Assembly: GCF_000304315.1 (NCBI RefSeq)
Contig: NC_018485.1
Location: forward strand, 2,760,501-2,824,500
Origin: Methylocystis sp. SC2
GTDB lineage: Bacteria; Pseudomonadota; Alphaproteobacteria; Rhizobiales; Beijerinckiaceae
Length of the DNA stretch: 64,000 nt
Reading direction: 5' to 3'
Below the pieces are notes generated by a model that did not search any database, was not told the origin of the DNA, and worked only from the letters and a program-made list of their open reading frames with translations. Made by a program: the position numbers and the translations under genes. Each line of letters starts with the position of its first letter. The first letter of the stretch is position 1. Below, in pieces: positions 1 to 64,000 of this stretch.

Positions 1-982
1 TGGCTGACGGCACCGCAACCATATAGCTGAGCAGCGAAAAGACGATGGCCGAAAAGAGCGAGGTTCCGGCGACGAACATGTGATGACCCCAGACGAGAAA
101 GCCGATAACGGCGATCGCGACGCTCGCCCAGACGACGAATTTATAGCCGAACAGCTCCTTGCGGGAGAACGCCGGCACGATCTCGCTGATGACGCCGAAG
201 CCCGGAAGAATCATCACGTAAACGGCGGGATGCGAATAGAACCAGAAGAGATGCTGAAAGAGCAGCGGATCGCCGCCGATCGCCGGATCAAAGACGCCAA
301 TCCCAAAAATGCGTTCAAACGCCAGCAACAGCAACGTCATCGCGAGCACTGGAGTCGCGAGGACGAGGATGACGCTGGTCGCATAGAGCGACCACAGGAA
401 GACCGGCATTCTATACCAGCCCATGCCGGGCGCGCGGAGCTTATGGATTGTAACGATGAAATTGAGTCCCGTCGCGATCGACGAAAACCCGGCGATAAAG
501 ATGGCGATGATCGCGGCGACGACATGTCCCTTCGAGTAGAGAGACGTCAGTGGCGTATAAAACGTCCAGCCGGTGTCGACGCCGCCGGCCACGACGGCGT
601 AGAGCGCGACGAAGCCTGCAGCTATGAACAGATACCAGCTCAGCAGATTGAGCCGCGGAAAGGCGAGGTCCCGGGCGCCCAGCATCAGCGGCGTCAGAAA
701 ATTGCCCAGCGTCACCGGCACGGCCGGGACGAGGAAGAACCACACCATCAATATGCCGTGCATCGAGAAAAGCCGATTATATGTCTCGGCCGACCCGAGC
801 AGCCCATGCGAAGAAATCAGATTATAGCGCATGAGAGAGGCGGCGACGCCCCCCGCGAAGAAGAAGAAGGTGATCGCGACGAGATAGAGAATCGCGATGC
901 GCTTATGATCGGTCGTCAGCAGCCAGCTGCGCAGCGTATGGCCATCTTCAAGATAGGAAACATGCGCCGCCGAATGCGTCAT
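1..982 (-). CDS. ctaD: cytochrome c oxidase subunit I (partial, 3' end outside window)
   Basis: Haem-copper oxidase catalytic subunit of the inner membrane, reducing O2 at a haem a3/CuB centre. The first 327 residues are visible. I see a haem-ligand His at about residue 75 ([11 protein letters not shown]), the conserved [12 protein letters not shown] segment at 94-105, the motif YSHPAVY at 249-255 and the CuB histidine pair at 300-301. The glutamate found in the usual HPEVY motif is absent and replaced by the YS arrangement known from A2-type oxidases such as the Rhodothermus caa3 enzyme. The ATG lies 2 bp beyond the stop of the subunit II gene, so the two are co-transcribed. The C-terminal part and any subunit III lie beyond position 1. 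Confidence 0.95.
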
Positions 983-984
983 GT

Positions 985-1941
985 TCAGCTCCCCGATTTG
1001 AGCGATTTGATATAGGCGATGAGCCGCAGCACTTTTTCGTCGCTGATCTGTCCTGAGAAGGACGGCATGATCTGCTGATAGCCGGCGACCGGCGTCTTGT
1101 CGGGCGTAAGGATGCAGTCGCGGATGAATTTATCGTCCGCCGTTACAGTCGCGCCGGTCTGCAATTTGACGGAGCGGCCATACAGTCCGCTCAACGCCGG
1201 CGCGGCTACGCCGGTCGTCTCCGGCGATCCGCCCACCCCGCCTTCGCCGTGACAGCCGGCGCATCCATGCGCCGTGAAGAGTTCTTTGCCGGCGGCCGCC
1301 ATGTCTTCGTGGCCTTCAGGCCCTGCGCCGCTTGCCAGCCACTTTTCAAAATCCGGCTGCGACATGGCGACGACCTCTCCCGTCATCGTGTAATGGCCGA
1401 CGCCGCAAAGCTGAGTGCAGAAGAGCTGGAAGACGCCGGTCGTGTCGACCTGAAACCAGAGGGTTTGGTAGCGGCCCGGCAAAACGTCATGTTTGATGCG
1501 AAACGCCGGCACGGCAAAATCATGAATGACGTCTTCCGAAGTCATTACGAGCTGAATCGGCCGGTTGATCGGTATGTGTAGCGCGTTGATCTCGCGCTGG
1601 CCGCCCTGATGCTCGACCTTCCACATCCATTGCTTGCCGACGAGGTAGATCTGCAAGGCGTCGCTGGGCGGCTGGAAAAGGCGCACGTAAAGATCGCCGC
1701 CCCAAATAAACAGGGCGAAGAAGATTGCCAGCGTCGCTACTGTCCAGCCGATCTCGAAACGCCAGGTCTTGCGCGAGCGCGCGCCGCGAGAGGCGCCGCT
1801 GCCGGCGCGATATCGAATCATGTAGAGAAGGATGAGCCCGAAGACGAGGGCGAGAACCGCGCATGACACCAGCAAAAGCGCGAGGAGCAGAACGTCGACT
1901 TCACGTCCTTCGACCGTGGCGCTTGGCCAGTAGCCATTCAT
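985..1941 (-). CDS. ctaC: cytochrome c oxidase subunit II with fused cytochrome c domain (caa3 type)
   Basis: Electron-entry subunit of the oxidase. Two N-terminal membrane helices (about residues 16-42 and 65-82) are followed by a periplasmic cupredoxin domain with CuA ligands H140, C175, C179, H183 and M186. A C-terminal mono-haem cytochrome c domain has CAGCH at 227-231 and a probable distal Met near 292. The fused haem makes this a caa3-type enzyme that can take electrons directly from the neighbouring Alternative Complex III. The residue between the CuA cysteines that is normally Glu is Gln here (C-T-Q-L-C). The ATG overlaps the stop of the SCO gene by 4 bp. No N-terminal lipobox is evident. 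Confidence 0.95.
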
Positions 1942-2720
1942 GCGCGCGCGCCTTTGCGGAACTCGCGATAGATCATCGCCGCGAGCGCGAGCGCCATACC
2001 GACCGCGCCGATCCGCAGGAATTTCATGATGGCGAATGTGTATCGGCCGGTCGTCGAATCGAAATCGAAGCAGAGCAAGAGCGCCGGAGATGCGCGCGGC
2101 GCAACATTCTGCGTCGCGGCGGCTTCGATCGCGCCGCGCACCTCTTCGTGAGAGGAGCCAATGCCGGAGAGATAATTTGAAACGACGCCGTGCGCCGTAA
2201 TGATAGCGGCGCCGATCGGATGAACGAAGCTCTGCGATCGCGCGCCGCTGCGATAGCTAAATCCGACAGCCTCGGCTACGGCGCGAATGTTTTCCGCGGT
2301 TCCGGTAAGATAGTGAATTCCCTCAGACGCGCCGATCGGCGACGCCGCGTCGAATTCGATCTCGCGCGCCTGTCGTGCGGCGTCGGCCGTTTCTGTCGGA
2401 TCGATGCTGATCGCGATGAAGACATAGTCAGAGCCCGCCGACAATCCCGCTTTTCGCGCCGCGCGCAACAGCGCGGGGCGCGTCACGCCGCAGAGCTTGT
2501 CGCAATGGAAGTAGCCGAGCACGAGAATGACCGGCGCGCGATCGAACGCATCACCAATGCGAACGTCTTGTCCGTCCGCGTCGGTGAATGCGCTTTCTAA
2601 CGGCAGGCGCGCGCCGAGCTTCTGCTTGTATGCAACGCCCGTGACGTCCGGCGTCCGTTGCGCATAGGCCGGGAGGCTGTTGAGAAGCAGCAACGCCAGC
2701 AGCGTAAGAAGCGGCTTCAT
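1938..2720 (-). CDS. SCO1/SenC family copper chaperone
   Basis: Periplasmic thioredoxin-fold protein of the SCO family, which helps assemble the CuA site of oxidase subunit II. From the chosen ATG it is 260 residues. A signal peptide (about residues 1-20, ending near PAYA) is followed by the copper-binding CxxxC in the motif YFHCDKLCG and a conserved His in the SFVHPIG segment. A C-terminal hydrophobic segment (IGAVGMALALAAMIYREF) could be a membrane anchor. The start at 2720 has an AAGGAG ribosome site seven bases upstream; an open frame continues to 2846 but without support. The gene sits directly before ctaC, matching its role. The small ACIII-associated gene upstream overlaps its 5' end. 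Confidence 0.9.
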   Translation of the reverse strand: MKPLLTLLALLLLNSLPAYAQRTPDVTGVAYKQKLGARLPLESAFTDADGQDVRIGDAFDRAPVILVLGYFHCDKLCGVTRPALLRAARKAGLSAGSDYVFIAISIDPTETADAARQAREIEFDAASPIGASEGIHYLTGTAENIRAVAEAVGFSYRSGARSQSFVHPIGAAIITAHGVVSNYLSGIGSSHEEVRGAIEAAATQNVAPRASPALLLCFDFDSTTGRYTFAIMKFLRIGAVGMALALAAMIYREFRKGARA

Positions 2721-3111
2721 TCGCATTCTCCTTTGGTGACGGAGAAGTGAGGGGCGCGGGGGCCGGCCAATCCGCGATGCCTTCTTGTGCGATCTTTCGC
2801 ATCGCTGCAGCAATTGGAATATGCGCTGCGCCTTTGGCCTGATCAATCCAGCCTGCGCTGTTCAAGCGCGTCAATTCGCGTCGGTGAAAGTCCGTCCAGT
2901 CTTCCGCCGGATCGATCTGCAGCCGCGGCTCGGGGAATGACGGCAGCGGCAAATTCATCGTCCTGTCAATCATGGCGTCGGGATAGAGCGCCCATGCGAC
3001 AAGGGCCAAAAAGATGATGCCCAGGATCGTCGAAGCGAAGCCGATGGCGATAAAGCCGCCGCTGATATCGCTGCCTTCGTGCGAAGCTGGCGCAAGGTCT
3101 TTTTCGTCCAT
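2551..3111 (-). CDS. small single-helix membrane protein of the ACIII operon (ActG-like)
   Basis: 186-residue open frame starting with ATG five bases after the actF stop. One predicted transmembrane helix lies at about residues 19-42 (GGFIAIGFASTILGIIFLAL). It is followed by a soluble part with the pattern L-Q-x-D-P ... R-R-E-L ... G-W-I-D ... H-I-P-I-x-x-A-M, which I associate with short proteins found between ACIII and SCO/oxidase genes; assignment to ActG is inference from position and topology. The frame has no stop until 2551, so its last roughly 57 codons overlap the sco gene in another frame. The part after about residue 130 is low-complexity and looks like out-of-frame sco. A shorter true product, or an indel near 2720, is possible. 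Confidence 0.65.
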   Translation of the reverse strand: MDEKDLAPASHEGSDISGGFIAIGFASTILGIIFLALVAWALYPDAMIDRTMNLPLPSFPEPRLQIDPAEDWTDFHRRELTRLNSAGWIDQAKGAAHIPIAAAMRKIAQEGIADWPAPAPLTSPSPKENANEAASYAAGVAASQQPPGLCATDAGRHGRCIQAEARRAPAVRKRIHRRGRTRRSHW

Positions 3112-3116
3112 TGCGC

Positions 3117-4154
3117 TCACGCCTCGACCCAGGTCCGAATTCGCTTGGTCAGCCGAGGGGCCAGCGCCGACGTGCAGGCCATGGCCAGCAAGGCTGAAAT
3201 CGTAAGCAGTGAGATCACTCCTGAACGAGCCCCGGCCGCCGGAGCCACCAGCCAGAACTGATGAAGAATGCCGCCGACGATGGTCGACGCCGCGGCGAAT
3301 CCCACGGCCTTCGACGAATGTTGCGCTTTGGCCGAGAGCAGCGTGAAGAACGGCGCGACAAAATGCGTAAGCACGATAAGCCCGGCGATCACGCCCCAGC
3401 CCTGGCGCCAGCGCGGGAGATACCAAGCGACCTCATGCGGCAGATCGGATTGCCAGACGATGATGAGTTGCATGAGCGCCAGATAGCTCCACAGCATGAC
3501 CAAGGCGAGAAGCAGGCGCGCAAGCTGGCGCAAGGCCTCGAGGTCTGGCGAGGACGAAAATATGAGGGCGAGCGTCGCGGCGGAGAGAGCGAGCGCGCCA
3601 ATCTCGCTGATGAAGCCGAGACCAAAGAGGCTGGAGGCGAAAGTCGGATCAAGCGACATGACGGCGTCGATGACGGCGAAGGTCGTCGTCAGCGCGAGAA
3701 GGATGAGCCCTGCCGGCGCAAGCCCCGCGAGCTCCTTGGCGTCATCGTTGGCGCGCGTGACGAGCACGGCGAGAATGAGCCAGATCAGCAGATAGATCAC
3801 GCCGCGAAGCACAAAGGCGGGACCATTCAGATAGGGCGCGTTGTCGAACTGCGGCGCGCCGCTTTGAAGCCACGGATAGACCAGATTGGCTGTCAGCGCG
3901 TAAGGAACGACGAACAGCGGAGCGAGAAACACGCTGCGCACGCCGGCGGCGAGGACGCCGTGAACGGCCTTTCCCCAGCGGCCGCCTGTCAGCGCGTGAA
4001 TCAGCATCAGCGCCATGGCGCCGAGCGGCCAGGCGATCCAGATGCTGAGCGCCGTCAGCCAAGCGAATCCAAAACTCCCCGGCGCCAACGCCCATCCGAG
4101 AAAGGCCCCGGCATAGCCCATGGCGCAAACCAGGATCAGGAGGATGCGGCTCAC
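3117..4154 (-). CDS. actF: Alternative Complex III subunit ActF (NrfD-like quinone-interacting membrane subunit)
   Basis: 345-residue polytopic inner-membrane protein with about ten hydrophobic helices, such as ILLILVCAMGYAGAFLGWAL at the N terminus. In ACIII, ActC and ActF are paired NrfD-like subunits, with quinol oxidised at the membrane interface. The motifs SLDPTFASSLFG and YLPRWRQGWG and a His-containing helix (VLTHFVAPFFTLL) fit family expectations. The start is GTG at 4154, overlapping the actE stop in a GTGA, rather than the upstream Met of the longer open frame, because that extension is antisense-like and polar. It lies between actE and the ActG-like gene. Confidence 0.85.
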   Translation of the reverse strand: MSRILLILVCAMGYAGAFLGWALAPGSFGFAWLTALSIWIAWPLGAMALMLIHALTGGRWGKAVHGVLAAGVRSVFLAPLFVVPYALTANLVYPWLQSGAPQFDNAPYLNGPAFVLRGVIYLLIWLILAVLVTRANDDAKELAGLAPAGLILLALTTTFAVIDAVMSLDPTFASSLFGLGFISEIGALALSAATLALIFSSSPDLEALRQLARLLLALVMLWSYLALMQLIIVWQSDLPHEVAWYLPRWRQGWGVIAGLIVLTHFVAPFFTLLSAKAQHSSKAVGFAAASTIVGGILHQFWLVAPAAGARSGVISLLTISALLAMACTSALAPRLTKRIRTWVEA

Positions 4155-4636
4155 GGCGCGGTCTCCGCTTTTGCGGCTGCAAGGTCGGTCGCCGACGCAT
4201 TCTGGCTTTTTTGCAGGGCGCGAATATAGGCGGCGATCGCCCACCGATCGGCGGGCGGCACGCGCGCGACATAGGAATACATAGCGCCGTGGCCTTGAGC
4301 GATCACATCGACGAAATGGCGCGTCGGCGCTTGGAGCAGTCGTTCGCTGTCATAGGAGGGCGGCGCTGGAAAGCCGCGCTGGACAATCATGCCTTGGCCG
4401 TTGCCGAGCTCGGAGTGACAGGGCGTGCAAAATATTCGATAGCGCTGCTGCCCCCGCTCGATGAGCGCGAGCGTCAGTGGTGGCGCGCTCGGTTCGCGAT
4501 AGAGAAAGGCGACGGCGCCGGGCGGCGTCTGTGCTGGCCCAACGAGCGGCGAATAGCTTCGCTGCTTGGGCTGATTGCTCATGTCGCTGCAGGCGCCCAG
4601 CACGCAAAGGGCGATGACGGCGATGGCCCGGTTCAC
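4151..4636 (-). CDS. actE: Alternative Complex III monohaem cytochrome c subunit ActE
   Basis: 161-residue mono-haem cytochrome c lipoprotein. The N-terminal signal ends in a lipobox (L-G-A-C, Cys16). The single haem motif is CTPCH at 70-74, followed by a G-H-G-A-M segment (Met near 119) suitable as the distal ligand. ActE carries electrons from the ACIII pentahaem subunit toward the oxidase or soluble carriers. The ATG overlaps the actD stop by 4 bp, and its own stop overlaps the actF GTG, so the three are translationally coupled. The tail is Ala/Lys-rich. Confidence 0.9.
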   Translation of the reverse strand: MNRAIAVIALCVLGACSDMSNQPKQRSYSPLVGPAQTPPGAVAFLYREPSAPPLTLALIERGQQRYRIFCTPCHSELGNGQGMIVQRGFPAPPSYDSERLLQAPTRHFVDVIAQGHGAMYSYVARVPPADRWAIAAYIRALQKSQNASATDLAAAKAETAP

Positions 4637-5166
4637 AGCTCGGCCTCTTCTATCATGCGCGCGTCGCAGTCTTGCATAATGTCACGCGACCGCGCCAAAG
4701 CGTCGGAATTGACCGCGCGCACGACGATCACCCAACGATCGATCATCGCGTCGCGGATGGCCCTGGTTTTATCGACGGAGTCGTAATAGCGGGTGAAGCC
4801 GCAGAGCGCGCCAGCCGCAATGATCGTGGCGAGCACGGCGGACAAGACGCCCACCTCGAAAGCGATGGGGATGAACGAAGGCCAGGAAAACGGCGGACGC
4901 CCGCCGATATCCAGCGGGTAAGCGACGACATTTGCATAGGTCTGCAGGCCGAAGGCGACGCCGGCGCCGAGCAGACCCAGCGCGAGCGCGACGGCGGGGA
5001 GACGCGTCGGCCGGGGCGTCCGCTCCGGCGCGAGGGGGCTGAAGAGCTGCGTCTCGCCAACATTCGCTTCGTCCAGGCGTGCGAGCGCCGCGACCGACGC
5101 TTCTTCCGACAGGAAGGTCGCCGCCAGACCATTCGGCGCCGTTAGCGCTTTGTCCTCGGGACTCAT
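4633..5166 (-). CDS. actD: Alternative Complex III subunit ActD (DUF3341)
   Basis: 177-residue DUF3341-type protein. It has an N-terminal soluble part, then two transmembrane helices (LPAVALALGLLGAGVAFGL and FEVGVLSAVLATIIAAGAL) separated by a loop containing GGRPPFSWPSFIPI, the family hallmark. The C terminus is a short soluble tail. ActD is a structural subunit of ACIII. The start at 5166 is favoured because its ATGA overlaps the actC stop; the longer open frame upstream is a shadow of actC. Confidence 0.88.
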   Translation of the reverse strand: MSPEDKALTAPNGLAATFLSEEASVAALARLDEANVGETQLFSPLAPERTPRPTRLPAVALALGLLGAGVAFGLQTYANVVAYPLDIGGRPPFSWPSFIPIAFEVGVLSAVLATIIAAGALCGFTRYYDSVDKTRAIRDAMIDRWVIVVRAVNSDALARSRDIMQDCDARMIEEAEL

Positions 5167-6562
5167 CGATCTCGCCCCACGTTGCGAAGGATCACTTCGC
5201 GCATTTCGAACATCGAAACCGTCGGCAACAGGCGAATGGCGATCAGAAGGCCGGCGATGAAAAGACCGACAGTGCCGAAAAGCGTGAGCCAATCCCAGAT
5301 CGTTGGCGTATAGCCGCCCCAAGCGGAAGGCAGATGCGTGCGCCGCAAGCTCATCACGACGATGACATAGCGCTCGCACCACATGCCGACGATCACGGCG
5401 AGGCTGACGATAACGACGAGAAGTTCGTTAAGTCGGACGCGCCGCCACCACATCAATTGCGGCGTCAACACGTTGAAGAGGATCGTCGCCCAATAGATCG
5501 GCGCCAACTCGCCCGCGACCTTATTGACGAAAAGCCGCTTCTCCGCCGCGTCGGGCCCGTAGAAGGTCGTGAACGCCTCCATCAGATAGGCGTAGCCGAC
5601 GCAAAGGCTGCTCGTCAGCAGAAGCCTGCCGAGAATGTCGAAGTGTCGGCCGGTGATGAAATCCTCGAGGCCAAGCAGCCGACGCACCGGGATAGCGACC
5701 AGCATCACTGCGGCAAAACCTGACAGCAACGCCCCGAACACGAAGAAGGGCGGGAACAGCGTCGAATGCCACCCAAGCGTCGCAGCGCCGGCGAAGTCGA
5801 GGCCGACAATGCTGTGCACCGAAATGACGAGCGGCGCCATCAGCGCCGCCAGCAAACCATAACCGACATGATAGTAGCGCCATGTGTTTTCCGAGCCACG
5901 GAACCCCAAGGCGAGGACGCCATAGAAGCGGCGCTTATGCGGCGCGTCGGCCTTGTCGCGCATGGTCGCAAGGTCTGGAACGAGGCCGAAATACCAGAAG
6001 AGAATCGAGGCGACGACATAGGTGAGGATCGCCACAAAGTCCCAAAGCAGAGGGCTTCGGAACTGCGGCCAGACGGTCATTACGTTCGGATAGGGAAACA
6101 GCCAGTAGAACAGCCAAGGCCGTCCGAGGTGCAAAATCGGATAGATGGCCGCGCAAGCGGCGGCGAAGATGGTGATTGTCTCGGCGATCCTGTTGAGCGC
6201 GTTGCGCCACTCGACCTCGGCGAGATAGAAGAGCGCCGAGATAAAGGTTCCGCCCGAAGCGATGGCGATCCACCACACGTAATTGATGATCGCGAAACCC
6301 CAGACCACCGGCCAGTCGATGCCCCAGACGCCGACGCCTGCATAAAACAACCAGCCGATGGCGATGGCGAGGATAACGACCAAGAGCAGCGCCGCGGCCA
6401 GACTGAGCTTCCACCATAGCGGCCATTTTTCCCGCAGCGGCGGCGCGCATATCATCGCCGTCATCGTCGATATGGTCTGCTCCGGCGCAACGATCGGATC
6501 GTTCGCGTGCGGACGTCCGTCGTCCGCGAAGACTGCGAGCGTCGAATGGGCCTGGAACAAAC

Positions 6563-6566
<4 letters not shown>
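5163..6566 (-). CDS. actC: Alternative Complex III subunit ActC (NrfD/polysulfide reductase-like)
   Basis: 467-residue NrfD-family membrane protein with about ten helices and a short soluble N terminus. It anchors the Fe-S subunit ActB and contributes to the quinol-binding region. Conserved-looking features include WWIAIASGGTFISALFYL near residue 100, GRPWLFYWLFPYPN, a His-rich HVGYG segment and MWCERYVIVVMSL. The start overlaps the actB stop in an ATGA. Length and topology match the family, and the neighbours are the other ACIII subunits in the usual order. Confidence 0.92.
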
Positions 6567-9432
<2,866 letters not shown>

Positions 9433-9445
<13 letters not shown>

Positions 9446-10086
9446 ATCGAACAGTCCGTCAGGTTTCTCTGCGGCGCGCCGTATTGGGCGCGCAGGACCT
9501 CAGGCGCGGGCGTGGTCGCGTCGCGCGTCCAACTGGTGTCGTAGATCTTGTCTTTTGGCCTAAGGCGCGGGCCAGGATCACGGTGACAGTCAAGGCAAAA
9601 CTGCATCGTCAAGGATTTGGCCTTGTAGGTCAGCGCCATATTGGCCACGTCGCCGTGACAGCTCGAACAGCCGACGCCTTTGGCGATATGAATGCTGTGA
9701 TCGAAGTAGACGAAATCCGGAACGTCGGTCACACGGCGCCAGACCAGCGGCCGGCCGTCCTTCAGACTGTTGCGCACCGGCTCAAGCAATGCGGCGTTGG
9801 TCCAGATCTGCGAATGGCAGGTCATGCAGGTATAAGTGGGCGGCATGCCGGCATTGGCGGAAACTTCGACGGCGTTATGACAATACCGGCAGTCGATCCC
9901 CAATCCGCTGACGTGATGTTGATGGCTGAAGGGGACCGGCTGCGCGGGAGCCCAATTCACGCGTCGCGCAGAATCGCTGTTCGGCCAAAGCCAAACCACA
10001 AGCGAAAACGCCACAAGAGCGAGCGCCAACAGAAGGAGCGCCAGCGAAGCCCACAAATTCGCGGCGGGTCGAAAGACTGCGCCCAT
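9433..10086 (-). CDS. actA: Alternative Complex III pentahaem cytochrome c subunit ActA
   Basis: 217-residue multihaem cytochrome with one N-terminal anchor helix (about residues 8-32) and five haem motifs: CRYCH, CMTCH, CSSCH, CLDCH and CSICH. Five haems match ActA, which passes electrons from ActB to ActE or the oxidase. An in-frame TTG at 10098, four codons upstream, has a GGAG at better spacing (six bases) than the ATG at 10086 and may be the real start. This is the first gene of the ACIII block. A 159 bp gap separates it from the co-directional MFS gene, so the operon promoter is probably there. Confidence 0.92.
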
Positions 10087-10245
10087 GAGTCGCCCCAAGA
10101 ATCGCTCCGCTTCCGCCAGGCGCGCCCTTCGGCGGCGGCTAGACCAAGCCTACAGGTGGTTCAGCACGCGCCTGCGGCAAGCGCCGTGGCTCAAGGGGCG
10201 ATGGCGCTGCGGGAGAGGATCGGACCGGCGCTTAGGGTTTAGGGC

Positions 10246-11539
10246 TCACGGGACGGTCTGAGGTTGGGCGCGCCGCGCGAAGATGTAGCTGGCGATCAGT
10301 CCGAGCGTCGCGAAGAGGGTGACGACCGAGAACAGGTAATTATGCCCCGCCGCCCCGGGCCACTGGTCGAGCAGATAACCCATGAGCGGTCCCATAAAAA
10401 TATCCGGCGCGTAGCCGACCACCGATAGCAATCCAACCGCGCTCCCCGTGTGCTCCATCGGAATTTTGCCATCTTGCATGATCGCGAAATACAGGCCGCG
10501 CAGCGCGAAGACGCCGATGCTGGTAAAGACGATCGTCAAAACAAACGTCCATACCATGCCCGCGCCGATCGCGCCGGAAGCCAGCACGGAGTTCCCGGCT
10601 GCGAGAAGCACGAAACAGCCGACGATCATGCGGGGCGCGCCAAACCGCTCAGCCAAATAGCCGGCGCCAACGGCCGCAGCCGGTCGTATCCAGAGCGATG
10701 CGACGCCGACCCGCGCCGCCTCTACCTCATTCAGGCCGATGACCTGATTCGCGTACAGCGAAAAGTCGTCGATCGCCTTAAAGCCCACGTAGGCGCACAG
10801 GATCACCGCAGCCTGCAGCCAGACCGACCGCATGGCGAACACCTGCGCGATGTCGCTTATCGAGACCGCTCGCGGCGCCGGCGTTCTGCGTTCCGGTAGC
10901 GCCAGCCAGATGAGCAAGGCGGCTCCGCAGGTCATCGCGAACAACAGCAGTATGATCAGTCGCAATGATTCCGTGCGCCGCGCGAGACTGGCCGTCTCGC
11001 TGTCGTTGGGCAGCAGCGCGGCGAATAGAACCACCATGGTCGACGCCATGACGGCCGCCAGCGCGCCTCTGCCGCCTTCGAGCAACCCGAAGGCGCGGCT
11101 TTGGGAATAGTTGAGCCCCCACTCACGCGTGGCGCGAATCAACGGCGCCCAGAACAGCGTGATCGTGGTGATTCCCCAGTACCCATATAAGATCGCCAGT
11201 GCCGACGGGGACGGAATCGCCATCATCACAAGGCCGCCGACGGCGGTGGACGTCAATGCGATAGTCAACATTGTGCGTGCGGGGTATTTGTCGGCGAGCG
11301 GGCCGCCGAACAAATACGCGGCCACTGCTACGACGCCATAAACCGCATAGGCGGCGCCGAGTTGGAGATTAGTCGCGCCGAACACATCGAGGAGCGTCGG
11401 CCGGAATACGCGCGCCAAGACGAAGGGCAGCAGAAAAGCCGATTCCCCGGCGACAATCAGCGCCGCGATCGCCAGTCCCCGCTGTCGCGCCTGGCGCGCG
11501 TCACGCGCCAGCAGTGGCGCCGGCGCGATGATTCGTCAT
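10246..11539 (-). pseudogene. MFS transporter with apparent 5' frameshift
   Basis: From 11418 down to 10246 an intact frame encodes a 390-residue major facilitator protein with about eleven helices and the loop motif GGPLADKYPAR after the second helix. The first expected helix (GLAIAALIVAGESAFLLPFV) is also encoded upstream in the same frame, but that frame has no ATG/GTG/TTG before a stop near 11535. A good start exists at 11539 (ATG with GGAGG three bases upstream, overlapping the stop of the upstream gene in an ATGA), but it reads only 12 codons in the neighbouring frame before a stop. A single extra base between about 11505 and 11535 would explain this: sequencing error or a recent inactivating mutation. 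TTG at 11418 would give a product lacking helix 1. The substrate is unknown. Confidence 0.6.
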
Positions 11540-11829
11540 GCGCCTCCGGATATGGCTTCATCCTCGGAGCGCGTGTTGCGCGTCGCATGCCCGCCTTTTT
11601 TGCCGGCCTGTGACGCGAGCTGTCGATCGACAGAAAAACTGCGCTTTGACGCGCTGACTGCAAGTCCGCCTTTGCGTCCCGCCGTCGACGCAAGGTCGGG
11701 GTTTTTGGCGAAACTGCGATGTTCGCCGGGCACGCTCTTGCCGCCCTTACGCGCAATTTCGCGTTGCCGCTCCGGCGTCATCGACGCGAAACCCCTCCGG
11801 GACTTGGTGGTCGCCGAAACCGTATCCAT
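11536..11829 (-). CDS. KGG-repeat general stress protein
   Basis: 97-residue hydrophilic protein with repeated KGG-type motifs: RGFASM...ARKGGKS, TAGRKGGLAVS and QAGKKGGHA. This pattern defines the Con-10/GsiB-like stress-induced family, whose members accumulate under starvation or desiccation. The start is ATG at 11829 with GGAG eight bases upstream; an in-frame TTG at 11871 lacks support. The stop overlaps the ATG of the MFS reading frame. The biochemical role is unknown. Confidence 0.8.
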   Translation of the reverse strand: MDTVSATTKSRRGFASMTPERQREIARKGGKSVPGEHRSFAKNPDLASTAGRKGGLAVSASKRSFSVDRQLASQAGKKGGHATRNTRSEDEAISGGA

Positions 11830-12379
11830 GCATCGCGCTCCAATTCTGCGTCGAAAATTCCTCCGCAACAACCGAAGCGGCAGAGGCCGCTCAGCAGACC
11901 AGGCAAACGACGCCGGCGCTGTTTACCTTTAGAAAAGGCGGCTGAGCGAAGGCCATTTTCGCAAAGACTAAGCGGCTGCCAAGCTGGTAATCTTACGTAG
12001 AAATGGCATTTTTCCAGCCATCAGAGTCTGTCAGTGTTCCAGGGCGTTTCGCGAGATCTGGAGGACCGACTTATGTGTTGAGAGCGGCTTTGAGAGTAAG
12101 ACTTCGTTAAAGGCTCGCTCTGGTCGGTCGGATACTGCATAACGGAATCATTTCCGTCCCAGAGCGGTCTGTTCTCTTGCTTTCCGTCGGCATTCGCCGG
12201 ATCTCTTCTTGAATACAATAAAATGGCTTATCCAATATTCCACTTACGTAAGTCTACCAATTTTGCTTCGCGCGCGAGCATGCTCTTATGGAGTTGGCGT
12301 CGATCTCTCCAAGTAAAGGCCGCCGGAAGAGCGGCGACAGCGCCTTGAGTAGAGCACGCGAACACGACGGGAGCGTCTA
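11830..12379. other. intergenic stretch with TACGTA palindromes, no convincing gene
   Basis: About 550 bp, less GC-rich than its surroundings. Short open frames on both strands have no recognisable composition or ribosome site. It contains CTTACGTAG at 11992-12000 and a perfect 12-bp palindrome ACTTACGTAAGT at 12242-12253, within an AT-rich part (about 12205-12270). These may be regulator sites or promoter elements for the genes on either side. Confidence 0.5.
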
Positions 12380-12745
12380 ATGTTGTCGGCGTCGCGGCAG
12401 AGGGAGCAGTCGGGTCTCGCGTCACGCGAAGTGGCTGCGATGCTTTCACTCAAGCAAAAACAGTTGTTTGCGAGCTACGAGCTCAGCCTACAAAAGGGCG
12501 AGTGGTTCGTATTCGAATTGATGGTGTCGGATATTCAGGGTCTTATGGATCTCGGCGCGCAGGCGCTTGCGACAGACGTGCTCGTCGTCCTCCGCATTTT
12601 CATGCGGGACCGTCCGCAATTCGACGCCCATGCGCGGCGCACCCCCGCGTTTAGAGGCTTGTACGGGAATCGATCGACGCGGCGGACGCTCGACTCGCTT
12701 ATTGCGGGTGCGGGGGAGGCAAAATCATTCTGCAATTCGCACTGA
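12380..12745 (+). CDS. hypothetical protein (121 aa)
   Basis: I do not recognise this protein. The ATG has a GGGAG ribosome site six bases upstream. It has a helical-looking N-terminal half, then GEWFVFELMVSDIQGLMDL and an amphipathic segment (ALATDVLVVLRIFMRDRPQF), with no signal peptide or membrane helix. It lies on the same strand as the two-component genes, separated by 240 bp. A second ATG at 12440 could be the start. Protein-like composition is the main support. Confidence 0.45.
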   Translation: MLSASRQREQSGLASREVAAMLSLKQKQLFASYELSLQKGEWFVFELMVSDIQGLMDLGAQALATDVLVVLRIFMRDRPQFDAHARRTPAFRGLYGNRSTRRTLDSLIAGAGEAKSFCNSH

Positions 12746-12985
12746 GTGGGACAAACAATCACTGGCGTGAGCTCTGCCGCCGCTGGTCTTCCCGCGCATC
12801 CGGAACGGCGCGATCCGACTGAAGGGGCGGACGCGCCGCAAGGCAATGACGACGGCGTCTGTGCGCTGTCACGCATACGGCGTCGTAGATCGCAGGCTAT
12901 TCCGGGGGTCCGCTTGCCGCTCATGCGGCGCATGGCGCGAATGCGAGGGAATATATGATCGAATCAGGCCAATAGGATCGCTTCG

Positions 12986-13729
12986 GTGGATGATGCTGAT
13001 CCCAATGTATTTGGCGTTAGTCGTGGAGAGCTCGAACGGCTGAGAGCCATCAGCAGATTGGCTGCGACTTTCGCCCACAATATCAATCAACCGCTGACTG
13101 CGGCGAGCGCCTATCTCAGGGCGGCGCAGCGCCTCGCAGGAGGGCTTCCAAAGGAGTCGGTCACGCCGCTCATTGGCGCGCTCGACAAGGCTGTCATGCA
13201 GATCATGCGCGCCGGGCAGGTCGTCCGCAGTCTGAGCGAGCTTGTTGCGCAGGGCGAGCCAGACAAGACGCTCTTTAGCGTTAATCTATTGATCGAGGAG
13301 ACGCTTTCACTCGTCGCTGCGGAGGCCGCCGAGGTTGGCGTCTCGATCAGCAAGCGGCTGACCAAAAACGACGATCTCATCGTCGCCGACCGGCTCCAGA
13401 TCAGACATGTTCTGGCCAACCTTTTGCGAAACGCAATTGAAGCGATGCGGGATTTGCCGCGACGCGAGCTGTTGGTCTCCACGGCGACGCAAGCTGCAAA
13501 CGCCATACGCGTTGAAATTCAAGACACCGGCTGCGGACCGGCCGGAATGGAGAAAGCCGATCTGCTTGATCTTTTTGCGACGCGGAAAGATGGAACGGGC
13601 ATCGGGCTGTCGATTTCCCGGGCAATTGTCGAAGCGCACGATGGCCGACTATGGGCTAAGGTCAACCCCGAAGGCGGCGCTATATTCTCCTGTGATCTTC
13701 CATTGCGCGGACGAGATTTCAGCGGATGA
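12986..13729 (+). CDS. FixL-like sensor histidine kinase lacking a sensor domain
   Basis: 247-residue histidine kinase. The phospho-acceptor box is FAHNINQPLTAA with His31, of the HxINQPL type typical of FixL-class kinases. The ATP-binding part shows the N box (NLLRNAIEAM), G1 (DTGCGPAG) and G2 (GTGIGLSIS). Only about 25 residues precede the His box, so there is no PAS, GAF or membrane segment. The input must come from a partner protein or an unseen upstream exon-like region. The start is GTG with an AGGA about eight bases upstream; no in-frame ATG is near. Its stop overlaps the FixJ-like gene in an ATGA, so the pair is cognate. Confidence 0.88.
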   Translation: MDDADPNVFGVSRGELERLRAISRLAATFAHNINQPLTAASAYLRAAQRLAGGLPKESVTPLIGALDKAVMQIMRAGQVVRSLSELVAQGEPDKTLFSVNLLIEETLSLVAAEAAEVGVSISKRLTKNDDLIVADRLQIRHVLANLLRNAIEAMRDLPRRELLVSTATQAANAIRVEIQDTGCGPAGMEKADLLDLFATRKDGTGIGLSISRAIVEAHDGRLWAKVNPEGGAIFSCDLPLRGRDFSG

Positions 13730-14346
13730 ACTCGGGAACGGTTTTTATCGTGGACGATGATGCGGCGGTGCGCGATGCGCTTCAGCTTCTACTCGAATCT
13801 GAGGGGTTCGCCGTATCGAGTTTTCCGTCGGCGCCAGCGATGCTTTCATCCATCGGGCCGGAAAGCGCTGGGTGCGTCATCGCTGATGTCCGCATGCCGG
13901 AAGTGAGCGGACTCGACCTGATCCTCGAGATGAAGAACCGAAATCTGCATCTGCCGATCATTATCATCACGGGCCATGGCGACGTGCCTCTCGCCGTCGA
14001 GGCCATGAAGCGCGGCGCTGTCGATTTTCTCGAGAAGCCGTTCGATGACGATGCGCTCTTTGCAGCCGTCAAGGGTGCGCTGTCGAAGCACGAAGCTGTT
14101 CAGTCGCGCTGCGCGGAAGAGCGGCAGATCTCTGAAAGACTTATGTCCTTGACGAAGCGGGAGCGCGAAATTCTCGAAAGGCTCGCGCAAGGCCGCTCGA
14201 ACAAGGTCATTGCTCATGATCTTGGCATCAGCGTGCGCACGGTGGAGGCGCATCGCGCCAATGTCATGGCGAAAATGCGCGTCAAGAACCTCGCGGAGCT
14301 GGTCCGAATTTTTCTAAATGGTCGGAATATCAGCTTTGGCGCGTGA
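13726..14346 (+). CDS. FixJ-family response regulator (receiver plus LuxR-type HTH)
   Basis: 206-residue transcription factor. The N-terminal receiver domain has an acidic pocket (VDDD), phospho-acceptor D54 in ADVRMPEVSG, a conserved Thr in ITGHGD and Lys in FLEKPFDDD. The C-terminal LuxR/FixJ HTH (about residues 138-200) contains LTKREREILERLAQGRSN and ISVRTVEAHRANVM. It is translationally coupled to the upstream kinase. FixJ relatives control microaerobic or redox genes, but the targets cannot be read here. Palindromes near 11996 and 12247 are possible sites, untested. Confidence 0.92.
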   Translation: MNSGTVFIVDDDAAVRDALQLLLESEGFAVSSFPSAPAMLSSIGPESAGCVIADVRMPEVSGLDLILEMKNRNLHLPIIIITGHGDVPLAVEAMKRGAVDFLEKPFDDDALFAAVKGALSKHEAVQSRCAEERQISERLMSLTKREREILERLAQGRSNKVIAHDLGISVRTVEAHRANVMAKMRVKNLAELVRIFLNGRNISFGA

Positions 14347-14486
14347 CGTCGCCAAGCGTCATTCGCGAACATCCGCGTCGTCCATCACGCGTCGCGTCGA
14401 TTTGGGCGCGCGGAGGCTGCCTTGCCAAACTGCGCGCGCTAAGTATTCAAGTGGAAACCGCCGAGCGCTAGAGGAGCGAATTGGTC

Positions 14487-14930
14487 ATGCGAGCGCCAAC
14501 CTCCCCGGCAGACGCTGTCCAACTGAACAAGTTCTCCGTTTCGACGCCCTCGGCGCGGCGTGTTCTCGTCATCGACGACGATAGGGACGTCGCCGACAGT
14601 CTGGCGATGCTGCTGGAAGTCCTGGGATGCGACGTGAGAACGGCCTATAGCGGAGCGGTGGGCGTTTCGCTCGTGTCCGCTTTCCAGCCGAGGATCGTGT
14701 TCCTAGACCTCGGCATGCCCGAGATGAACGGCTATGAAGCCGCGCGTCGCATTCGCAACGAGCCAGCCGGACGGCGGGCGCAGCTGATCGCGCTCACCGG
14801 CTGGGGCCAGGATTTGGACAAGAAGCGCACCCGCGAAGCGGGGTTCGACCGCCATCTGGTTAAGCCGGCCGATATCGACATTTTGGAAGAAATCCTTGCC
14901 GCCTGCGGCGAGGACTCGCAGCAAGTTTAA
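14487..14930 (+). CDS. stand-alone response regulator receiver protein
   Basis: 147-residue CheY-like protein with no output domain. The receiver motifs are VLVIDDDRDVAD, phospho-acceptor D74 in VFLDLGMPEMNG, Thr in IALTGWGQ and Lys in HLVKPADID. Receivers of this type (IALTGWGQ...KKRTREAGFDRHLVKP) often partner with large PAS-rich hybrid or soluble kinases, and such a kinase follows 405 bp downstream. A GAGGAG site at 14471-14476 serves either ATG 14487 or the in-frame TTG at 14481. Confidence 0.88.
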   Translation: MRAPTSPADAVQLNKFSVSTPSARRVLVIDDDRDVADSLAMLLEVLGCDVRTAYSGAVGVSLVSAFQPRIVFLDLGMPEMNGYEAARRIRNEPAGRRAQLIALTGWGQDLDKKRTREAGFDRHLVKPADIDILEEILAACGEDSQQV

Positions 14931-15335
14931 GCGACATATCGGCGCATGCCTCTTTAATTCCGCCTAGTTAGCGAGTGAGCGTTTCGTCAGGACTCGCCTC
15001 GTCATTCCGCTTGGCCCCTGCCGCCATCGAGGCGGCTCATGCGATGCGCAGCCGCAGCGGGAGCGCGTCGCTAACGCTACGCTTCAGCTGGATTTTCCTG
15101 GGACGCTGGCGTTAGTAGCGTTGCGGCGGAGGACCACATCTTGGCGGGAACATCGCGAGGCCTGAGCGCTCCTGGCGCGGCTGCGCGAACTGAGGGAAAG
15201 CAGGGCGCGATTACGCTTGCGGTTAACGTTTGCAGGACGGCCAACAGAAGCCTCGGGATTGCGCCGGCGGACGCTGGAACAGCGCGGGAGCGCTTCTGTT
15301 CGGCGTCTTTCCCAATTCTGTCCGTTGGATAGCAA
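14931..15335. other. intergenic stretch, no supported gene
   Basis: About 405 bp between the receiver gene and the PAS kinase. Small frames on both strands have arginine/alanine-rich shadow composition and no convincing ribosome site. A short GC inverted repeat (GCCGCC...GGCGGC, about 15020-15035) is present without a T-tract. The PAS-kinase promoter probably lies here. Confidence 0.4.
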
Positions 15336-18300
15336 ATGACCTTTTCGCATATGGACACGTTCTGGGTTGTAAATTGGACGACGGATGTCGCAGGACAATG
15401 CGATTATATCGACCGGCAATGGCCAAGAATTACAGGCCAAACGGCCGAAGCCGCGATGGGCGGAGGGTGGCTCGACGCCATCCACCAGGACGATCTGGAG
15501 CGGGTGAAGGTCGAGCTAGGTCTGGCGAGCGGCTCCGAGCGCCCGTTCCAGATCGTGGCAAGGCTCAGACGCCAGGATGGTCAGTTTCGCTGGGCGTTGG
15601 CGGTTGGCGCGCCGCGCTATGATGCGCAAGACGTATTCATTGGCTACAGCGGCTCCATCATCGATTTTCATGATCGGACAGATATAACCGAACGCAAAGA
15701 GCGCTTGGACGCGTTGCGGGCAAGCCAAGAGCGCGATCGTCCGCTTTTTGAGACGAGTCGCGACGGCATCGTCACCGTCGATATGAGCGGCCGCATTCTC
15801 GAGGCCAACCCCGCTTACCAGAAGATGCTCGGCTACACGCTCGAAGAGCTGAAGCGTCTGACTTATCAAGAACTGACCCCAGAAGTTTGGCATGACATGG
15901 AAGCGGCGGTCGTGCGGGAGCACATTCTTCCGCGCGGCGAATCTGCCGAATATGAGAAGGAATATATCCGCAAGGATGGAACCGTATTTCCGATAAGTCT
16001 GCGAACGTGGACCGTCGTCGACGAAAGCGGCCATATCGTCGGCATGCGCGCCTTCGTGCGCGACATCACCGAACGCAAGCAGGCCGAGGCGGCGCTGCGC
16101 GACAGTGAGGAACGGTTCCGCGTATCCTTCGCCAACGCTTCGATCGGCTTTGCGATGAACGGGCCGGACGATACGCACCTGGACGCCAACCGCGCCTATT
16201 GTGTGATCACCGGCTACACGCGCGAGGAACTTCTTGCCCTCAAGGCGTCGGAGCTGATCCATCCTGATGATTGGCCAGCCAATCGGGCCTTGTCCGAACG
16301 GATGCTTGCCGGCGAGATCCCTGGCTTCGTCGTCGAAAATCGTTACGTTCGAAAGAACGGCGAAAACATCTGGGTCCGCAAGAGCGTCTCGCTCGTTCGC
16401 TCGGCCGACGGCGAACCAAGGTGGATCATCACTCTCGTCGAGGACGTCACCGAGCGCAAGCTGGCCGAAGAGGCGCTGCAGCAAAGCCGCAACGATCTCG
16501 ACCGCGCCCAGGAGGTCGGAAAGATCGGCTGGTGGCGCCTCGACGTGCGCCGGAACGTTTTGACCTGGTCGGACGAGAACCACCGGATCTTCGGCGTGCC
16601 GAAGGGGACGCCGCTGACCTACGATAGTTTTCTTTCTATCGTGCATCCCGACGACCGCGCCGACGTCGACGCAAAATGGCAGGCCGGTCTGCGCGGCGAA
16701 CCCTACGACGTCGAGCACCGCATCATGTCCGGGGACGAGGTCAAATGGGTGCGTGAGAAGGCCTATCTGGAATTTGACGCGGCGGGCGCGCTTCTTGGCG
16801 GCTTCGGCATTACACAGGACATCACCGAACGAAAGCAGGCGGAGGAGGCGCTCCGCGAGAGCGAGGCTCGGCTGCGGTTGGCGACCGAGGCTTCGAAGAT
16901 CGGCGCGTTCGACTGGCGCATTCCGACGGACCTGAACATCTGGACGCCGGAATTAGAGGCGATGTATGGGTTGGCGCCGGGCGAATTCGGTCGGAAGCGG
17001 TCGGCCTGGGAGCAGCTGGTGCACCAGGACGATCGGGCGGGCGCGGTCGCCAAGGTTAACGAAACGCTGGAGACGGGCGAGCCCGTCGAGCATGAGTGGC
17101 GAGTCGTCTGGCCGGACGGCAGCGTGCATTGGATTGCCGGGCGGTTTCAGGGTTTCAAGGACGCGGTCGGCAAGCCGGTGCGCCTCACCGGCGTGAACAT
17201 CGACGTTTCCGAGCGCAAGCGGGTCGAGGAGGCGCTGCGCAAAAGCGAGCTGCGCTATCGTTCTCTCGTCGAGGCGGCGAGCGCAGTCACTTGGAGCTGT
17301 CAGCCATCGGGACTGCATCAAAAGCCGCAACAGGAATGGATGGCCTTCACGGGTCAGACGGCAGAGGAAATGCTGGACGACGGCTGGACCAAGGTCGTTC
17401 ATCCAGATGACCTCGAGGCAGTGGCGGCGAAGTGGCGAACAGCCGTCGCGCGCGCCGAGCCGTTTTGGAGCGAGCACCGCATCCGCCGACATGATGGCGA
17501 GTGGCGCTGGATGCGCGTTCAGGCGGCGCCCATTCGCGACGCAACGGGCGAGATCGTCGAATGGTTCGGCAGCAATACGGACATCAACGATCTCAAGCAG
17601 GCTGAACTGGCGCTGCGGGAAAGCCAGCAGCAGCTCGCGCTGGCGTTGGAAGCCGGCCAGTTAGGATTCTGGGACTGGCATCTGCCCAGCGGCCGGGTCC
17701 AGTTCGGCGGCAGTTGGGCGTCCATGCTTGGTTATGAACTCAGCGAAATGGAGCCCGATGTCCGAGCTTGGGAAAGGCTAATTCATCCCGACGAGCGTGA
17801 AGCCATCGCCGCTCGATTATCGGACCATCTGGAGGGCCGCGCCGAAATCTATGAATGCGAGCACCGCTTGCTTCACAAAGACGGTTCCTGGCGCTGGATT
17901 TTGGACCGCGGACGGGTCGTGGAGCGGGACGCCGCTGGCCGTCCGATAAGGGCGATCGGCACTCATGCCGACGTGACGGCGCGCCATGAGGCCGAAGCCG
18001 CGCTGCAGGACGCCGACCGCCGCAAGGATGAGTTCCTCGCCACGCTGGCGCATGAGTTACGCAACCCGCTCACTCCGATCCGGAACGCCGTACATATTTT
18101 GAAGAAGAAATATGGTCCGCAATTTCCTGACACTCCGCTGCTCGCTATGGTTCAGCGACAGGTCGATCACCTTGTTCGCCTCGTCGATGACCTTCTCGAA
18201 ATCTCCCGGATCAGCCGTGGCAAAGTCGACCTGCGCAAGGAAAATGTCGCCGTGTCGGATTTCTTGCGGCATGCCTTGGAGTCCTGTCAGCCGCTCATCG

Positions 18301-18722
18301 ACAACAAGAGCCACCGCGTAATCGTGAATATCGCGGATGAGCCGCTGCGGGTTTTCGGCGACTCCGTCCGCCTGGCGCAGATTGCGGCCAATATCATCAA
18401 CAACGCGGCGAAATACACGCCGTCGGGCGGGCGCATCGAAATCGACGCCGCGCGCGGCGGCGATGAAGTCGTTCTGCGGGTTCGCGACAATGGCGTCGGC
18501 ATCAGCGCCGACATGATGCCGCGAGTTTTCGATCTCTTCGCGCAAACGGACGGCCAAATTCGGCTTTCCGAGGGAGGGCTCGGCATTGGTCTCGCGCTTG
18601 TCCGCAGCCTCGTGGAGGTTCACGGCGGCCGGGTGGAAGCGCGCAGCGAGGGCGTCGGCCGGGGCAGTGAATTCGTCGTCAGTCTGCCGCTCGCGGGCTG
18701 CCGCGGCCCCCGCCTCCGCTGA
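15336..18722 (+). CDS. soluble multi-PAS sensor histidine kinase (seven PAS modules)
   Basis: 1128-residue kinase with no signal peptide or membrane helix. I count seven PAS/PAC modules, at about 1-118, 127-245, 251-370, 378-503, 508-630, 637-760 and 765-885. Most end in the PAC-type signature D-I-T-E-R-K or a variant (DITERKQAE, DVTERKLAE, DVSERKRVE). The HisKA domain follows with His906 in LAHELRNPLTPIRN, then HATPase motifs (NIINNAAKYTPSGG, DNGVGI, GGLGIGLALV). It is intracellular, probably sensing several redox or small-molecule cues. There is no receiver domain; the stand-alone receiver just upstream is a likely partner. The ribosome site is weak; ATG 15351 is an alternative start. Confidence 0.92.
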   Translation: MTFSHMDTFWVVNWTTDVAGQCDYIDRQWPRITGQTAEAAMGGGWLDAIHQDDLERVKVELGLASGSERPFQIVARLRRQDGQFRWALAVGAPRYDAQDVFIGYSGSIIDFHDRTDITERKERLDALRASQERDRPLFETSRDGIVTVDMSGRILEANPAYQKMLGYTLEELKRLTYQELTPEVWHDMEAAVVREHILPRGESAEYEKEYIRKDGTVFPISLRTWTVVDESGHIVGMRAFVRDITERKQAEAALRDSEERFRVSFANASIGFAMNGPDDTHLDANRAYCVITGYTREELLALKASELIHPDDWPANRALSERMLAGEIPGFVVENRYVRKNGENIWVRKSVSLVRSADGEPRWIITLVEDVTERKLAEEALQQSRNDLDRAQEVGKIGWWRLDVRRNVLTWSDENHRIFGVPKGTPLTYDSFLSIVHPDDRADVDAKWQAGLRGEPYDVEHRIMSGDEVKWVREKAYLEFDAAGALLGGFGITQDITERKQAEEALRESEARLRLATEASKIGAFDWRIPTDLNIWTPELEAMYGLAPGEFGRKRSAWEQLVHQDDRAGAVAKVNETLETGEPVEHEWRVVWPDGSVHWIAGRFQGFKDAVGKPVRLTGVNIDVSERKRVEEALRKSELRYRSLVEAASAVTWSCQPSGLHQKPQQEWMAFTGQTAEEMLDDGWTKVVHPDDLEAVAAKWRTAVARAEPFWSEHRIRRHDGEWRWMRVQAAPIRDATGEIVEWFGSNTDINDLKQAELALRESQQQLALALEAGQLGFWDWHLPSGRVQFGGSWASMLGYELSEMEPDVRAWERLIHPDEREAIAARLSDHLEGRAEIYECEHRLLHKDGSWRWILDRGRVVERDAAGRPIRAIGTHADVTARHEAEAALQDADRRKDEFLATLAHELRNPLTPIRNAVHILKKKYGPQFPDTPLLAMVQRQVDHLVRLVDDLLEISRISRGKVDLRKENVAVSDFLRHALESCQPLIDNKSHRVIVNIADEPLRVFGDSVRLAQIAANIINNAAKYTPSGGRIEIDAARGGDEVVLRVRDNGVGISADMMPRVFDLFAQTDGQIRLSEGGLGIGLALVRSLVEVHGGRVEARSEGVGRGSEFVVSLPLAGCRGPRLR

Positions 18723-18744
18723 ACTGGTCGGCCCCGAGGCGCTT

Positions 18745-18764
18745 GCGGCGTGTCGACACGCCGC
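18745..18764. terminator. perfect 20-bp GC palindrome between convergent genes
   Basis: The sequence reads GCGGCGTGTC then its exact complement GACACGCCGC. It lies 22 bp after the PAS-kinase stop and 79 bp before the end of the convergent haem-monooxygenase gene. A hairpin here could end transcription from both sides, although no T-tract follows. A protein-binding palindrome is an alternative. Confidence 0.35.
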
Positions 18765-18842
18765 GGCGAGGAATTGATCGCGCCTGTTCGGCTGCGTCAC
18801 CAACCCGGAGGCCGACGGCTCATGTGTCCGGCGGCATCAATC

Positions 18843-19184
18843 CTATTCTGCGGCGGTCGGCGCATAGTTTGGATTGGATTCGGTGAGAATCGCGTCGAAG
18901 CCTTCGAATTCGGGACCGCCCAGATAGAGATCGCGGTTCTGGCCAGCGTTTTTGTGAGCCTCGCGGAAATGTTCGGAATGCGTCCAATCGATGAAGTGCT
19001 GCCGAGTTTCCCACAGCGCATGCGACGCATAGAGAACGTGGTCCTCCCGCTCGGGCCCCTTGAGCAGATGGAAGACGATGAAGCCGGGCCTTTCCTTAAG
19101 CCGCGACTGACGCGACCGCCAGACGTCCTCGAAGGCCTGTTCCTTGCCCTTGACGATTTTGAAGCGGTTCATCGCGACAAACAT
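18843..19184 (-). CDS. antibiotic-biosynthesis-monooxygenase-fold haem-degrading enzyme (HmuQ/IsdG-like)
   Basis: 113-residue ABM-fold protein. It resembles rhizobial HmuQ/HmuD-type haem oxygenases: an opening MFVAMNRFKIVKGKEQAFE, then RPGFIVFHLLKGPE, YASHALWETRQHFIDWTHS, FREAHKNAG and LYLGGPEFEGF. Such enzymes open the haem ring and release iron. The ATG has GGAG eight bases upstream on the minus strand. No haem transporter genes adjoin it, but a siderophore locus starts 3 kb away, consistent with an iron role. A general ABM monooxygenase is the alternative. Confidence 0.7.
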   Translation of the reverse strand: MFVAMNRFKIVKGKEQAFEDVWRSRQSRLKERPGFIVFHLLKGPEREDHVLYASHALWETRQHFIDWTHSEHFREAHKNAGQNRDLYLGGPEFEGFDAILTESNPNYAPTAAE

Positions 19185-19507
19185 GACTTGGCTCCTGTCG
19201 TTGGGTTCGGCGGGCGCCGCCGGCGTTCTTAGCTAATCGTCCTCGAGGCGAAAGGCAAAGAAGCTGGTTGCGGCCGCCTTGCGGCAGCGCGGCTTGCGCT
19301 CGAGGGGCGCCGATGCGAGAGCAAAGTTCTGTGAAAGGACGCCGGCGACAGGCGCCGTTGCGCGGCAGCGACTCCGCTCAGATCGCAACCCATCTGTGGA
19401 CCATGGCGCAAAACTGCGTTAGGAGCGAAATTTAGCGGCTGCGTGAAGGCGGAGTCGCAGATCGACGCCTCGGCCCAGATCCGCGAACGCGCAAAGGAGC
19501 CTCCGCG
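19185..19507. other. intergenic region between divergent genes
   Basis: About 320 bp separating the haem-monooxygenase gene (leftward) from the P-type ATPase (rightward). No gene is supported. It should hold promoters for both. I could not find a convincing Fur, Irr or RirA-type box by eye. Confidence 0.4.
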
Positions 19508-21781
19508 CTGAGCACGGCGATTGTAGAAATTGTCCATGAGTTGGACAAGCGACTGCGGTTGCGGCTTTTGTCGAATGCGGACGATTTCACGCAGACGGAA
19601 GTTGCGCTGCGACAGCTGCCCGGCGTCGCGTCCGTGCGCGCCAATCGCGCCTGCGCATCTTTAACGCTGGCGTATGACGGAAAGCCTGAGGTCCGCGACG
19701 CCATTCTCGCGACCGCGCGCCGAACGCCATCGGCGCCCGCGGATACATGGCGGCCTCCGCCAGAGGCCAGCGCCAAGCGCGTGACTCTCGCGGCCGGCGC
19801 GATCGCCGCCGCGCTCCTCCTTCCCGCGCCGCTCGCCGCAGCGATCACTTGGCTCAATATCGCGGGCCTCCTCGCGCGCGGCGTCCTTGCGGCGTCGCGC
19901 GGCGAGCTGAAGACAGACGTTCTTGATGCGCTCGCCGTCGGCGTGCCGGCGGCGCGCCAGGAATATGTCACCGCCAGCGTGACCCGCTTCCTGCTCGCGC
20001 TGGCGGAGCATATCGAGGCCGCCACCGTCCAGCAGTCCGACGAATTGCTGCGCTCGCTCCTGCGCCGGGCGCCTGGCGACGTCTGGGTGGAAGGTCGGAA
20101 CGGCGAACTCGCGCGAGTGGCTTTCATGCAGCTCAAAGGCGGTGAGCGGGTCGTCGTCGGCGCCGGCGAGACCATTCCGGTCGACGGCCAGGTGATGGCC
20201 GGCGCCGCCTATGTCGATCAGTCGTCGGTGACCGGCGAAAGCCTTCCCATACCGCGCGCGGTCGGAGATCAGGCGCTCGCGGGCGGCGTTGTCGCCGACG
20301 GACGGCTCGTGGTCCGGGCTGAGCGCGTGGGCGAAGACACCACGACGGGACGGATTTCGCGCTACATCCAGGACGCTCTCGACCGTCCGGCCGACATCCA
20401 GACTGTGTCCAGCGTCTTTGCGAATCGGCGCGTCGGCATTACGCTGGCCACAGCTGCGGTGGTGTTCGCGCTCACACGCGACTGGCGCCGGATCGAATCC
20501 GTCTTCATGGTCGACTATTCCTGCGCCGTGAAGCTCGGCACGCCGATCGCGATCAAGTCGACGATGTATCGGGCCGCGCAGGAAGGCTGTCTGGTCAAGA
20601 GCGGAACGGCGATCGAAACGCTTGCCGGGGTCGACACGGTCGTTTTCGACAAGACCGGCACGCTGACCCACAACACGCTTGAGGTCACGGACATTTGTCC
20701 GCTGGACCCCGGGATCGACGAAGAACGGGCGGCGGCCATGGTCGCCTCGCTCGGCGAGCACACGAGCCATCCCATCGCGCGCGCCGTTGTCGGGCTCGCG
20801 CAGCAGCGCCGGCTCGCCCATGTTCCGCACGAGGCCGTCAATTTTATTGTCGGCCACGGCGTGGAAGCGAATGTCGATGGACGTCGCATTCGGTTTGGCA
20901 GCCGGCATTACCTCGAAGACGACGAGCACATTTCATTCGCGAACGCCCGCAAGACCGTGCGCGCGCTTCAAGAACAGGGCAAATCGCTTCTCTATGTCGC
21001 CGCCGATGAGCGCCCGATCGCCGTCTTCGCCTTGCGCGATCGATTGCGACCGGAGAGCGTGAGCACGCTTGCGCAGTTGCGCGCCTTAGGAGTCAAGCGC
21101 CTCGTGATGATCACAGGCGATCGCCAGGCGCCGGCGCTGGCTCTGGCGGAGACGCTCGGCATAGATGCTGTGCATTATGAACAGCAGCCGGAGGACAAGG
21201 CCAACATCATAGAGGCGCTCAAGAAGGAGGGCCGCCGCGTCGTCTATATCGGCGATGGCGTGAACGACGGTCCGGCATTGATGGCGGCGGATGTCGGCGT
21301 CTCAATGCCGCGCGCCGCCGACATCGCCCGAGCCAGCGCCGACATTGTGTTGCTGGAAGACAGGCTGGAGTCCGTCGCCACGGTGCTCGCGGTCGCTCAA
21401 GAGGCGATGCGCTTGATCCACTCGAACTTCCGATTCGCGGTTGGGGTGAATTCGGCGATTCTCGCCGCCGCGGCGTTCGGGCGTCTTTCTCCGCTCGCCG
21501 CCGCCACGCTGCACAATGGGACGACGATCGCCGTCCTCGTGCGCGCCCTGCTGAGCGGACGCGCGCGCAGATCCCTCGCGGAGAAAATCGACGCGATTCG
21601 GTCGCGCTCGAGCGCAGCCGGGCGCACGAACAATAGCGGAGCTCCTTCAGCTCGGCGACGTAAGCGCCCGCCGGGTGAAGCGTTGCGCCCGACCACAAGA
21701 TCCCGCCGCATGATTGCGCTCTGTTGGCTTCGGCGCTGCGCCGACTACGCGCGGTCATTTTGGTTACAACTTAAGCAATGA
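19508..21781 (+). CDS. P1B-type heavy-metal translocating ATPase with atypical metal site
   Basis: About 757 residues. An N-terminal HMA-like domain (HELDKRLRLRLL...LPGVASVRAN) lacks the CxxC metal motif. P-type landmarks follow, numbered from TTG 19541: TGES about 231, DKTGTLT with Asp370, an HP motif (TSHPIARAV), and hinge GDGVNDGP near 572. The membrane metal site is SCAVKLGTP (about 327) instead of CPC. This fits the CtpC/CtpD-like branch rather than Cu exporters, so the ion is uncertain. The conserved N terminus (IVEIVHEL) lies upstream of the first standard in-frame start, TTG 19541. I place the start at a CTG (19508) with GGAG eight bases before it. The last 60 residues are an unusual Arg-rich tail. 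Confidence 0.82.
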   Translation: MSTAIVEIVHELDKRLRLRLLSNADDFTQTEVALRQLPGVASVRANRACASLTLAYDGKPEVRDAILATARRTPSAPADTWRPPPEASAKRVTLAAGAIAAALLLPAPLAAAITWLNIAGLLARGVLAASRGELKTDVLDALAVGVPAARQEYVTASVTRFLLALAEHIEAATVQQSDELLRSLLRRAPGDVWVEGRNGELARVAFMQLKGGERVVVGAGETIPVDGQVMAGAAYVDQSSVTGESLPIPRAVGDQALAGGVVADGRLVVRAERVGEDTTTGRISRYIQDALDRPADIQTVSSVFANRRVGITLATAAVVFALTRDWRRIESVFMVDYSCAVKLGTPIAIKSTMYRAAQEGCLVKSGTAIETLAGVDTVVFDKTGTLTHNTLEVTDICPLDPGIDEERAAAMVASLGEHTSHPIARAVVGLAQQRRLAHVPHEAVNFIVGHGVEANVDGRRIRFGSRHYLEDDEHISFANARKTVRALQEQGKSLLYVAADERPIAVFALRDRLRPESVSTLAQLRALGVKRLVMITGDRQAPALALAETLGIDAVHYEQQPEDKANIIEALKKEGRRVVYIGDGVNDGPALMAADVGVSMPRAADIARASADIVLLEDRLESVATVLAVAQEAMRLIHSNFRFAVGVNSAILAAAAFGRLSPLAAATLHNGTTIAVLVRALLSGRARRSLAEKIDAIRSRSSAAGRTNNSGAPSARRRKRPPGEALRPTTRSRRMIALCWLRRCADYARSFWLQLKQ

Positions 21782-21954
21782 AGTACTAGCTACTTTGGAA
21801 TGAGAATAAATACACGTAATGTATGGTACATATGTCACATCGCGCTTAAAATACTTCTGAAATGACGGTTACATAATTGACGGAAAAAAAATATTCGAGC
21901 TATCTGCAGCATACAAAGCGAGGCGTCGCGCTACACAATAGTAGAGGCGGAAGA
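21782..21954 (+). promoter_or_regulatory. AT-rich regulatory region upstream of the siderophore cluster
   Basis: This spacer is much more AT-rich than its neighbours. It contains two inverted repeats: AAGTA-N5-TACTT at 21782-21796 and ATGTA-N3-TACAT at 21820-21832. A TGAGAATAAAT stretch at 21803-21813 resembles half of a Fur-type 7-1-7 box. It is the natural place for iron-regulated promoter elements driving the receptor and biosynthesis genes. No full consensus box is visible, so the regulator is unassigned. Confidence 0.45.
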
Positions 21955-24387
21955 ATGACCAAGAAACATTCCAGATTTTCCTGCCTGGACATCTCAGTGA
22001 TCGGGAAAAAATCCCTGCTTGTATGTAGTCTCGGCGCGCCGGTCGTGATCGCGCTCGACGTCGCATCGGCCCTGGCGCAGAACGGCTCGCAAACGTTGCC
22101 TCCGGTGACCGTGGACGCCCCGCGCGAAAAGTCGCAAGCCAAGCCGCGGCAACAAACGCAACGCCCCGTCGCATCGAGCGCGCGTGCGAGCAGCGTTCAC
22201 CCGAGCGGCCCGAGACCGCATGTGGCGTCGACGCAGCACAGAGCGGCGTCCGCCGCGCCGCAGGTCGGTCCTTCGCTGCTCTCCGGCGCAAGCGGCGTCG
22301 CGCCGTCGCCGCCAACGGGCGAAATCGGCAATCTTCCGCCGGCCTACGCCGGCGGCGAGGTCGCGCGCGGCGCCCGGCTCGGCATGCTCGGCAATCGCGA
22401 TTTCATGGATACGCCGTTCAACGTGACAAGCTACACGTCGGCGCTGATCGAGAACCAGCAGGCGCGCACGCTGCAGCAGGTCTTGGAGAACGATCCGTCG
22501 GTCCGCATGACCACCTCGGCCGGGCATATTCGCGAGAATTTCAGAATTCGCGGCTTCCCCGTGCTTGGCAGCGAGCTTGCGCTCAATGGCATGTATGGCT
22601 TGGCGCCGGACGGCCATGTGGCGACCGAATTCCTGGAGCGCGTCGAAGTGCTCAAGGGGCCGGGCGCGCTGCTCAACGGCATGGCGCCCTTCGGCGCGGT
22701 CGGCGGCTCGATCAACCTCGTCACCAAACATGCCAGCGACGCGCCGATCACCAGCGTCAGCACGGATTACACGTCGAGTTCTCAGTTCGGCACGCATATT
22801 GACGTCGGGCGGCGCGGCGGCGACCACAATCAGTTCGGCGTTCGCTACAATGGCGTTTACCGCAGCGGCGGCACTGCGCTCGACGAACAGTGGAAAGTGC
22901 GCGGCCTGAATGCGTTGGCGCTCGATTACCGTGAAGAGCGCGTGAGGCTGTCGATCGACGCCTATCACAGCCAGGAAATCTTCAAGAATGGCAGCGCGTT
23001 CTTTGCGAGCTTCAGCGGCATCGGCGCGGCGGCGGCGCCAAGCGCAACCAAGAATCTGTTTATCGGTTCAAACGGCCGGTTTGAGAACGCCGCGGTCATG
23101 GCGCGCGGCGAACTCGACATCGCCGAGAACGTCACGGTTTTCGCGGGCATCGGCTTTTTGGACAGCCGAAACTTCGGCTTCACCAATGGAACCAATGCCC
23201 CCAGCGTGAATCTGCTCGGCAACTTCACCGGACCGCGTATCGTCAATCTGCGCGGCTACACCAATACGCTGTCGACGCAGGGCGGCATTCGCGGCCAGTT
23301 GGACACGGGCCCTCTGCGCCATCAATTCGTGCTGAGCGCCTCGGCGCTAAAATTTAGCCAAAGTTCCGAGTTCGGATTCAGCGGGTCTTACAGATCGAAC
23401 ATTTATCTGCCCGTCGTGCCGCCTCAGGCGCCTCCGCCGCCGGTTGTTCCGAACACCGCGTTCAATCCCAGTCGGCCGTATTTCGTAACCGATCCGAGAA
23501 AGACCGGAGAGAACTATCTGGCGAGCCTCGCCTTCGCCGACACCATTTCGGCCTTCGACGAGCGCATCCAGCTCATCGGCGGGCTGCGCAGCCAGCGCGT
23601 GATGACCAAGACATTCCAGGCGAATACCGGCATAGAGACGAACGCCTATGACAGCCATCGTCTCTCGCCGGCCTTCGCGCTGATCGTCAAGCCATTCGAC
23701 AACCGCCTGTCGCTTTACGCCAACTATATCGAGGGCCTCAGTCAGGGGTTGCGAGTCACCAATCCGCTCGCAACCAATTTCAACGAGTCGTTTCCGCCTT
23801 TCGTCTCCAAGCAGATCGAAACCGGCGCGAAGCTGGATTTGGGCGTTCTCGCGAATACGCTGAGCTTTTACGAGATTACGCAACCCACTCTTTCGACCGT
23901 GACCAGCGGCGGCCTGCTCAGTTACAAGCCCGTCCGGCAGCGCAATCAGGGCATCGAGTGGAACGTCTTCGGCGAGCCGATCCCGGGCGTCCGCGTGCTC
24001 GGGGGCGTCTCTTATATGATCGGCGTCATCACGCAGAGCGCGGACGGAAAGACCACCGGAAAGAACGCCTTCGGCATCCCGCGATGGCAGGCGAACTTCT
24101 ATGGCGAATGGGATATTCCCTATCTGGTCGGGGTGACCGTGGAAGGCCGCGTCATCTATACGAGCGCCCTCTATGTCGACTCGTTGAACTACTACCGAAT
24201 TCCTGAATGGGCGCGCTTCGACGCAGGCGCGCGCTACAACACGAAGATCTACGGCACAGACATGACGCTGCGGGCGAATGTGAACAATCTGTTCAACCAC
24301 AGCTACTGGTCTGGCGCCTTCAACGACGGCTTCGCCACGCTCGATGCGCCACGCACCGTCCTGCTGTCGGCGACGTTCAACTTCTAA
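21955..24387 (+). CDS. TonB-dependent siderophore receptor
   Basis: 810-residue outer-membrane receptor for ferric siderophore uptake. After a signal region (ending near ALAQ) comes a TonB-box-like LPPVTVDAP, then a Pro/Ala/Ser/Arg-rich linker of roughly 80-90 residues. The plug domain has RIRGFPV and VEVLKGPGALLNG, followed by the beta-barrel, ending in aromatic Phe (LSATFNF) as outer-membrane barrels do. No separate STN signalling domain is visible. ATG 21955 has GAGG seven bases upstream; an in-frame TTG at 21877 is possible. It is the first gene of the catecholate cluster, so the ligand is probably the encoded product. Confidence 0.92.
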   Translation: MTKKHSRFSCLDISVIGKKSLLVCSLGAPVVIALDVASALAQNGSQTLPPVTVDAPREKSQAKPRQQTQRPVASSARASSVHPSGPRPHVASTQHRAASAAPQVGPSLLSGASGVAPSPPTGEIGNLPPAYAGGEVARGARLGMLGNRDFMDTPFNVTSYTSALIENQQARTLQQVLENDPSVRMTTSAGHIRENFRIRGFPVLGSELALNGMYGLAPDGHVATEFLERVEVLKGPGALLNGMAPFGAVGGSINLVTKHASDAPITSVSTDYTSSSQFGTHIDVGRRGGDHNQFGVRYNGVYRSGGTALDEQWKVRGLNALALDYREERVRLSIDAYHSQEIFKNGSAFFASFSGIGAAAAPSATKNLFIGSNGRFENAAVMARGELDIAENVTVFAGIGFLDSRNFGFTNGTNAPSVNLLGNFTGPRIVNLRGYTNTLSTQGGIRGQLDTGPLRHQFVLSASALKFSQSSEFGFSGSYRSNIYLPVVPPQAPPPPVVPNTAFNPSRPYFVTDPRKTGENYLASLAFADTISAFDERIQLIGGLRSQRVMTKTFQANTGIETNAYDSHRLSPAFALIVKPFDNRLSLYANYIEGLSQGLRVTNPLATNFNESFPPFVSKQIETGAKLDLGVLANTLSFYEITQPTLSTVTSGGLLSYKPVRQRNQGIEWNVFGEPIPGVRVLGGVSYMIGVITQSADGKTTGKNAFGIPRWQANFYGEWDIPYLVGVTVEGRVIYTSALYVDSLNYYRIPEWARFDAGARYNTKIYGTDMTLRANVNNLFNHSYWSGAFNDGFATLDAPRTVLLSATFNF

Positions 24388-24402
24388 GGATAGGAGCGGA
24401 CG

Positions 24403-24690
24403 ATGAACCTCTCGCCCGCAGCTATTCAATTCGCCGCCTGCGCGGCCATCGCAACGGGCGCCGCCAGCCTCTATCTCGGCGCGAAGAACCAGCGCTGGCT
24501 GTCGCGGCCGCTGCCTGGGTTGTGGAGCGGCGTCGCTGGCGCGGCGCTGCTGCTTCTCGGCGTTTTTCTGTGGAGTCAGACGGTTCAGCTTTCAACCGCC
24601 ATTTTCGGGACGCTCGCTCTGGTCATGCTTCTGTTCATCGCCTTCCCGTGCCTGGGCGCGCTGCGGACCTTCATCAGGAACGCGCCATGA
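24403..24690 (+). CDS. small three-helix membrane protein (DUF3325-like)
   Basis: 95-residue inner-membrane protein with about three helices (AIQFAACAAIATGAASLYLG; GVAGAALLLLGVFLW; IFGTLALVMLLFIAF). Proteins of this size and topology (DUF3325 type) commonly sit between TonB receptors and PepSY membrane proteins in iron loci. The exact role is unknown; an accessory part in ferric-siderophore reduction or uptake is inferred. The stop overlaps the next gene in an ATGA. GGAG sits close before the start. Confidence 0.7.
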   Translation: MNLSPAAIQFAACAAIATGAASLYLGAKNQRWLSRPLPGLWSGVAGAALLLLGVFLWSQTVQLSTAIFGTLALVMLLFIAFPCLGALRTFIRNAP

Positions 24691-24971
24691 GTCAGATCCG
24701 ACGCGATTGGGTGAGCAAGACCTCGGCCGGCGCCATTCTGGGCCTCAGCCTCGCGATCGCGCTTGCGGGACTCTTTGCGTGGCTCAGTCCCGGCGGACTG
24801 ACGACTCCAAATAAATTCCAGCTCGTGATGTGGCTGATCGCGCCGATCTGGCTGACGACGCTGAGTCTCTGTTTCTTCTTTTCGAGCGGCATACGCGCCT
24901 GGCTTTGGCTGGGCGGCGCGAATTTACTGGCGTACGCCGGCCTATTCGCCTGCCGCCTTCTCCTTCGCTAA
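24687..24971 (+). CDS. small membrane protein (DUF3649-like)
   Basis: 94-residue protein with about three hydrophobic helices (GAILGLSLAIALAGLFAWL; LVMWLIAPIWLTTLSLCFFF; GGANLLAYAGLFACRLLL). The pattern resembles small iron-uptake membrane proteins that travel with PepSY proteins. It begins inside the stop of the previous gene (ATGA) and ends 15 bp before the PepSY gene, so the three are one translational group. The function is inferred from context only. Confidence 0.68.
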   Translation: MSQIRRDWVSKTSAGAILGLSLAIALAGLFAWLSPGGLTTPNKFQLVMWLIAPIWLTTLSLCFFFSSGIRAWLWLGGANLLAYAGLFACRLLLR

Positions 24972-24986
24972 TCGGGACAACGCACG

Positions 24987-26588
24987 ATGCGCGCCGACGT
25001 TGTTCGACTCTATAAGGTTGTCCATACGTGGACAGGCATCACCGCCGGGATGTTTCTGTTCATCGCCTTTTACGCCGGCTCCATCACGGTGTTCGCCGAG
25101 CCGCTCGCGCGCTGGGTTTCAACCCCCGCTCCAGTCCGCCTCACCGCGCTTGCCCGATCGGATGAATTGATCGCGCGCACGCTTGCCGCTCGGCCCGACG
25201 CCGCCAAGGAATTCACGCTCCATTTGGGCGAAACCGAAGATCTTTGGGCGCGGCTCACATGGCGAAAAGGCAAGGACGACAGGACGCCGTGGTCGGCCGA
25301 ACTCTCTCCCGAAGGCGACTTGCGCCTGGCGCAATCATATCGCTCGAGCGTTGTCGACTTCGTCGATAATATTCACCGAACCGCGGGCATTCCAGGCGCT
25401 AATGACATCGGCGAGACCGTCATGGGCGTCGTGAGCGCCGTTTACGCGGTCGCGCTTGTGTCGGGCTTGATCATCGTTCTGCCTTCGCTCGTCAAGGATC
25501 TATTCGCCCTGCGAATAGGCCCCAATCTCAAGCGCATGTGGCTCGACGCGCATAATGTCGTGGGCGTCGTCAGCCTGCCGTTCCACATCGTCATCGCGCT
25601 GAGCGCGGTTGTTTTCTGCCTGCACGACCAGCTGTACGACGCGCTCGACTATGTCGTCTATGACGGCCGTCTGAAGTCGGTCATGGCCGCGAGCAACCCC
25701 TTCAACTCTATCAAAAAGGACGAACGGCCCGCGCCGATGCTCCCTGTCAACACGCTTCTCGAGCGGGTGAAGGCGGCATCGCCGAGTTTCGTCCCCGCCG
25801 AGATGCGTTACCGAAACGCTGGGCTTCGGGGCGCCTCGGTTCAGGTTTGGGGTTATGACGCCCGCTATATGACGAGAGGAAAGGGGTTCGCGGTCGTCAG
25901 TCCGGTCACCGGCGAGATCGCCAACACGGACTATCTTCCCGGCCGAGAGGGAACTTGGACGGGCGTCGTGGCGACGTTTTTCGCGCTGCATTTCGCCACC
26001 TTCGGCGGCGATGTCGTGCGCGTCTGCTATTTTCTTCTCGGCATTGCGGGCGCCTTCCTTTTCTATTCCGGCAATTTGCTTTGGATTGAATCTCGTCGGC
26101 GAACTGAACGGCGAAACGGCGGGCCTGTCATTCAGAAGACATCGACGCGGCTGATGTCCGCCGCCACGGTCGGCGTTTGTCTCGGCGCCATCTGCGCGAT
26201 CTCCATCACCATCGTGGCGGCGAAATGGTTGAATGGCCGTGTCGCGAACATCGATGTGTGGCACAATGGCGTTTATTACGCCGTGTTCCTGGCGAGCGTC
26301 CTTTGGTCGTTCCTCAGGGGAGCGGCCGCGGCCAGCGTCGAGCTTCTCTGGCTTGCCGCGATAACCGCCGCTGCAATTCCTTTAACCTCGCTGCTCAGCT
26401 GGGCGTCGCCTGCGCTCGGCATGCAAGGTTCGGCGAGCATGGCCGCGCTCGGCGTTGATCTGGTCGCGCTTTCCGCCGCCTTGTCCTTCGTCTGGATGGC
26501 GCGCTCAGCGGCGCATCGCGTGGAATATGGGCCTGCCGACAGCGTCTGGGCCGCATCCCGCCGGCGACTGCAGGAGGCGGCGCGATGA
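24987..26588 (+). CDS. PepSY-associated transmembrane protein, putative ferric-siderophore reductase
   Basis: 533-residue PepSY_TM protein with about seven or eight helices. The N-terminal helix (HTWTGITAGMFLFIAFYAGS) contains a conserved His, a periplasmic domain follows, and further His residues lie at helix ends (NIHRTAG, DAHNVVGVV, PFHIVIAL, ALHFATFGG). Relatives such as FpvG act in the inner membrane, reducing iron from siderophores in the periplasm, probably via haem. Placement after the receptor and two small membrane genes matches that type of module. The stop overlaps fes in an ATGA. Confidence 0.82.
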   Translation: MRADVVRLYKVVHTWTGITAGMFLFIAFYAGSITVFAEPLARWVSTPAPVRLTALARSDELIARTLAARPDAAKEFTLHLGETEDLWARLTWRKGKDDRTPWSAELSPEGDLRLAQSYRSSVVDFVDNIHRTAGIPGANDIGETVMGVVSAVYAVALVSGLIIVLPSLVKDLFALRIGPNLKRMWLDAHNVVGVVSLPFHIVIALSAVVFCLHDQLYDALDYVVYDGRLKSVMAASNPFNSIKKDERPAPMLPVNTLLERVKAASPSFVPAEMRYRNAGLRGASVQVWGYDARYMTRGKGFAVVSPVTGEIANTDYLPGREGTWTGVVATFFALHFATFGGDVVRVCYFLLGIAGAFLFYSGNLLWIESRRRTERRNGGPVIQKTSTRLMSAATVGVCLGAICAISITIVAAKWLNGRVANIDVWHNGVYYAVFLASVLWSFLRGAAAASVELLWLAAITAAAIPLTSLLSWASPALGMQGSASMAALGVDLVALSAALSFVWMARSAAHRVEYGPADSVWAASRRRLQEAAR

Positions 26589-27949
26589 CGACGTCTTGCG
26601 AGCAATTGTTGAAAGGCCGCTTCGGCCATGACGTGGGTTCCGATCGCTGGTGGCGTCGGGTCGCCATCGAAGGCTGTCCAATTGTCCAGGCGATAGGCGG
26701 GGACCGGGCGCGCGTCTCGTTCTTATGGCGTGACCCTGAAGGCGATGCGACGACCTCAAGGACTCGATGTGTCTATATCGATATCTGCTCAGTCACTGAT
26801 CATCATAGCAATGAACACGCCTCTTTGCAGCGGATCGTCGGAACGGACGTCTGGCATTGGTCATTCGAGGTAGAGGCTGAATGGCGCGGAAGCTATTGCT
26901 TCATTCCTCTCGATGACCACTGTCTCAATGGCGCCCGCGGCGCTGACGGCGACTTGTCGCCAAGTGCGTGGTGGCGCGCAGCGCTGAAGTTCGCTCAGCC
27001 CGATTCGTTGAACCCCAACCTTTGCCATGTCGGCCCGCGCGGACAGCCGGTGTCCGCCGCGCATCTTCCCCAGGCGCCAATGCAAACGGCATGGCGAGAC
27101 GTCGATCGCAACAGCCGCCCCGCGGCCGATCAGAGCCGCCTCCATCGAATGGAATGGAACAGCGCTCGGCTGCGCAACAGCCGCCGTGTTTGGGTTTATC
27201 GCACCGGCGCGACGCCTGAAGAAAGCAAGCTTCCTCTCGTCGTGCTCCTGGACGGCCAATATTGGGCCGAAGCCATGCCGGTCTTCTCAGCCCTGGACCA
27301 TGCCACGCGCGCCGATTCGCTTCCGCCCAGCGTCTATGTGCTCGTCGATTCGCTCAGTGCAGACACGCGTCGTCGCGAGCTCACATGTGACGAAGCCTTT
27401 CTGGAGGCGCTTCAGCAGGAGCTTTTGCCAATAGTGGCGGGCCTCGCGCCGTGCGGCCGCGATCCGAACAAGACCGTCATCGCTGGACAGAGCTTTGGCG
27501 GACTCGCCGCGCTTTTCGCCGGTCTTCGCGCGCCAGAATGCTTCGGTCGCGTGCTCAGCCAATCTGGCTCGTTTTGGTGGCCGGGAGCTTATGCGCGGGA
27601 GGAGCTGCGGCCGCACGTTCCTGATACTCGCGGTCATGCGCGAGACGTCGTCGCCGATTTGATCGAGAGGAGCAGGAGTGGCGCTTCCCGTCTTCGCGTC
27701 TTTCTAGAGGCTGGAAGCTTCGAGAAAATCATTCGCGTCGCCAACGACCGCGTTCATCGGACTCTCGTCGATGCAGGGCACGACGCCCACTATCGCGTCT
27801 ATTCGGGCGGGCACGATCCGCTCTGCTGGCGTGGCGGATTGCTTGACGGCCTGTCCCTTCTGCTCGCCGATCGTCGTGCGGCGCCGGCTGGCGCTACGGC
27901 GTCTCGCGCGCAGGCCTCAAGATTAGCAATTACAGACGCGACGGAGTGA
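26585..27949 (+). CDS. fes: enterochelin esterase-like protein (Fes)
   Basis: 454-residue alpha/beta-hydrolase with an N-terminal Fes-type domain (about 30-165, including VSFLWRDPEGD) and a C-terminal esterase-D-like domain. The nucleophile is Ser303 in GQSFGG. A catalytic His is H410 in SGGHDPLCW. The acid is likely Glu in FLEAGSFE. Fes hydrolyses the ester bonds of ferric tri-catecholate lactones to free iron. No signal peptide is seen, so a cytoplasmic enzyme is expected. Its presence supports an ester-linked (Ser-containing) product of the downstream NRPS. Confidence 0.9.
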   Translation: MTTSCEQLLKGRFGHDVGSDRWWRRVAIEGCPIVQAIGGDRARVSFLWRDPEGDATTSRTRCVYIDICSVTDHHSNEHASLQRIVGTDVWHWSFEVEAEWRGSYCFIPLDDHCLNGARGADGDLSPSAWWRAALKFAQPDSLNPNLCHVGPRGQPVSAAHLPQAPMQTAWRDVDRNSRPAADQSRLHRMEWNSARLRNSRRVWVYRTGATPEESKLPLVVLLDGQYWAEAMPVFSALDHATRADSLPPSVYVLVDSLSADTRRRELTCDEAFLEALQQELLPIVAGLAPCGRDPNKTVIAGQSFGGLAALFAGLRAPECFGRVLSQSGSFWWPGAYAREELRPHVPDTRGHARDVVADLIERSRSGASRLRVFLEAGSFEKIIRVANDRVHRTLVDAGHDAHYRVYSGGHDPLCWRGGLLDGLSLLLADRRAAPAGATASRAQASRLAITDATE

Positions 27950-27953
27950 ATGT

Positions 27954-28178
27954 GTGAATGACGCGCAGCCAAACCCATTCGACGACGAAAACCTTACGTT
28001 TCTCGTTCTGGTCAATTCCCAGGGCCAACACAGTCTCTGGCCGACATTCGCCCCGCAGCCTGCAGGCTGGCGGCGGCTCTTCGGTCCGAGCGATCGGAAC
28101 GACTGCGTAAAATTCGTCGATGAGCATTGGACCGACATGCGCCCGCAATCTCTTCGTGACGCTTCCCGTCGGCGCTAA
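27954..28178 (+). CDS. MbtH-like NRPS accessory protein
   Basis: 74-residue MbtH-family protein that binds NRPS adenylation domains and supports their folding and activity. Signature parts are NPFDDE near the N terminus, SLWP, PAGWRRLFG and HWTDMRPQSLR, with the conserved Trp residues. The GTG start lies five bases after the fes stop. It precedes the NRPS gene, its likely partner. Confidence 0.92.
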   Translation: MNDAQPNPFDDENLTFLVLVNSQGQHSLWPTFAPQPAGWRRLFGPSDRNDCVKFVDEHWTDMRPQSLRDASRRR

Positions 28179-28221
28179 CCGAATGACTTCGTAGGCCGCT
28201 TTTCTTTCGAGGGAACGACAA

Positions 28222-35421
<7,200 letters not shown>

Positions 35422-35424
35422 GGC

Positions 35425-36843
35425 ATGGACACTCAGCGCTCCCCAAAAGCGTCGCAAGAGACGCCCAACGAAGGCCATGCCGTGTCGCCGGATTCTTCTC
35501 GTGCGCCGGCTCACGCCAGCGCCGAGAACAAACCCTCAAAGAGCAAACCGTCCCTCCTGTTGGACCTTAGCCTGCTGCGCGACAACGCAGCATTTCGCAC
35601 CGTCGTCATCGCTCGAACGCTGTCGGTGTTTTCGCTGGGCATGCTGACAGTGGCGGTCCCGGTTCAAATCCAGGGATTGACCGGTTCGCCTATGCAAGTC
35701 GGCATAGCCATGGCGCTGGGCGGCGGCGGCGCCTTCGCCGGGCTGTTGGCGGGCGGGGTGTTCGCGGACCGGTGGGATAGGCGCAAGCTCATCCTCTTTG
35801 CGCGATCCGTCTGCGGCCTTGGCTTCGCGGCGCTCGCCATCAATGGCTTTAGCTCGTCGCCGTCAGTGCTGGCGATCTATGCGTTGGCGTTGTGGGACGG
35901 ATTTTTCAGCGCGCTGGGCGTCACGGCGCTGCTCGCCGCAACGCCTTTTCTCGTCGGCCGCGAAAATCTGGGCGCCGCCGGCCAGTTCAACATGCTGACG
36001 GTTCGCATGGGCGGAATTCTCTCTCCGGCGCTTGGGGGGATGGTGATTGCGTCTTTCGGCGTCGGCTGGAATTACCTCGCAGCCGCGATCGGCGCGCTGC
36101 TGACGGTCGCTCAGCTCATGCGGCTTCCGCCGATGCCTCCCGCCAAACGCGAACCGCAGCACCCGTTGCGCGCGCTCGGGGCGGGCATAGGCTATCTTTT
36201 CGTTAACAGGCTTGTCGGCGCCGTCGTCGCGGTGGGCGCGCTTGTCAGCCTGGGCGGCGGCGTTCGCATTCTGTTGCCGGCGCTTGCCGAGGACATATAC
36301 CGCGTCGGGCCGTCGGCGGTGGGCATGATGTATGCCGCTGCGCCGCTGGGCGCGACGGTGGCCGCCTTGACGGGCGGTTGGCTCGGCGGCTTTGCTCGTT
36401 CCGGAGCGCTGCTGCTCGCGAGCGGCGCGGCGGCTTTCGTCGCGCTGGGGTCGCTCGGATTTGTCAGCGATCCTGCATTCGCTTTTGTGGCTCTCGCGGG
36501 CTTTGGCTATTTGAGCTCGATCGCCTCGCTTCTGCAGTTCACTCTCGTCCAACGCCACACGCCGGAGCATTTGTTGGGCCGGGTCAATGGTCTATGGGCC
36601 GCCCAGGCGGTCACCGGCGACGCGTTTGGCGCGCTCGCGCTTGGCGGCCTGACTCGCGTTTTTCCGCTGACGTCCACCATTCTCATTTTCAGCCTTGTCG
36701 CGCTTCTTTCGAGCGCGGCGATGGCGATCGGATTTCGCTCGCTTCGTTTCGCCTCGTTAGAGAAAAGCGAGGATTCGCCTTCGACCGCCGACGACAAGAG
36801 CGAACGGCCGCAGCCTCAACTCTTGAAGCGCGAGAAGGCTTGA
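35425..36843 (+). CDS. entS: MFS siderophore exporter (EntS-like)
   Basis: 472-residue major facilitator with a long polar N-terminal extension (about 45 residues) before the first helix. The landmark loop is GGVFADRWDRRKLIL after helix 2. EntS-type proteins carry newly made catecholate siderophore across the inner membrane. It starts 3 bp after the NRPS stop and precedes entC, so export is encoded within the biosynthetic operon. The Lys/Ser/Asp-rich C-terminal tail has no motif. The substrate is inferred from context. Confidence 0.88.
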   Translation: MDTQRSPKASQETPNEGHAVSPDSSRAPAHASAENKPSKSKPSLLLDLSLLRDNAAFRTVVIARTLSVFSLGMLTVAVPVQIQGLTGSPMQVGIAMALGGGGAFAGLLAGGVFADRWDRRKLILFARSVCGLGFAALAINGFSSSPSVLAIYALALWDGFFSALGVTALLAATPFLVGRENLGAAGQFNMLTVRMGGILSPALGGMVIASFGVGWNYLAAAIGALLTVAQLMRLPPMPPAKREPQHPLRALGAGIGYLFVNRLVGAVVAVGALVSLGGGVRILLPALAEDIYRVGPSAVGMMYAAAPLGATVAALTGGWLGGFARSGALLLASGAAAFVALGSLGFVSDPAFAFVALAGFGYLSSIASLLQFTLVQRHTPEHLLGRVNGLWAAQAVTGDAFGALALGGLTRVFPLTSTILIFSLVALLSSAAMAIGFRSLRFASLEKSEDSPSTADDKSERPQPQLLKREKA

Positions 36844-36903
36844 TGCGCAGGCCGCGCATGTAACGTCTTGATGAAGAAATTCGACAGCAAGAGAGGTGCG
36901 ACG

Positions 36904-38094
36904 ATGAATGCGGTTAGTCTTCCTCCACCAATTCCAAGCGTTGAAGCGAATCCCACCTTCTTATTCACCTCGCCGCACCGTAGCATCAAAGCGTTCGGCG
37001 TCGCCGAGAGCATTTCCCTTTCGGCGTGCGGCGCGGCGCATTCGGATAGTTTCCTGCAGACGGCCGTGCAGGGGGCGATTAATCGGGCGCGGCAGGCCGG
37101 ACAGGCGAATCCCATCGTTGCGGGCGCCATTCCTTTCGACGTTCGGCAACCCTGCTCACTGTTCGTGCCAATGAGCTATACGGCTTTCGCGAGGGAGTCG
37201 CTGATGGTTGAAGCGCGACGCTCGGAGCGAGCGCCCACGGTGCTCGGCATGCGCAGCCTCCCCGACAAGGACGCATTCAAAGACGCCGTCACGCGCGCGA
37301 TCACAAGCTTTCGCGCCGGGAAAATGTCGAAAGCGGTTCTATCCCGCATTCTCGAGATCGAACTCGCGCAACCGGTCGACGTTGCAGCGATCTTGAACGC
37401 CTTGGTGACGCAAAATCCCAGCGGCTATCATTTCAAGGCGACTTTGGGCGATGGCGCGATATTGCTTGGCGCAAGTCCAGAGCTCCTGATCCGAAAGGAC
37501 GGCGCCGCCATTCGCTCTAATCCCTTGGCCGGTTCGGCCAAACGCAGATCGGACCCGGACGAGGATCAGCTGGCGAGCCGCACGCTGCTGCAGTCGAACA
37601 AGGACAATTTCGAACACAGGCTCGTCGTGGATGAGATCCAGGAAGCGCTGGAGCCCGTATGCAAAGCTCTAACGACGCCCACTGAGCCAGCGCTCATGAA
37701 CACGTCGACGATGTGGCATCTCTCGACATTGATCACCGGCGAACTCGCGAACCACCACACGTCGGCGCTTCAACTTGCCTGTCGGCTGCATCCGACGCCT
37801 GCGGTCTGCGGCTATCCAACCGCCGAGTCGCGGTCGCTGATCAGCGCTCTGGAGCCATTCGACCGCGGGGTCTTCAGCGGCGCCGTCGGATGGTGCGATT
37901 CAGCGGGCGATGGCGAATGGGCGGTGGCGATAAGGTGCGGAACGGTTCACGACAAAGCGATTCGACTCTTTGCCGGCGCCGGCATCGTCGAAGCTTCCGA
38001 TCCGGAATCGGAATGGGCGGAAACTGAAGCCAAGCTCGGCACGATGCTGCGCGCCTTCGGAATAGAAACCGGGGAGCGCCCGGCATGCCGATAG
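36904..38094 (+). CDS. entC: isochorismate synthase (EntC/DhbC)
   Basis: 396-residue chorismate-utilising enzyme converting chorismate to isochorismate, the first step of 2,3-DHB synthesis. Family features: [44 protein letters not shown], a catalytic-type HRLVVDEIQ segment, [12 protein letters not shown], and FSGAVGWCD with the terminal Mg-site [19 protein letters not shown] 36904 has GAGAGG about seven bases upstream; ATG 36871 and TTG 36868 in frame are less likely. Its stop overlaps entE by 10 bp. Confidence 0.93.
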
Positions 38095-39707
38095 AGTTCA
38101 CGCCCTGGCCCGAAGCCTTTGCCCGCAGATATCGCGACAAAGGCTATTGGCGCGGCGAGCCGCTGACGGAAATTTTGCGCTACGCATGCCGGCGTCGTCC
38201 GGACGGCGTGGCGCTGATTTGCGGCGATCGCTCGTTTACTTACGCGGAGCTCGACGCCAAGTCGTCGCGACTGGCGTCGAGCCTCGCCCGGCGCGGAATC
38301 GCGCAAGGCGACACGGCGCTGGTCCAACTCCCCAACATCGCCGAGTTTTACATCGTCTTTTTTGCGCTGCTCAAAATGGGAGCGGCGCCTGTCAACGCGC
38401 TGTTCAGCCACGACAGGCTGGAGATCGCCGCCTATGCGCAGCAGCTCCAGCCCAAGCTTCTGATCGCGTCCGCCGAACATCATCTCTTCGCGGATGACGT
38501 CTATGTCACAGGCTTGCGGAGCATCGCGCCCACATTGAGCGTCGTCGCCATCCATGGACGAACTGAATACGCTGAAAATCTTCAGTCGCTGTGGGAATGT
38601 GACTTAGACGGCGCGGCGGACGAACCGCGTCCATCTGCGGCCGATCAGGTGGCGTTTTTCCAATTGTCGGGCGGCAGCACCGGCGTTCCCAAGCTCATTC
38701 CGCGCACCCATGACGATTACTACTACAGCGTGCGGCGAAGCGCGGAAATCTGCCGCCTCACATCCGAGAGCCGCTATCTGTGCGCGCTTCCAGCGCCCCA
38801 TAATTTTCCACTGAGTTCGCCCGGCGCGCTCGGCGTCTTTCACGCCGGCGGAACGGTGGTGATGGCGCGAAATCCGAGCGCGGATCTCTGCTTCGATCTC
38901 ATACGCCGTCACGAGGCGAACTTCACGGCCATCGTGCCGACGATTGCTTCGTTATGGCTTGACGCCGCCGCCAACGACTCTCTCGAAGCGCCAAATCTCA
39001 CAGTGATGCAGGTCGGCGGCGCGCGACTGAGCGAGTCGGTCGCCCGCCGAATTGTCGCGACCTTCGGCTGCCGGCTGCAGCAGGTTTTCGGCATGGCGGA
39101 AGGCCTGGTGAACTACACGGGTCTTGACGATGATCCCGAGCGCATTTTGACGACTCAAGGGCGGCCGATGAGTCCCGATGATGAGCTGAAAATCGTCGAT
39201 GCAGATGGCGAAGAGGTCGCCGCGGGCGACGTCGGAGAGCTGCTGACTCGCGGTCCCTACACGGTCCGGGGATATTATCGCTGCCCAGAACATAACGCCC
39301 GCGCATTCGATGAAGACGGATTCTATCACACAGGCGATCTCGTCGAAATGACGGCGGACGGATATGTGCGAGTCGTGGGTCGCATAAAGGATCAGATCAA
39401 CCGCGGCGGCGAGAAGATTCCCGCCGAAGAGATCGAAAATCTGCTGCTGCAACACGGGGCGGTCGTGCACGCGGCGCTCATTTCCATGCCCGACTCTCTG
39501 ATGGGAGAGAAAAGTTGCGCTTACATTGTCGCCAGCGACGCCGCGCTAAGGCCGATCGCCTTGCGAAAGCATCTGCGCAGCCAGGGAATTGCGGAATTCA
39601 AGCTCCCCGATCGTTTTGAATTCGTCGATCAGATGCCGCTTACGGCCTTCGGTAAAGTCGACAAGCAAATGCTGCGCGACGACATCCAGGCAAAGCTCAA
39701 CGTCTAA
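38085..39707 (+). CDS. entE: 2,3-dihydroxybenzoate-AMP ligase (EntE/DhbE)
   Basis: 540-residue stand-alone adenylating enzyme that activates 2,3-DHB and loads it on the aryl carrier domain of EntB. Motifs: phosphate loop [26 protein letters not shown] (the Asn replaces the amino-acid-binding Asp, as in aryl-acid A domains), [31 protein letters not shown], and the terminal catalytic Lys in TAFGKVDK. The ATG overlaps the entC end; the next gene is entB. Confidence 0.95.
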
Positions 39708-39725
39708 AGCAAACAGGAATTGACC

Positions 39726-40613
39726 ATGGCCATACAATCCCTTGCCTCCTACGCAATGCCGGGCCCGGACTCCTTCCGAATCAACAAAGTCAATTGGAGT
39801 TTTGCGCCCGAGCGCGCGGCGCTGCTGATCCACGACATGCAAGACTATTTCGTCGGCTTCTACGGCGAGGAAAGTCCGCTCGTCGATCAGCTCATCTCGA
39901 ATATTGGAAGGCTGCGCGCCTTTTTCAGGGACCGCGGCGCCCCGGTGATCTATACGGCGCAGCCCGTTGAACAGAGCGACGAAGATCGCGGCTTGCTGAA
40001 TGACATGTGGGGATCTGGTCTGAACGCCCAACCGCACCGACGCAACATTGTTCAGCCTCTATTGCCGGACGCAGGCGAGACAGTGCTGACGAAGTGGCGT
40101 TACAGCGCGTTCAAGCGCTCGCGATTGGCCGAGATGATGAAGGAGATGGGCAGAGATCAACTGGCGATCTGCGGCGTCTACGGCCACATCGGTTGTCTGA
40201 CGACGGCGCTCGACGCGTTCATGCATGACATCAAGCCTTTCATGATCGCCGACGCCATCGGCGATTTTTCGCTCGAAGATCATCTCATGACTTTGAACTA
40301 TGTCGCGGGACGCTGCGGCATGGTGGTCGGCGTCGACGACGTGCTCGCCGCGCGAAACGCGCATTCTGCTCCGCTGACCAGAGAAGAAATCAAGAAACAG
40401 CTCTTGTCGGCGCTCGATGTCCTGGAATCAGAGTTCGACCCTGACGAGAACCTTATCGATTACGGCCTCGACTCGGTGCGAGTCATGATGCTGGTCACGG
40501 AATGGCGCAAACTCGGCATAGATGTGGGTTTTGACGAGCTGGCGAAAAAGCCGACCTTGAACGGCTGGTGGGACATCATCGATCGGCGGCTCGCCGCGGT
40601 GGTCTCCGCGTGA
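39726..40613 (+). CDS. entB: isochorismatase with aryl carrier protein domain (EntB)
   Basis: 295-residue two-domain protein. The N-terminal isochorismatase (about 1-210) has LLIHDMQDYFVGFY with the catalytic Asp, the conserved KWRYSAFKRS, and GVYGHIGCLTTALDAF. It hydrolyses isochorismate to 2,3-dihydro-2,3-DHB. The C-terminal aryl carrier domain has Ser250 in YGLDSVR for 4'-phosphopantetheine. EntE loads DHB here for transfer to C1 of the NRPS. ATG 39726 has AGGA seven bases upstream. Confidence 0.95.
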   Translation: MAIQSLASYAMPGPDSFRINKVNWSFAPERAALLIHDMQDYFVGFYGEESPLVDQLISNIGRLRAFFRDRGAPVIYTAQPVEQSDEDRGLLNDMWGSGLNAQPHRRNIVQPLLPDAGETVLTKWRYSAFKRSRLAEMMKEMGRDQLAICGVYGHIGCLTTALDAFMHDIKPFMIADAIGDFSLEDHLMTLNYVAGRCGMVVGVDDVLAARNAHSAPLTREEIKKQLLSALDVLESEFDPDENLIDYGLDSVRVMMLVTEWRKLGIDVGFDELAKKPTLNGWWDIIDRRLAAVVSA

Positions 40614-40630
40614 TATCTCGGCGGTTGCGA

Positions 40631-41377
40631 ATGGATTTCTCAGGAAAGCGGATCTGGGTCACGGGCGCCGGCCAGGGAATCGGCTATGCGACGGCCGCCC
40701 AATTCGCGGCGCTCGGCGGCGACGTCGTCGGGCTGGACAAGACGTTCGCGGCCTCGAGCTATCCTTTCGCGACCGTGCGCCTCGATGTCACCGAGCGCGA
40801 TCAGGTACAAGAGACCTGTCGAGTCTTGCTGAAAGAACGTCCGAGACTGGATGTGCTGGTCAGCGCCGCGGGCGTGCTGCGCATAGGTTCGACGGAAGAG
40901 CTGAGCTTTGACGATTGGTCCGCGTGTATGGACGTCAACGCGTCCGGCCCATTCCACCTGCTTCAGCAGACCATTCCGCAGTTCAAACGGCAGCGCTCGG
41001 GCGCGATCGTCAGCGTCGGCTCCAACGCCGCGCATACGCCGCGCGTGCTGATGAGCGCCTATTGCGCCTCGAAGGCGGCGCTGACCAGCCTGACGCACTG
41101 CGTGGGCTTGGAGCTCGCGCCTTATGGCGTGAGGTGCAATCTCGTCTCCCCCGGCTCCACGGACACCGCCATGCAGCGGTCCATGTGGCGTTCGGCGGAC
41201 GCAGAGAAGCAAGTGATCGCCGGAGATCTTGGGTCCTTCAAATTGGGAATTCCGCTGGGAAAAATCGCAACCCCAGCGGAGATCGCAAGCGCCGTCGTGT
41301 TTCTTGCGTCGGATCTCGCCAGCCACATTACGCTTCAGGATCTTGTCGTGGATGGCGGCGCGACGCTTGCAGCTTAA
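40631..41377 (+). CDS. entA: 2,3-dihydro-2,3-dihydroxybenzoate dehydrogenase (EntA)
   Basis: 248-residue short-chain dehydrogenase completing 2,3-DHB. NAD site TGAGQGIGYATA; catalytic Ser in SVGSNAAHTPR and YxxxK in SAYCASKAA; NLVSPGSTDTAM after it. The small insertion near SMWRSADAEKQVIAGD is typical of EntA-like SDRs. An in-frame GTG at 40610, overlapping the entB stop, could be the start; ATG 40631 fits the family N terminus better (MDFSGKRIWVTG). It is the last gene of the cluster. Confidence 0.93.
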   Translation: MDFSGKRIWVTGAGQGIGYATAAQFAALGGDVVGLDKTFAASSYPFATVRLDVTERDQVQETCRVLLKERPRLDVLVSAAGVLRIGSTEELSFDDWSACMDVNASGPFHLLQQTIPQFKRQRSGAIVSVGSNAAHTPRVLMSAYCASKAALTSLTHCVGLELAPYGVRCNLVSPGSTDTAMQRSMWRSADAEKQVIAGDLGSFKLGIPLGKIATPAEIASAVVFLASDLASHITLQDLVVDGGATLAA

Positions 41378-41421
41378 CGGCTGATCGACGCGCGGGCCGC
41401 CGAACTGCCGACATGCCTGCC

Positions 41422-41437
41422 CGGCGTCCGTACGCCG
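41422..41437 (+). terminator. short hairpin after the siderophore operon
   Basis: CGGCGT-CCGT-ACGCCG can pair as a 6-bp stem with a 4-base loop, 45 bp beyond the entA stop. No clear T-tract follows, so it is a weak terminator candidate. The 208 bp gap 41378-41585 otherwise shows nothing recognised. Confidence 0.3.
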
Positions 41438-41585
41438 TCATCCCGTCCCTCCGACCGAGGCAGGGCGAACGCACGACTGACATCTGGCCGGGCCTGGTCT
41501 TTGGCGAGACCGCTTCGACACGCTATAGATCGCCGAGCGCGACTGCGACACTCAAGCTTCAGAGAGCCAGCCCCCGGCCAGAACG

Positions 41586-42695
41586 ATGATTAAAATCAAC
41601 TTCTTGCTGTCCATTATCGTAACCTGCTTCGCCATCGCTCTGTCCACGCCCGCATGCGCGGAAACCGCCTCCCCTCCGGCAAAAAAAATGCAGGTTGTGG
41701 TGTTGGAAAGTCCTCCGTTCGTAATGAAGACTGACCAGGGATTTACTGGATTTGCGATCGACCTGTGGGAGGAGAGCGCCAAACGCATGGGCTTGGATTA
41801 CGAATACCGGGAAGCATCAACCCTGCAAGAGCTTCTCGATTCGATAACCATGGGAAAATCCGACGTTGCGGTCACCGAATTGACCATAAACGCCGAGCGG
41901 ATGGAGCGAATGGATTTTTCCCAGCCCTGGTTCGATGCGGGCTTGCAGATAATGATTCATCAAGCGCCCCCGACCGGTTTTTGGAGTTTCTTCCAGCAGC
42001 TTGAGGAGAATGGCCATCTTAAAGTGTATCTTTGGATGGGGCTCGGCGTGATCGTCGCCTCTTTTCTCCTTACGGCGCTGGATAGGCGCCTCGACCCAGA
42101 GTTTCCAACGGAGTGGAAACAGGGCTTCTCCGAGAGTTTTTATCACGTCCTCTCAGTTCTGACTTCGGGGAAAACAAATCACAAGCTGCTGTTCGGAAGT
42201 TACGGGACAATGATCGCGGCTGTGTGGCTCGTCATGGGCGCGGGCGTTGTAGCTTACATAACGTCCTCGATCACCAGCGTCATGACTGTAAACTCTCTTG
42301 AGCGGCGCATATGGGTCGCTGACAAAGACAGAATCGACGATTTGACGGATCTCAAAGGCAAGATCGTCGGCACGCTGAGCGGGAGCGTCGCGAGCATGTA
42401 TGTCGCGAAGGCGGGCCTGTCCGGCAGGGGGTTCAGCACCCTTGGCAATCTCGTCAAGGCGCTGGCGGAAAATCGCGTGGATGCGATCGTCGGCGACCAG
42501 CCTTCCCTCGTTTATCTCTTACATCAGCGCCCCGATTTGCCAGTGATTCCCGTGGGCAACGTCATAAGACACGAGAAGTATGGGTTCGCCCTGAAGTCCG
42601 GCAGCCCAATCCGTCTGAAGCTCTCGAAACAGGTGATGCTCGCCTGGGAGACCGGCCTGATCGACCGTTTACGAAAAAAGTATTTTGGCGGCTGA
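41586..42695 (+). CDS. prokaryotic ionotropic glutamate receptor-like channel protein
   Basis: 369 residues. Signal peptide about 1-25 (cleavage near ACAE). First ligand-binding half 34-125 with TELTINAERMERMDFSQPW, Arg105 being the likely carboxylate ligand. Helix 146-166, re-entrant pore region about 184-200 and helix 207-233 (VWLVMGAGVVAYITSSITSVMTV). Second ligand-binding half 236-365, with Asp304 in IVGDQPS placed to bind an amino group. A periplasmic-binding domain split by a P-loop channel is the GluR0/iGluR plan. The pore lacks the K+ filter T-V-G-Y-G and reads TSGKTN (193-198). Ligand and ion are unknown. It follows entA by 208 bp; co-regulation is unproven. Confidence 0.8.
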   Translation: MIKINFLLSIIVTCFAIALSTPACAETASPPAKKMQVVVLESPPFVMKTDQGFTGFAIDLWEESAKRMGLDYEYREASTLQELLDSITMGKSDVAVTELTINAERMERMDFSQPWFDAGLQIMIHQAPPTGFWSFFQQLEENGHLKVYLWMGLGVIVASFLLTALDRRLDPEFPTEWKQGFSESFYHVLSVLTSGKTNHKLLFGSYGTMIAAVWLVMGAGVVAYITSSITSVMTVNSLERRIWVADKDRIDDLTDLKGKIVGTLSGSVASMYVAKAGLSGRGFSTLGNLVKALAENRVDAIVGDQPSLVYLLHQRPDLPVIPVGNVIRHEKYGFALKSGSPIRLKLSKQVMLAWETGLIDRLRKKYFGG

Positions 42696-42765
42696 GAGCG
42701 CACGAAACGCGTGGCGCAATGGCGAATTTGGAGATAGCGTGTCGCCGATAACTACAGGAGAAGTT

Positions 42766-42981
42766 ATGGCACACTTTCGGATTTTGCTGACCGCTACACT
42801 TGGTCTTGGTTTTGCTTTCGCGCCTACAGCATCGAACGCCATGCCGGCGGCCCCGGTGAATGCTGCGGTTCAGGCTCCGGTTGAGAAGGTCTATGGGGGA
42901 TGTGGCGTTTACGGACACCGTGGCCCTTATGGCGGTTGCCGGGCCGGCGGGCAGGCTGGCGGATGGCGCTATCGCCGCTAA
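42766..42981 (+). CDS. small secreted Gly/Cys-containing protein (GCG_CRPN-like)
   Basis: 71-residue precursor. A signal peptide (about 1-24, ending ASNA) is followed by a mature part with GGCGVYGHRGPYGGCR. This matches the GCG...GPYGGCR signature of small GCG_CRPN-type exported proteins, common in Hyphomicrobiales and of unknown function. A strong ACAGGAG sits five bases before the ATG. It lies 70 bp after the iGluR-like gene, same strand. Confidence 0.7.
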   Translation: MAHFRILLTATLGLGFAFAPTASNAMPAAPVNAAVQAPVEKVYGGCGVYGHRGPYGGCRAGGQAGGWRYRR

Positions 42982-43323
42982 GCGATCTCTTTAGCCAATG
43001 TAGAGCGCGCCCCGAGGACTTAGCTCCTCCGGGCGGTAAACTTGAGAATGGCGGTATTGGCTTTCTCGTCCTTCGAGACGCGCGCCGGGCGCACGCCCTC
43101 CGGACGAGGAAGCCCTTCGTCCGATCGCACCGAGGGCACACAGGCTGCTGCGCCCTTAAGTCTTTGGGTTTTAGGAATGGGCCTCGGGGCGCGACGATCA
43201 GAAACCCTCGTCGCCCAGAGTTTGGAGCCGCGTTATTTGCGGCGCAAGTAGAACGGCGCCTATCGACGTGGAAGCAATGTCGGCGTATCGAGGGGGTGCG
43301 TACGACCGCTTCGAGGGATTTCC
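42982..43323. other. intergenic stretch carrying a dispersed-type palindrome
   Basis: About 340 bp between the small secreted protein and mucR. An open frame at 43042-43251 is Ser/Arg-rich with no ribosome site and is judged spurious. The stretch includes the palindrome at 43066-43107 annotated separately and presumably the mucR promoter. Confidence 0.45.
43066..43107. repeat. intergenic inverted repeat
   Basis: TCGTCC at 43066-43071 pairs with GGACGA at 43102-43107, and GC-rich arms around CGCGCCGGGCGC lie between. The wording (CGTCCTTCGAGACGCGCG ... GGACGAGG) resembles a palindromic repeat family scattered between genes of many Hyphomicrobiales. Only one copy was noticed in this window, so the repeat-family assignment rests on memory. 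Confidence 0.45.
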
Positions 43324-43785
43324 GTGACATCAAACGCAGAACAGCCGAATACGACCGAGCTCGCCGCCGAAATCGTGGCGGCCTTCGTCTCTCGCAATTC
43401 GCTTCCCGTATCGGAGCTCCCCGCTCTGATTTTATCCGTGGATGCGACATTGCGTCGCCTCGCGACGGGCGCGCCGGCGACGATAGCTTCGCCGGCGGAG
43501 CAGCCCACGCCCGCCGTCTCCATCCGCAAGTCGGTCACGGCGGACCATCTGATCTGTCTGGATGACGGGAAGCGGTTCAAATCGCTCAAGCGGCATCTCG
43601 CGACGCTGGGGATGACGCCGGAGGAGTATCGCGCAAAATGGGGCTTGCCCGCCGACTATCCCATGGTCGCGGCGAATTATGCAGCTCGGCGCTCGGATCT
43701 GGCGAAGAGCATGGGGCTCGGTCAATCGCGCGACAAGGCCGCCCCTCCGGCGAAGCGCGGGCGCAAGCCGAAGACGAGCGCTTAG
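43324..43785 (+). CDS. mucR: MucR/Ros-family transcriptional regulator
   Basis: 153-residue DNA-binding protein. The N-terminal half ([17 protein letters not shown]...LPALI) is the oligomerising region. The C-terminal Ros-type domain is [20 protein letters not shown] followed by [29 protein letters not shown]. MucR/Ros proteins are H-NS-like regulators of exopolysaccharide, motility and host or stress genes. The second zinc Cys of the usual CxxC is Asp here (C-L-D-D), as in some Ros homologues that fold without zinc. GTG start with GAGGG about eight bases upstream. The tail ([13 protein letters not shown]) is basic. Confidence 0.9.
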
Positions 43786-43860
43786 ATCGTGGAGCGGCTG
43801 GCGATCTGAGACGCATCCCCCGTCGCAAACGCTTGTGATCGACCTTCTCTGCCAAGACCC

Positions 43861-44487
43861 CTATGAAACCGCTTCTTCCGTGCAGCGGCATTCAGCGCAT
43901 GGGTCTTTGCACCACGCGTCGCGAATCAGCCTTTTGGCTGCTTTGATCGCGAGGGCAGGGTCACTTCGATGTAAATCGAATTTGATATGGGTCCGTAGGA
44001 AATCGGCCCAGCGAAATTCGGCGAAAGGCGTAGGATCCTTCGGGCATCCGCAGTCTCGGCGCAGGCGGGCGATCAGGCTCCGGTAGGGATCGTCCGCCAA
44101 GTCCTGTAGCGCGCGCGGCAACTCCGCAAGGGTCTGCGGCGCGCCGCTAGAGCAAATTAAGCCGCGTTTCCCAAGCGCCACGAAAAACTGATGTGCGCCG
44201 AGGCCGGACAGATCTTCGATCTGACGCACTGAAACCAGTTCGACTCTTTCCCGAAGAAGCGCGAGAGCCATGTGGTGACCGTCGATCAGGAAATATTGCG
44301 CGCCAGGCCCGTATACCGCGGGAAAAGGGTGAGACTCGAGAAAACGGCGTTTTTCTCCAGCCGACAGGGCTCGCCACGTCGAGCGCTTGGCGTCGACCGC
44401 CTCATATCCGACCCTTAACTGAGTCGGTCGCAGCTGTGCGAGCTTGACTGAAACAGTTGTCGCGGCCGCATCCATTTTGGCAACCAT
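43861..44487 (-). CDS. ParB-like (ParB/Srx superfamily) protein
   Basis: 208-residue protein of the putative ParB-like nuclease group (ParBc_2 type). Core motifs: VSVKLAQLRPTQLRVGYEAV, FPAVYGPGAQYFLIDGHHMALAL with the phosphoryl-binding-type DGHH, and the C-terminal DPYRSLIARLRRDCGCPK...FAEFRWADFLRT. Not a chromosome-partition ParB: it lacks the HTH and CTP-domain length. The biological role is unknown. It stands alone between mucR (convergent) and the GFA gene. Confidence 0.75.
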   Translation of the reverse strand: MVAKMDAAATTVSVKLAQLRPTQLRVGYEAVDAKRSTWRALSAGEKRRFLESHPFPAVYGPGAQYFLIDGHHMALALLRERVELVSVRQIEDLSGLGAHQFFVALGKRGLICSSGAPQTLAELPRALQDLADDPYRSLIARLRRDCGCPKDPTPFAEFRWADFLRTHIKFDLHRSDPALAIKAAKRLIRDAWCKDPCAECRCTEEAVS

Positions 44488-44725
44488 TCTGACGCCGTTT
44501 TTGACGTAGCCACGCCGGCCCCGCGCGCGTAATGCGCTTGCTGGGGCGCGGGAACCGTCTGGCTAACGCAAATCCCGCCGAAGAAAACGCCCAGGCTGGG
44601 CGCGCGCGTTTCAGCAGGGATTAGCCCATCCTGGCTGAGGACCGCCGTCTGCCGCAATGCGGCCATTCGACGCGAGTCGGCATGAAGAGCCTTGGCGACG
44701 CTTTGGAAAGCGGCGGGCGACAGGG

Positions 44726-45178
44726 TCACTCTAAGGAGGGAGTTTTCGCCCGCGCCGACGCGCGAATCGGCGTCCAGGTCAAAAGACGCCGTCGCCGAGC
44801 CGCTTCGAGAGTCTCGCATTCGAAGCGAGATTCGGCCACGGGAAGCTCTTGTCGCACGATCGCGTCGAACAACGCAATGCGCGCGACGGCGACCCTTACT
44901 CTTTGAATTGGATCGTCGAACAAGGCATAGGCCAGCGCCCCACACTCGGCGCAAAAGTGGAACTGGACGCGTCCTGAAGCAAATGTCGTGACGCTCGTGC
45001 GGTCGTCGGCGCGAAAAGCGATCGAACCGTTTGGGTCCGAAATCCAAACGCCGTCATGCGCGCGACAAAACCGGCACGTTGTCGCGTCCGATCGCGGTCT
45101 GAAGTCTCCGGGGGCGAGTTCGCTGCACAAGATTACTTCGACCTGTCCGCATGGGCAATTGCCGCGATACTCGGTCAT
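44726..45178 (-). CDS. GFA-like (CENP-V/Mss4-fold) zinc protein
   Basis: 150-residue protein with the cysteine pattern of the glutathione-dependent formaldehyde-activating enzyme family: CPCGQVEV near the N terminus, TTCRFCRAHDGVW, and FHFCAECGALAYAL. These would bind zinc. True glutathione-formaldehyde activity is proven for few members, so the reaction is open. ATG 45178 has GGAG six bases upstream; the longer open frame upstream is a shadow. The 113 bp before it separate it from the methyltransferase gene on the same strand. Confidence 0.75.
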   Translation of the reverse strand: MTEYRGNCPCGQVEVILCSELAPGDFRPRSDATTCRFCRAHDGVWISDPNGSIAFRADDRTSVTTFASGRVQFHFCAECGALAYALFDDPIQRVRVAVARIALFDAIVRQELPVAESRFECETLEAARRRRLLTWTPIRASARAKTPSLE

Positions 45179-45291
45179 GAGAATCTCCGTGCAGGTTTCT
45201 TGAAATCCAAAGCGTTGGACTTTCAGAGCTCCATTGGCGGCGGATTGACGTCTGCCGCATAACGCGTCCCACTCCAGATTCGGCGAATGCG

Positions 45292-46062
45292 TCAACGCTC
45301 CGCCGCCTTCACGCTGACGAACATAACGCCAATCGCGAAGGAGCCGTCGGACTCAATCTCAAAATGCGCCTTCGTCGCCGCCGAGGCAGTGAACTGCAAG
45401 GAGCGGATCGCCTGAACATTTTCGTCTGGCGTTCGCATCCGCGCCGTCCATACGGGAAAGTCCATGCGCAGCCGCGATGTCTGGAGCCGATCGATCGCGA
45501 AGCCGGCGTCGGACAGGGCGGCGGCCCATTCGGCCAGTGTGTAGTTTCGCACATGAGAGGCGTCGCGGAGCAGTTCGACAGCTTGCAGATGCGTGTCGAA
45601 GAGCGGCGATGTGGGCGCACAGACGTCGACGAACACCGCTTGGCTTCCCTTTTTCAATACGCGGCGGGCCTGGCGCAGGCCCGCGTCGAAGCGGCGCCAG
45701 TGATGCGCGGAGTAACGGCATGCCAGAAAATCGAAGGCGCCGTCGGCGAACGGCAAGGCCTCCGCAGACGCTCTCACCGTCGTGATGTTCGACAGACCCT
45801 TTTCTCGCGCGATCGCCGAGACCGCGGCGAGCATCTCGCTCGACAGGTCGACCGCGGACACGCGATCGGCGAAGCGCGCCACTCGATAGGAGACGTGGCC
45901 GCCGCCGGCTCCAAGGTCGAGGGCGTTCTTGGGGCGGATCGCCGCAACGATCTCTTCGAGGGCTTTCAGGTCCGCCCCGTCCGCGTGAACTGCGCTCTCG
46001 ACATAGGCCTTGGCGCGGGGTCCGAACTGCGCCTCAACCACGTTTTCGTGGGGTCTGTTCAT
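45292..46062 (-). CDS. class I SAM-dependent methyltransferase
   Basis: 256-residue methyltransferase. Motif I is ALDLGAGGGHVSYRVA, motif II VSAVDLSSEML, motif III ASAEALPFADGAFDFLACRYSAHHW and motif IV VLKKGSQAVFVDV. The fold resembles UbiE/Methyltransf_11 small-molecule enzymes. The substrate is unknown. It is transcribed divergently from the XRE regulator 87 bp away, so it is probably that regulator's target. Confidence 0.88.
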   Translation of the reverse strand: MNRPHENVVEAQFGPRAKAYVESAVHADGADLKALEEIVAAIRPKNALDLGAGGGHVSYRVARFADRVSAVDLSSEMLAAVSAIAREKGLSNITTVRASAEALPFADGAFDFLACRYSAHHWRRFDAGLRQARRVLKKGSQAVFVDVCAPTSPLFDTHLQAVELLRDASHVRNYTLAEWAAALSDAGFAIDRLQTSRLRMDFPVWTARMRTPDENVQAIRSLQFTASAATKAHFEIESDGSFAIGVMFVSVKAAER

Positions 46063-46115
46063 CGGTCAGCTCCTTTCGCAAGGAGCGCAGGCTGCAGCCC
46101 ACGACGACCTATTAC

Positions 46116-46136
46116 AATAGTCATCGTTATCCTATT
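46116..46136. promoter_or_regulatory. candidate operator between methyltransferase and XRE genes
   Basis: AATAG (46116-46120) and CTATT (46132-46136) form an inverted repeat with an 11-base spacer in the AT-rich divergent region. A TATTATAT stretch (46134-46141) just before the regulator ATG could be its -10 box, which would make that transcript nearly leaderless. Confidence 0.4.
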
Positions 46137-46148
46137 ATATTTGCTTCC

Positions 46149-46916
46149 ATGCTCGACGCGGATGAAAGACGACTTCTGGGGAATTTCATCCGTGCGCATC
46201 GGGAGCGGGCGCGGCCCGACATCGCGGACGGCAGACGGCGCACGCCTGGCTTGCGGAGGGAGGAGCTGGCCGCGAGGGCCGGCATCAGCGCGACCTGGTG
46301 CGCCTGGATCGAACAGGGGCGCGCCGTCCAGGCGTCGCCCGAGGCCCTCGTCCGCATCGCGCAAGCGCTCTCTTTGACGCCGGCGGAGCGCTCTTATTTG
46401 TTCGAACTCGCCGGACGGTTGGATCCCAAGGCGGCCGCGCGGCCGCAAGAGGAGGCGCCCGCGTCGCTACGCGCCATAATTGGCGCCCTCGAACACCCCG
46501 CCTATGGCCTCGACTGCTGCTGGAGCGCGGTTTGCTGGAACGACTCAGCCGCGCGGCTCTTTCGGGGCTGGCTCGATGGCGACCATCAACGCAATCTGCT
46601 GCGCTTCGTTTTTCAGGAAAGCAGCGCGCGCGATCTTCTCCCAAACTGGGAAGACCGAGCCCGCCGACTGCTCGCAGAGTTTAGGGCGGACTATGGGCAT
46701 ATGTTTCGCGACGAGCGGGTGAAGCGCTTTGTGCACGCCCTACGGCGTGACAGCGAATTCTTTTCGAGAGCATGGGACGAGCAGGGGGTTCGGTATCGCG
46801 AGGGAGGATTGCGAGCGTTCCGCCACCCGCAGCAGGAGCTGCTGTTCGAGCAGCATTCCTACACGCCGTCGGACGCTCCCTGTTACAAGCTCGTCACGCT
46901 CCTCCCCGTGGGTTAG
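46149..46916 (+). CDS. XRE-family regulator with MmyB-like ligand-binding domain
   Basis: 255-residue transcription factor. The N-terminal HTH (about 8-75) contains TPGLRREELAARAGISATWCAWIEQGR and the following SPEALVRIAQAL. The C-terminal domain (about 105-250), with CCWSAVCWNDSAARLF and LLFEQHSYTPSDAP, matches the MmyB-like ligand-binding domain of this subfamily. Such regulators usually repress a divergently transcribed neighbour, here the methyltransferase. No clear ribosome site precedes the ATG. Confidence 0.88.
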   Translation: MLDADERRLLGNFIRAHRERARPDIADGRRRTPGLRREELAARAGISATWCAWIEQGRAVQASPEALVRIAQALSLTPAERSYLFELAGRLDPKAAARPQEEAPASLRAIIGALEHPAYGLDCCWSAVCWNDSAARLFRGWLDGDHQRNLLRFVFQESSARDLLPNWEDRARRLLAEFRADYGHMFRDERVKRFVHALRRDSEFFSRAWDEQGVRYREGGLRAFRHPQQELLFEQHSYTPSDAPCYKLVTLLPVG

Positions 46917-47094
46917 CCGTGGGTTAGCATCGTACCGACGCCGCTAGCTGTCCACGGAGCTTATGGCCGACCATCGACGTAGACCCTCGATGCTCTGCCT
47001 GTTCTCTTGCTCGAAACGGAACGGATCAGCTAGAGTTGCGCACACGTCGGCGTTCGCGCTGGCTTCAGCGCAACTTGCTTGGGGACGCTTTGAT

Positions 47095-47514
47095 ATGACG
47101 GGGCTCCTGACGCCCGTTTTTGTGCTTGTCTCATTGACCTTCGCATTGCTGTTCTGGTTGGGAGGATCACGCTATTTGAGCATCCGAAATCGGGAGGTGA
47201 GAATTTCGGATATTGCGCTGGGCCAGCCCGCATGGCCGCGCCGTCTGACTCAGATCGATCGCGCCTATCACAACCAGTTCGAACTTCCCCTCCTATTTTA
47301 TGCGCTCGTGTGCCTCGTCATCGTAACCGGCGCGCACCCTGCGGGCTTCCGATTTCTCGAGTGGCAATTCGTGGTCCTGCGTCTTGCCCATGCCTATGTT
47401 CACGTGACATCGAACCAGCTGCGCGCAAGATTCTTACTCTTTGCCGCGGGGGCGATGACGCTGCTCGCGATGTGGGTCCTGTTTGGCGTCGGCCTTTTAG
47501 GCAGCGGCGATTAA
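47095..47514 (+). CDS. MAPEG-family membrane protein
   Basis: 139-residue membrane protein with four helices. The motif RRLTQIDRAYHNQFELPLLFYAL followed by LRLAHAYVHVTSN matches the MAPEG superfamily (membrane proteins in eicosanoid and glutathione metabolism), whose bacterial members have unknown substrates. The start at 47095 is preferred to an earlier in-frame ATG at 46963, because the extension is polar and not family-like. It is flanked by non-coding stretches of 178 and 338 bp. Confidence 0.8.
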   Translation: MTGLLTPVFVLVSLTFALLFWLGGSRYLSIRNREVRISDIALGQPAWPRRLTQIDRAYHNQFELPLLFYALVCLVIVTGAHPAGFRFLEWQFVVLRLAHAYVHVTSNQLRARFLLFAAGAMTLLAMWVLFGVGLLGSGD

Positions 47515-47852
47515 CTCTCGGCTTGCGGCCTCTGCAGCAATCGCCGCCGCCTTGAGCCGCGTCGCGCCATGTCATCATGCTTGGGAGTCCGGCGCCGCGG
47601 CAACTTTGTCGAGCCGCGCAATGCCGTCTCGGGGGAGCGCCTAGACCGTCGCCTTGAGACTGTCGTGAAAATGTTCGATCGACAATGCGCCGACGACAAC
47701 AAAAATGTCGGGCGATCGCAAAGGCCGGACGCCGCCAAGGCGGAACGAACGGAAGGCAGTAGGATGTCCACCGCGTTGATTGGCCTGGTCGCGGCGAAGG
47801 ATGACGACTTCAGCAGTCGTGCAGATCAATCGTCGCTTGAGGAGCAGTTGTC
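47515..47852. other. intergenic stretch, no convincing gene
   Basis: About 340 bp. A plus-strand frame (47569-47856) with an internal ATG at 47764 after AGTAGG could encode about 30 residues (MSTALIGLVAAKDDDF...), but nothing supports it beyond being open. No hairpin or repeat stood out. Confidence 0.4.
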
Positions 47853-48257
47853 ATGATCCGCATCCGAGAAATCGACCATCTCGTGCTTCGCGTCGTGAAC
47901 CTTGATGCAATGCTGAAGTTCTATTGCGATGTTCTGGGATGCACAATTGAGCGGCGGCAAGAGGCGATTGGCCTCATACAGCTGAGGGCGGGCCGGTCGC
48001 TTCTCGATCTTGTGTCGGTCGATGGCGAAATCGGCAGCGCCGGAGGCGAGGCTCCGGGGAAGGGCGGGCGGAACCTGGATCACTTCTGCTTCCGTGTAGA
48101 TCCCTTTGATGAGCCCGGCATCCGCAGACATCTTGAGGCCAACGGCGTCGAAGCCGGCCCGACCCGCATCCGTTACGGCGCCGAAGGCGACGGACCTTCT
48201 ATCTATGTCACGGACCCCGAGCGAAATGTTGTCGAACTCAAGGGTCCCTCAGGCTAA
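47853..48257 (+). CDS. VOC-family (glyoxalase-fold) protein
   Basis: 134-residue single VOC protein: IDHLVLRVVNLDAMLKFYCDVLG at the start, NLDHFCFRVDPFD in the middle and IYVTDPERNVVELKGP at the end. The His and Glu in these motifs are the usual metal ligands. It may be a dioxygenase, a glyoxalase I-like enzyme or a resistance protein; the substrate is not readable. GAGGAG lies seven to eight bases before the ATG. The next gene converges on it. Confidence 0.85.
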   Translation: MIRIREIDHLVLRVVNLDAMLKFYCDVLGCTIERRQEAIGLIQLRAGRSLLDLVSVDGEIGSAGGEAPGKGGRNLDHFCFRVDPFDEPGIRRHLEANGVEAGPTRIRYGAEGDGPSIYVTDPERNVVELKGPSG

Positions 48258-48320
48258 CTGTTCGCGGACGCATTGATGCGCGACAGCGGAGCCCAAGCGC
48301 CATTCCATTCGACGGGCGAT

Positions 48321-48878
48321 TTACTGGAACGGCTTCTCGACGCCTGGCGGCAATGCGACGTGGAAACCCTGGTTGATCGCCGAAAACATCTGATAAAAAC
48401 CGGACAGGACGACGAGTTCGATAAACCCTTCGACGCCGAACCTCTTGATGGCTTCGTCCTGTACGTTCTGCGGAATGTTTCGCCAGGACAATGTCGACGC
48501 CAGCACCGCGGTGACGAGATCATAGGGCGACGACGCGACGGCGCCTAAGTCTTCGCCTTTTTCCAGGGCGCTGATCAAGGAGGATGGAACGCCCGCCGCT
48601 TCGGCGTGCTGAACGTGATCGACCCATTCGAAGGCTGCGCCCGTGCGGCGCGCGACGAACAGCACGACGAATTGATAGACGTCGCGCGGCAGATGGCCCT
48701 GGAACTTAAGGTAGTACCCCAGATCTTCGATTTTTTCGCATAGTTGCGGATGATTCATCAGCGCGGCGTAAGGACCGCCGAAGCCTGCGCCTTGCGCCTT
48801 GCGCCGTTCGACCATGCGATCATAGCGGGCGCGAGCGTCCGGCGACAATGTTGACGGATCGAAGGGCAGCTGAGCCAT
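48321..48878 (-). CDS. carboxymuconolactone decarboxylase/AhpD-like protein
   Basis: 185-residue helical protein of the CMD/AhpD superfamily. FVVLFVARRTGAAFEWVDHVQHAEAAGV is the conserved core (His near HVQHAE); the peroxidatic CxxC of true AhpD is absent. It may act as a decarboxylase- or dehalogenase-like enzyme on a ring or carboxylate substrate. It starts 10 bp after the ThDP-enzyme stop and is probably co-transcribed with it. Confidence 0.78.
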   Translation of the reverse strand: MAQLPFDPSTLSPDARARYDRMVERRKAQGAGFGGPYAALMNHPQLCEKIEDLGYYLKFQGHLPRDVYQFVVLFVARRTGAAFEWVDHVQHAEAAGVPSSLISALEKGEDLGAVASSPYDLVTAVLASTLSWRNIPQNVQDEAIKRFGVEGFIELVVLSGFYQMFSAINQGFHVALPPGVEKPFQ

Positions 48879-48888
48879 CGGCGTTCTC

Positions 48889-50613
48889 TCACTCGTGGTA
48901 GGAATAGGCGGCGATCGCCTGCGCCCAGTCCTTCACCGGCGTCGTGAACGACTTATCGGCCTTGACGTCGATGAGGCAGGGGCCTTCGCCCTGCAGCGCT
49001 CGCTCGAACGCGCCGGCAAGATCGCCCGGCGAGCGCACCGTCTCGCCGCGAGCGCCCAAGGCCTGCGCAAAACCTGCCCAGTCATGATCCGGCAAGCGCG
49101 TCAGTTCGTCGGGCGTGGGGCCGAGTCCATGCGCGCGCAACCAGACATTGCCAAGCGCGGCATTATTGATGACCACATAGATCACCGGCAGCTGGTAGCG
49201 CGCCGCGGTGGCGATTTCCATGCCGCCCATGCGCATGCATCCATCGCCCGTGATAACCGCCACGCGACGGCGCGGCTGTGCGCATTGCACGCCGATCGCG
49301 GCGCCGATCGCCCAGCCCATCGGGCCGAGATTGGTGGCGGAAACGTAGGTCTTGGCTTCGTAGGCTTCCCAGTAATGGCCGGCGAAAGCGCGATGGGCGC
49401 CGGAATCCACCACCAGAACGCCGTCGTGCGGGAACGCCTTTCTCAGCTCGCGGATGACGCGGGCCGGATGAATCGGAACCGCGTCGCTCTCGCAGTTTTC
49501 CGGGTCCTGCAGGCGGGGCTGCGAGCGGATCTCTGACATCCAAGCCGCGCGTGCGGAGATTGTCGGCTCGAGAGCCGCGCGCAACGTCTCGTTTTGATCG
49601 AGCAGATAGCGAAGATAGGCGCCGCAGCTGCCGACGATCCCGCCGTCCTGGACATGCATCCCGATTGCGGAGGGCAGCAAGTTCACGCAGATCGTCCTAC
49701 CGGGTTTGACTTGGAGCGCCCAATGCATTGTGTCGCGCTCGTTCAGTCCCGACCCCAGAATGATCAGCAGATCGAGCGAGGGGTCCATCAAGGCTGCGCG
49801 GGAGTGGTGCGTCCCCGCGTAGCCGAAGACGCCGAGCGAAAGCGGATGGTCCTCCGGGAAGACTCCCTTTCCGCGCAGCGTCGTGGCGACGGGAATGCGC
49901 CAAGTCTCGGCGAATTCCTTCAGCGCATTGGCGGCGTTCGAGTGCTCGACGCCTGCGCCGGCCAGTATGGCGATTTTGACATGCGGTTTGCCGCCAGAGC
50001 CGCCCTGGAAATGTTGCAACGACGATTCGGCGGCCGTCATCGACAGCGCGTTATAGTCGAACAGCGCCTGGTCGATCGGAGAATGATTGACGGAGATCTC
50101 CGCGGCCAAGCAGTCGCCTGGCAAGGAGAGATGTACGGGCGCAGCGGGACGGGTACGAAGCTGCAGCAGAGCGTGCTCAAACAAATGCGGCATATTCTTC
50201 GGATTGTCGATCGAAGAGGAATAGCGCGTCAGCGGCTTCATGATCGCGACGTCGTCGAGCGTCTGGGGGCTTGCGTCCTGAAACACGCCCAAGCCCTCGA
50301 GGGCCGTCGTCACTTCGCCGCTCAATAGGAGAAGCGGCGAGCCATCGGATTGCGCGGTCGCCACGGCGGTGACGGTATTGGTCAGGCCGGGTCCGCCGAT
50401 GCAGAGCGCGGCGCCGAAATTGCCGCTCGCCCGCGCGTAGCCATCCGCCATATAGGCGGCGCCGCCTTCTTGCGCGGCGACGATCGGGGTGAGCGCTTGC
50501 TGGCGTCCGAAAGCGGGCAGAAAAGGATCGACGAGGCCGCCAGGGACCATGAATACATGGTCGAGTCCTTCGCGCGCCAGCGCCTCGAGGATAAAATCGA
50601 CCCCTAGGGACAT
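48889..50613 (-). CDS. thiamine-diphosphate-dependent enzyme (acetolactate synthase-like)
   Basis: 574-residue three-domain ThDP enzyme. The N-terminal PYR domain has FMVPGG and the catalytic Glu in AAQEGGAAYMADGYAR. A central FAD/nucleotide-fold domain follows, then the C-terminal PP domain with GDGCMRMGGMEIATAARYQLP...NNAALG (ThDP/Mg site GDG...NN). Acetolactate synthase, benzoylformate decarboxylase and sulfoacetaldehyde-type enzymes share this layout. No small regulatory subunit adjoins, so it is probably not the housekeeping IlvB. Its AhpD-like neighbour suggests a catabolic role. Confidence 0.85.
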   Translation of the reverse strand: MSLGVDFILEALAREGLDHVFMVPGGLVDPFLPAFGRQQALTPIVAAQEGGAAYMADGYARASGNFGAALCIGGPGLTNTVTAVATAQSDGSPLLLLSGEVTTALEGLGVFQDASPQTLDDVAIMKPLTRYSSSIDNPKNMPHLFEHALLQLRTRPAAPVHLSLPGDCLAAEISVNHSPIDQALFDYNALSMTAAESSLQHFQGGSGGKPHVKIAILAGAGVEHSNAANALKEFAETWRIPVATTLRGKGVFPEDHPLSLGVFGYAGTHHSRAALMDPSLDLLIILGSGLNERDTMHWALQVKPGRTICVNLLPSAIGMHVQDGGIVGSCGAYLRYLLDQNETLRAALEPTISARAAWMSEIRSQPRLQDPENCESDAVPIHPARVIRELRKAFPHDGVLVVDSGAHRAFAGHYWEAYEAKTYVSATNLGPMGWAIGAAIGVQCAQPRRRVAVITGDGCMRMGGMEIATAARYQLPVIYVVINNAALGNVWLRAHGLGPTPDELTRLPDHDWAGFAQALGARGETVRSPGDLAGAFERALQGEGPCLIDVKADKSFTTPVKDWAQAIAAYSYHE

Positions 50614-50843
50614 GCCGGCTCCAATTCTCGATCATGCGCCTTGCGCGCCGCCTTTATTCTATAGTCGAGCGCAAGCTTACGGATCAACCTGCAATAACCT
50701 GCAAGATGGGCCGCCGCAGCGCCGCGCCAGAAGCGCGAACTCGGTCGTCGCCGTTCGCGGTGAATGCGCGTGATCACGTTCCTATCTAAGCAGTCGGCGA
50801 CCGCTCCAACATCAAGCGGCGCGTCAGTTTTGCACAAGGCGAG

Positions 50844-51878
50844 ATGACCAAGGATCTGATCGTTCCTGCCGCAGAGGGCCTCTGCTGCCCTCCTGGAAAA
50901 TTCCACATCGACCCCTGGCGCCCGGCGGCGCTGGCGGTGATCACGCATGCGCACGCCGATCACGCGCGATGGGGTAGCGGCGCCTATCTCTGTCAAGAGG
51001 ATTGCGCGCCGATCCTGCGCAGACGGCTCGGCGACGTTCGTATCGAAACGTTGCGCTATGGTGAGAGCCGAGAAGTTGGCGAGGTGCGGCTCTCCTTGCA
51101 TCCAGCCGGCCATGTTCTCGGCTCGGCGCAGGTGCGCGTCGAGCATCGCGGCGAGGTCTGGGTCGCGTCCGGCGACTACAAGCTCGAAGCGGACGGCGTC
51201 AGCGCGCCTTTTGAGCCTGTTCGATGCGACGTCTTCATCACCGAATCGACCTTCGGGCTCCCGATCTATCGCTGGCGCCCGCAAGCCGAAGTGATGGCCG
51301 ACATCAACGCGTGGTGGGCGGAAAATGCGCGCGCGGGACGCGCCAGCGTCATGCAGGCCTACGGGCTCGGCAAGGCGCAGCGCCTCCTCAAGCATCTTGA
51401 CGCGCGTATCGGACCCATCGTCTGCCACGGCGCGATCGAGCCGCTCAATCAGATCCACCGCGAACTCGGCATAGCGCTGCCGCCCACGCTCAATGTCGGC
51501 GCGCTCGACAAGGCGGGCCTTTCGCGGTGCTTTGCGCTGGCGCCTCGTTCAGCCATCGAGAGCCCATGGATTCGCCGGTTTGGCGCGCATTCCGACGCTT
51601 TCGCCAGCGGATGGATGCAGCTCCGCGGCAATCGTCGGCGTCTCGGCGTCGATCAAGGCTTCGCGCTTTCGGATCACGCCGACTGGCCGGGCTTGCTGCA
51701 GGCGATCGCCGCGACCGGCGCCGAGCGTATCTTTGTCACGCATGGAAGCGGAGAAGCGCTCTCGCGCTATCTGCGCGAGAGAGGATATGACGCGCGTCCC
51801 ATGGCGACGGAATATGGCGATGAAGCTCTGGAAGGCGAGGCGGGGCCGAACGCCGAGGCCGAAACAGACGACGCATGA
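50844..51878 (+). CDS. ligase-associated DNA exonuclease (metallo-beta-lactamase/beta-CASP type)
   Basis: 344-residue metallo-beta-lactamase-fold nuclease. Metal motif THAHADH (HxHxDH), then HPAGHVLGSAQV, SGDYK, and a C-terminal SDHADW plus FVTHGSGEAL. The family (ligase-associated DNA exonuclease, YSH1-like) is encoded with an ATP-dependent ligase and often an Lhr-type helicase as a DNA-repair set. The stop overlaps the ligase start in an ATGA, which supports that pairing. Confidence 0.9.
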   Translation: MTKDLIVPAAEGLCCPPGKFHIDPWRPAALAVITHAHADHARWGSGAYLCQEDCAPILRRRLGDVRIETLRYGESREVGEVRLSLHPAGHVLGSAQVRVEHRGEVWVASGDYKLEADGVSAPFEPVRCDVFITESTFGLPIYRWRPQAEVMADINAWWAENARAGRASVMQAYGLGKAQRLLKHLDARIGPIVCHGAIEPLNQIHRELGIALPPTLNVGALDKAGLSRCFALAPRSAIESPWIRRFGAHSDAFASGWMQLRGNRRRLGVDQGFALSDHADWPGLLQAIAATGAERIFVTHGSGEALSRYLRERGYDARPMATEYGDEALEGEAGPNAEAETDDA

Positions 51879-53632
51879 AAACCTTCGCCACGCTTTACCG
51901 GCGCATCGACGCCGCGACCTCGACGCAGCATAAGAGACAGGCGCTGACCGACTATCTACAAGCGGCGATCGGCGCGCCCGAGCAATACGCCAGCGCCGCC
52001 TGGACGGTCTATTTTCTCGCCGGCGGCAAGCCGCGTCAGATGATCGCGACCAAGCTGCTGCGCCAACTCGTCTTGGACGCGACGGACCTGCCCGAATGGC
52101 TCGTCGATGAGTGCTACCACAGCGTCGGCGATCTCGCCGAGACCCTGGCGCTCCTGCTGCCGCCGCCAACCTTCATTGAAGACGTCCCGCTCGACGTTTG
52201 GATGAATGAACGGCTCCTGCCATTACGCCAGCTTGATGAAGGCGCCCGCCTGTCCGCGCTGCGCGACTGGATCGACGCGATGCCGGTTGAGGACCGCTTG
52301 CCGTTCTTCAAGCTCGTCACCGGCGAATTGCGCATCGGCGTGTCGAAGCTGCAAATGACTCAGGCGATCGCCGAGGCGACGCAGCTTGACGCCAAGCTCG
52401 TGGCGCAGCGGATGATGGGCTACACGCAGGCGAACCGCGCGCCTCAGGCGCAAGATTTTATCGCGCTCGTCGCGCCGGCCGAAGCGGGCGAAGAGGGGCG
52501 GCCGCTGCGCGGCCAACCCTATCCATTCTTTCTCGCGCATCCGCTGCAGGCGCCGTTGTCCGCTTTCCCGGAACTGCTCGGTCCTGTCGATGATTGGCTG
52601 GTCGAATGGAAATTCGACGGCATACGCGCGCAATTCATTCATCGCGCCGGCGCGTGGTGGCTGTGGTCGCGCGGCGAGGAGCTTGTCAGCGACAGCTTTC
52701 CGGAGCTTGGCGCGCTTGTCGATTTTCTTCCCGACGACATCGTCATCGACGGCGAGCTTGTCGTCGTCGCGCCCCGTTCGGACGCGCGTTCCGCAATGGA
52801 CGATCTTCGCGACCTGCGCCCCTTTTCTGAATTGCAGCAGCGTCTCGGACGCAAGGTTCTCACGCCGAAAATGCTGCGCGACAGGCCGGTGGCGCTGATC
52901 GCTTATGACCTGCTTGAGAAGGATGGCCACGATCTGCGCGAAAAGCCGCAGCGGGAGCGCCGCGCGCTTCTCGATGAGGTCGTGTCGCGCGCGCATTTTT
53001 CCGCCATGCAGGTCGGCGCCGATCCGCCGTTGCGTCTGAGCCCCGCGCTGACGCAGCCCGATTGGGAAGCCTTCGCGCGGCAGCGCGAGGAGGCGCGGGC
53101 GCGCGGGGCCGAAGGCATGATGCTCAAAGCGATGGGCGCGCCCTATGGCGTGGGGCGCCAGAAGAGCGGCGCCCATCTCTGGTGGAAATGGAAGCTCGAT
53201 CCGATGAGCGTCGACGCCGTGCTCATCTACGCCGCGCGGGGACATGGGCGACGCTCCGGCGTCTACAGCGACTACACCTTTGCGGTGTGGAGCGGCCCGC
53301 CCGAGCAGACGGACCGCACGCTGCTGCCCTTCGCCAAGGCCTATTCCGGTCTTTCGGATGAGGAGATGCGCAAGGTCGACGCGACGATCAGAAGGACGAC
53401 GATCGAGAACTTCGGGCCGGTGCGCAGCGTGCGCCCGACGATGGTTTTCGAGCTCGGCTTCGAGGGAATCGGCGCCAGCAATCGCCACAAAAGCGGCATC
53501 GCGGTTCGCTTTCCCCGCATGTTGCGCTGGCGACAGGACAAGCCCGTGGAGGACGCCGACACGATCGACGCGCTACGCGCGCTGTTGCCTGGCGGCGCAA
53601 GAGTGGACGACGCGCCGAACAATCCGCCGTGA
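51875..53632 (+). CDS. ATP-dependent DNA ligase
   Basis: 585-residue ligase. A helical N-terminal DNA-binding domain (about 1-210) is followed by the nucleotidyltransferase domain with Lys246 in EWKFDGIRAQ (motif I), LWSRGEE, DIVIDGELVVV, AYDLLEKDGHD, EGMMLKA and WWKWKLDP (motif V), and an OB-fold C terminus. It seals nicks with ATP and is an accessory repair ligase beside the housekeeping NAD-dependent enzyme. Coupled to the upstream nuclease; no Lhr helicase gene lies immediately downstream. Confidence 0.93.
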   Translation: MKTFATLYRRIDAATSTQHKRQALTDYLQAAIGAPEQYASAAWTVYFLAGGKPRQMIATKLLRQLVLDATDLPEWLVDECYHSVGDLAETLALLLPPPTFIEDVPLDVWMNERLLPLRQLDEGARLSALRDWIDAMPVEDRLPFFKLVTGELRIGVSKLQMTQAIAEATQLDAKLVAQRMMGYTQANRAPQAQDFIALVAPAEAGEEGRPLRGQPYPFFLAHPLQAPLSAFPELLGPVDDWLVEWKFDGIRAQFIHRAGAWWLWSRGEELVSDSFPELGALVDFLPDDIVIDGELVVVAPRSDARSAMDDLRDLRPFSELQQRLGRKVLTPKMLRDRPVALIAYDLLEKDGHDLREKPQRERRALLDEVVSRAHFSAMQVGADPPLRLSPALTQPDWEAFARQREEARARGAEGMMLKAMGAPYGVGRQKSGAHLWWKWKLDPMSVDAVLIYAARGHGRRSGVYSDYTFAVWSGPPEQTDRTLLPFAKAYSGLSDEEMRKVDATIRRTTIENFGPVRSVRPTMVFELGFEGIGASNRHKSGIAVRFPRMLRWRQDKPVEDADTIDALRALLPGGARVDDAPNNPP

Positions 53633-53700
53633 TGCCCCTATTCGCGGCGATGACGATCATGCCGATACGTTTGCGCGTGCGCCGCGCGAGAGCGGGCCAG

Positions 53701-54486
53701 CTAACTCTTGGCGTCGATCGCGCGCGGTTCTCCCGATGGGAGCGTATCGGCGTCGTCTTTGAGGTCGACGCCGGTCAGCTGGCGTCGGCGCGATTCGTTG
53801 CAAAGGTAAAGAAGCTTGCGCGCGGCGTCGTCGTAAGAGAGGCCCTGAGGGCGGATATTCGAGAGGCAGTTGCGCTCGGCGTCGGTGCGGCCGACACGGG
53901 GAGAATAAGTGAGATAGGCGCCCATGCTGTCGGGGGAAGAAAGGCCCGGCCGCTCTCCAATGAGAACAACCGCCAGCCTGGCGCCAAGCGTTTCGCCAAT
54001 GTCATCGCCGAGCGCCACGCGCCCCTGTTCGGCGAGAACGATTGGCGCGACCTTCCACGATGTTTGACAAAGAGATTGCAGCGCTCTTTCGAGCACTGGA
54101 ATTGCGTGCCGGGCGATCGCGCGGGCGGAAAGCCCTTCGGCGATGACGAAGGCGATGTCGTAATCGCCCGCCAGGTGTTTCAGCCGCTCGCGGGATTCTT
54201 CGTCCAGCCTTCGGCCAAGGTCCGGGCGAAGCAGGAAGCTGCGCCGATCGCGCGCGGCGCTCCTGACGCGGACGGCCGTCAGCCCTCGCGACGTCAGTTC
54301 GTCGGAGAGCGCGTCGACATCGAGTCGCTCTTCCACCGCATCGCGCGCTTCGGCATGCGCCAGCTGGAAATCGAGAGTGGCGCGCGTCGTCAGCGCCGCC
54401 CCGGCGCGCGGAAGAAAAATTCTCGCGGGCGTCGCCGAACGCAGCATCGACATCTTATCGAGAGGCGTCGGGCGATCTTCGGCCAT
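53701..54486 (-). CDS. eutC: ethanolamine ammonia-lyase small subunit
   Basis: 261-residue light chain of the adenosylcobalamin-dependent lyase that splits ethanolamine into acetaldehyde and ammonia. Features: FQLAHAEARDAV, DYDIAFVIAEGLSARAI, VVLIGERPGLSSPDSMGAYLTYSPR, and a conserved Cys in AERNCLSNIRPQGLSY. ATG 54486 begins two bases after the eutB stop; the upstream extension of the frame overlaps eutB and is rejected. No eut shell or EutA reactivase genes adjoin. Confidence 0.92.
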   Translation of the reverse strand: MAEDRPTPLDKMSMLRSATPARIFLPRAGAALTTRATLDFQLAHAEARDAVEERLDVDALSDELTSRGLTAVRVRSAARDRRSFLLRPDLGRRLDEESRERLKHLAGDYDIAFVIAEGLSARAIARHAIPVLERALQSLCQTSWKVAPIVLAEQGRVALGDDIGETLGARLAVVLIGERPGLSSPDSMGAYLTYSPRVGRTDAERNCLSNIRPQGLSYDDAARKLLYLCNESRRRQLTGVDLKDDADTLPSGEPRAIDAKS

Positions 54487-54488
54487 CC

Positions 54489-55868
54489 TCAGGCTCTTTC
54501 GAGAAGCGGCGCAAAGGATGCAGGCAGCGCCGGCCCCTGCGCTTCGCCGGGCGCATCCGTCAAACCGACGTCCGCGAGCCATTGCGCGAATTCCGGCGCC
54601 GGCGCCAGATCGAGCATGCGCCGAACGGCGAGCACGTCATGATAGGAGGTGCTTTGGTAGTTCAGCATGACGTCGTCGGCGCCCGGCACGCCCATGACGT
54701 AATTGACGCCGGCGACCGCGAGCAGCGTGAGAATGTCGTCCATATCGTTCTGGTCGGCTTCGGCATGGTTCGTGTAACAGACATCGCAGCCCATCGGCAG
54801 TCCGAGCAGCTTACCGCAGAAATGGTCTTCGAGCGCCGCCCGGGTGATCTGCTTGCCGTCGAAAAGATATTCCGGGCCAATGAACCCGACGACCGTATTG
54901 ATCAGCAGAGGATCGAAGACCCGCGCGACGCCATAGGCGCGCGCCTCCAGCGTTTGCTGATCGCAACTCCAATGGGCGTTCGCGGAAAGCGCCGAACCCT
55001 GGCCGGTCTCAAAATACATGACATTGTCGCCGATCGTTCCGCGCCTGAGCGCCAGCGCCGCCTCGCGCGACTCGCGCAACAACGCGAGGTCGATCCCGAA
55101 GCTGGTGTTGGCGGCCTGGGTGCCGCCGATCGACTGGAACACCAGATCGACGGGCGCGCGTCGCTCCATCAGCCGCAGGGTCGTCGTGACATGGGCGAGC
55201 ACGCAGGATTGCGTCGGAATATTCAGCGTCTCGCGCAATTCGTCGAGCAGGCGCAGGAGTTCGTAGCATTGTTCCGGACTGTCGGAGGCCGGATTGACGC
55301 CGATGACCGCGTCGCCATTGCCGAGGAGAAGCCCGTCGATCGCGCTGGCCAGAACGCCGCGCGCGTCGTCGGTCGGATGGTTCGGCTGAATGCGCGACGA
55401 CAACCGTCCGCGCAGCCCGAGCGTGTTGCGAAATCTGGTGACGACGCGCCGCTTGGCGGCGATCAGGATGAGGTCCTGGTTGCGGCAGATTTTTGAGACC
55501 GCCGCCGCCATTTCAGGCGTCAGCCCGAAGGTCAGAGCGGCGAGCGCCTCCTCATCGGCGGCGTCGGAGAGAAGCCAGTCGCGAAATTCGCCGACGGTGA
55601 GGGAGGCGATCGGCGCGAAGGCGCTCCGATCGTGACTGTCACAGATCAGTCGCGTGACCTCGTCTTCTTCATAGGGAACGAGCGCCTCATTCAGGAATGC
55701 GTTGAGAGGCAGGTCCGCGAGCGCCATCTGCGCGGCGACGCGCTCGGCCGCGCTCGCCGCGGCGATTCCGGCGAGGCAATCTCCCGAACGCAGCGGAGTG
55801 GCCTTCGCCATCAGCGATTTGAGATCGGGAAAATTGTAGCGCGTTCCGCGAATCGTCGTCCCATACAT
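54489..55868 (-). CDS. eutB: ethanolamine ammonia-lyase large subunit
   Basis: 459-residue catalytic subunit. It contains KICRNQDLILIAAKRRV, GRLSSRIQPNHPTDD, DAVIGVNPASDSPEQ, VFQSIGGTQAANTSFGI, FETGQGSALSANAHWSCDQQTLEARAYG, and LPMGCDVCYTNHAEADQNDM, a pattern typical of EutB. It binds ethanolamine and, with EutC, adenosylcobalamin. GAGG lies seven bases before the ATG. It is transcribed away from the phosphotransferase gene. The lyase would release acetaldehyde into the cytoplasm, since no microcompartment genes are seen. Confidence 0.94.
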   Translation of the reverse strand: MYGTTIRGTRYNFPDLKSLMAKATPLRSGDCLAGIAAASAAERVAAQMALADLPLNAFLNEALVPYEEDEVTRLICDSHDRSAFAPIASLTVGEFRDWLLSDAADEEALAALTFGLTPEMAAAVSKICRNQDLILIAAKRRVVTRFRNTLGLRGRLSSRIQPNHPTDDARGVLASAIDGLLLGNGDAVIGVNPASDSPEQCYELLRLLDELRETLNIPTQSCVLAHVTTTLRLMERRAPVDLVFQSIGGTQAANTSFGIDLALLRESREAALALRRGTIGDNVMYFETGQGSALSANAHWSCDQQTLEARAYGVARVFDPLLINTVVGFIGPEYLFDGKQITRAALEDHFCGKLLGLPMGCDVCYTNHAEADQNDMDDILTLLAVAGVNYVMGVPGADDVMLNYQSTSYHDVLAVRRMLDLAPAPEFAQWLADVGLTDAPGEAQGPALPASFAPLLERA

Positions 55869-56028
55869 GGCTCGACCTCGAAGGACCGTTTCTCAAGGCT
55901 AGGGCGCCGATGCCGACATGTCACCTTGCGGCCCTATGGTTTTCCCCAGCGCCGTCGCTGCCCATGGCCTTTGCGCCCGGTCCGCATATACTGGCGAAGT
56001 CAAAGTTTGTTTCGTCCCGCCGGAGCCG
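55869..56028. promoter_or_regulatory. divergent promoter region between eutB and phosphotransferase genes
   Basis: 160 bp between the two divergent starts. It should hold both promoters. No riboswitch or clear operator was recognised by eye, including no B12-box consensus. The open plus-strand frame beginning at 55918 is not needed: ATG 56029 has GGAG three to four bases upstream. Confidence 0.4.
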
Positions 56029-56919
56029 ATGTCAGCCCCTACCGCAGACCCCGAAACGTTTATACGCGCGCTACCGCTCTGGCGCGGGCCGATCGACATC
56101 GCGCCTTTGCTCGGCGGCATCACGAACAAGAACTACATCGTCATCGACGGCGGCCGTCGCGTCGTCGTTCGCCTTGGCGGCGACATTCCGGTCCATGGCG
56201 TCATGCGGTTCAATGAACTGGCCGCCAGCAGGGCCGCGGGCGCCGCCGGCGTGTCGCCGAAAGTTCTTTATTCGGCGCCGATGGCGCTGGCGCTCGAATT
56301 TATTTCCGGCCGTACTTACAACGCTGAGGACGTGTGTCAAAACCGCAAACGCTGCGTCGATCTCATCAAACGCGTGCATCACGAGGTCGCGCGGCATTTG
56401 CGCGGGCCGACTCTGGCTTTTAACGTCTTTCATATCATTCGCGACTACGCCCATACGCTTGTCGAGGACAAAAGCCGGATATCGGGGGAACTGCCCCGTC
56501 TGCTCGCCGCCGGCGAGGCTTTGGAAAAGGCGACGGGCCCCATCGATCTCGTTTTTGGCCATAATGATCTCCTCGCCGCCAATTTCATCGATGACGGGCG
56601 CCGTCTCTGGCTCGTCGACTGGGATTATGCCGGATGGAATACGCCGCTCTTCGATCTTGGCGGGCTCTCATCCAACAATGGCTTCAACGTCGCGGACGAT
56701 GAGGCGATGCTCGAAGAATATTTCGAAGCGCCTGCGACCGACGCGCTGCGCCGGCGGTTCAAGGCGATGCTGTGCGCCTCGCTCTTGCGCGAAACGCTTT
56801 GGAGCCTTGTCTCGGAAAGCCGGTCCACGATCGATTTCGACTATGTCGGCTATTCCGATCAAAACATGAGTCGTTTCGAGGCCGCCTGGGCGGCGTTCCA
56901 GCAGATGGAAATCGCATGA
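56029..56919 (+). CDS. choline/ethanolamine kinase-like phosphotransferase
   Basis: 296-residue APH/choline-kinase-fold protein. Family motifs: LLGGITNKNYIV near the N terminus, VVRLGGD with the ATP Lys region replaced, the catalytic loop LVFGHNDLLAANFI (HNDL), and the metal site LWLVDWDYAGWNTPLFDLG. It probably phosphorylates a small amino alcohol such as choline or ethanolamine. It lies beside eutBC and overlaps the next gene by 4 bp, suggesting shared amine metabolism. Confidence 0.85.
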   Translation: MSAPTADPETFIRALPLWRGPIDIAPLLGGITNKNYIVIDGGRRVVVRLGGDIPVHGVMRFNELAASRAAGAAGVSPKVLYSAPMALALEFISGRTYNAEDVCQNRKRCVDLIKRVHHEVARHLRGPTLAFNVFHIIRDYAHTLVEDKSRISGELPRLLAAGEALEKATGPIDLVFGHNDLLAANFIDDGRRLWLVDWDYAGWNTPLFDLGGLSSNNGFNVADDEAMLEEYFEAPATDALRRRFKAMLCASLLRETLWSLVSESRSTIDFDYVGYSDQNMSRFEAAWAAFQQMEIA

Positions 56920-59363
56920 CAGAGCTCCCTCGAAGCGCGCAGATTGTCGTTATCGGCGGGGGCATTGTCGGCTGCTCGGTCGCCTATCATCTCGCCAAAC
57001 GCGGCGTCGAGACGCTGCTGCTGGAGCGATCCCAACTGACGTCGGGTTCGACATGGCACGCCGCGGGACTGATCGGCCAGTTGCGCACCAACGCCAATAT
57101 TACGAAGCTCCTTGGGTATTCGGTGGAGCTTTACGATCGGCTCGAAGCGGAGACGGGCTATGCGACGGGCTGGCGGCGCAATGGCGGGCTGCGTCTCGCC
57201 TGCAACGCCGACCGATGGATCGAGGTCAAACGCCAGGCCACTTCGGCAAGAAGCTTCGGTCTGGAGATGCAGCTCCTGAGCGCCAAGGAGGCGCAGGCGC
57301 TCTGGCCGCTGATGAATGTCGATGACGTCGTCGGCGCGGCCTTCCTGCCCACCGACGGTCAGGCCAATCCGTCAGACATCACCCAGGCGCTGGCGAAGGG
57401 CGCACGGCTCGCCGGCGCGAAGCTGATCGAGGGCGTCGTCGTCAGCAACTTCATCATCGAGAACGAACGCGTGCGCGGCGTCGTCACAAACCGCGGCGCC
57501 GTCGCTTGCGAAAAGCTGGTGCTCTGCGCCGGCCTTTGGACCCAGCCGCTCGCGGCGCGCGCCGGCGTCGCCATTCCGCTCTCGGCGGTTCACCATCAAT
57601 ATCTCGTGACCGAAAAAATCGAGGGCGTGACCAGCGATCTGCCGACGCTGCGCGACCCGGATCGGCTGACCTATTACAAGGAGGAGGTCGGCGGCCTCGT
57701 CATGGGCGGCTATGAGCCCAATCCCGTGCCCTGGTCGTCGGGCGCCGTGCCCGAGGATTTCGCCTTTCGGCTTCTCGAAGACGATTGGGATCATTTCGAG
57801 CCGATCATGAATCTGGCGCTCGGCCGCGTGCCGGCGCTCGCCGAGGCCGGCGTCAAGCAGATGATCAACGGCCTCGAAAGCTTCACCCCCGACGGCAACT
57901 GGATGATCGGCGAGGCGCCCGAGGTAAGGAATTTCTTCGTCGGCGCGGGTTTTAACGCCTTCGGCATCGCGTCAGCCGGCGGCGCCGGCATGGCGCTCGC
58001 CGAATGGGCGGCGGACGGCGAACAGCCCTTCGATCTCTGGCCCGTCGATATCCGCCGCTTCGGGGCGCCGCATCGGGATCCGAATTGGGTGCGGGTGCGG
58101 ACGCTCGAAGCCTACGCCCGCCACTACAGCATCGCCTGGCCCTTTGAGGAGTTCACGTCGGGCCGGCCGCTGCGGCGCTCGCCGCTCTACGACCGGCTCA
58201 AGGCGAAGGGCGCCTGCTTCGGCGAAAAGATGGGCTTTGAACGGCCGAACTGGTTCGCCGATTTGAATGCCGGCGAGGAGCCGCGCGATCGCTATTCCCT
58301 CGGCCGGCCCGGCTGGTTCGACGCCGTCGGACGCGAGCATCGCGCCTGCCGCGAAGCCGCGGCGCTGTTCGACCAGACGAGCTTCGCCAAGGCGCTCCTC
58401 GTCGGCAAGGACGCCGAAGCGGCGCTCTCCTGGATCGCCGCCAATAATATCGCCAAGCCGCCGGGCGCCGTCGCCTATACCCAGCTGTTGAATCGCAAGG
58501 GCGGCATCGAATGCGATCTGACGATCACGCGGCTGGCGAGCGACCGCTTCTATGTCGTGACCGGGACGGCCTTCGGAACGCATGACTTCGACTGGATCAG
58601 GCGATCGATTCCTCAAGGATTGGACGCGACCCTCGTCGACGTCACTTCGGCGAATTCCGTGCTGGCGTTGATGGGTCCGCGCGCCCGCGACATTCTGCAA
58701 TCCTGCTGCGACGATGATTTGTCGAGCGCCGGTTTTCCTTTCATGAGCGCCCGCGACATCCGTCTGGCCGGCGCGCCGGTGTTGGCGATCCGCGTGACCT
58801 ATGTCGGCGAACTCGGCTGGGAGCTTCATATCCCTGTCGAATTCGCCGTCTCCGTCTATGACGCGCTCACCCAGGCGGGCGCGCCGTTCGGACTTGTCGA
58901 CGCCGGCTACCGGGCGATCGAATCGCTGCGTATCGAGAAGGGCTACCGCGCTTGGGGCGCCGATATCGGGCCGGATCATACGCCCCCGATGGCCGGCCTG
59001 GACTTCGCCGTGAAGATGAAATCCTGCGCGCCATTTCAAGGGAGAGAAGCGCTTGTTGAGGCCGCGAGCGCGCCCTTGCCGCGCCTTCTTGCCGGCTTCG
59101 TTGTCGATGACCCTGACACCACGCTGCTCGGGCGCGAGACGATCTATCGCAATGGCGCGCGCGTCGGCTGGTTATCCAGCGGCGGCTATGGCTATTCGAT
59201 CGGTAAGGCGATCGGTTATGGCTATGTTCGAAACGCCGACGGCGTCGATCCGACTTTTGTGCTCACTGGCGACTATCAGCTCGAAATCGCCGGCGAGCGC
59301 CGGCCGGCAAGCGTTTCGCTTTCGCCGTTCTATGACCCGAAAGGCAAACGCATCCGCGGCTAG
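56916..59363 (+). CDS. FAD-dependent oxidoreductase fused to GcvT-type folate domain
   Basis: 815 residues. The N-terminal FAD domain has VVIGGGIVGCSVAYHLAKRG (GxGxxG) and GSTWHAAGLIG, typical of DMGDH/sarcosine-dehydrogenase-like enzymes. From about 450 a GcvT/aminomethyltransferase region follows: LNRKGGIECDLTITRL, GTHDFDWIRR, YVGELGWELHIPVEFAVSVYDAL and GYRAIESLRIEKGYRAWG. Such fusions remove N-methyl groups from glycine-type or methylated amino acids and pass formaldehyde units to tetrahydrofolate. The substrate is open: dimethylglycine, sarcosine or another methylated amine. It starts inside the kinase stop (ATGA). Confidence 0.9.
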   Translation: MTELPRSAQIVVIGGGIVGCSVAYHLAKRGVETLLLERSQLTSGSTWHAAGLIGQLRTNANITKLLGYSVELYDRLEAETGYATGWRRNGGLRLACNADRWIEVKRQATSARSFGLEMQLLSAKEAQALWPLMNVDDVVGAAFLPTDGQANPSDITQALAKGARLAGAKLIEGVVVSNFIIENERVRGVVTNRGAVACEKLVLCAGLWTQPLAARAGVAIPLSAVHHQYLVTEKIEGVTSDLPTLRDPDRLTYYKEEVGGLVMGGYEPNPVPWSSGAVPEDFAFRLLEDDWDHFEPIMNLALGRVPALAEAGVKQMINGLESFTPDGNWMIGEAPEVRNFFVGAGFNAFGIASAGGAGMALAEWAADGEQPFDLWPVDIRRFGAPHRDPNWVRVRTLEAYARHYSIAWPFEEFTSGRPLRRSPLYDRLKAKGACFGEKMGFERPNWFADLNAGEEPRDRYSLGRPGWFDAVGREHRACREAAALFDQTSFAKALLVGKDAEAALSWIAANNIAKPPGAVAYTQLLNRKGGIECDLTITRLASDRFYVVTGTAFGTHDFDWIRRSIPQGLDATLVDVTSANSVLALMGPRARDILQSCCDDDLSSAGFPFMSARDIRLAGAPVLAIRVTYVGELGWELHIPVEFAVSVYDALTQAGAPFGLVDAGYRAIESLRIEKGYRAWGADIGPDHTPPMAGLDFAVKMKSCAPFQGREALVEAASAPLPRLLAGFVVDDPDTTLLGRETIYRNGARVGWLSSGGYGYSIGKAIGYGYVRNADGVDPTFVLTGDYQLEIAGERRPASVSLSPFYDPKGKRIRG

Positions 59364-59372
59364 CCGCTGCGC

Positions 59373-60614
59373 CTACGCTTCAAGCGAATGGCCGACGTCG
59401 GCGGCGCCACGGAGGTTGCGCGGCGCGCGAAACGTCGAGATCGTTTCCTCAACGGCGTCGAGCGCGAGATCGAGGTCGTCTTGCGAAATGACGAAAGGCG
59501 GCGCCAGCCGAACGACCGTATGATGCGTCGCGGTCGTCAGCACGCCCTTGTTGAGCAGGCTTTCGCAGATTTCCCGCGCGCTGGCATAGCGCGGGTCGAT
59601 GTCGACGCCGGCCCATAGGCCGCGCCCGCGGACTTCGCTGATCGCCGGGGCGCGCACTCCGTGCAGCCGTTGCAGCATTCTGGCGCCAAGCGCCTGGCTG
59701 CGTTCGACCAGCCGCTCGTCACGAAGGACATGCAGCGCCTCTAAACCGACGGCGGCGGCAAGCGCATTGCCGCCGAAGGTCGATCCGTGCGAGCCGGGCG
59801 TGAAGACATCCATGACTTCGCGCTTCGCGACAAAGGCGGAGACGGGCAGCACGCCGCCGCCGAGCGCCTTTCCCAGCATGACGCCGTCGGGAAGGACATT
59901 CTCATGCTCAAAGGCGAACCAGGCGCCGCTGCGCCCCAAACCTGATTGAATTTCGTCCAGCAGCAGCAAGACGCCGCGCGCGTCGCACAGTCGGCGCAGC
60001 CCCGCGAGCCAGCCGTCCGGCGGCACGATGACGCCCGCCTCGCCCTGGATCGGCTCGACGAGAATGGCCGCCGTGTCTGGTGTGACGGCGGCTTCGAACG
60101 CCGCGAGATCCCCAAAGGCCGCCGCGCGAAAACCCGGCATGAATGGGCCAAAGCCGTCCCGATACTCGCGTTCCGAGGAGAAGCTGATGATCGCAGTGGT
60201 GCGGCCATGGAAATTGCCGGCGGCGACGACGATCTCCGGACTGGCGATCCCTTTGACGCGATTGCCCCAGCGACGCGCCGCCTTGATCGCCGTCTCCACG
60301 GCCTCGGCCCCCGAATTCATTGGCAGAGCGGCGTCGAGCCCGGTGACTTTGCACAGTTCGTCGAGAAATGGGCCGAGCTTGTCATTGAAAAAGGCGCGGG
60401 AAGGCACGGCGAGCCGCTGCGCCTGCTCTGCCAGCTTTGCGAGAATCCGGGGATGCGCGTGACCGAGGCTCACGGCTGAATAGGCGCTCATCATGTCGAT
60501 GTAGCGCCGGCCTTCGACATCCCACAAATATGCGCCCTCTCCGCGCGTGAGCATGACGGGCAGAGGGTCGTAGTTGGGCGCGACGTGGGGGTTCCTGAAC
60601 GTGGAGCGATCCAT
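59373..60614 (-). CDS. class III aminotransferase (ornithine/lysine omega-aminotransferase-like)
   Basis: 413-residue PLP enzyme with strong similarity to ornithine aminotransferase (RocD): NYDPLPVMLTRGEGAYLWDVEGRRYID, SAYSAVSLGHAHP, MNSGAEAVETAIKAARRWG, FHGRT, ILVEPIQGEAGVIVPPDGWL, LLLLDEIQSGLGRSG, catalytic Lys in MLGKALGGG, and STFGGNALAAAV. It could act on ornithine or, by context with AmaB- and HglS-like genes, on the epsilon-amine of lysine or on 2-aminoadipate. An in-frame ATG at 60680 would add 22 residues and leave only 61 bp for the divergent promoter. Neither start has a strong ribosome site. Confidence 0.88.
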   Translation of the reverse strand: MDRSTFRNPHVAPNYDPLPVMLTRGEGAYLWDVEGRRYIDMMSAYSAVSLGHAHPRILAKLAEQAQRLAVPSRAFFNDKLGPFLDELCKVTGLDAALPMNSGAEAVETAIKAARRWGNRVKGIASPEIVVAAGNFHGRTTAIISFSSEREYRDGFGPFMPGFRAAAFGDLAAFEAAVTPDTAAILVEPIQGEAGVIVPPDGWLAGLRRLCDARGVLLLLDEIQSGLGRSGAWFAFEHENVLPDGVMLGKALGGGVLPVSAFVAKREVMDVFTPGSHGSTFGGNALAAAVGLEALHVLRDERLVERSQALGARMLQRLHGVRAPAISEVRGRGLWAGVDIDPRYASAREICESLLNKGVLTTATHHTVVRLAPPFVISQDDLDLALDAVEETISTFRAPRNLRGAADVGHSLEA

Positions 60615-60741
60615 TTCCGAGAGCTTTTCGCGCGCATCCGCATTAGATAGATGCGTGCGGGCATTTGCGTGATTATGCATACATAGGAAGACGCAACCAT
60701 GGCGCCAGCCGCGTAAGCCTGGGCGAACAACGGGAGGCGAA
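60615..60741. promoter_or_regulatory. divergent promoter region between aminotransferase and aldehyde dehydrogenase
   Basis: About 127 bp with AT-rich TAGATAGATGCG and GATTATGCATACAT stretches, plausible promoter parts in either direction. GGGAGG lies just before the dehydrogenase ATG at 60742. No regulator site could be named. Confidence 0.45.
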
Positions 60742-62280
60742 ATGGAGTCGCGCGTTCCGCAGGCCAATATTTCCGCTGAAACTGCAGCCATTCTCAATGG
60801 TTTCGGGGTAAGATCGCAGGTCTTCGAGCGCGGCGCGCTGACCACGCGCTCGCCGATCACCGGCGAGATCATCGCGCGCGTCGAGACCGCTAATTCAGCA
60901 ATTGCTCAGCAGACCATCGCGCGCGCCGACGATGCGTTTCGCGTCTGGCGCAACGTTCCGGCGCCGCGCCGCGGCGAATTCGTGCGCTTGCTCGGCGAAG
61001 AGCTGAGAGCGGCCAAGACCGAGCTGGGGCGGCTCGTCACGATCGAGGCCGGCAAAATCACGACAGAGGGTCTCGGCGAAGTCCAGGAGATGATCGACAT
61101 CTGCGATTTCGCGGTCGGCCTGTCGCGTCAGCTTTACGGCTTGACCATCGCCACGGAGCGCCGCGGCCACCGGATGATGGAGACCTGGCGCCCGCTCGGC
61201 GTCGTCGGAGTCATCACCAGCTTCAACTTTCCTGTCGCCGTCTGGGCCTGGAACGCGGCGCTTGCGCTCGTCTGCGGAAATACGCTGGTTTGGAAGCCTT
61301 CGGAAAAGACCCCGCTTGTCGCTCTGGCGACGCAGGCGCTGGTCGCGCGCGCCGCGGCGCGTTTCGGCGAGGCTCCTGACGGGCTTTCAAATCTCCTCAT
61401 GGGCGGCCGCGACATCGGCGAAGCGCTCGTTGAGGACGCGCGCGTTCAACTCGTTTCGGCGACCGGATCGACGGCGATGGGCCGCGCCGTCGCGCCGCGC
61501 CTCGCGTCTCGCTTTGCGCGATCGATTCTGGAGCTTGGCGGCAACAACGCCGCTGTCGTATGCGCCTCCGCGTCCCTCGATCTCGCCGTTCGGGCGATCG
61601 CCTTCGCGGCGATGGGCACGGCCGGCCAGCGATGCACGACGCTGCGGCGGCTGATCGTGCATGAAGAGGTCTACGACGCGCTTCTCGCGCGGCTCAGGCG
61701 CGCTTACGCCTCAGTTTCAGTTGGCGATCCGCGTGACGGCGCCTCGCTCGTCGGGCCGCTCATCGACAAGAGCGCCTATGACGCGATGTGCGCCGCGCTC
61801 GACGAGGCGCGCGGCGCGGGCGGCGTCATTCTCGGCGGCGAGCGCGCGCTTGCTGAAAAACATCCCAGCGCCTTCTACGTGCGCCCGGCCCTCGTCGAAA
61901 TGCCGGGGCAGACGGATGTCGTGCGGCGGGAGACGTTCGCGCCCATCCTCTATGTGCTGAAGTTCCGCAGCCTCGACGAGGCGATCCAACTGAATAATGG
62001 CGTGGCGCATGGCCTTGCGTCATCGATCTTCACCGCGCGTCTCGACGAAGCCGAGCGCTTCATGGCGGCTGACGGGTCGGATTGCGGCATTGTGAACGTC
62101 AACATCGGGCCGTCCGGCGCCGAGATCGGCGGCGCCTTCGGCGGCGAGAAGGATACGGGCGGCGGTCGCGAGGCGGGATCGGATTGCTGGAAGTTCTATA
62201 TGCGCCGCGCCACCAACACGATCAATTTTTCAGGGGAGCTGCCGCTCGCCCAGGGCGTCAAATTCGATCTCGCGACTTAG
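60742..62280 (+). CDS. amaB: aldehyde dehydrogenase, ALDH7-like (L-piperideine-6-carboxylate/aminoadipate semialdehyde dehydrogenase)
   Basis: 512-residue ALDH. Catalytic Cys298 in GQRCTTLRRLIVH and Glu264 in ILELGGNNAA; NAD region SFNFPVAVWAWNAALALVCGNTLVWKPSEKT and STAMGRAV. The C terminus with FGGEKDTGGGREAGSDCWKFYMRRATNTINFSGELPLAQGV is characteristic of the antiquitin/AmaB (ALDH7) group, which oxidises alpha-aminoadipate semialdehyde (P6C) to 2-aminoadipate in lysine breakdown. The neighbouring HglS-like gene supports this. Osmolyte aldehydes are the alternative. Confidence 0.88.
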   Translation: MESRVPQANISAETAAILNGFGVRSQVFERGALTTRSPITGEIIARVETANSAIAQQTIARADDAFRVWRNVPAPRRGEFVRLLGEELRAAKTELGRLVTIEAGKITTEGLGEVQEMIDICDFAVGLSRQLYGLTIATERRGHRMMETWRPLGVVGVITSFNFPVAVWAWNAALALVCGNTLVWKPSEKTPLVALATQALVARAAARFGEAPDGLSNLLMGGRDIGEALVEDARVQLVSATGSTAMGRAVAPRLASRFARSILELGGNNAAVVCASASLDLAVRAIAFAAMGTAGQRCTTLRRLIVHEEVYDALLARLRRAYASVSVGDPRDGASLVGPLIDKSAYDAMCAALDEARGAGGVILGGERALAEKHPSAFYVRPALVEMPGQTDVVRRETFAPILYVLKFRSLDEAIQLNNGVAHGLASSIFTARLDEAERFMAADGSDCGIVNVNIGPSGAEIGGAFGGEKDTGGGREAGSDCWKFYMRRATNTINFSGELPLAQGVKFDLAT

Positions 62281-62358
62281 CCGCAGCGTCGCTATGCGAT
62301 GATTTCCGGACGCCGGCGACTTACATATGGGGAGCAACCATCGACGGTCGGAGCTGCG

Positions 62359-63810
62359 ATGAATGAGTCTACGGCTTCCGCTGACGCCACTCGCGCGATG
62401 TTCGCCTCGGCAATTTCGGACATGTATCAGACCGAAGCGCCGCAGTATCGGGCGATGAAGGCGCTTGTCGTCGAGGTGAATCGACAGACTCTCGCCAGAG
62501 ATGCTCCGCTCGAGCGGCGCCTTCTTGAGGGCGGGGAACTCGCACGGCTCGACGTCGAGCGTCATGGCGCCATTCGCGTCGGAACGGCCGAGGAGCTTTC
62601 GACGCTGCGCCGGCTCTTCGCGATCATGGGAATGGCGCCCGTCGGCTATTACGATCTGTCGATCGCCGGCATTCCGGTGCATTCGACGGCGTTCCGGCCA
62701 ATTGGCGAAGCCGCGTTGCGGGCCAGCCCGTTTCGAATCTTCACGTCGCTTCTCCGGCTGGATCTCATCTCTGACGCGGAAGCGCGTGAGATTGCGACGA
62801 AGGTTCTCGCTCGGCGAGACATCTTTACGCCGCGTTGTCGGGAGTTGATCGATCTCTACGAAAGGCGCGGGTTCGACGATGACGAGGCGCGCGCGTTCGC
62901 TGTTGAAGCGGCAAAAATATTCCGCTGGAACGGGCGGGCGACGGTTTCATCGGCGGTCTATGGGACGCTGCATGCGACGCATCCGCTGCTCGCCGACATC
63001 GTTTGTTTCAAGGGGCCGCATATCAACCATCTCACCTTGCACGCGCTCGATATCGACGCAGCGCACCACGCGATGGCCGCGCGTGAGATGAGCCCGAAAG
63101 CGATCATCGAAGGGCCGCCGCGTCGCCGCTGCCCGATCCTGTTGCGCCAGACGAGCTTCAGGGCGCGCCCCGAGCCTGTCGAATTCATCGAGGAAGACGG
63201 CCGGCGCGTAACGGGCGCCCATGCGGCGCGTTTTGGCGAGATCGAGCAGAGAGGCGCAGCGCTGACCGCGAAGGGACGCGCGCTTTACGACCGGCTTCTC
63301 GCCGAAGCTCAGGCTGCCGTTCCGCTGGCGACAGACGGCGCCAATGCGCGCGCCTTCAACGAAGAGCTAGCGCGGCGCTTTGCGGCTTTTCCCGACGATG
63401 GCGACGCGCTGCGAAGGGAGAAGCTCGCCTTCTTCCGCTATTCGGCCGATCCACGCGCGAGCGCAGGGGAGTCCTCGTCTTCCGTTTCATTGGAAGATCT
63501 CCTGCGCTCCGGCGTTCTGCGCGCCGAACCGATCGCTTACGAGGATTTCCTGCCGGTCAGCGCCGCCGGCATTTTCCGCTCCAACCTCGGGGAGCAAGGC
63601 GCGGAGGAACGCATCGAGCGCGCCGACCAAAGCGCCTTCGAGGCGGCGCTCGGCGCGCCGGTCCTCAATGAGCTTGCGCTTTATGAGGAAGCGGAGACGC
63701 GCTCCTTAGAGGCCAGCCTGCAGGCGCTTGGCGTCGATCGCGCCGCTTCGGTTCAACCGTCAAAAACGGGCGCCGCGCCTATTGGCGCGGCGGAAACCAG
63801 CCATAACTGA
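62359..63810 (+). CDS. hglS: 2-oxoadipate dioxygenase/decarboxylase (HglS/YdcJ, DUF1338)
   Basis: 483-residue DUF1338 protein. The family enzyme HglS turns 2-oxoadipate into D-2-hydroxyglutarate with Fe(II) and O2. Visible family parts: GYYDLSIAGIPVHSTAFRP, NPFRIF-like PFRIFTSLLRLDLI, VSSAVYGTLHATHPLLADIV, FKGPHINHLTLHALDID (metal His), ILLRQTSFRARPEPVEF, and YEDFLPVSAAGIFRSNL (conserved Glu/Asp region). ATG 62359 has GGAG five bases upstream; the frame extends further upstream without support. It completes a lysine/2-aminoadipate route with its neighbours. Confidence 0.9.
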   Translation: MNESTASADATRAMFASAISDMYQTEAPQYRAMKALVVEVNRQTLARDAPLERRLLEGGELARLDVERHGAIRVGTAEELSTLRRLFAIMGMAPVGYYDLSIAGIPVHSTAFRPIGEAALRASPFRIFTSLLRLDLISDAEAREIATKVLARRDIFTPRCRELIDLYERRGFDDDEARAFAVEAAKIFRWNGRATVSSAVYGTLHATHPLLADIVCFKGPHINHLTLHALDIDAAHHAMAAREMSPKAIIEGPPRRRCPILLRQTSFRARPEPVEFIEEDGRRVTGAHAARFGEIEQRGAALTAKGRALYDRLLAEAQAAVPLATDGANARAFNEELARRFAAFPDDGDALRREKLAFFRYSADPRASAGESSSSVSLEDLLRSGVLRAEPIAYEDFLPVSAAGIFRSNLGEQGAEERIERADQSAFEAALGAPVLNELALYEEAETRSLEASLQALGVDRAASVQPSKTGAAPIGAAETSHN

Positions 63811-63860
63811 GGAGTAGGCGCTCGACGCATGGGCGGAGGCGCCGCGGTATCGGAAGGCGC

Positions 63861-64000
63861 ATGCGACGCATCCTGGTTACGGGCGCCCTCGGCCAGATCG
63901 GCGCCGAACTGACGCCGGCGCTGCGCAAGCGATATGGCGCGGCGCGGGTCATCGCCTCAGACCTCGCAGAGGCGCGGCCATCTGACGATCTTTATGAGCG
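63861..64000 (+). CDS. NAD-dependent epimerase/dehydratase-type SDR (partial, 5' end only)
   Basis: The first 46 residues are visible: MRRILVTGALGQIGAEL (Rossmann GxxGxxG) then RKRYGAARVIASDL and an acidic residue that sets NAD specificity. Extended SDRs with this start include L-threonine 3-dehydrogenase-like and sugar-epimerase enzymes. GGAAGG lies a few bases before the ATG. It continues beyond the window and follows hglS, probably in the same transcript. Confidence 0.75.
   Translation, partial: MRRILVTGALGQIGAELTPALRKRYGAARVIASDLAEARPSDDLYE

Follow-up and report, generated by a model that had tools for sequence, protein, structure and literature searches.

The catecholate siderophore operon of Methylocystis sp. 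SC2: a serine-like first adenylation domain and methylocystabactin as the most likely product

Which siderophore would Methylocystis sp. SC2 assemble from 2,3-dihydroxybenzoate (DHB), and which amino acid, X, would precede serine in it? The question arises from a gene cluster in the window analysed here (64,000 nucleotides of contig NC_018485.1, positions 2,760,501 to 2,824,500), whose nonribosomal peptide synthetase (NRPS) has a first adenylation domain, A1, with a code that an initial annotation could not match. That annotation predicted a DHB-X-Ser ester in which X may be basic, possibly a new member of the group around trichrysobactin. We put the probability at roughly three in four that the cluster is the iron-acquisition operon of Methylocystis and most likely the source of methylocystabactin.

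Gene content and layout of the operon

Open reading frames and family calls place twelve genes in a single operon at 21955-41377 of the window, in the order listed, with at most 60 bp between neighbours and an overlap in three pairs.

21794..21812, + strand: conserved sequence block TTTGGAATGAGAATAAATA preceding the operon, a candidate promoter or operator
21955..24387, + strand: TonB-dependent siderophore receptor (TIGR01783, 305.6 bits; PF00593 and PF07715; ATG at 21955)
24403..24690, + strand: small membrane-protein ORF, 95 aa (same position in loci L003-L013)
24687..24971, + strand: small membrane-protein ORF, 94 aa (same position in loci L003-L013)
24987..26588, + strand: PepSY-TM protein (PF03929)
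26585..27949, + strand: Fes-type enterochelin esterase (NF007758, 502 bits, cut-off 222)
27954..28178, + strand: MbtH-like protein (PF03621, 83.7 bits, 5.8e-24)
28222..35421, + strand: NRPS, 2399 aa, C-A-T-C-A-T-TE (domain matches and motifs)
35425..36843, + strand: EntS-like MFS exporter (NF007792, 517 bits, cut-off 324)
36904..38094, + strand: entC, isochorismate synthase (TIGR00543, 308.9 bits, cut-off 224.75; likely start ATG at 36904)
38085..39707, + strand: entE, 2,3-DHB-AMP ligase (NF008192, 861.6 bits, and TIGR02275, 834.3 bits, both above cut-off; HNFPLSSPG)
39726..40613, + strand: entB, isochorismatase with aryl carrier domain (PF00857 and PF00550; DYGLDSVR; likely start ATG at 39726)
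40631..41377, + strand: entA, 2,3-dihydro-2,3-DHB dehydrogenase (NF006074, 397 bits, cut-off 312; two equivalogs above cut-off; likely start ATG at 40631)

Pfam and NCBIfam matches recovered every part named in the initial annotation, that is entCEBA, the C-A-T-C-A-T-TE NRPS, the MbtH-like protein, the EntS-like exporter and Fes. The TonB receptor, the PepSY protein and the two small membrane-protein ORFs are additional to it; neither small ORF matches a Pfam or NCBIfam family, and the PepSY-TM protein is, by analogy, a putative ferric-siderophore reductase. Two PPTase-family (PF01648) genes were found, and a genome search detected no IucA/IucC genes. The sequence CTTTGGAATGAGAATAAAT occurs once in the window. 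It is exact in nine of ten upstream rows of the Methylocystis group (the window counted), has one mismatch in the tenth, and is absent upstream in the Methylosinus locus L013 and the Yersinia locus L015.

In the pathway that these genes suggest, EntC, EntB and EntA would produce 2,3-DHB, which EntE would load onto the carrier domain of EntB. C1 would couple DHB to X, activated by A1, and C2 would couple DHB-X to L-Ser, whereupon the thioesterase (TE) may oligomerise three DHB-X-Ser units via serine esters into a cyclic or linear product. The siderophore would be exported by EntS and re-imported through the receptor, and Fes and the PepSY protein would release the iron. The chemistry and stereochemistry of the product given here and below are predictions from the genes.

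NRPS domains and the configuration of X

The NRPS is composed of seven domains.

28252..29625, + strand: C1, starter-type, predicted to take DHB (HHLMVDG; groups with C1 of EntF, FreF and CbsF-type NRPSs)
29626..31185, + strand: A1, code DVGNFIVVEK, Ser-like with an altered pocket (code extraction, identities, trees)
31246..31425, + strand: T1, LGGDS (motif; closer to FreF-type T1)
31507..32841, + strand: C2, of a family that follows D residues elsewhere (HHLIGDG; grouped with NRPSs without an E domain)
32887..34368, + strand: A2, code DVWHFSLVDK, serine (domain match and code extraction)
34447..34638, + strand: T2, LGGHS (domain match and motif)
34714..35352, + strand: thioesterase, GYSLGG (PF00975 and motif)

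The enterobactin system has the same DHB genes, exporter and esterase, along with a Ser A domain and a TE of the same type. EntF, however, is a single module, whereas an extra C-A-T module is present here, and this two-module NRPS scores 2235.2 against the EntF equivalog, below the cut-off of 2400. The combination of entCEBA with a dimodular NRPS that ends in a TE and has Ser at A2 is a trait of the DHB-cationic amino acid-Ser group, and the predicted DHB-X-Ser logic, shared with trichrysobactin and trivanchrobactin (CbsF, VabF), was upheld. Kinship of the whole NRPS to the trichrysobactin/frederiksenibactin group is likewise borne out, both by the protein search and by the trees and identities of C1, T1 and C2, which are kin to FreF-type NRPSs.

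The proposed lack of an E domain was confirmed, because the only two matches to PF00668, a family that matches E domains too, are the two C domains of this NRPS; the search covered the 3,773,444-base chromosome contig, the two plasmids lying outside it. The epimerisation domain between modules that is a D-X trait of trichrysobactin and trivanchrobactin is thus missing. C2 clusters with the C2 of FreF, Y. massiliensis, Y. ruckeri, S. ficaria and Brenneria (SH-aLRT 98), and the larger clade also includes the C2 of CbsF-type NRPSs and VabF. Since the C1/T1/C2/A2 scaffold belongs to the frederiksenibactin lineage and lacks an E domain, X is most likely L. A D residue seems improbable. It would be consistent with a C2 of the type that normally stands after an E domain and could accept or produce D residues, with the clade shared with CbsF-type NRPSs and VabF, and with the T1 motif LGGDS, also found in FreF and VabF. 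However, the contig has no E domain, and the nearest C2 domains come from NRPSs without one, among them FreF, whose product frederiksenibactin contains L-Lys (PMC8480324). The C2 of TnbF is likewise predicted for a D residue, but turnerbactin contains L-Orn.

Trichrysobactin and trivanchrobactin contain D-Lys and D-Arg, and CbsF carries an E domain (PMC8480324). FreF of Yersinia frederiksenii ATCC 33641 (L015) has the same C-A-T-C-A-T-TE architecture without E and with Ser at A2; in its locus, too, the DHB genes, Fes and MbtH adjoin the NRPS, and the C2 domains fall in one supported group. The differences lie in the receptor, which is barely alike (27% over 192 residues), in the PepSY protein, for which L015 has no match at E <= 1e-8, and in A1, which reads DSEDMGFIDK in FreF (L-Lys product) and is unlike the present A1 in sequence. 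TnbF of Teredinibacter turnerae is also dimodular, lacks E and has the A2 code DVWHFSLVDK. Its A1 code, too, was unmatched at publication, and L-Orn was found in turnerbactin; in contrast to the A1 studied here, TnbF A1 (DSDDGGLVDK) is nearest to those of CbsF and VabF (PMC3795760).

Pocket and origin of A1

Re-extraction returned both codes as first read, DVGNFIVVEK for A1 and DVWHFSLVDK (Ser) for A2, and the A1 code, compared with those for Gly and Ser, fits neither. Gly-activating domains carry Trp331 according to the accessible part of PMC12283262; A1 has no Trp331 and A2 has the Ser code, so that the bacillibactin pattern (Gly at A1, Thr at A2) is not found. X is probably neither Ser nor Gly and would have a larger side chain. 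DVGNFIVVEK did not occur in the literature searched. In the same part of PMC12283262, VVEK, IVEK, VEK, Glu331 and Gly239 do not occur, and Asn278 occurs once, for another class. A protein search with A1 residues 640-800 gave 5343 matches, the best 120 being listed. Codes were then read from 539 A domains of 215 proteins. They yielded no assigned substrate, and G239 appears only in the methanotroph code, a shortened form of it and DLGNIVMVYK. Its absence elsewhere is weak evidence, as errors occur at some positions of the fast alignment, which gives W at 239 for domains whose raw letters show E. Several basic A1 codes were gapped or shifted in pairwise alignment, and the tree-set alignment and the raw letters were used instead.

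That X is basic (Orn, Lys or Arg), as considered initially, is about an even guess. The NRPS overall and its C1, T1 and C2 belong to the FreF/CbsF family, X is Lys, Arg or Orn in the DHB-X-Ser relatives that PMC8480324 names, and Gly239 is seen in DVGEIGSIDK (Orn-predicted) and DIGDLGIIDK (Arg-derived). Comparison of the pocket with basic A1 domains, however, argues against it. With G239 and N278, A1 lacks the acids of the Lys/Arg/Orn type at these positions, unlike the A1 of FreF, VabF, Y. ruckeri and Dickeya, which have E/D239 and D278 (DSEDMGYIDK in Dickeya undicola and DAEDLGFVDK in V. anguillarum among the CbsF/VabF-type codes); even the three further A1 domains with L239 (Undibacterium, Azospirillum, Notoacmeibacter) keep D278. 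Glu331, originally read as fitting a large, possibly basic residue, is a weak sign of one, because otherwise Ser-type codes such as DVWHFSLVEK carry it too (checked by raw letters in four domains), and caution is warranted when it is read by itself in this way.

Module identities, obtained for five proteins against five with both anchors present in each comparison protein, place A1 near serine domains: it is 63% identical to its own module 2 and 61% to FreF-type module 2, against 34% to FreF-type module 1. The corresponding values for T1 are 39%, 46% and 60%. All five free tree searches, run on chosen subsets of rows, joined A1 to its own A2. Support was SH-aLRT 100 with 62 rows, and 98 with 64 rows (name groups removed, six proteins added) after removal of the pocket columns and three neighbours on each side. 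UFBoot/SH-aLRT values were 100/99 with 32 rows (after long branches and near-duplicates had been taken out) and with 37 rows (all basic A1 dropped, seven outgroup Ser rows added), and 95/97 with 38 rows (the 32-row set plus six outgroup Ser rows).

These results suggest, with an even chance of being right, that the whole of A1, bounded by the C-A and A-T linkers, was replaced by a copy of the protein's own Ser domain and that five pocket residues were then retuned. The A1 block (approximately residues 450-1028) would be a copy of A2, in which Trp239 would have changed to Gly, His278 to Asn, Ser301 to Ile, Leu322 to Val and Asp331 to Glu. A different Ser-type A domain as the source of A1, or a split of A1 from the Ser domains before these diversified, appears unlikely. 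Three AU tests, none significant, bear on this point. A position basal to the family's Ser domains was not rejected (p 0.30; 37-row set), one beside the basic A1 rows had an lnL 1.83 higher (p 0.60; 32-row set without a near outgroup), and one with the basic A1 against every Ser row had an lnL 9.8 lower (p 0.14; 38-row set with outgroups added). The tests do not reject deeper placements (p 0.30 and p 0.14), and in BLAST A1 matches its own A2 and a Yersinia A2 about equally well (61-62% identity), but every free search pairs A1 with the A2 of these NRPSs. The same tests allow A1 beside basic rows, whereas the identities (63% against 34%) and the Ser grouping in five trees count against the proposed route to a basic X. 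A trichrysobactin-group product with Lys, Arg or Orn, either inherited or convergent in a Ser-like pocket, is rated slightly below even odds.

If the copy from A2 occurred, this one protein preserves a natural exchange of an A domain that then gained a new specificity, and the boundaries of the exchange in the C-A and A-T linkers may be of use for A-domain exchange work. If X is basic as well, recognition of basic residues would have a second origin, in a Ser-type pocket whose variable code positions include no acid other than Glu331. Retuning of the pocket in a serine-like domain would also explain why specificity prediction failed. In a literature search on A-domain recombination or duplication and on methanotrophs, none of the matches listed contained 'adenylation domain'.

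Relatives and the probable product

Among the best 120 of 1634 matches listed in the protein search with the NRPS, 14 full-length NRPSs are 82-92% identical (P0014-P0027; the five named are from Methylocystis or Methylocystaceae) and six are 65-66% identical (P0029-P0034; the five named are from Methylosinus or Methylocapsa aurea); the next step down, at about 50%, leads to Yersinia NRPSs. The A1 code is identical in all 21 close relatives (P0014-P0034; ten named, from Methylocystis, Methylocystaceae, Methylosinus and Methylocapsa), in the 11 loci L003-L013 and in 13 of 13 NRPS-bearing genomes, the own genome counted, of the 39 searched in the genus; the other 26, some of them incomplete, gave no NRPS match. 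Constancy of the changed code across such deeply split relatives fits selection for a specific substrate. A silent or bypassed A1, with enterobactin or DHB-Ser oligomers as the product, would agree with the exact EntF serine code of A2 and the Ser-like A1. It is nevertheless very improbable, given this constancy and the core motifs, which are intact in A1, T1, C1 and C2 and are, like the gene content, the codes and the likeness of A1 to Ser domains, read directly from the DNA.

Methylocystabactin is described, in a sentence of a 2026 paper (PMC13251462, citing Robes et al., PNAS 2025), as a new triscatecholate made by 'many methane-oxidizing alphaproteobacteria'. Gene content and hosts (Methylocystis, Methylosinus, Methylocapsa) fit a triscatecholate made from 2,3-DHB in alphaproteobacterial methanotrophs, and we infer that the cluster is its source. 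The product is thus probably known already under that name rather than a new member of the group, as had been suggested, and a sequenced operon of SC2 is probably tied to a reported siderophore. The accessible part of PMC12971057 does not mention Methylocystis or Methylosinus. In that of the SC2 genome paper, just two of the iron-acquisition and siderophore genes compared with strain OB3b are credited to SC2, and siderophore production by SC2 finds no support there (PMC3794950). Once the structure of methylocystabactin gives X, DVGNFIVVEK could join the tables used for specificity prediction.

The siderophore operon and its NRPS

The initial annotation described a catecholate siderophore cluster, and this observation was confirmed in its gene content, domain order and adenylation codes. 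Twelve genes, spaced by at most 60 bp and with three overlapping pairs, follow each other in the order TonB siderophore receptor, two small membrane proteins, PepSY-TM protein, Fes, MbtH, NRPS, EntS-type exporter, entC, entE, entB and entA; apart from the two small membrane proteins, they are named from family matches. EntE scores above the cut-offs of two equivalog models for 2,3-DHB ligase, and EntB retains DYGLDSVR.

21794-21812: upstream conserved block, candidate regulatory site; 19 bases identical in nine of ten Methylocystis-group rows, one mismatch in the tenth
21955-41377, forward strand: the twelve-gene operon
41586-42695: solute-binding/ligand-gated ion channel-like protein, 208 bp after entA (PF00497 and PF10613; PF00060 under its cut-off)

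The upstream block was not found in the Methylosinus locus L013 or the Yersinia frederiksenii locus L015, and is a candidate only, further parts of the same stretch being likewise conserved. With FhuA/FoxA-type models the receptor (21955-24387) reaches 76 and 59 bits, well short of their cut-offs but still more than the roughly 20 bits of FepA-type models, although the expected ligand is a catecholate.

The NRPS has 2399 residues and the layout C-A-T-C-A-T-TE; re-extraction bore out the codes DVGNFIVVEK for A1 and DVWHFSLVDK for A2. A PF00668 search of the 3,773,444-base contig gave two matches, both inside this NRPS, and neither a further C domain nor an E domain, in agreement with the earlier statement that no E domain is present. 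The same contig yielded two PPTase-family genes and no IucA/IucC genes. It represents the chromosome alone; the SC2 plasmids of 229,614 and 143,536 bp (PMC3794950) lie outside it. Among the iron-acquisition and siderophore genes compared with strain OB3b, a passage of the SC2 genome paper reports only one in Rockwell and two in SC2 (PMC3794950). The mismatch with a whole operon on the chromosome may reflect the annotation scheme used there.

A serine-like first adenylation domain

By sequence, C1, T1 and C2 belong to the family of FreF, the frederiksenibactin NRPS, while A1 is unlike FreF-family A1. The identity pattern switches in the C-A linker, around residues 449-488, and in the A-T linker, around 1008-1029. 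Over residues 469-988, module 1 shares 63% identity with its own module 2, 61% with FreF-type module 2 and 34% with FreF-type module 1, whereas the values for T1 are 39, 46 and 60%, respectively (five versus five proteins). A1 and its own A2 grouped together in all five free tree searches, with SH-aLRT support of 100, of 98 after removal of the pocket columns, and UFBoot/SH-aLRT values of 100/99 in two trees and 95/97 in one. None of three AU tests rejected a deeper placement of A1 (p = 0.60, 0.30 and 0.14), and at p = 0.60 the constrained tree was 1.83 log units better than the free search. Since all free trees agree while the AU tests reject nothing deeper, the resemblance of A1 to serine domains is firm, and a copy of the NRPS's own A2 is the best, but not proved, account of its origin.

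Two proteins of 2803-2805 residues, P0044 (Pantoea sp. MBD-2R) and P0039, carry DVWHFSLVDK in both A domains, and their A1 groups with their own A2 (SH-aLRT 99). This may be a parallel A2-to-A1 replacement that left the pocket unchanged, and suggests a DHB-Ser-Ser product.

Identity and configuration of X

A1 differs from the serine code at five of ten positions (W239G, H278N, S301I, L322V, D331E). E331 is the sole acid among its variable code positions, in contrast to other A1 domains, which have acids at 239 and 278 in FreF (DSEDMGFIDK; L-Lys product), V. anguillarum (DAEDLGFVDK), Y. ruckeri (DADDAGLVDK) and Dickeya (DSEDMGYIDK); in Azospirillum, Notoacmeibacter and Undibacterium, position 239 is L239, and D278 is kept. 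The code given for the turnerbactin NRPS TnbF is DSDDGGLVDK (PMC3795760). The route from Gly239 and Glu331 to a possibly basic X was not supported. Gly239 occurs in a code predicted for ornithine (PMC3992020), and PMC12283262 gives it in the code for a residue derived from Arg, but E331 is also found in otherwise serine-type codes (raw letters read in four domains). The odds that X is basic are about even, and Ser or Gly is unlikely. Another code, DVWDFILVSK, occurs among the matches listed in 17 domains (including P0133) of 16 proteins, the 15 named ones from Nocardia or Rhodococcus.

X had been expected to be L unless C2 epimerises. C2 clusters with C2 of the E-less NRPSs FreF, Y. massiliensis, Y. 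ruckeri, S. ficaria and Brenneria (SH-aLRT 98), and the FreF product contains L-Lys (PMC8480324), which makes L rather than D the better guess. The C2 of TnbF was predicted for a D residue, but its product had L-Orn (PMC3795760).

Distribution and probable link to methylocystabactin

A search over 5.8 billion proteins scored 7989 candidates and gave 1634 matches at E <= 1e-100, of which the best 120 were listed. Among those listed are 21 close, non-identical NRPS relatives (P0014-P0034); the ten with an organism name are all Methylocystis, Methylocystaceae, Methylosinus or Methylocapsa aurea. The A1 code is the same in all 21 (an incomplete protein, P0035, agrees at nine positions), and because their full NRPSs go down to 65% identity to the window's, this points to one conserved A1 substrate. 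On genome contigs, 174 stretches encode relatives and 80 were kept; 11 of these loci (L003-L013; Methylocystis 8, Methylocystaceae 1, Alphaproteobacteria 1, Methylosinus 1) have the code, and in the remaining 69 the match falls within a DVWHFSL domain. The NRPS is present in 13 of 39 genus genomes, with an identical A1 code in each. A family sample of 149 genomes gave five matches: three with the code, G078 with the second part of the NRPS only, and G103 with an unrelated NRPS. L003-L012 share the order receptor, two small ORFs, PepSY, Fes, MbtH, NRPS, exporter, entC, entE and entB, to each locus's end.

The NRPS is most likely the source of methylocystabactin, a triscatecholate reported from many methane-oxidizing alphaproteobacteria (PMC13251462), because it is the sole chromosomal protein with condensation domains, is accompanied by DHB genes, has a TE, and occurs in Methylocystis, Methylosinus and Methylocapsa; this is our inference. 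The product is therefore most likely a siderophore already reported, not the new family member first suggested. The serine-like A1 and its code are the part without precedent in the literature searched, where neither the string DVGNFIVVEK nor, among the matches listed, an A-domain swap appeared; the methylocystabactin report (PNAS) may discuss them.

Four genomes of the genus encode a receptor resembling that of the window, at 87-89% in G171, G173 and G174 and as pieces of 75 and 96% in G175, yet have no NRPS match; fragmented assemblies and loss of the producer genes are here indistinguishable. In L118 (G078:C2:80000-98000), the NRPS at 7643-10715 is reduced to a C1 start fragment and A2-T-TE, with about 1480 residues between them missing and the frames differing; receptor, PepSY, exporter and entCEBA are retained. 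Fes, present in the Methylocystis-group loci L003-L012, had no match at E <= 1e-5 in L013 (Methylosinus Sm6) or L118, where iron release may proceed without a Fes-type esterase.
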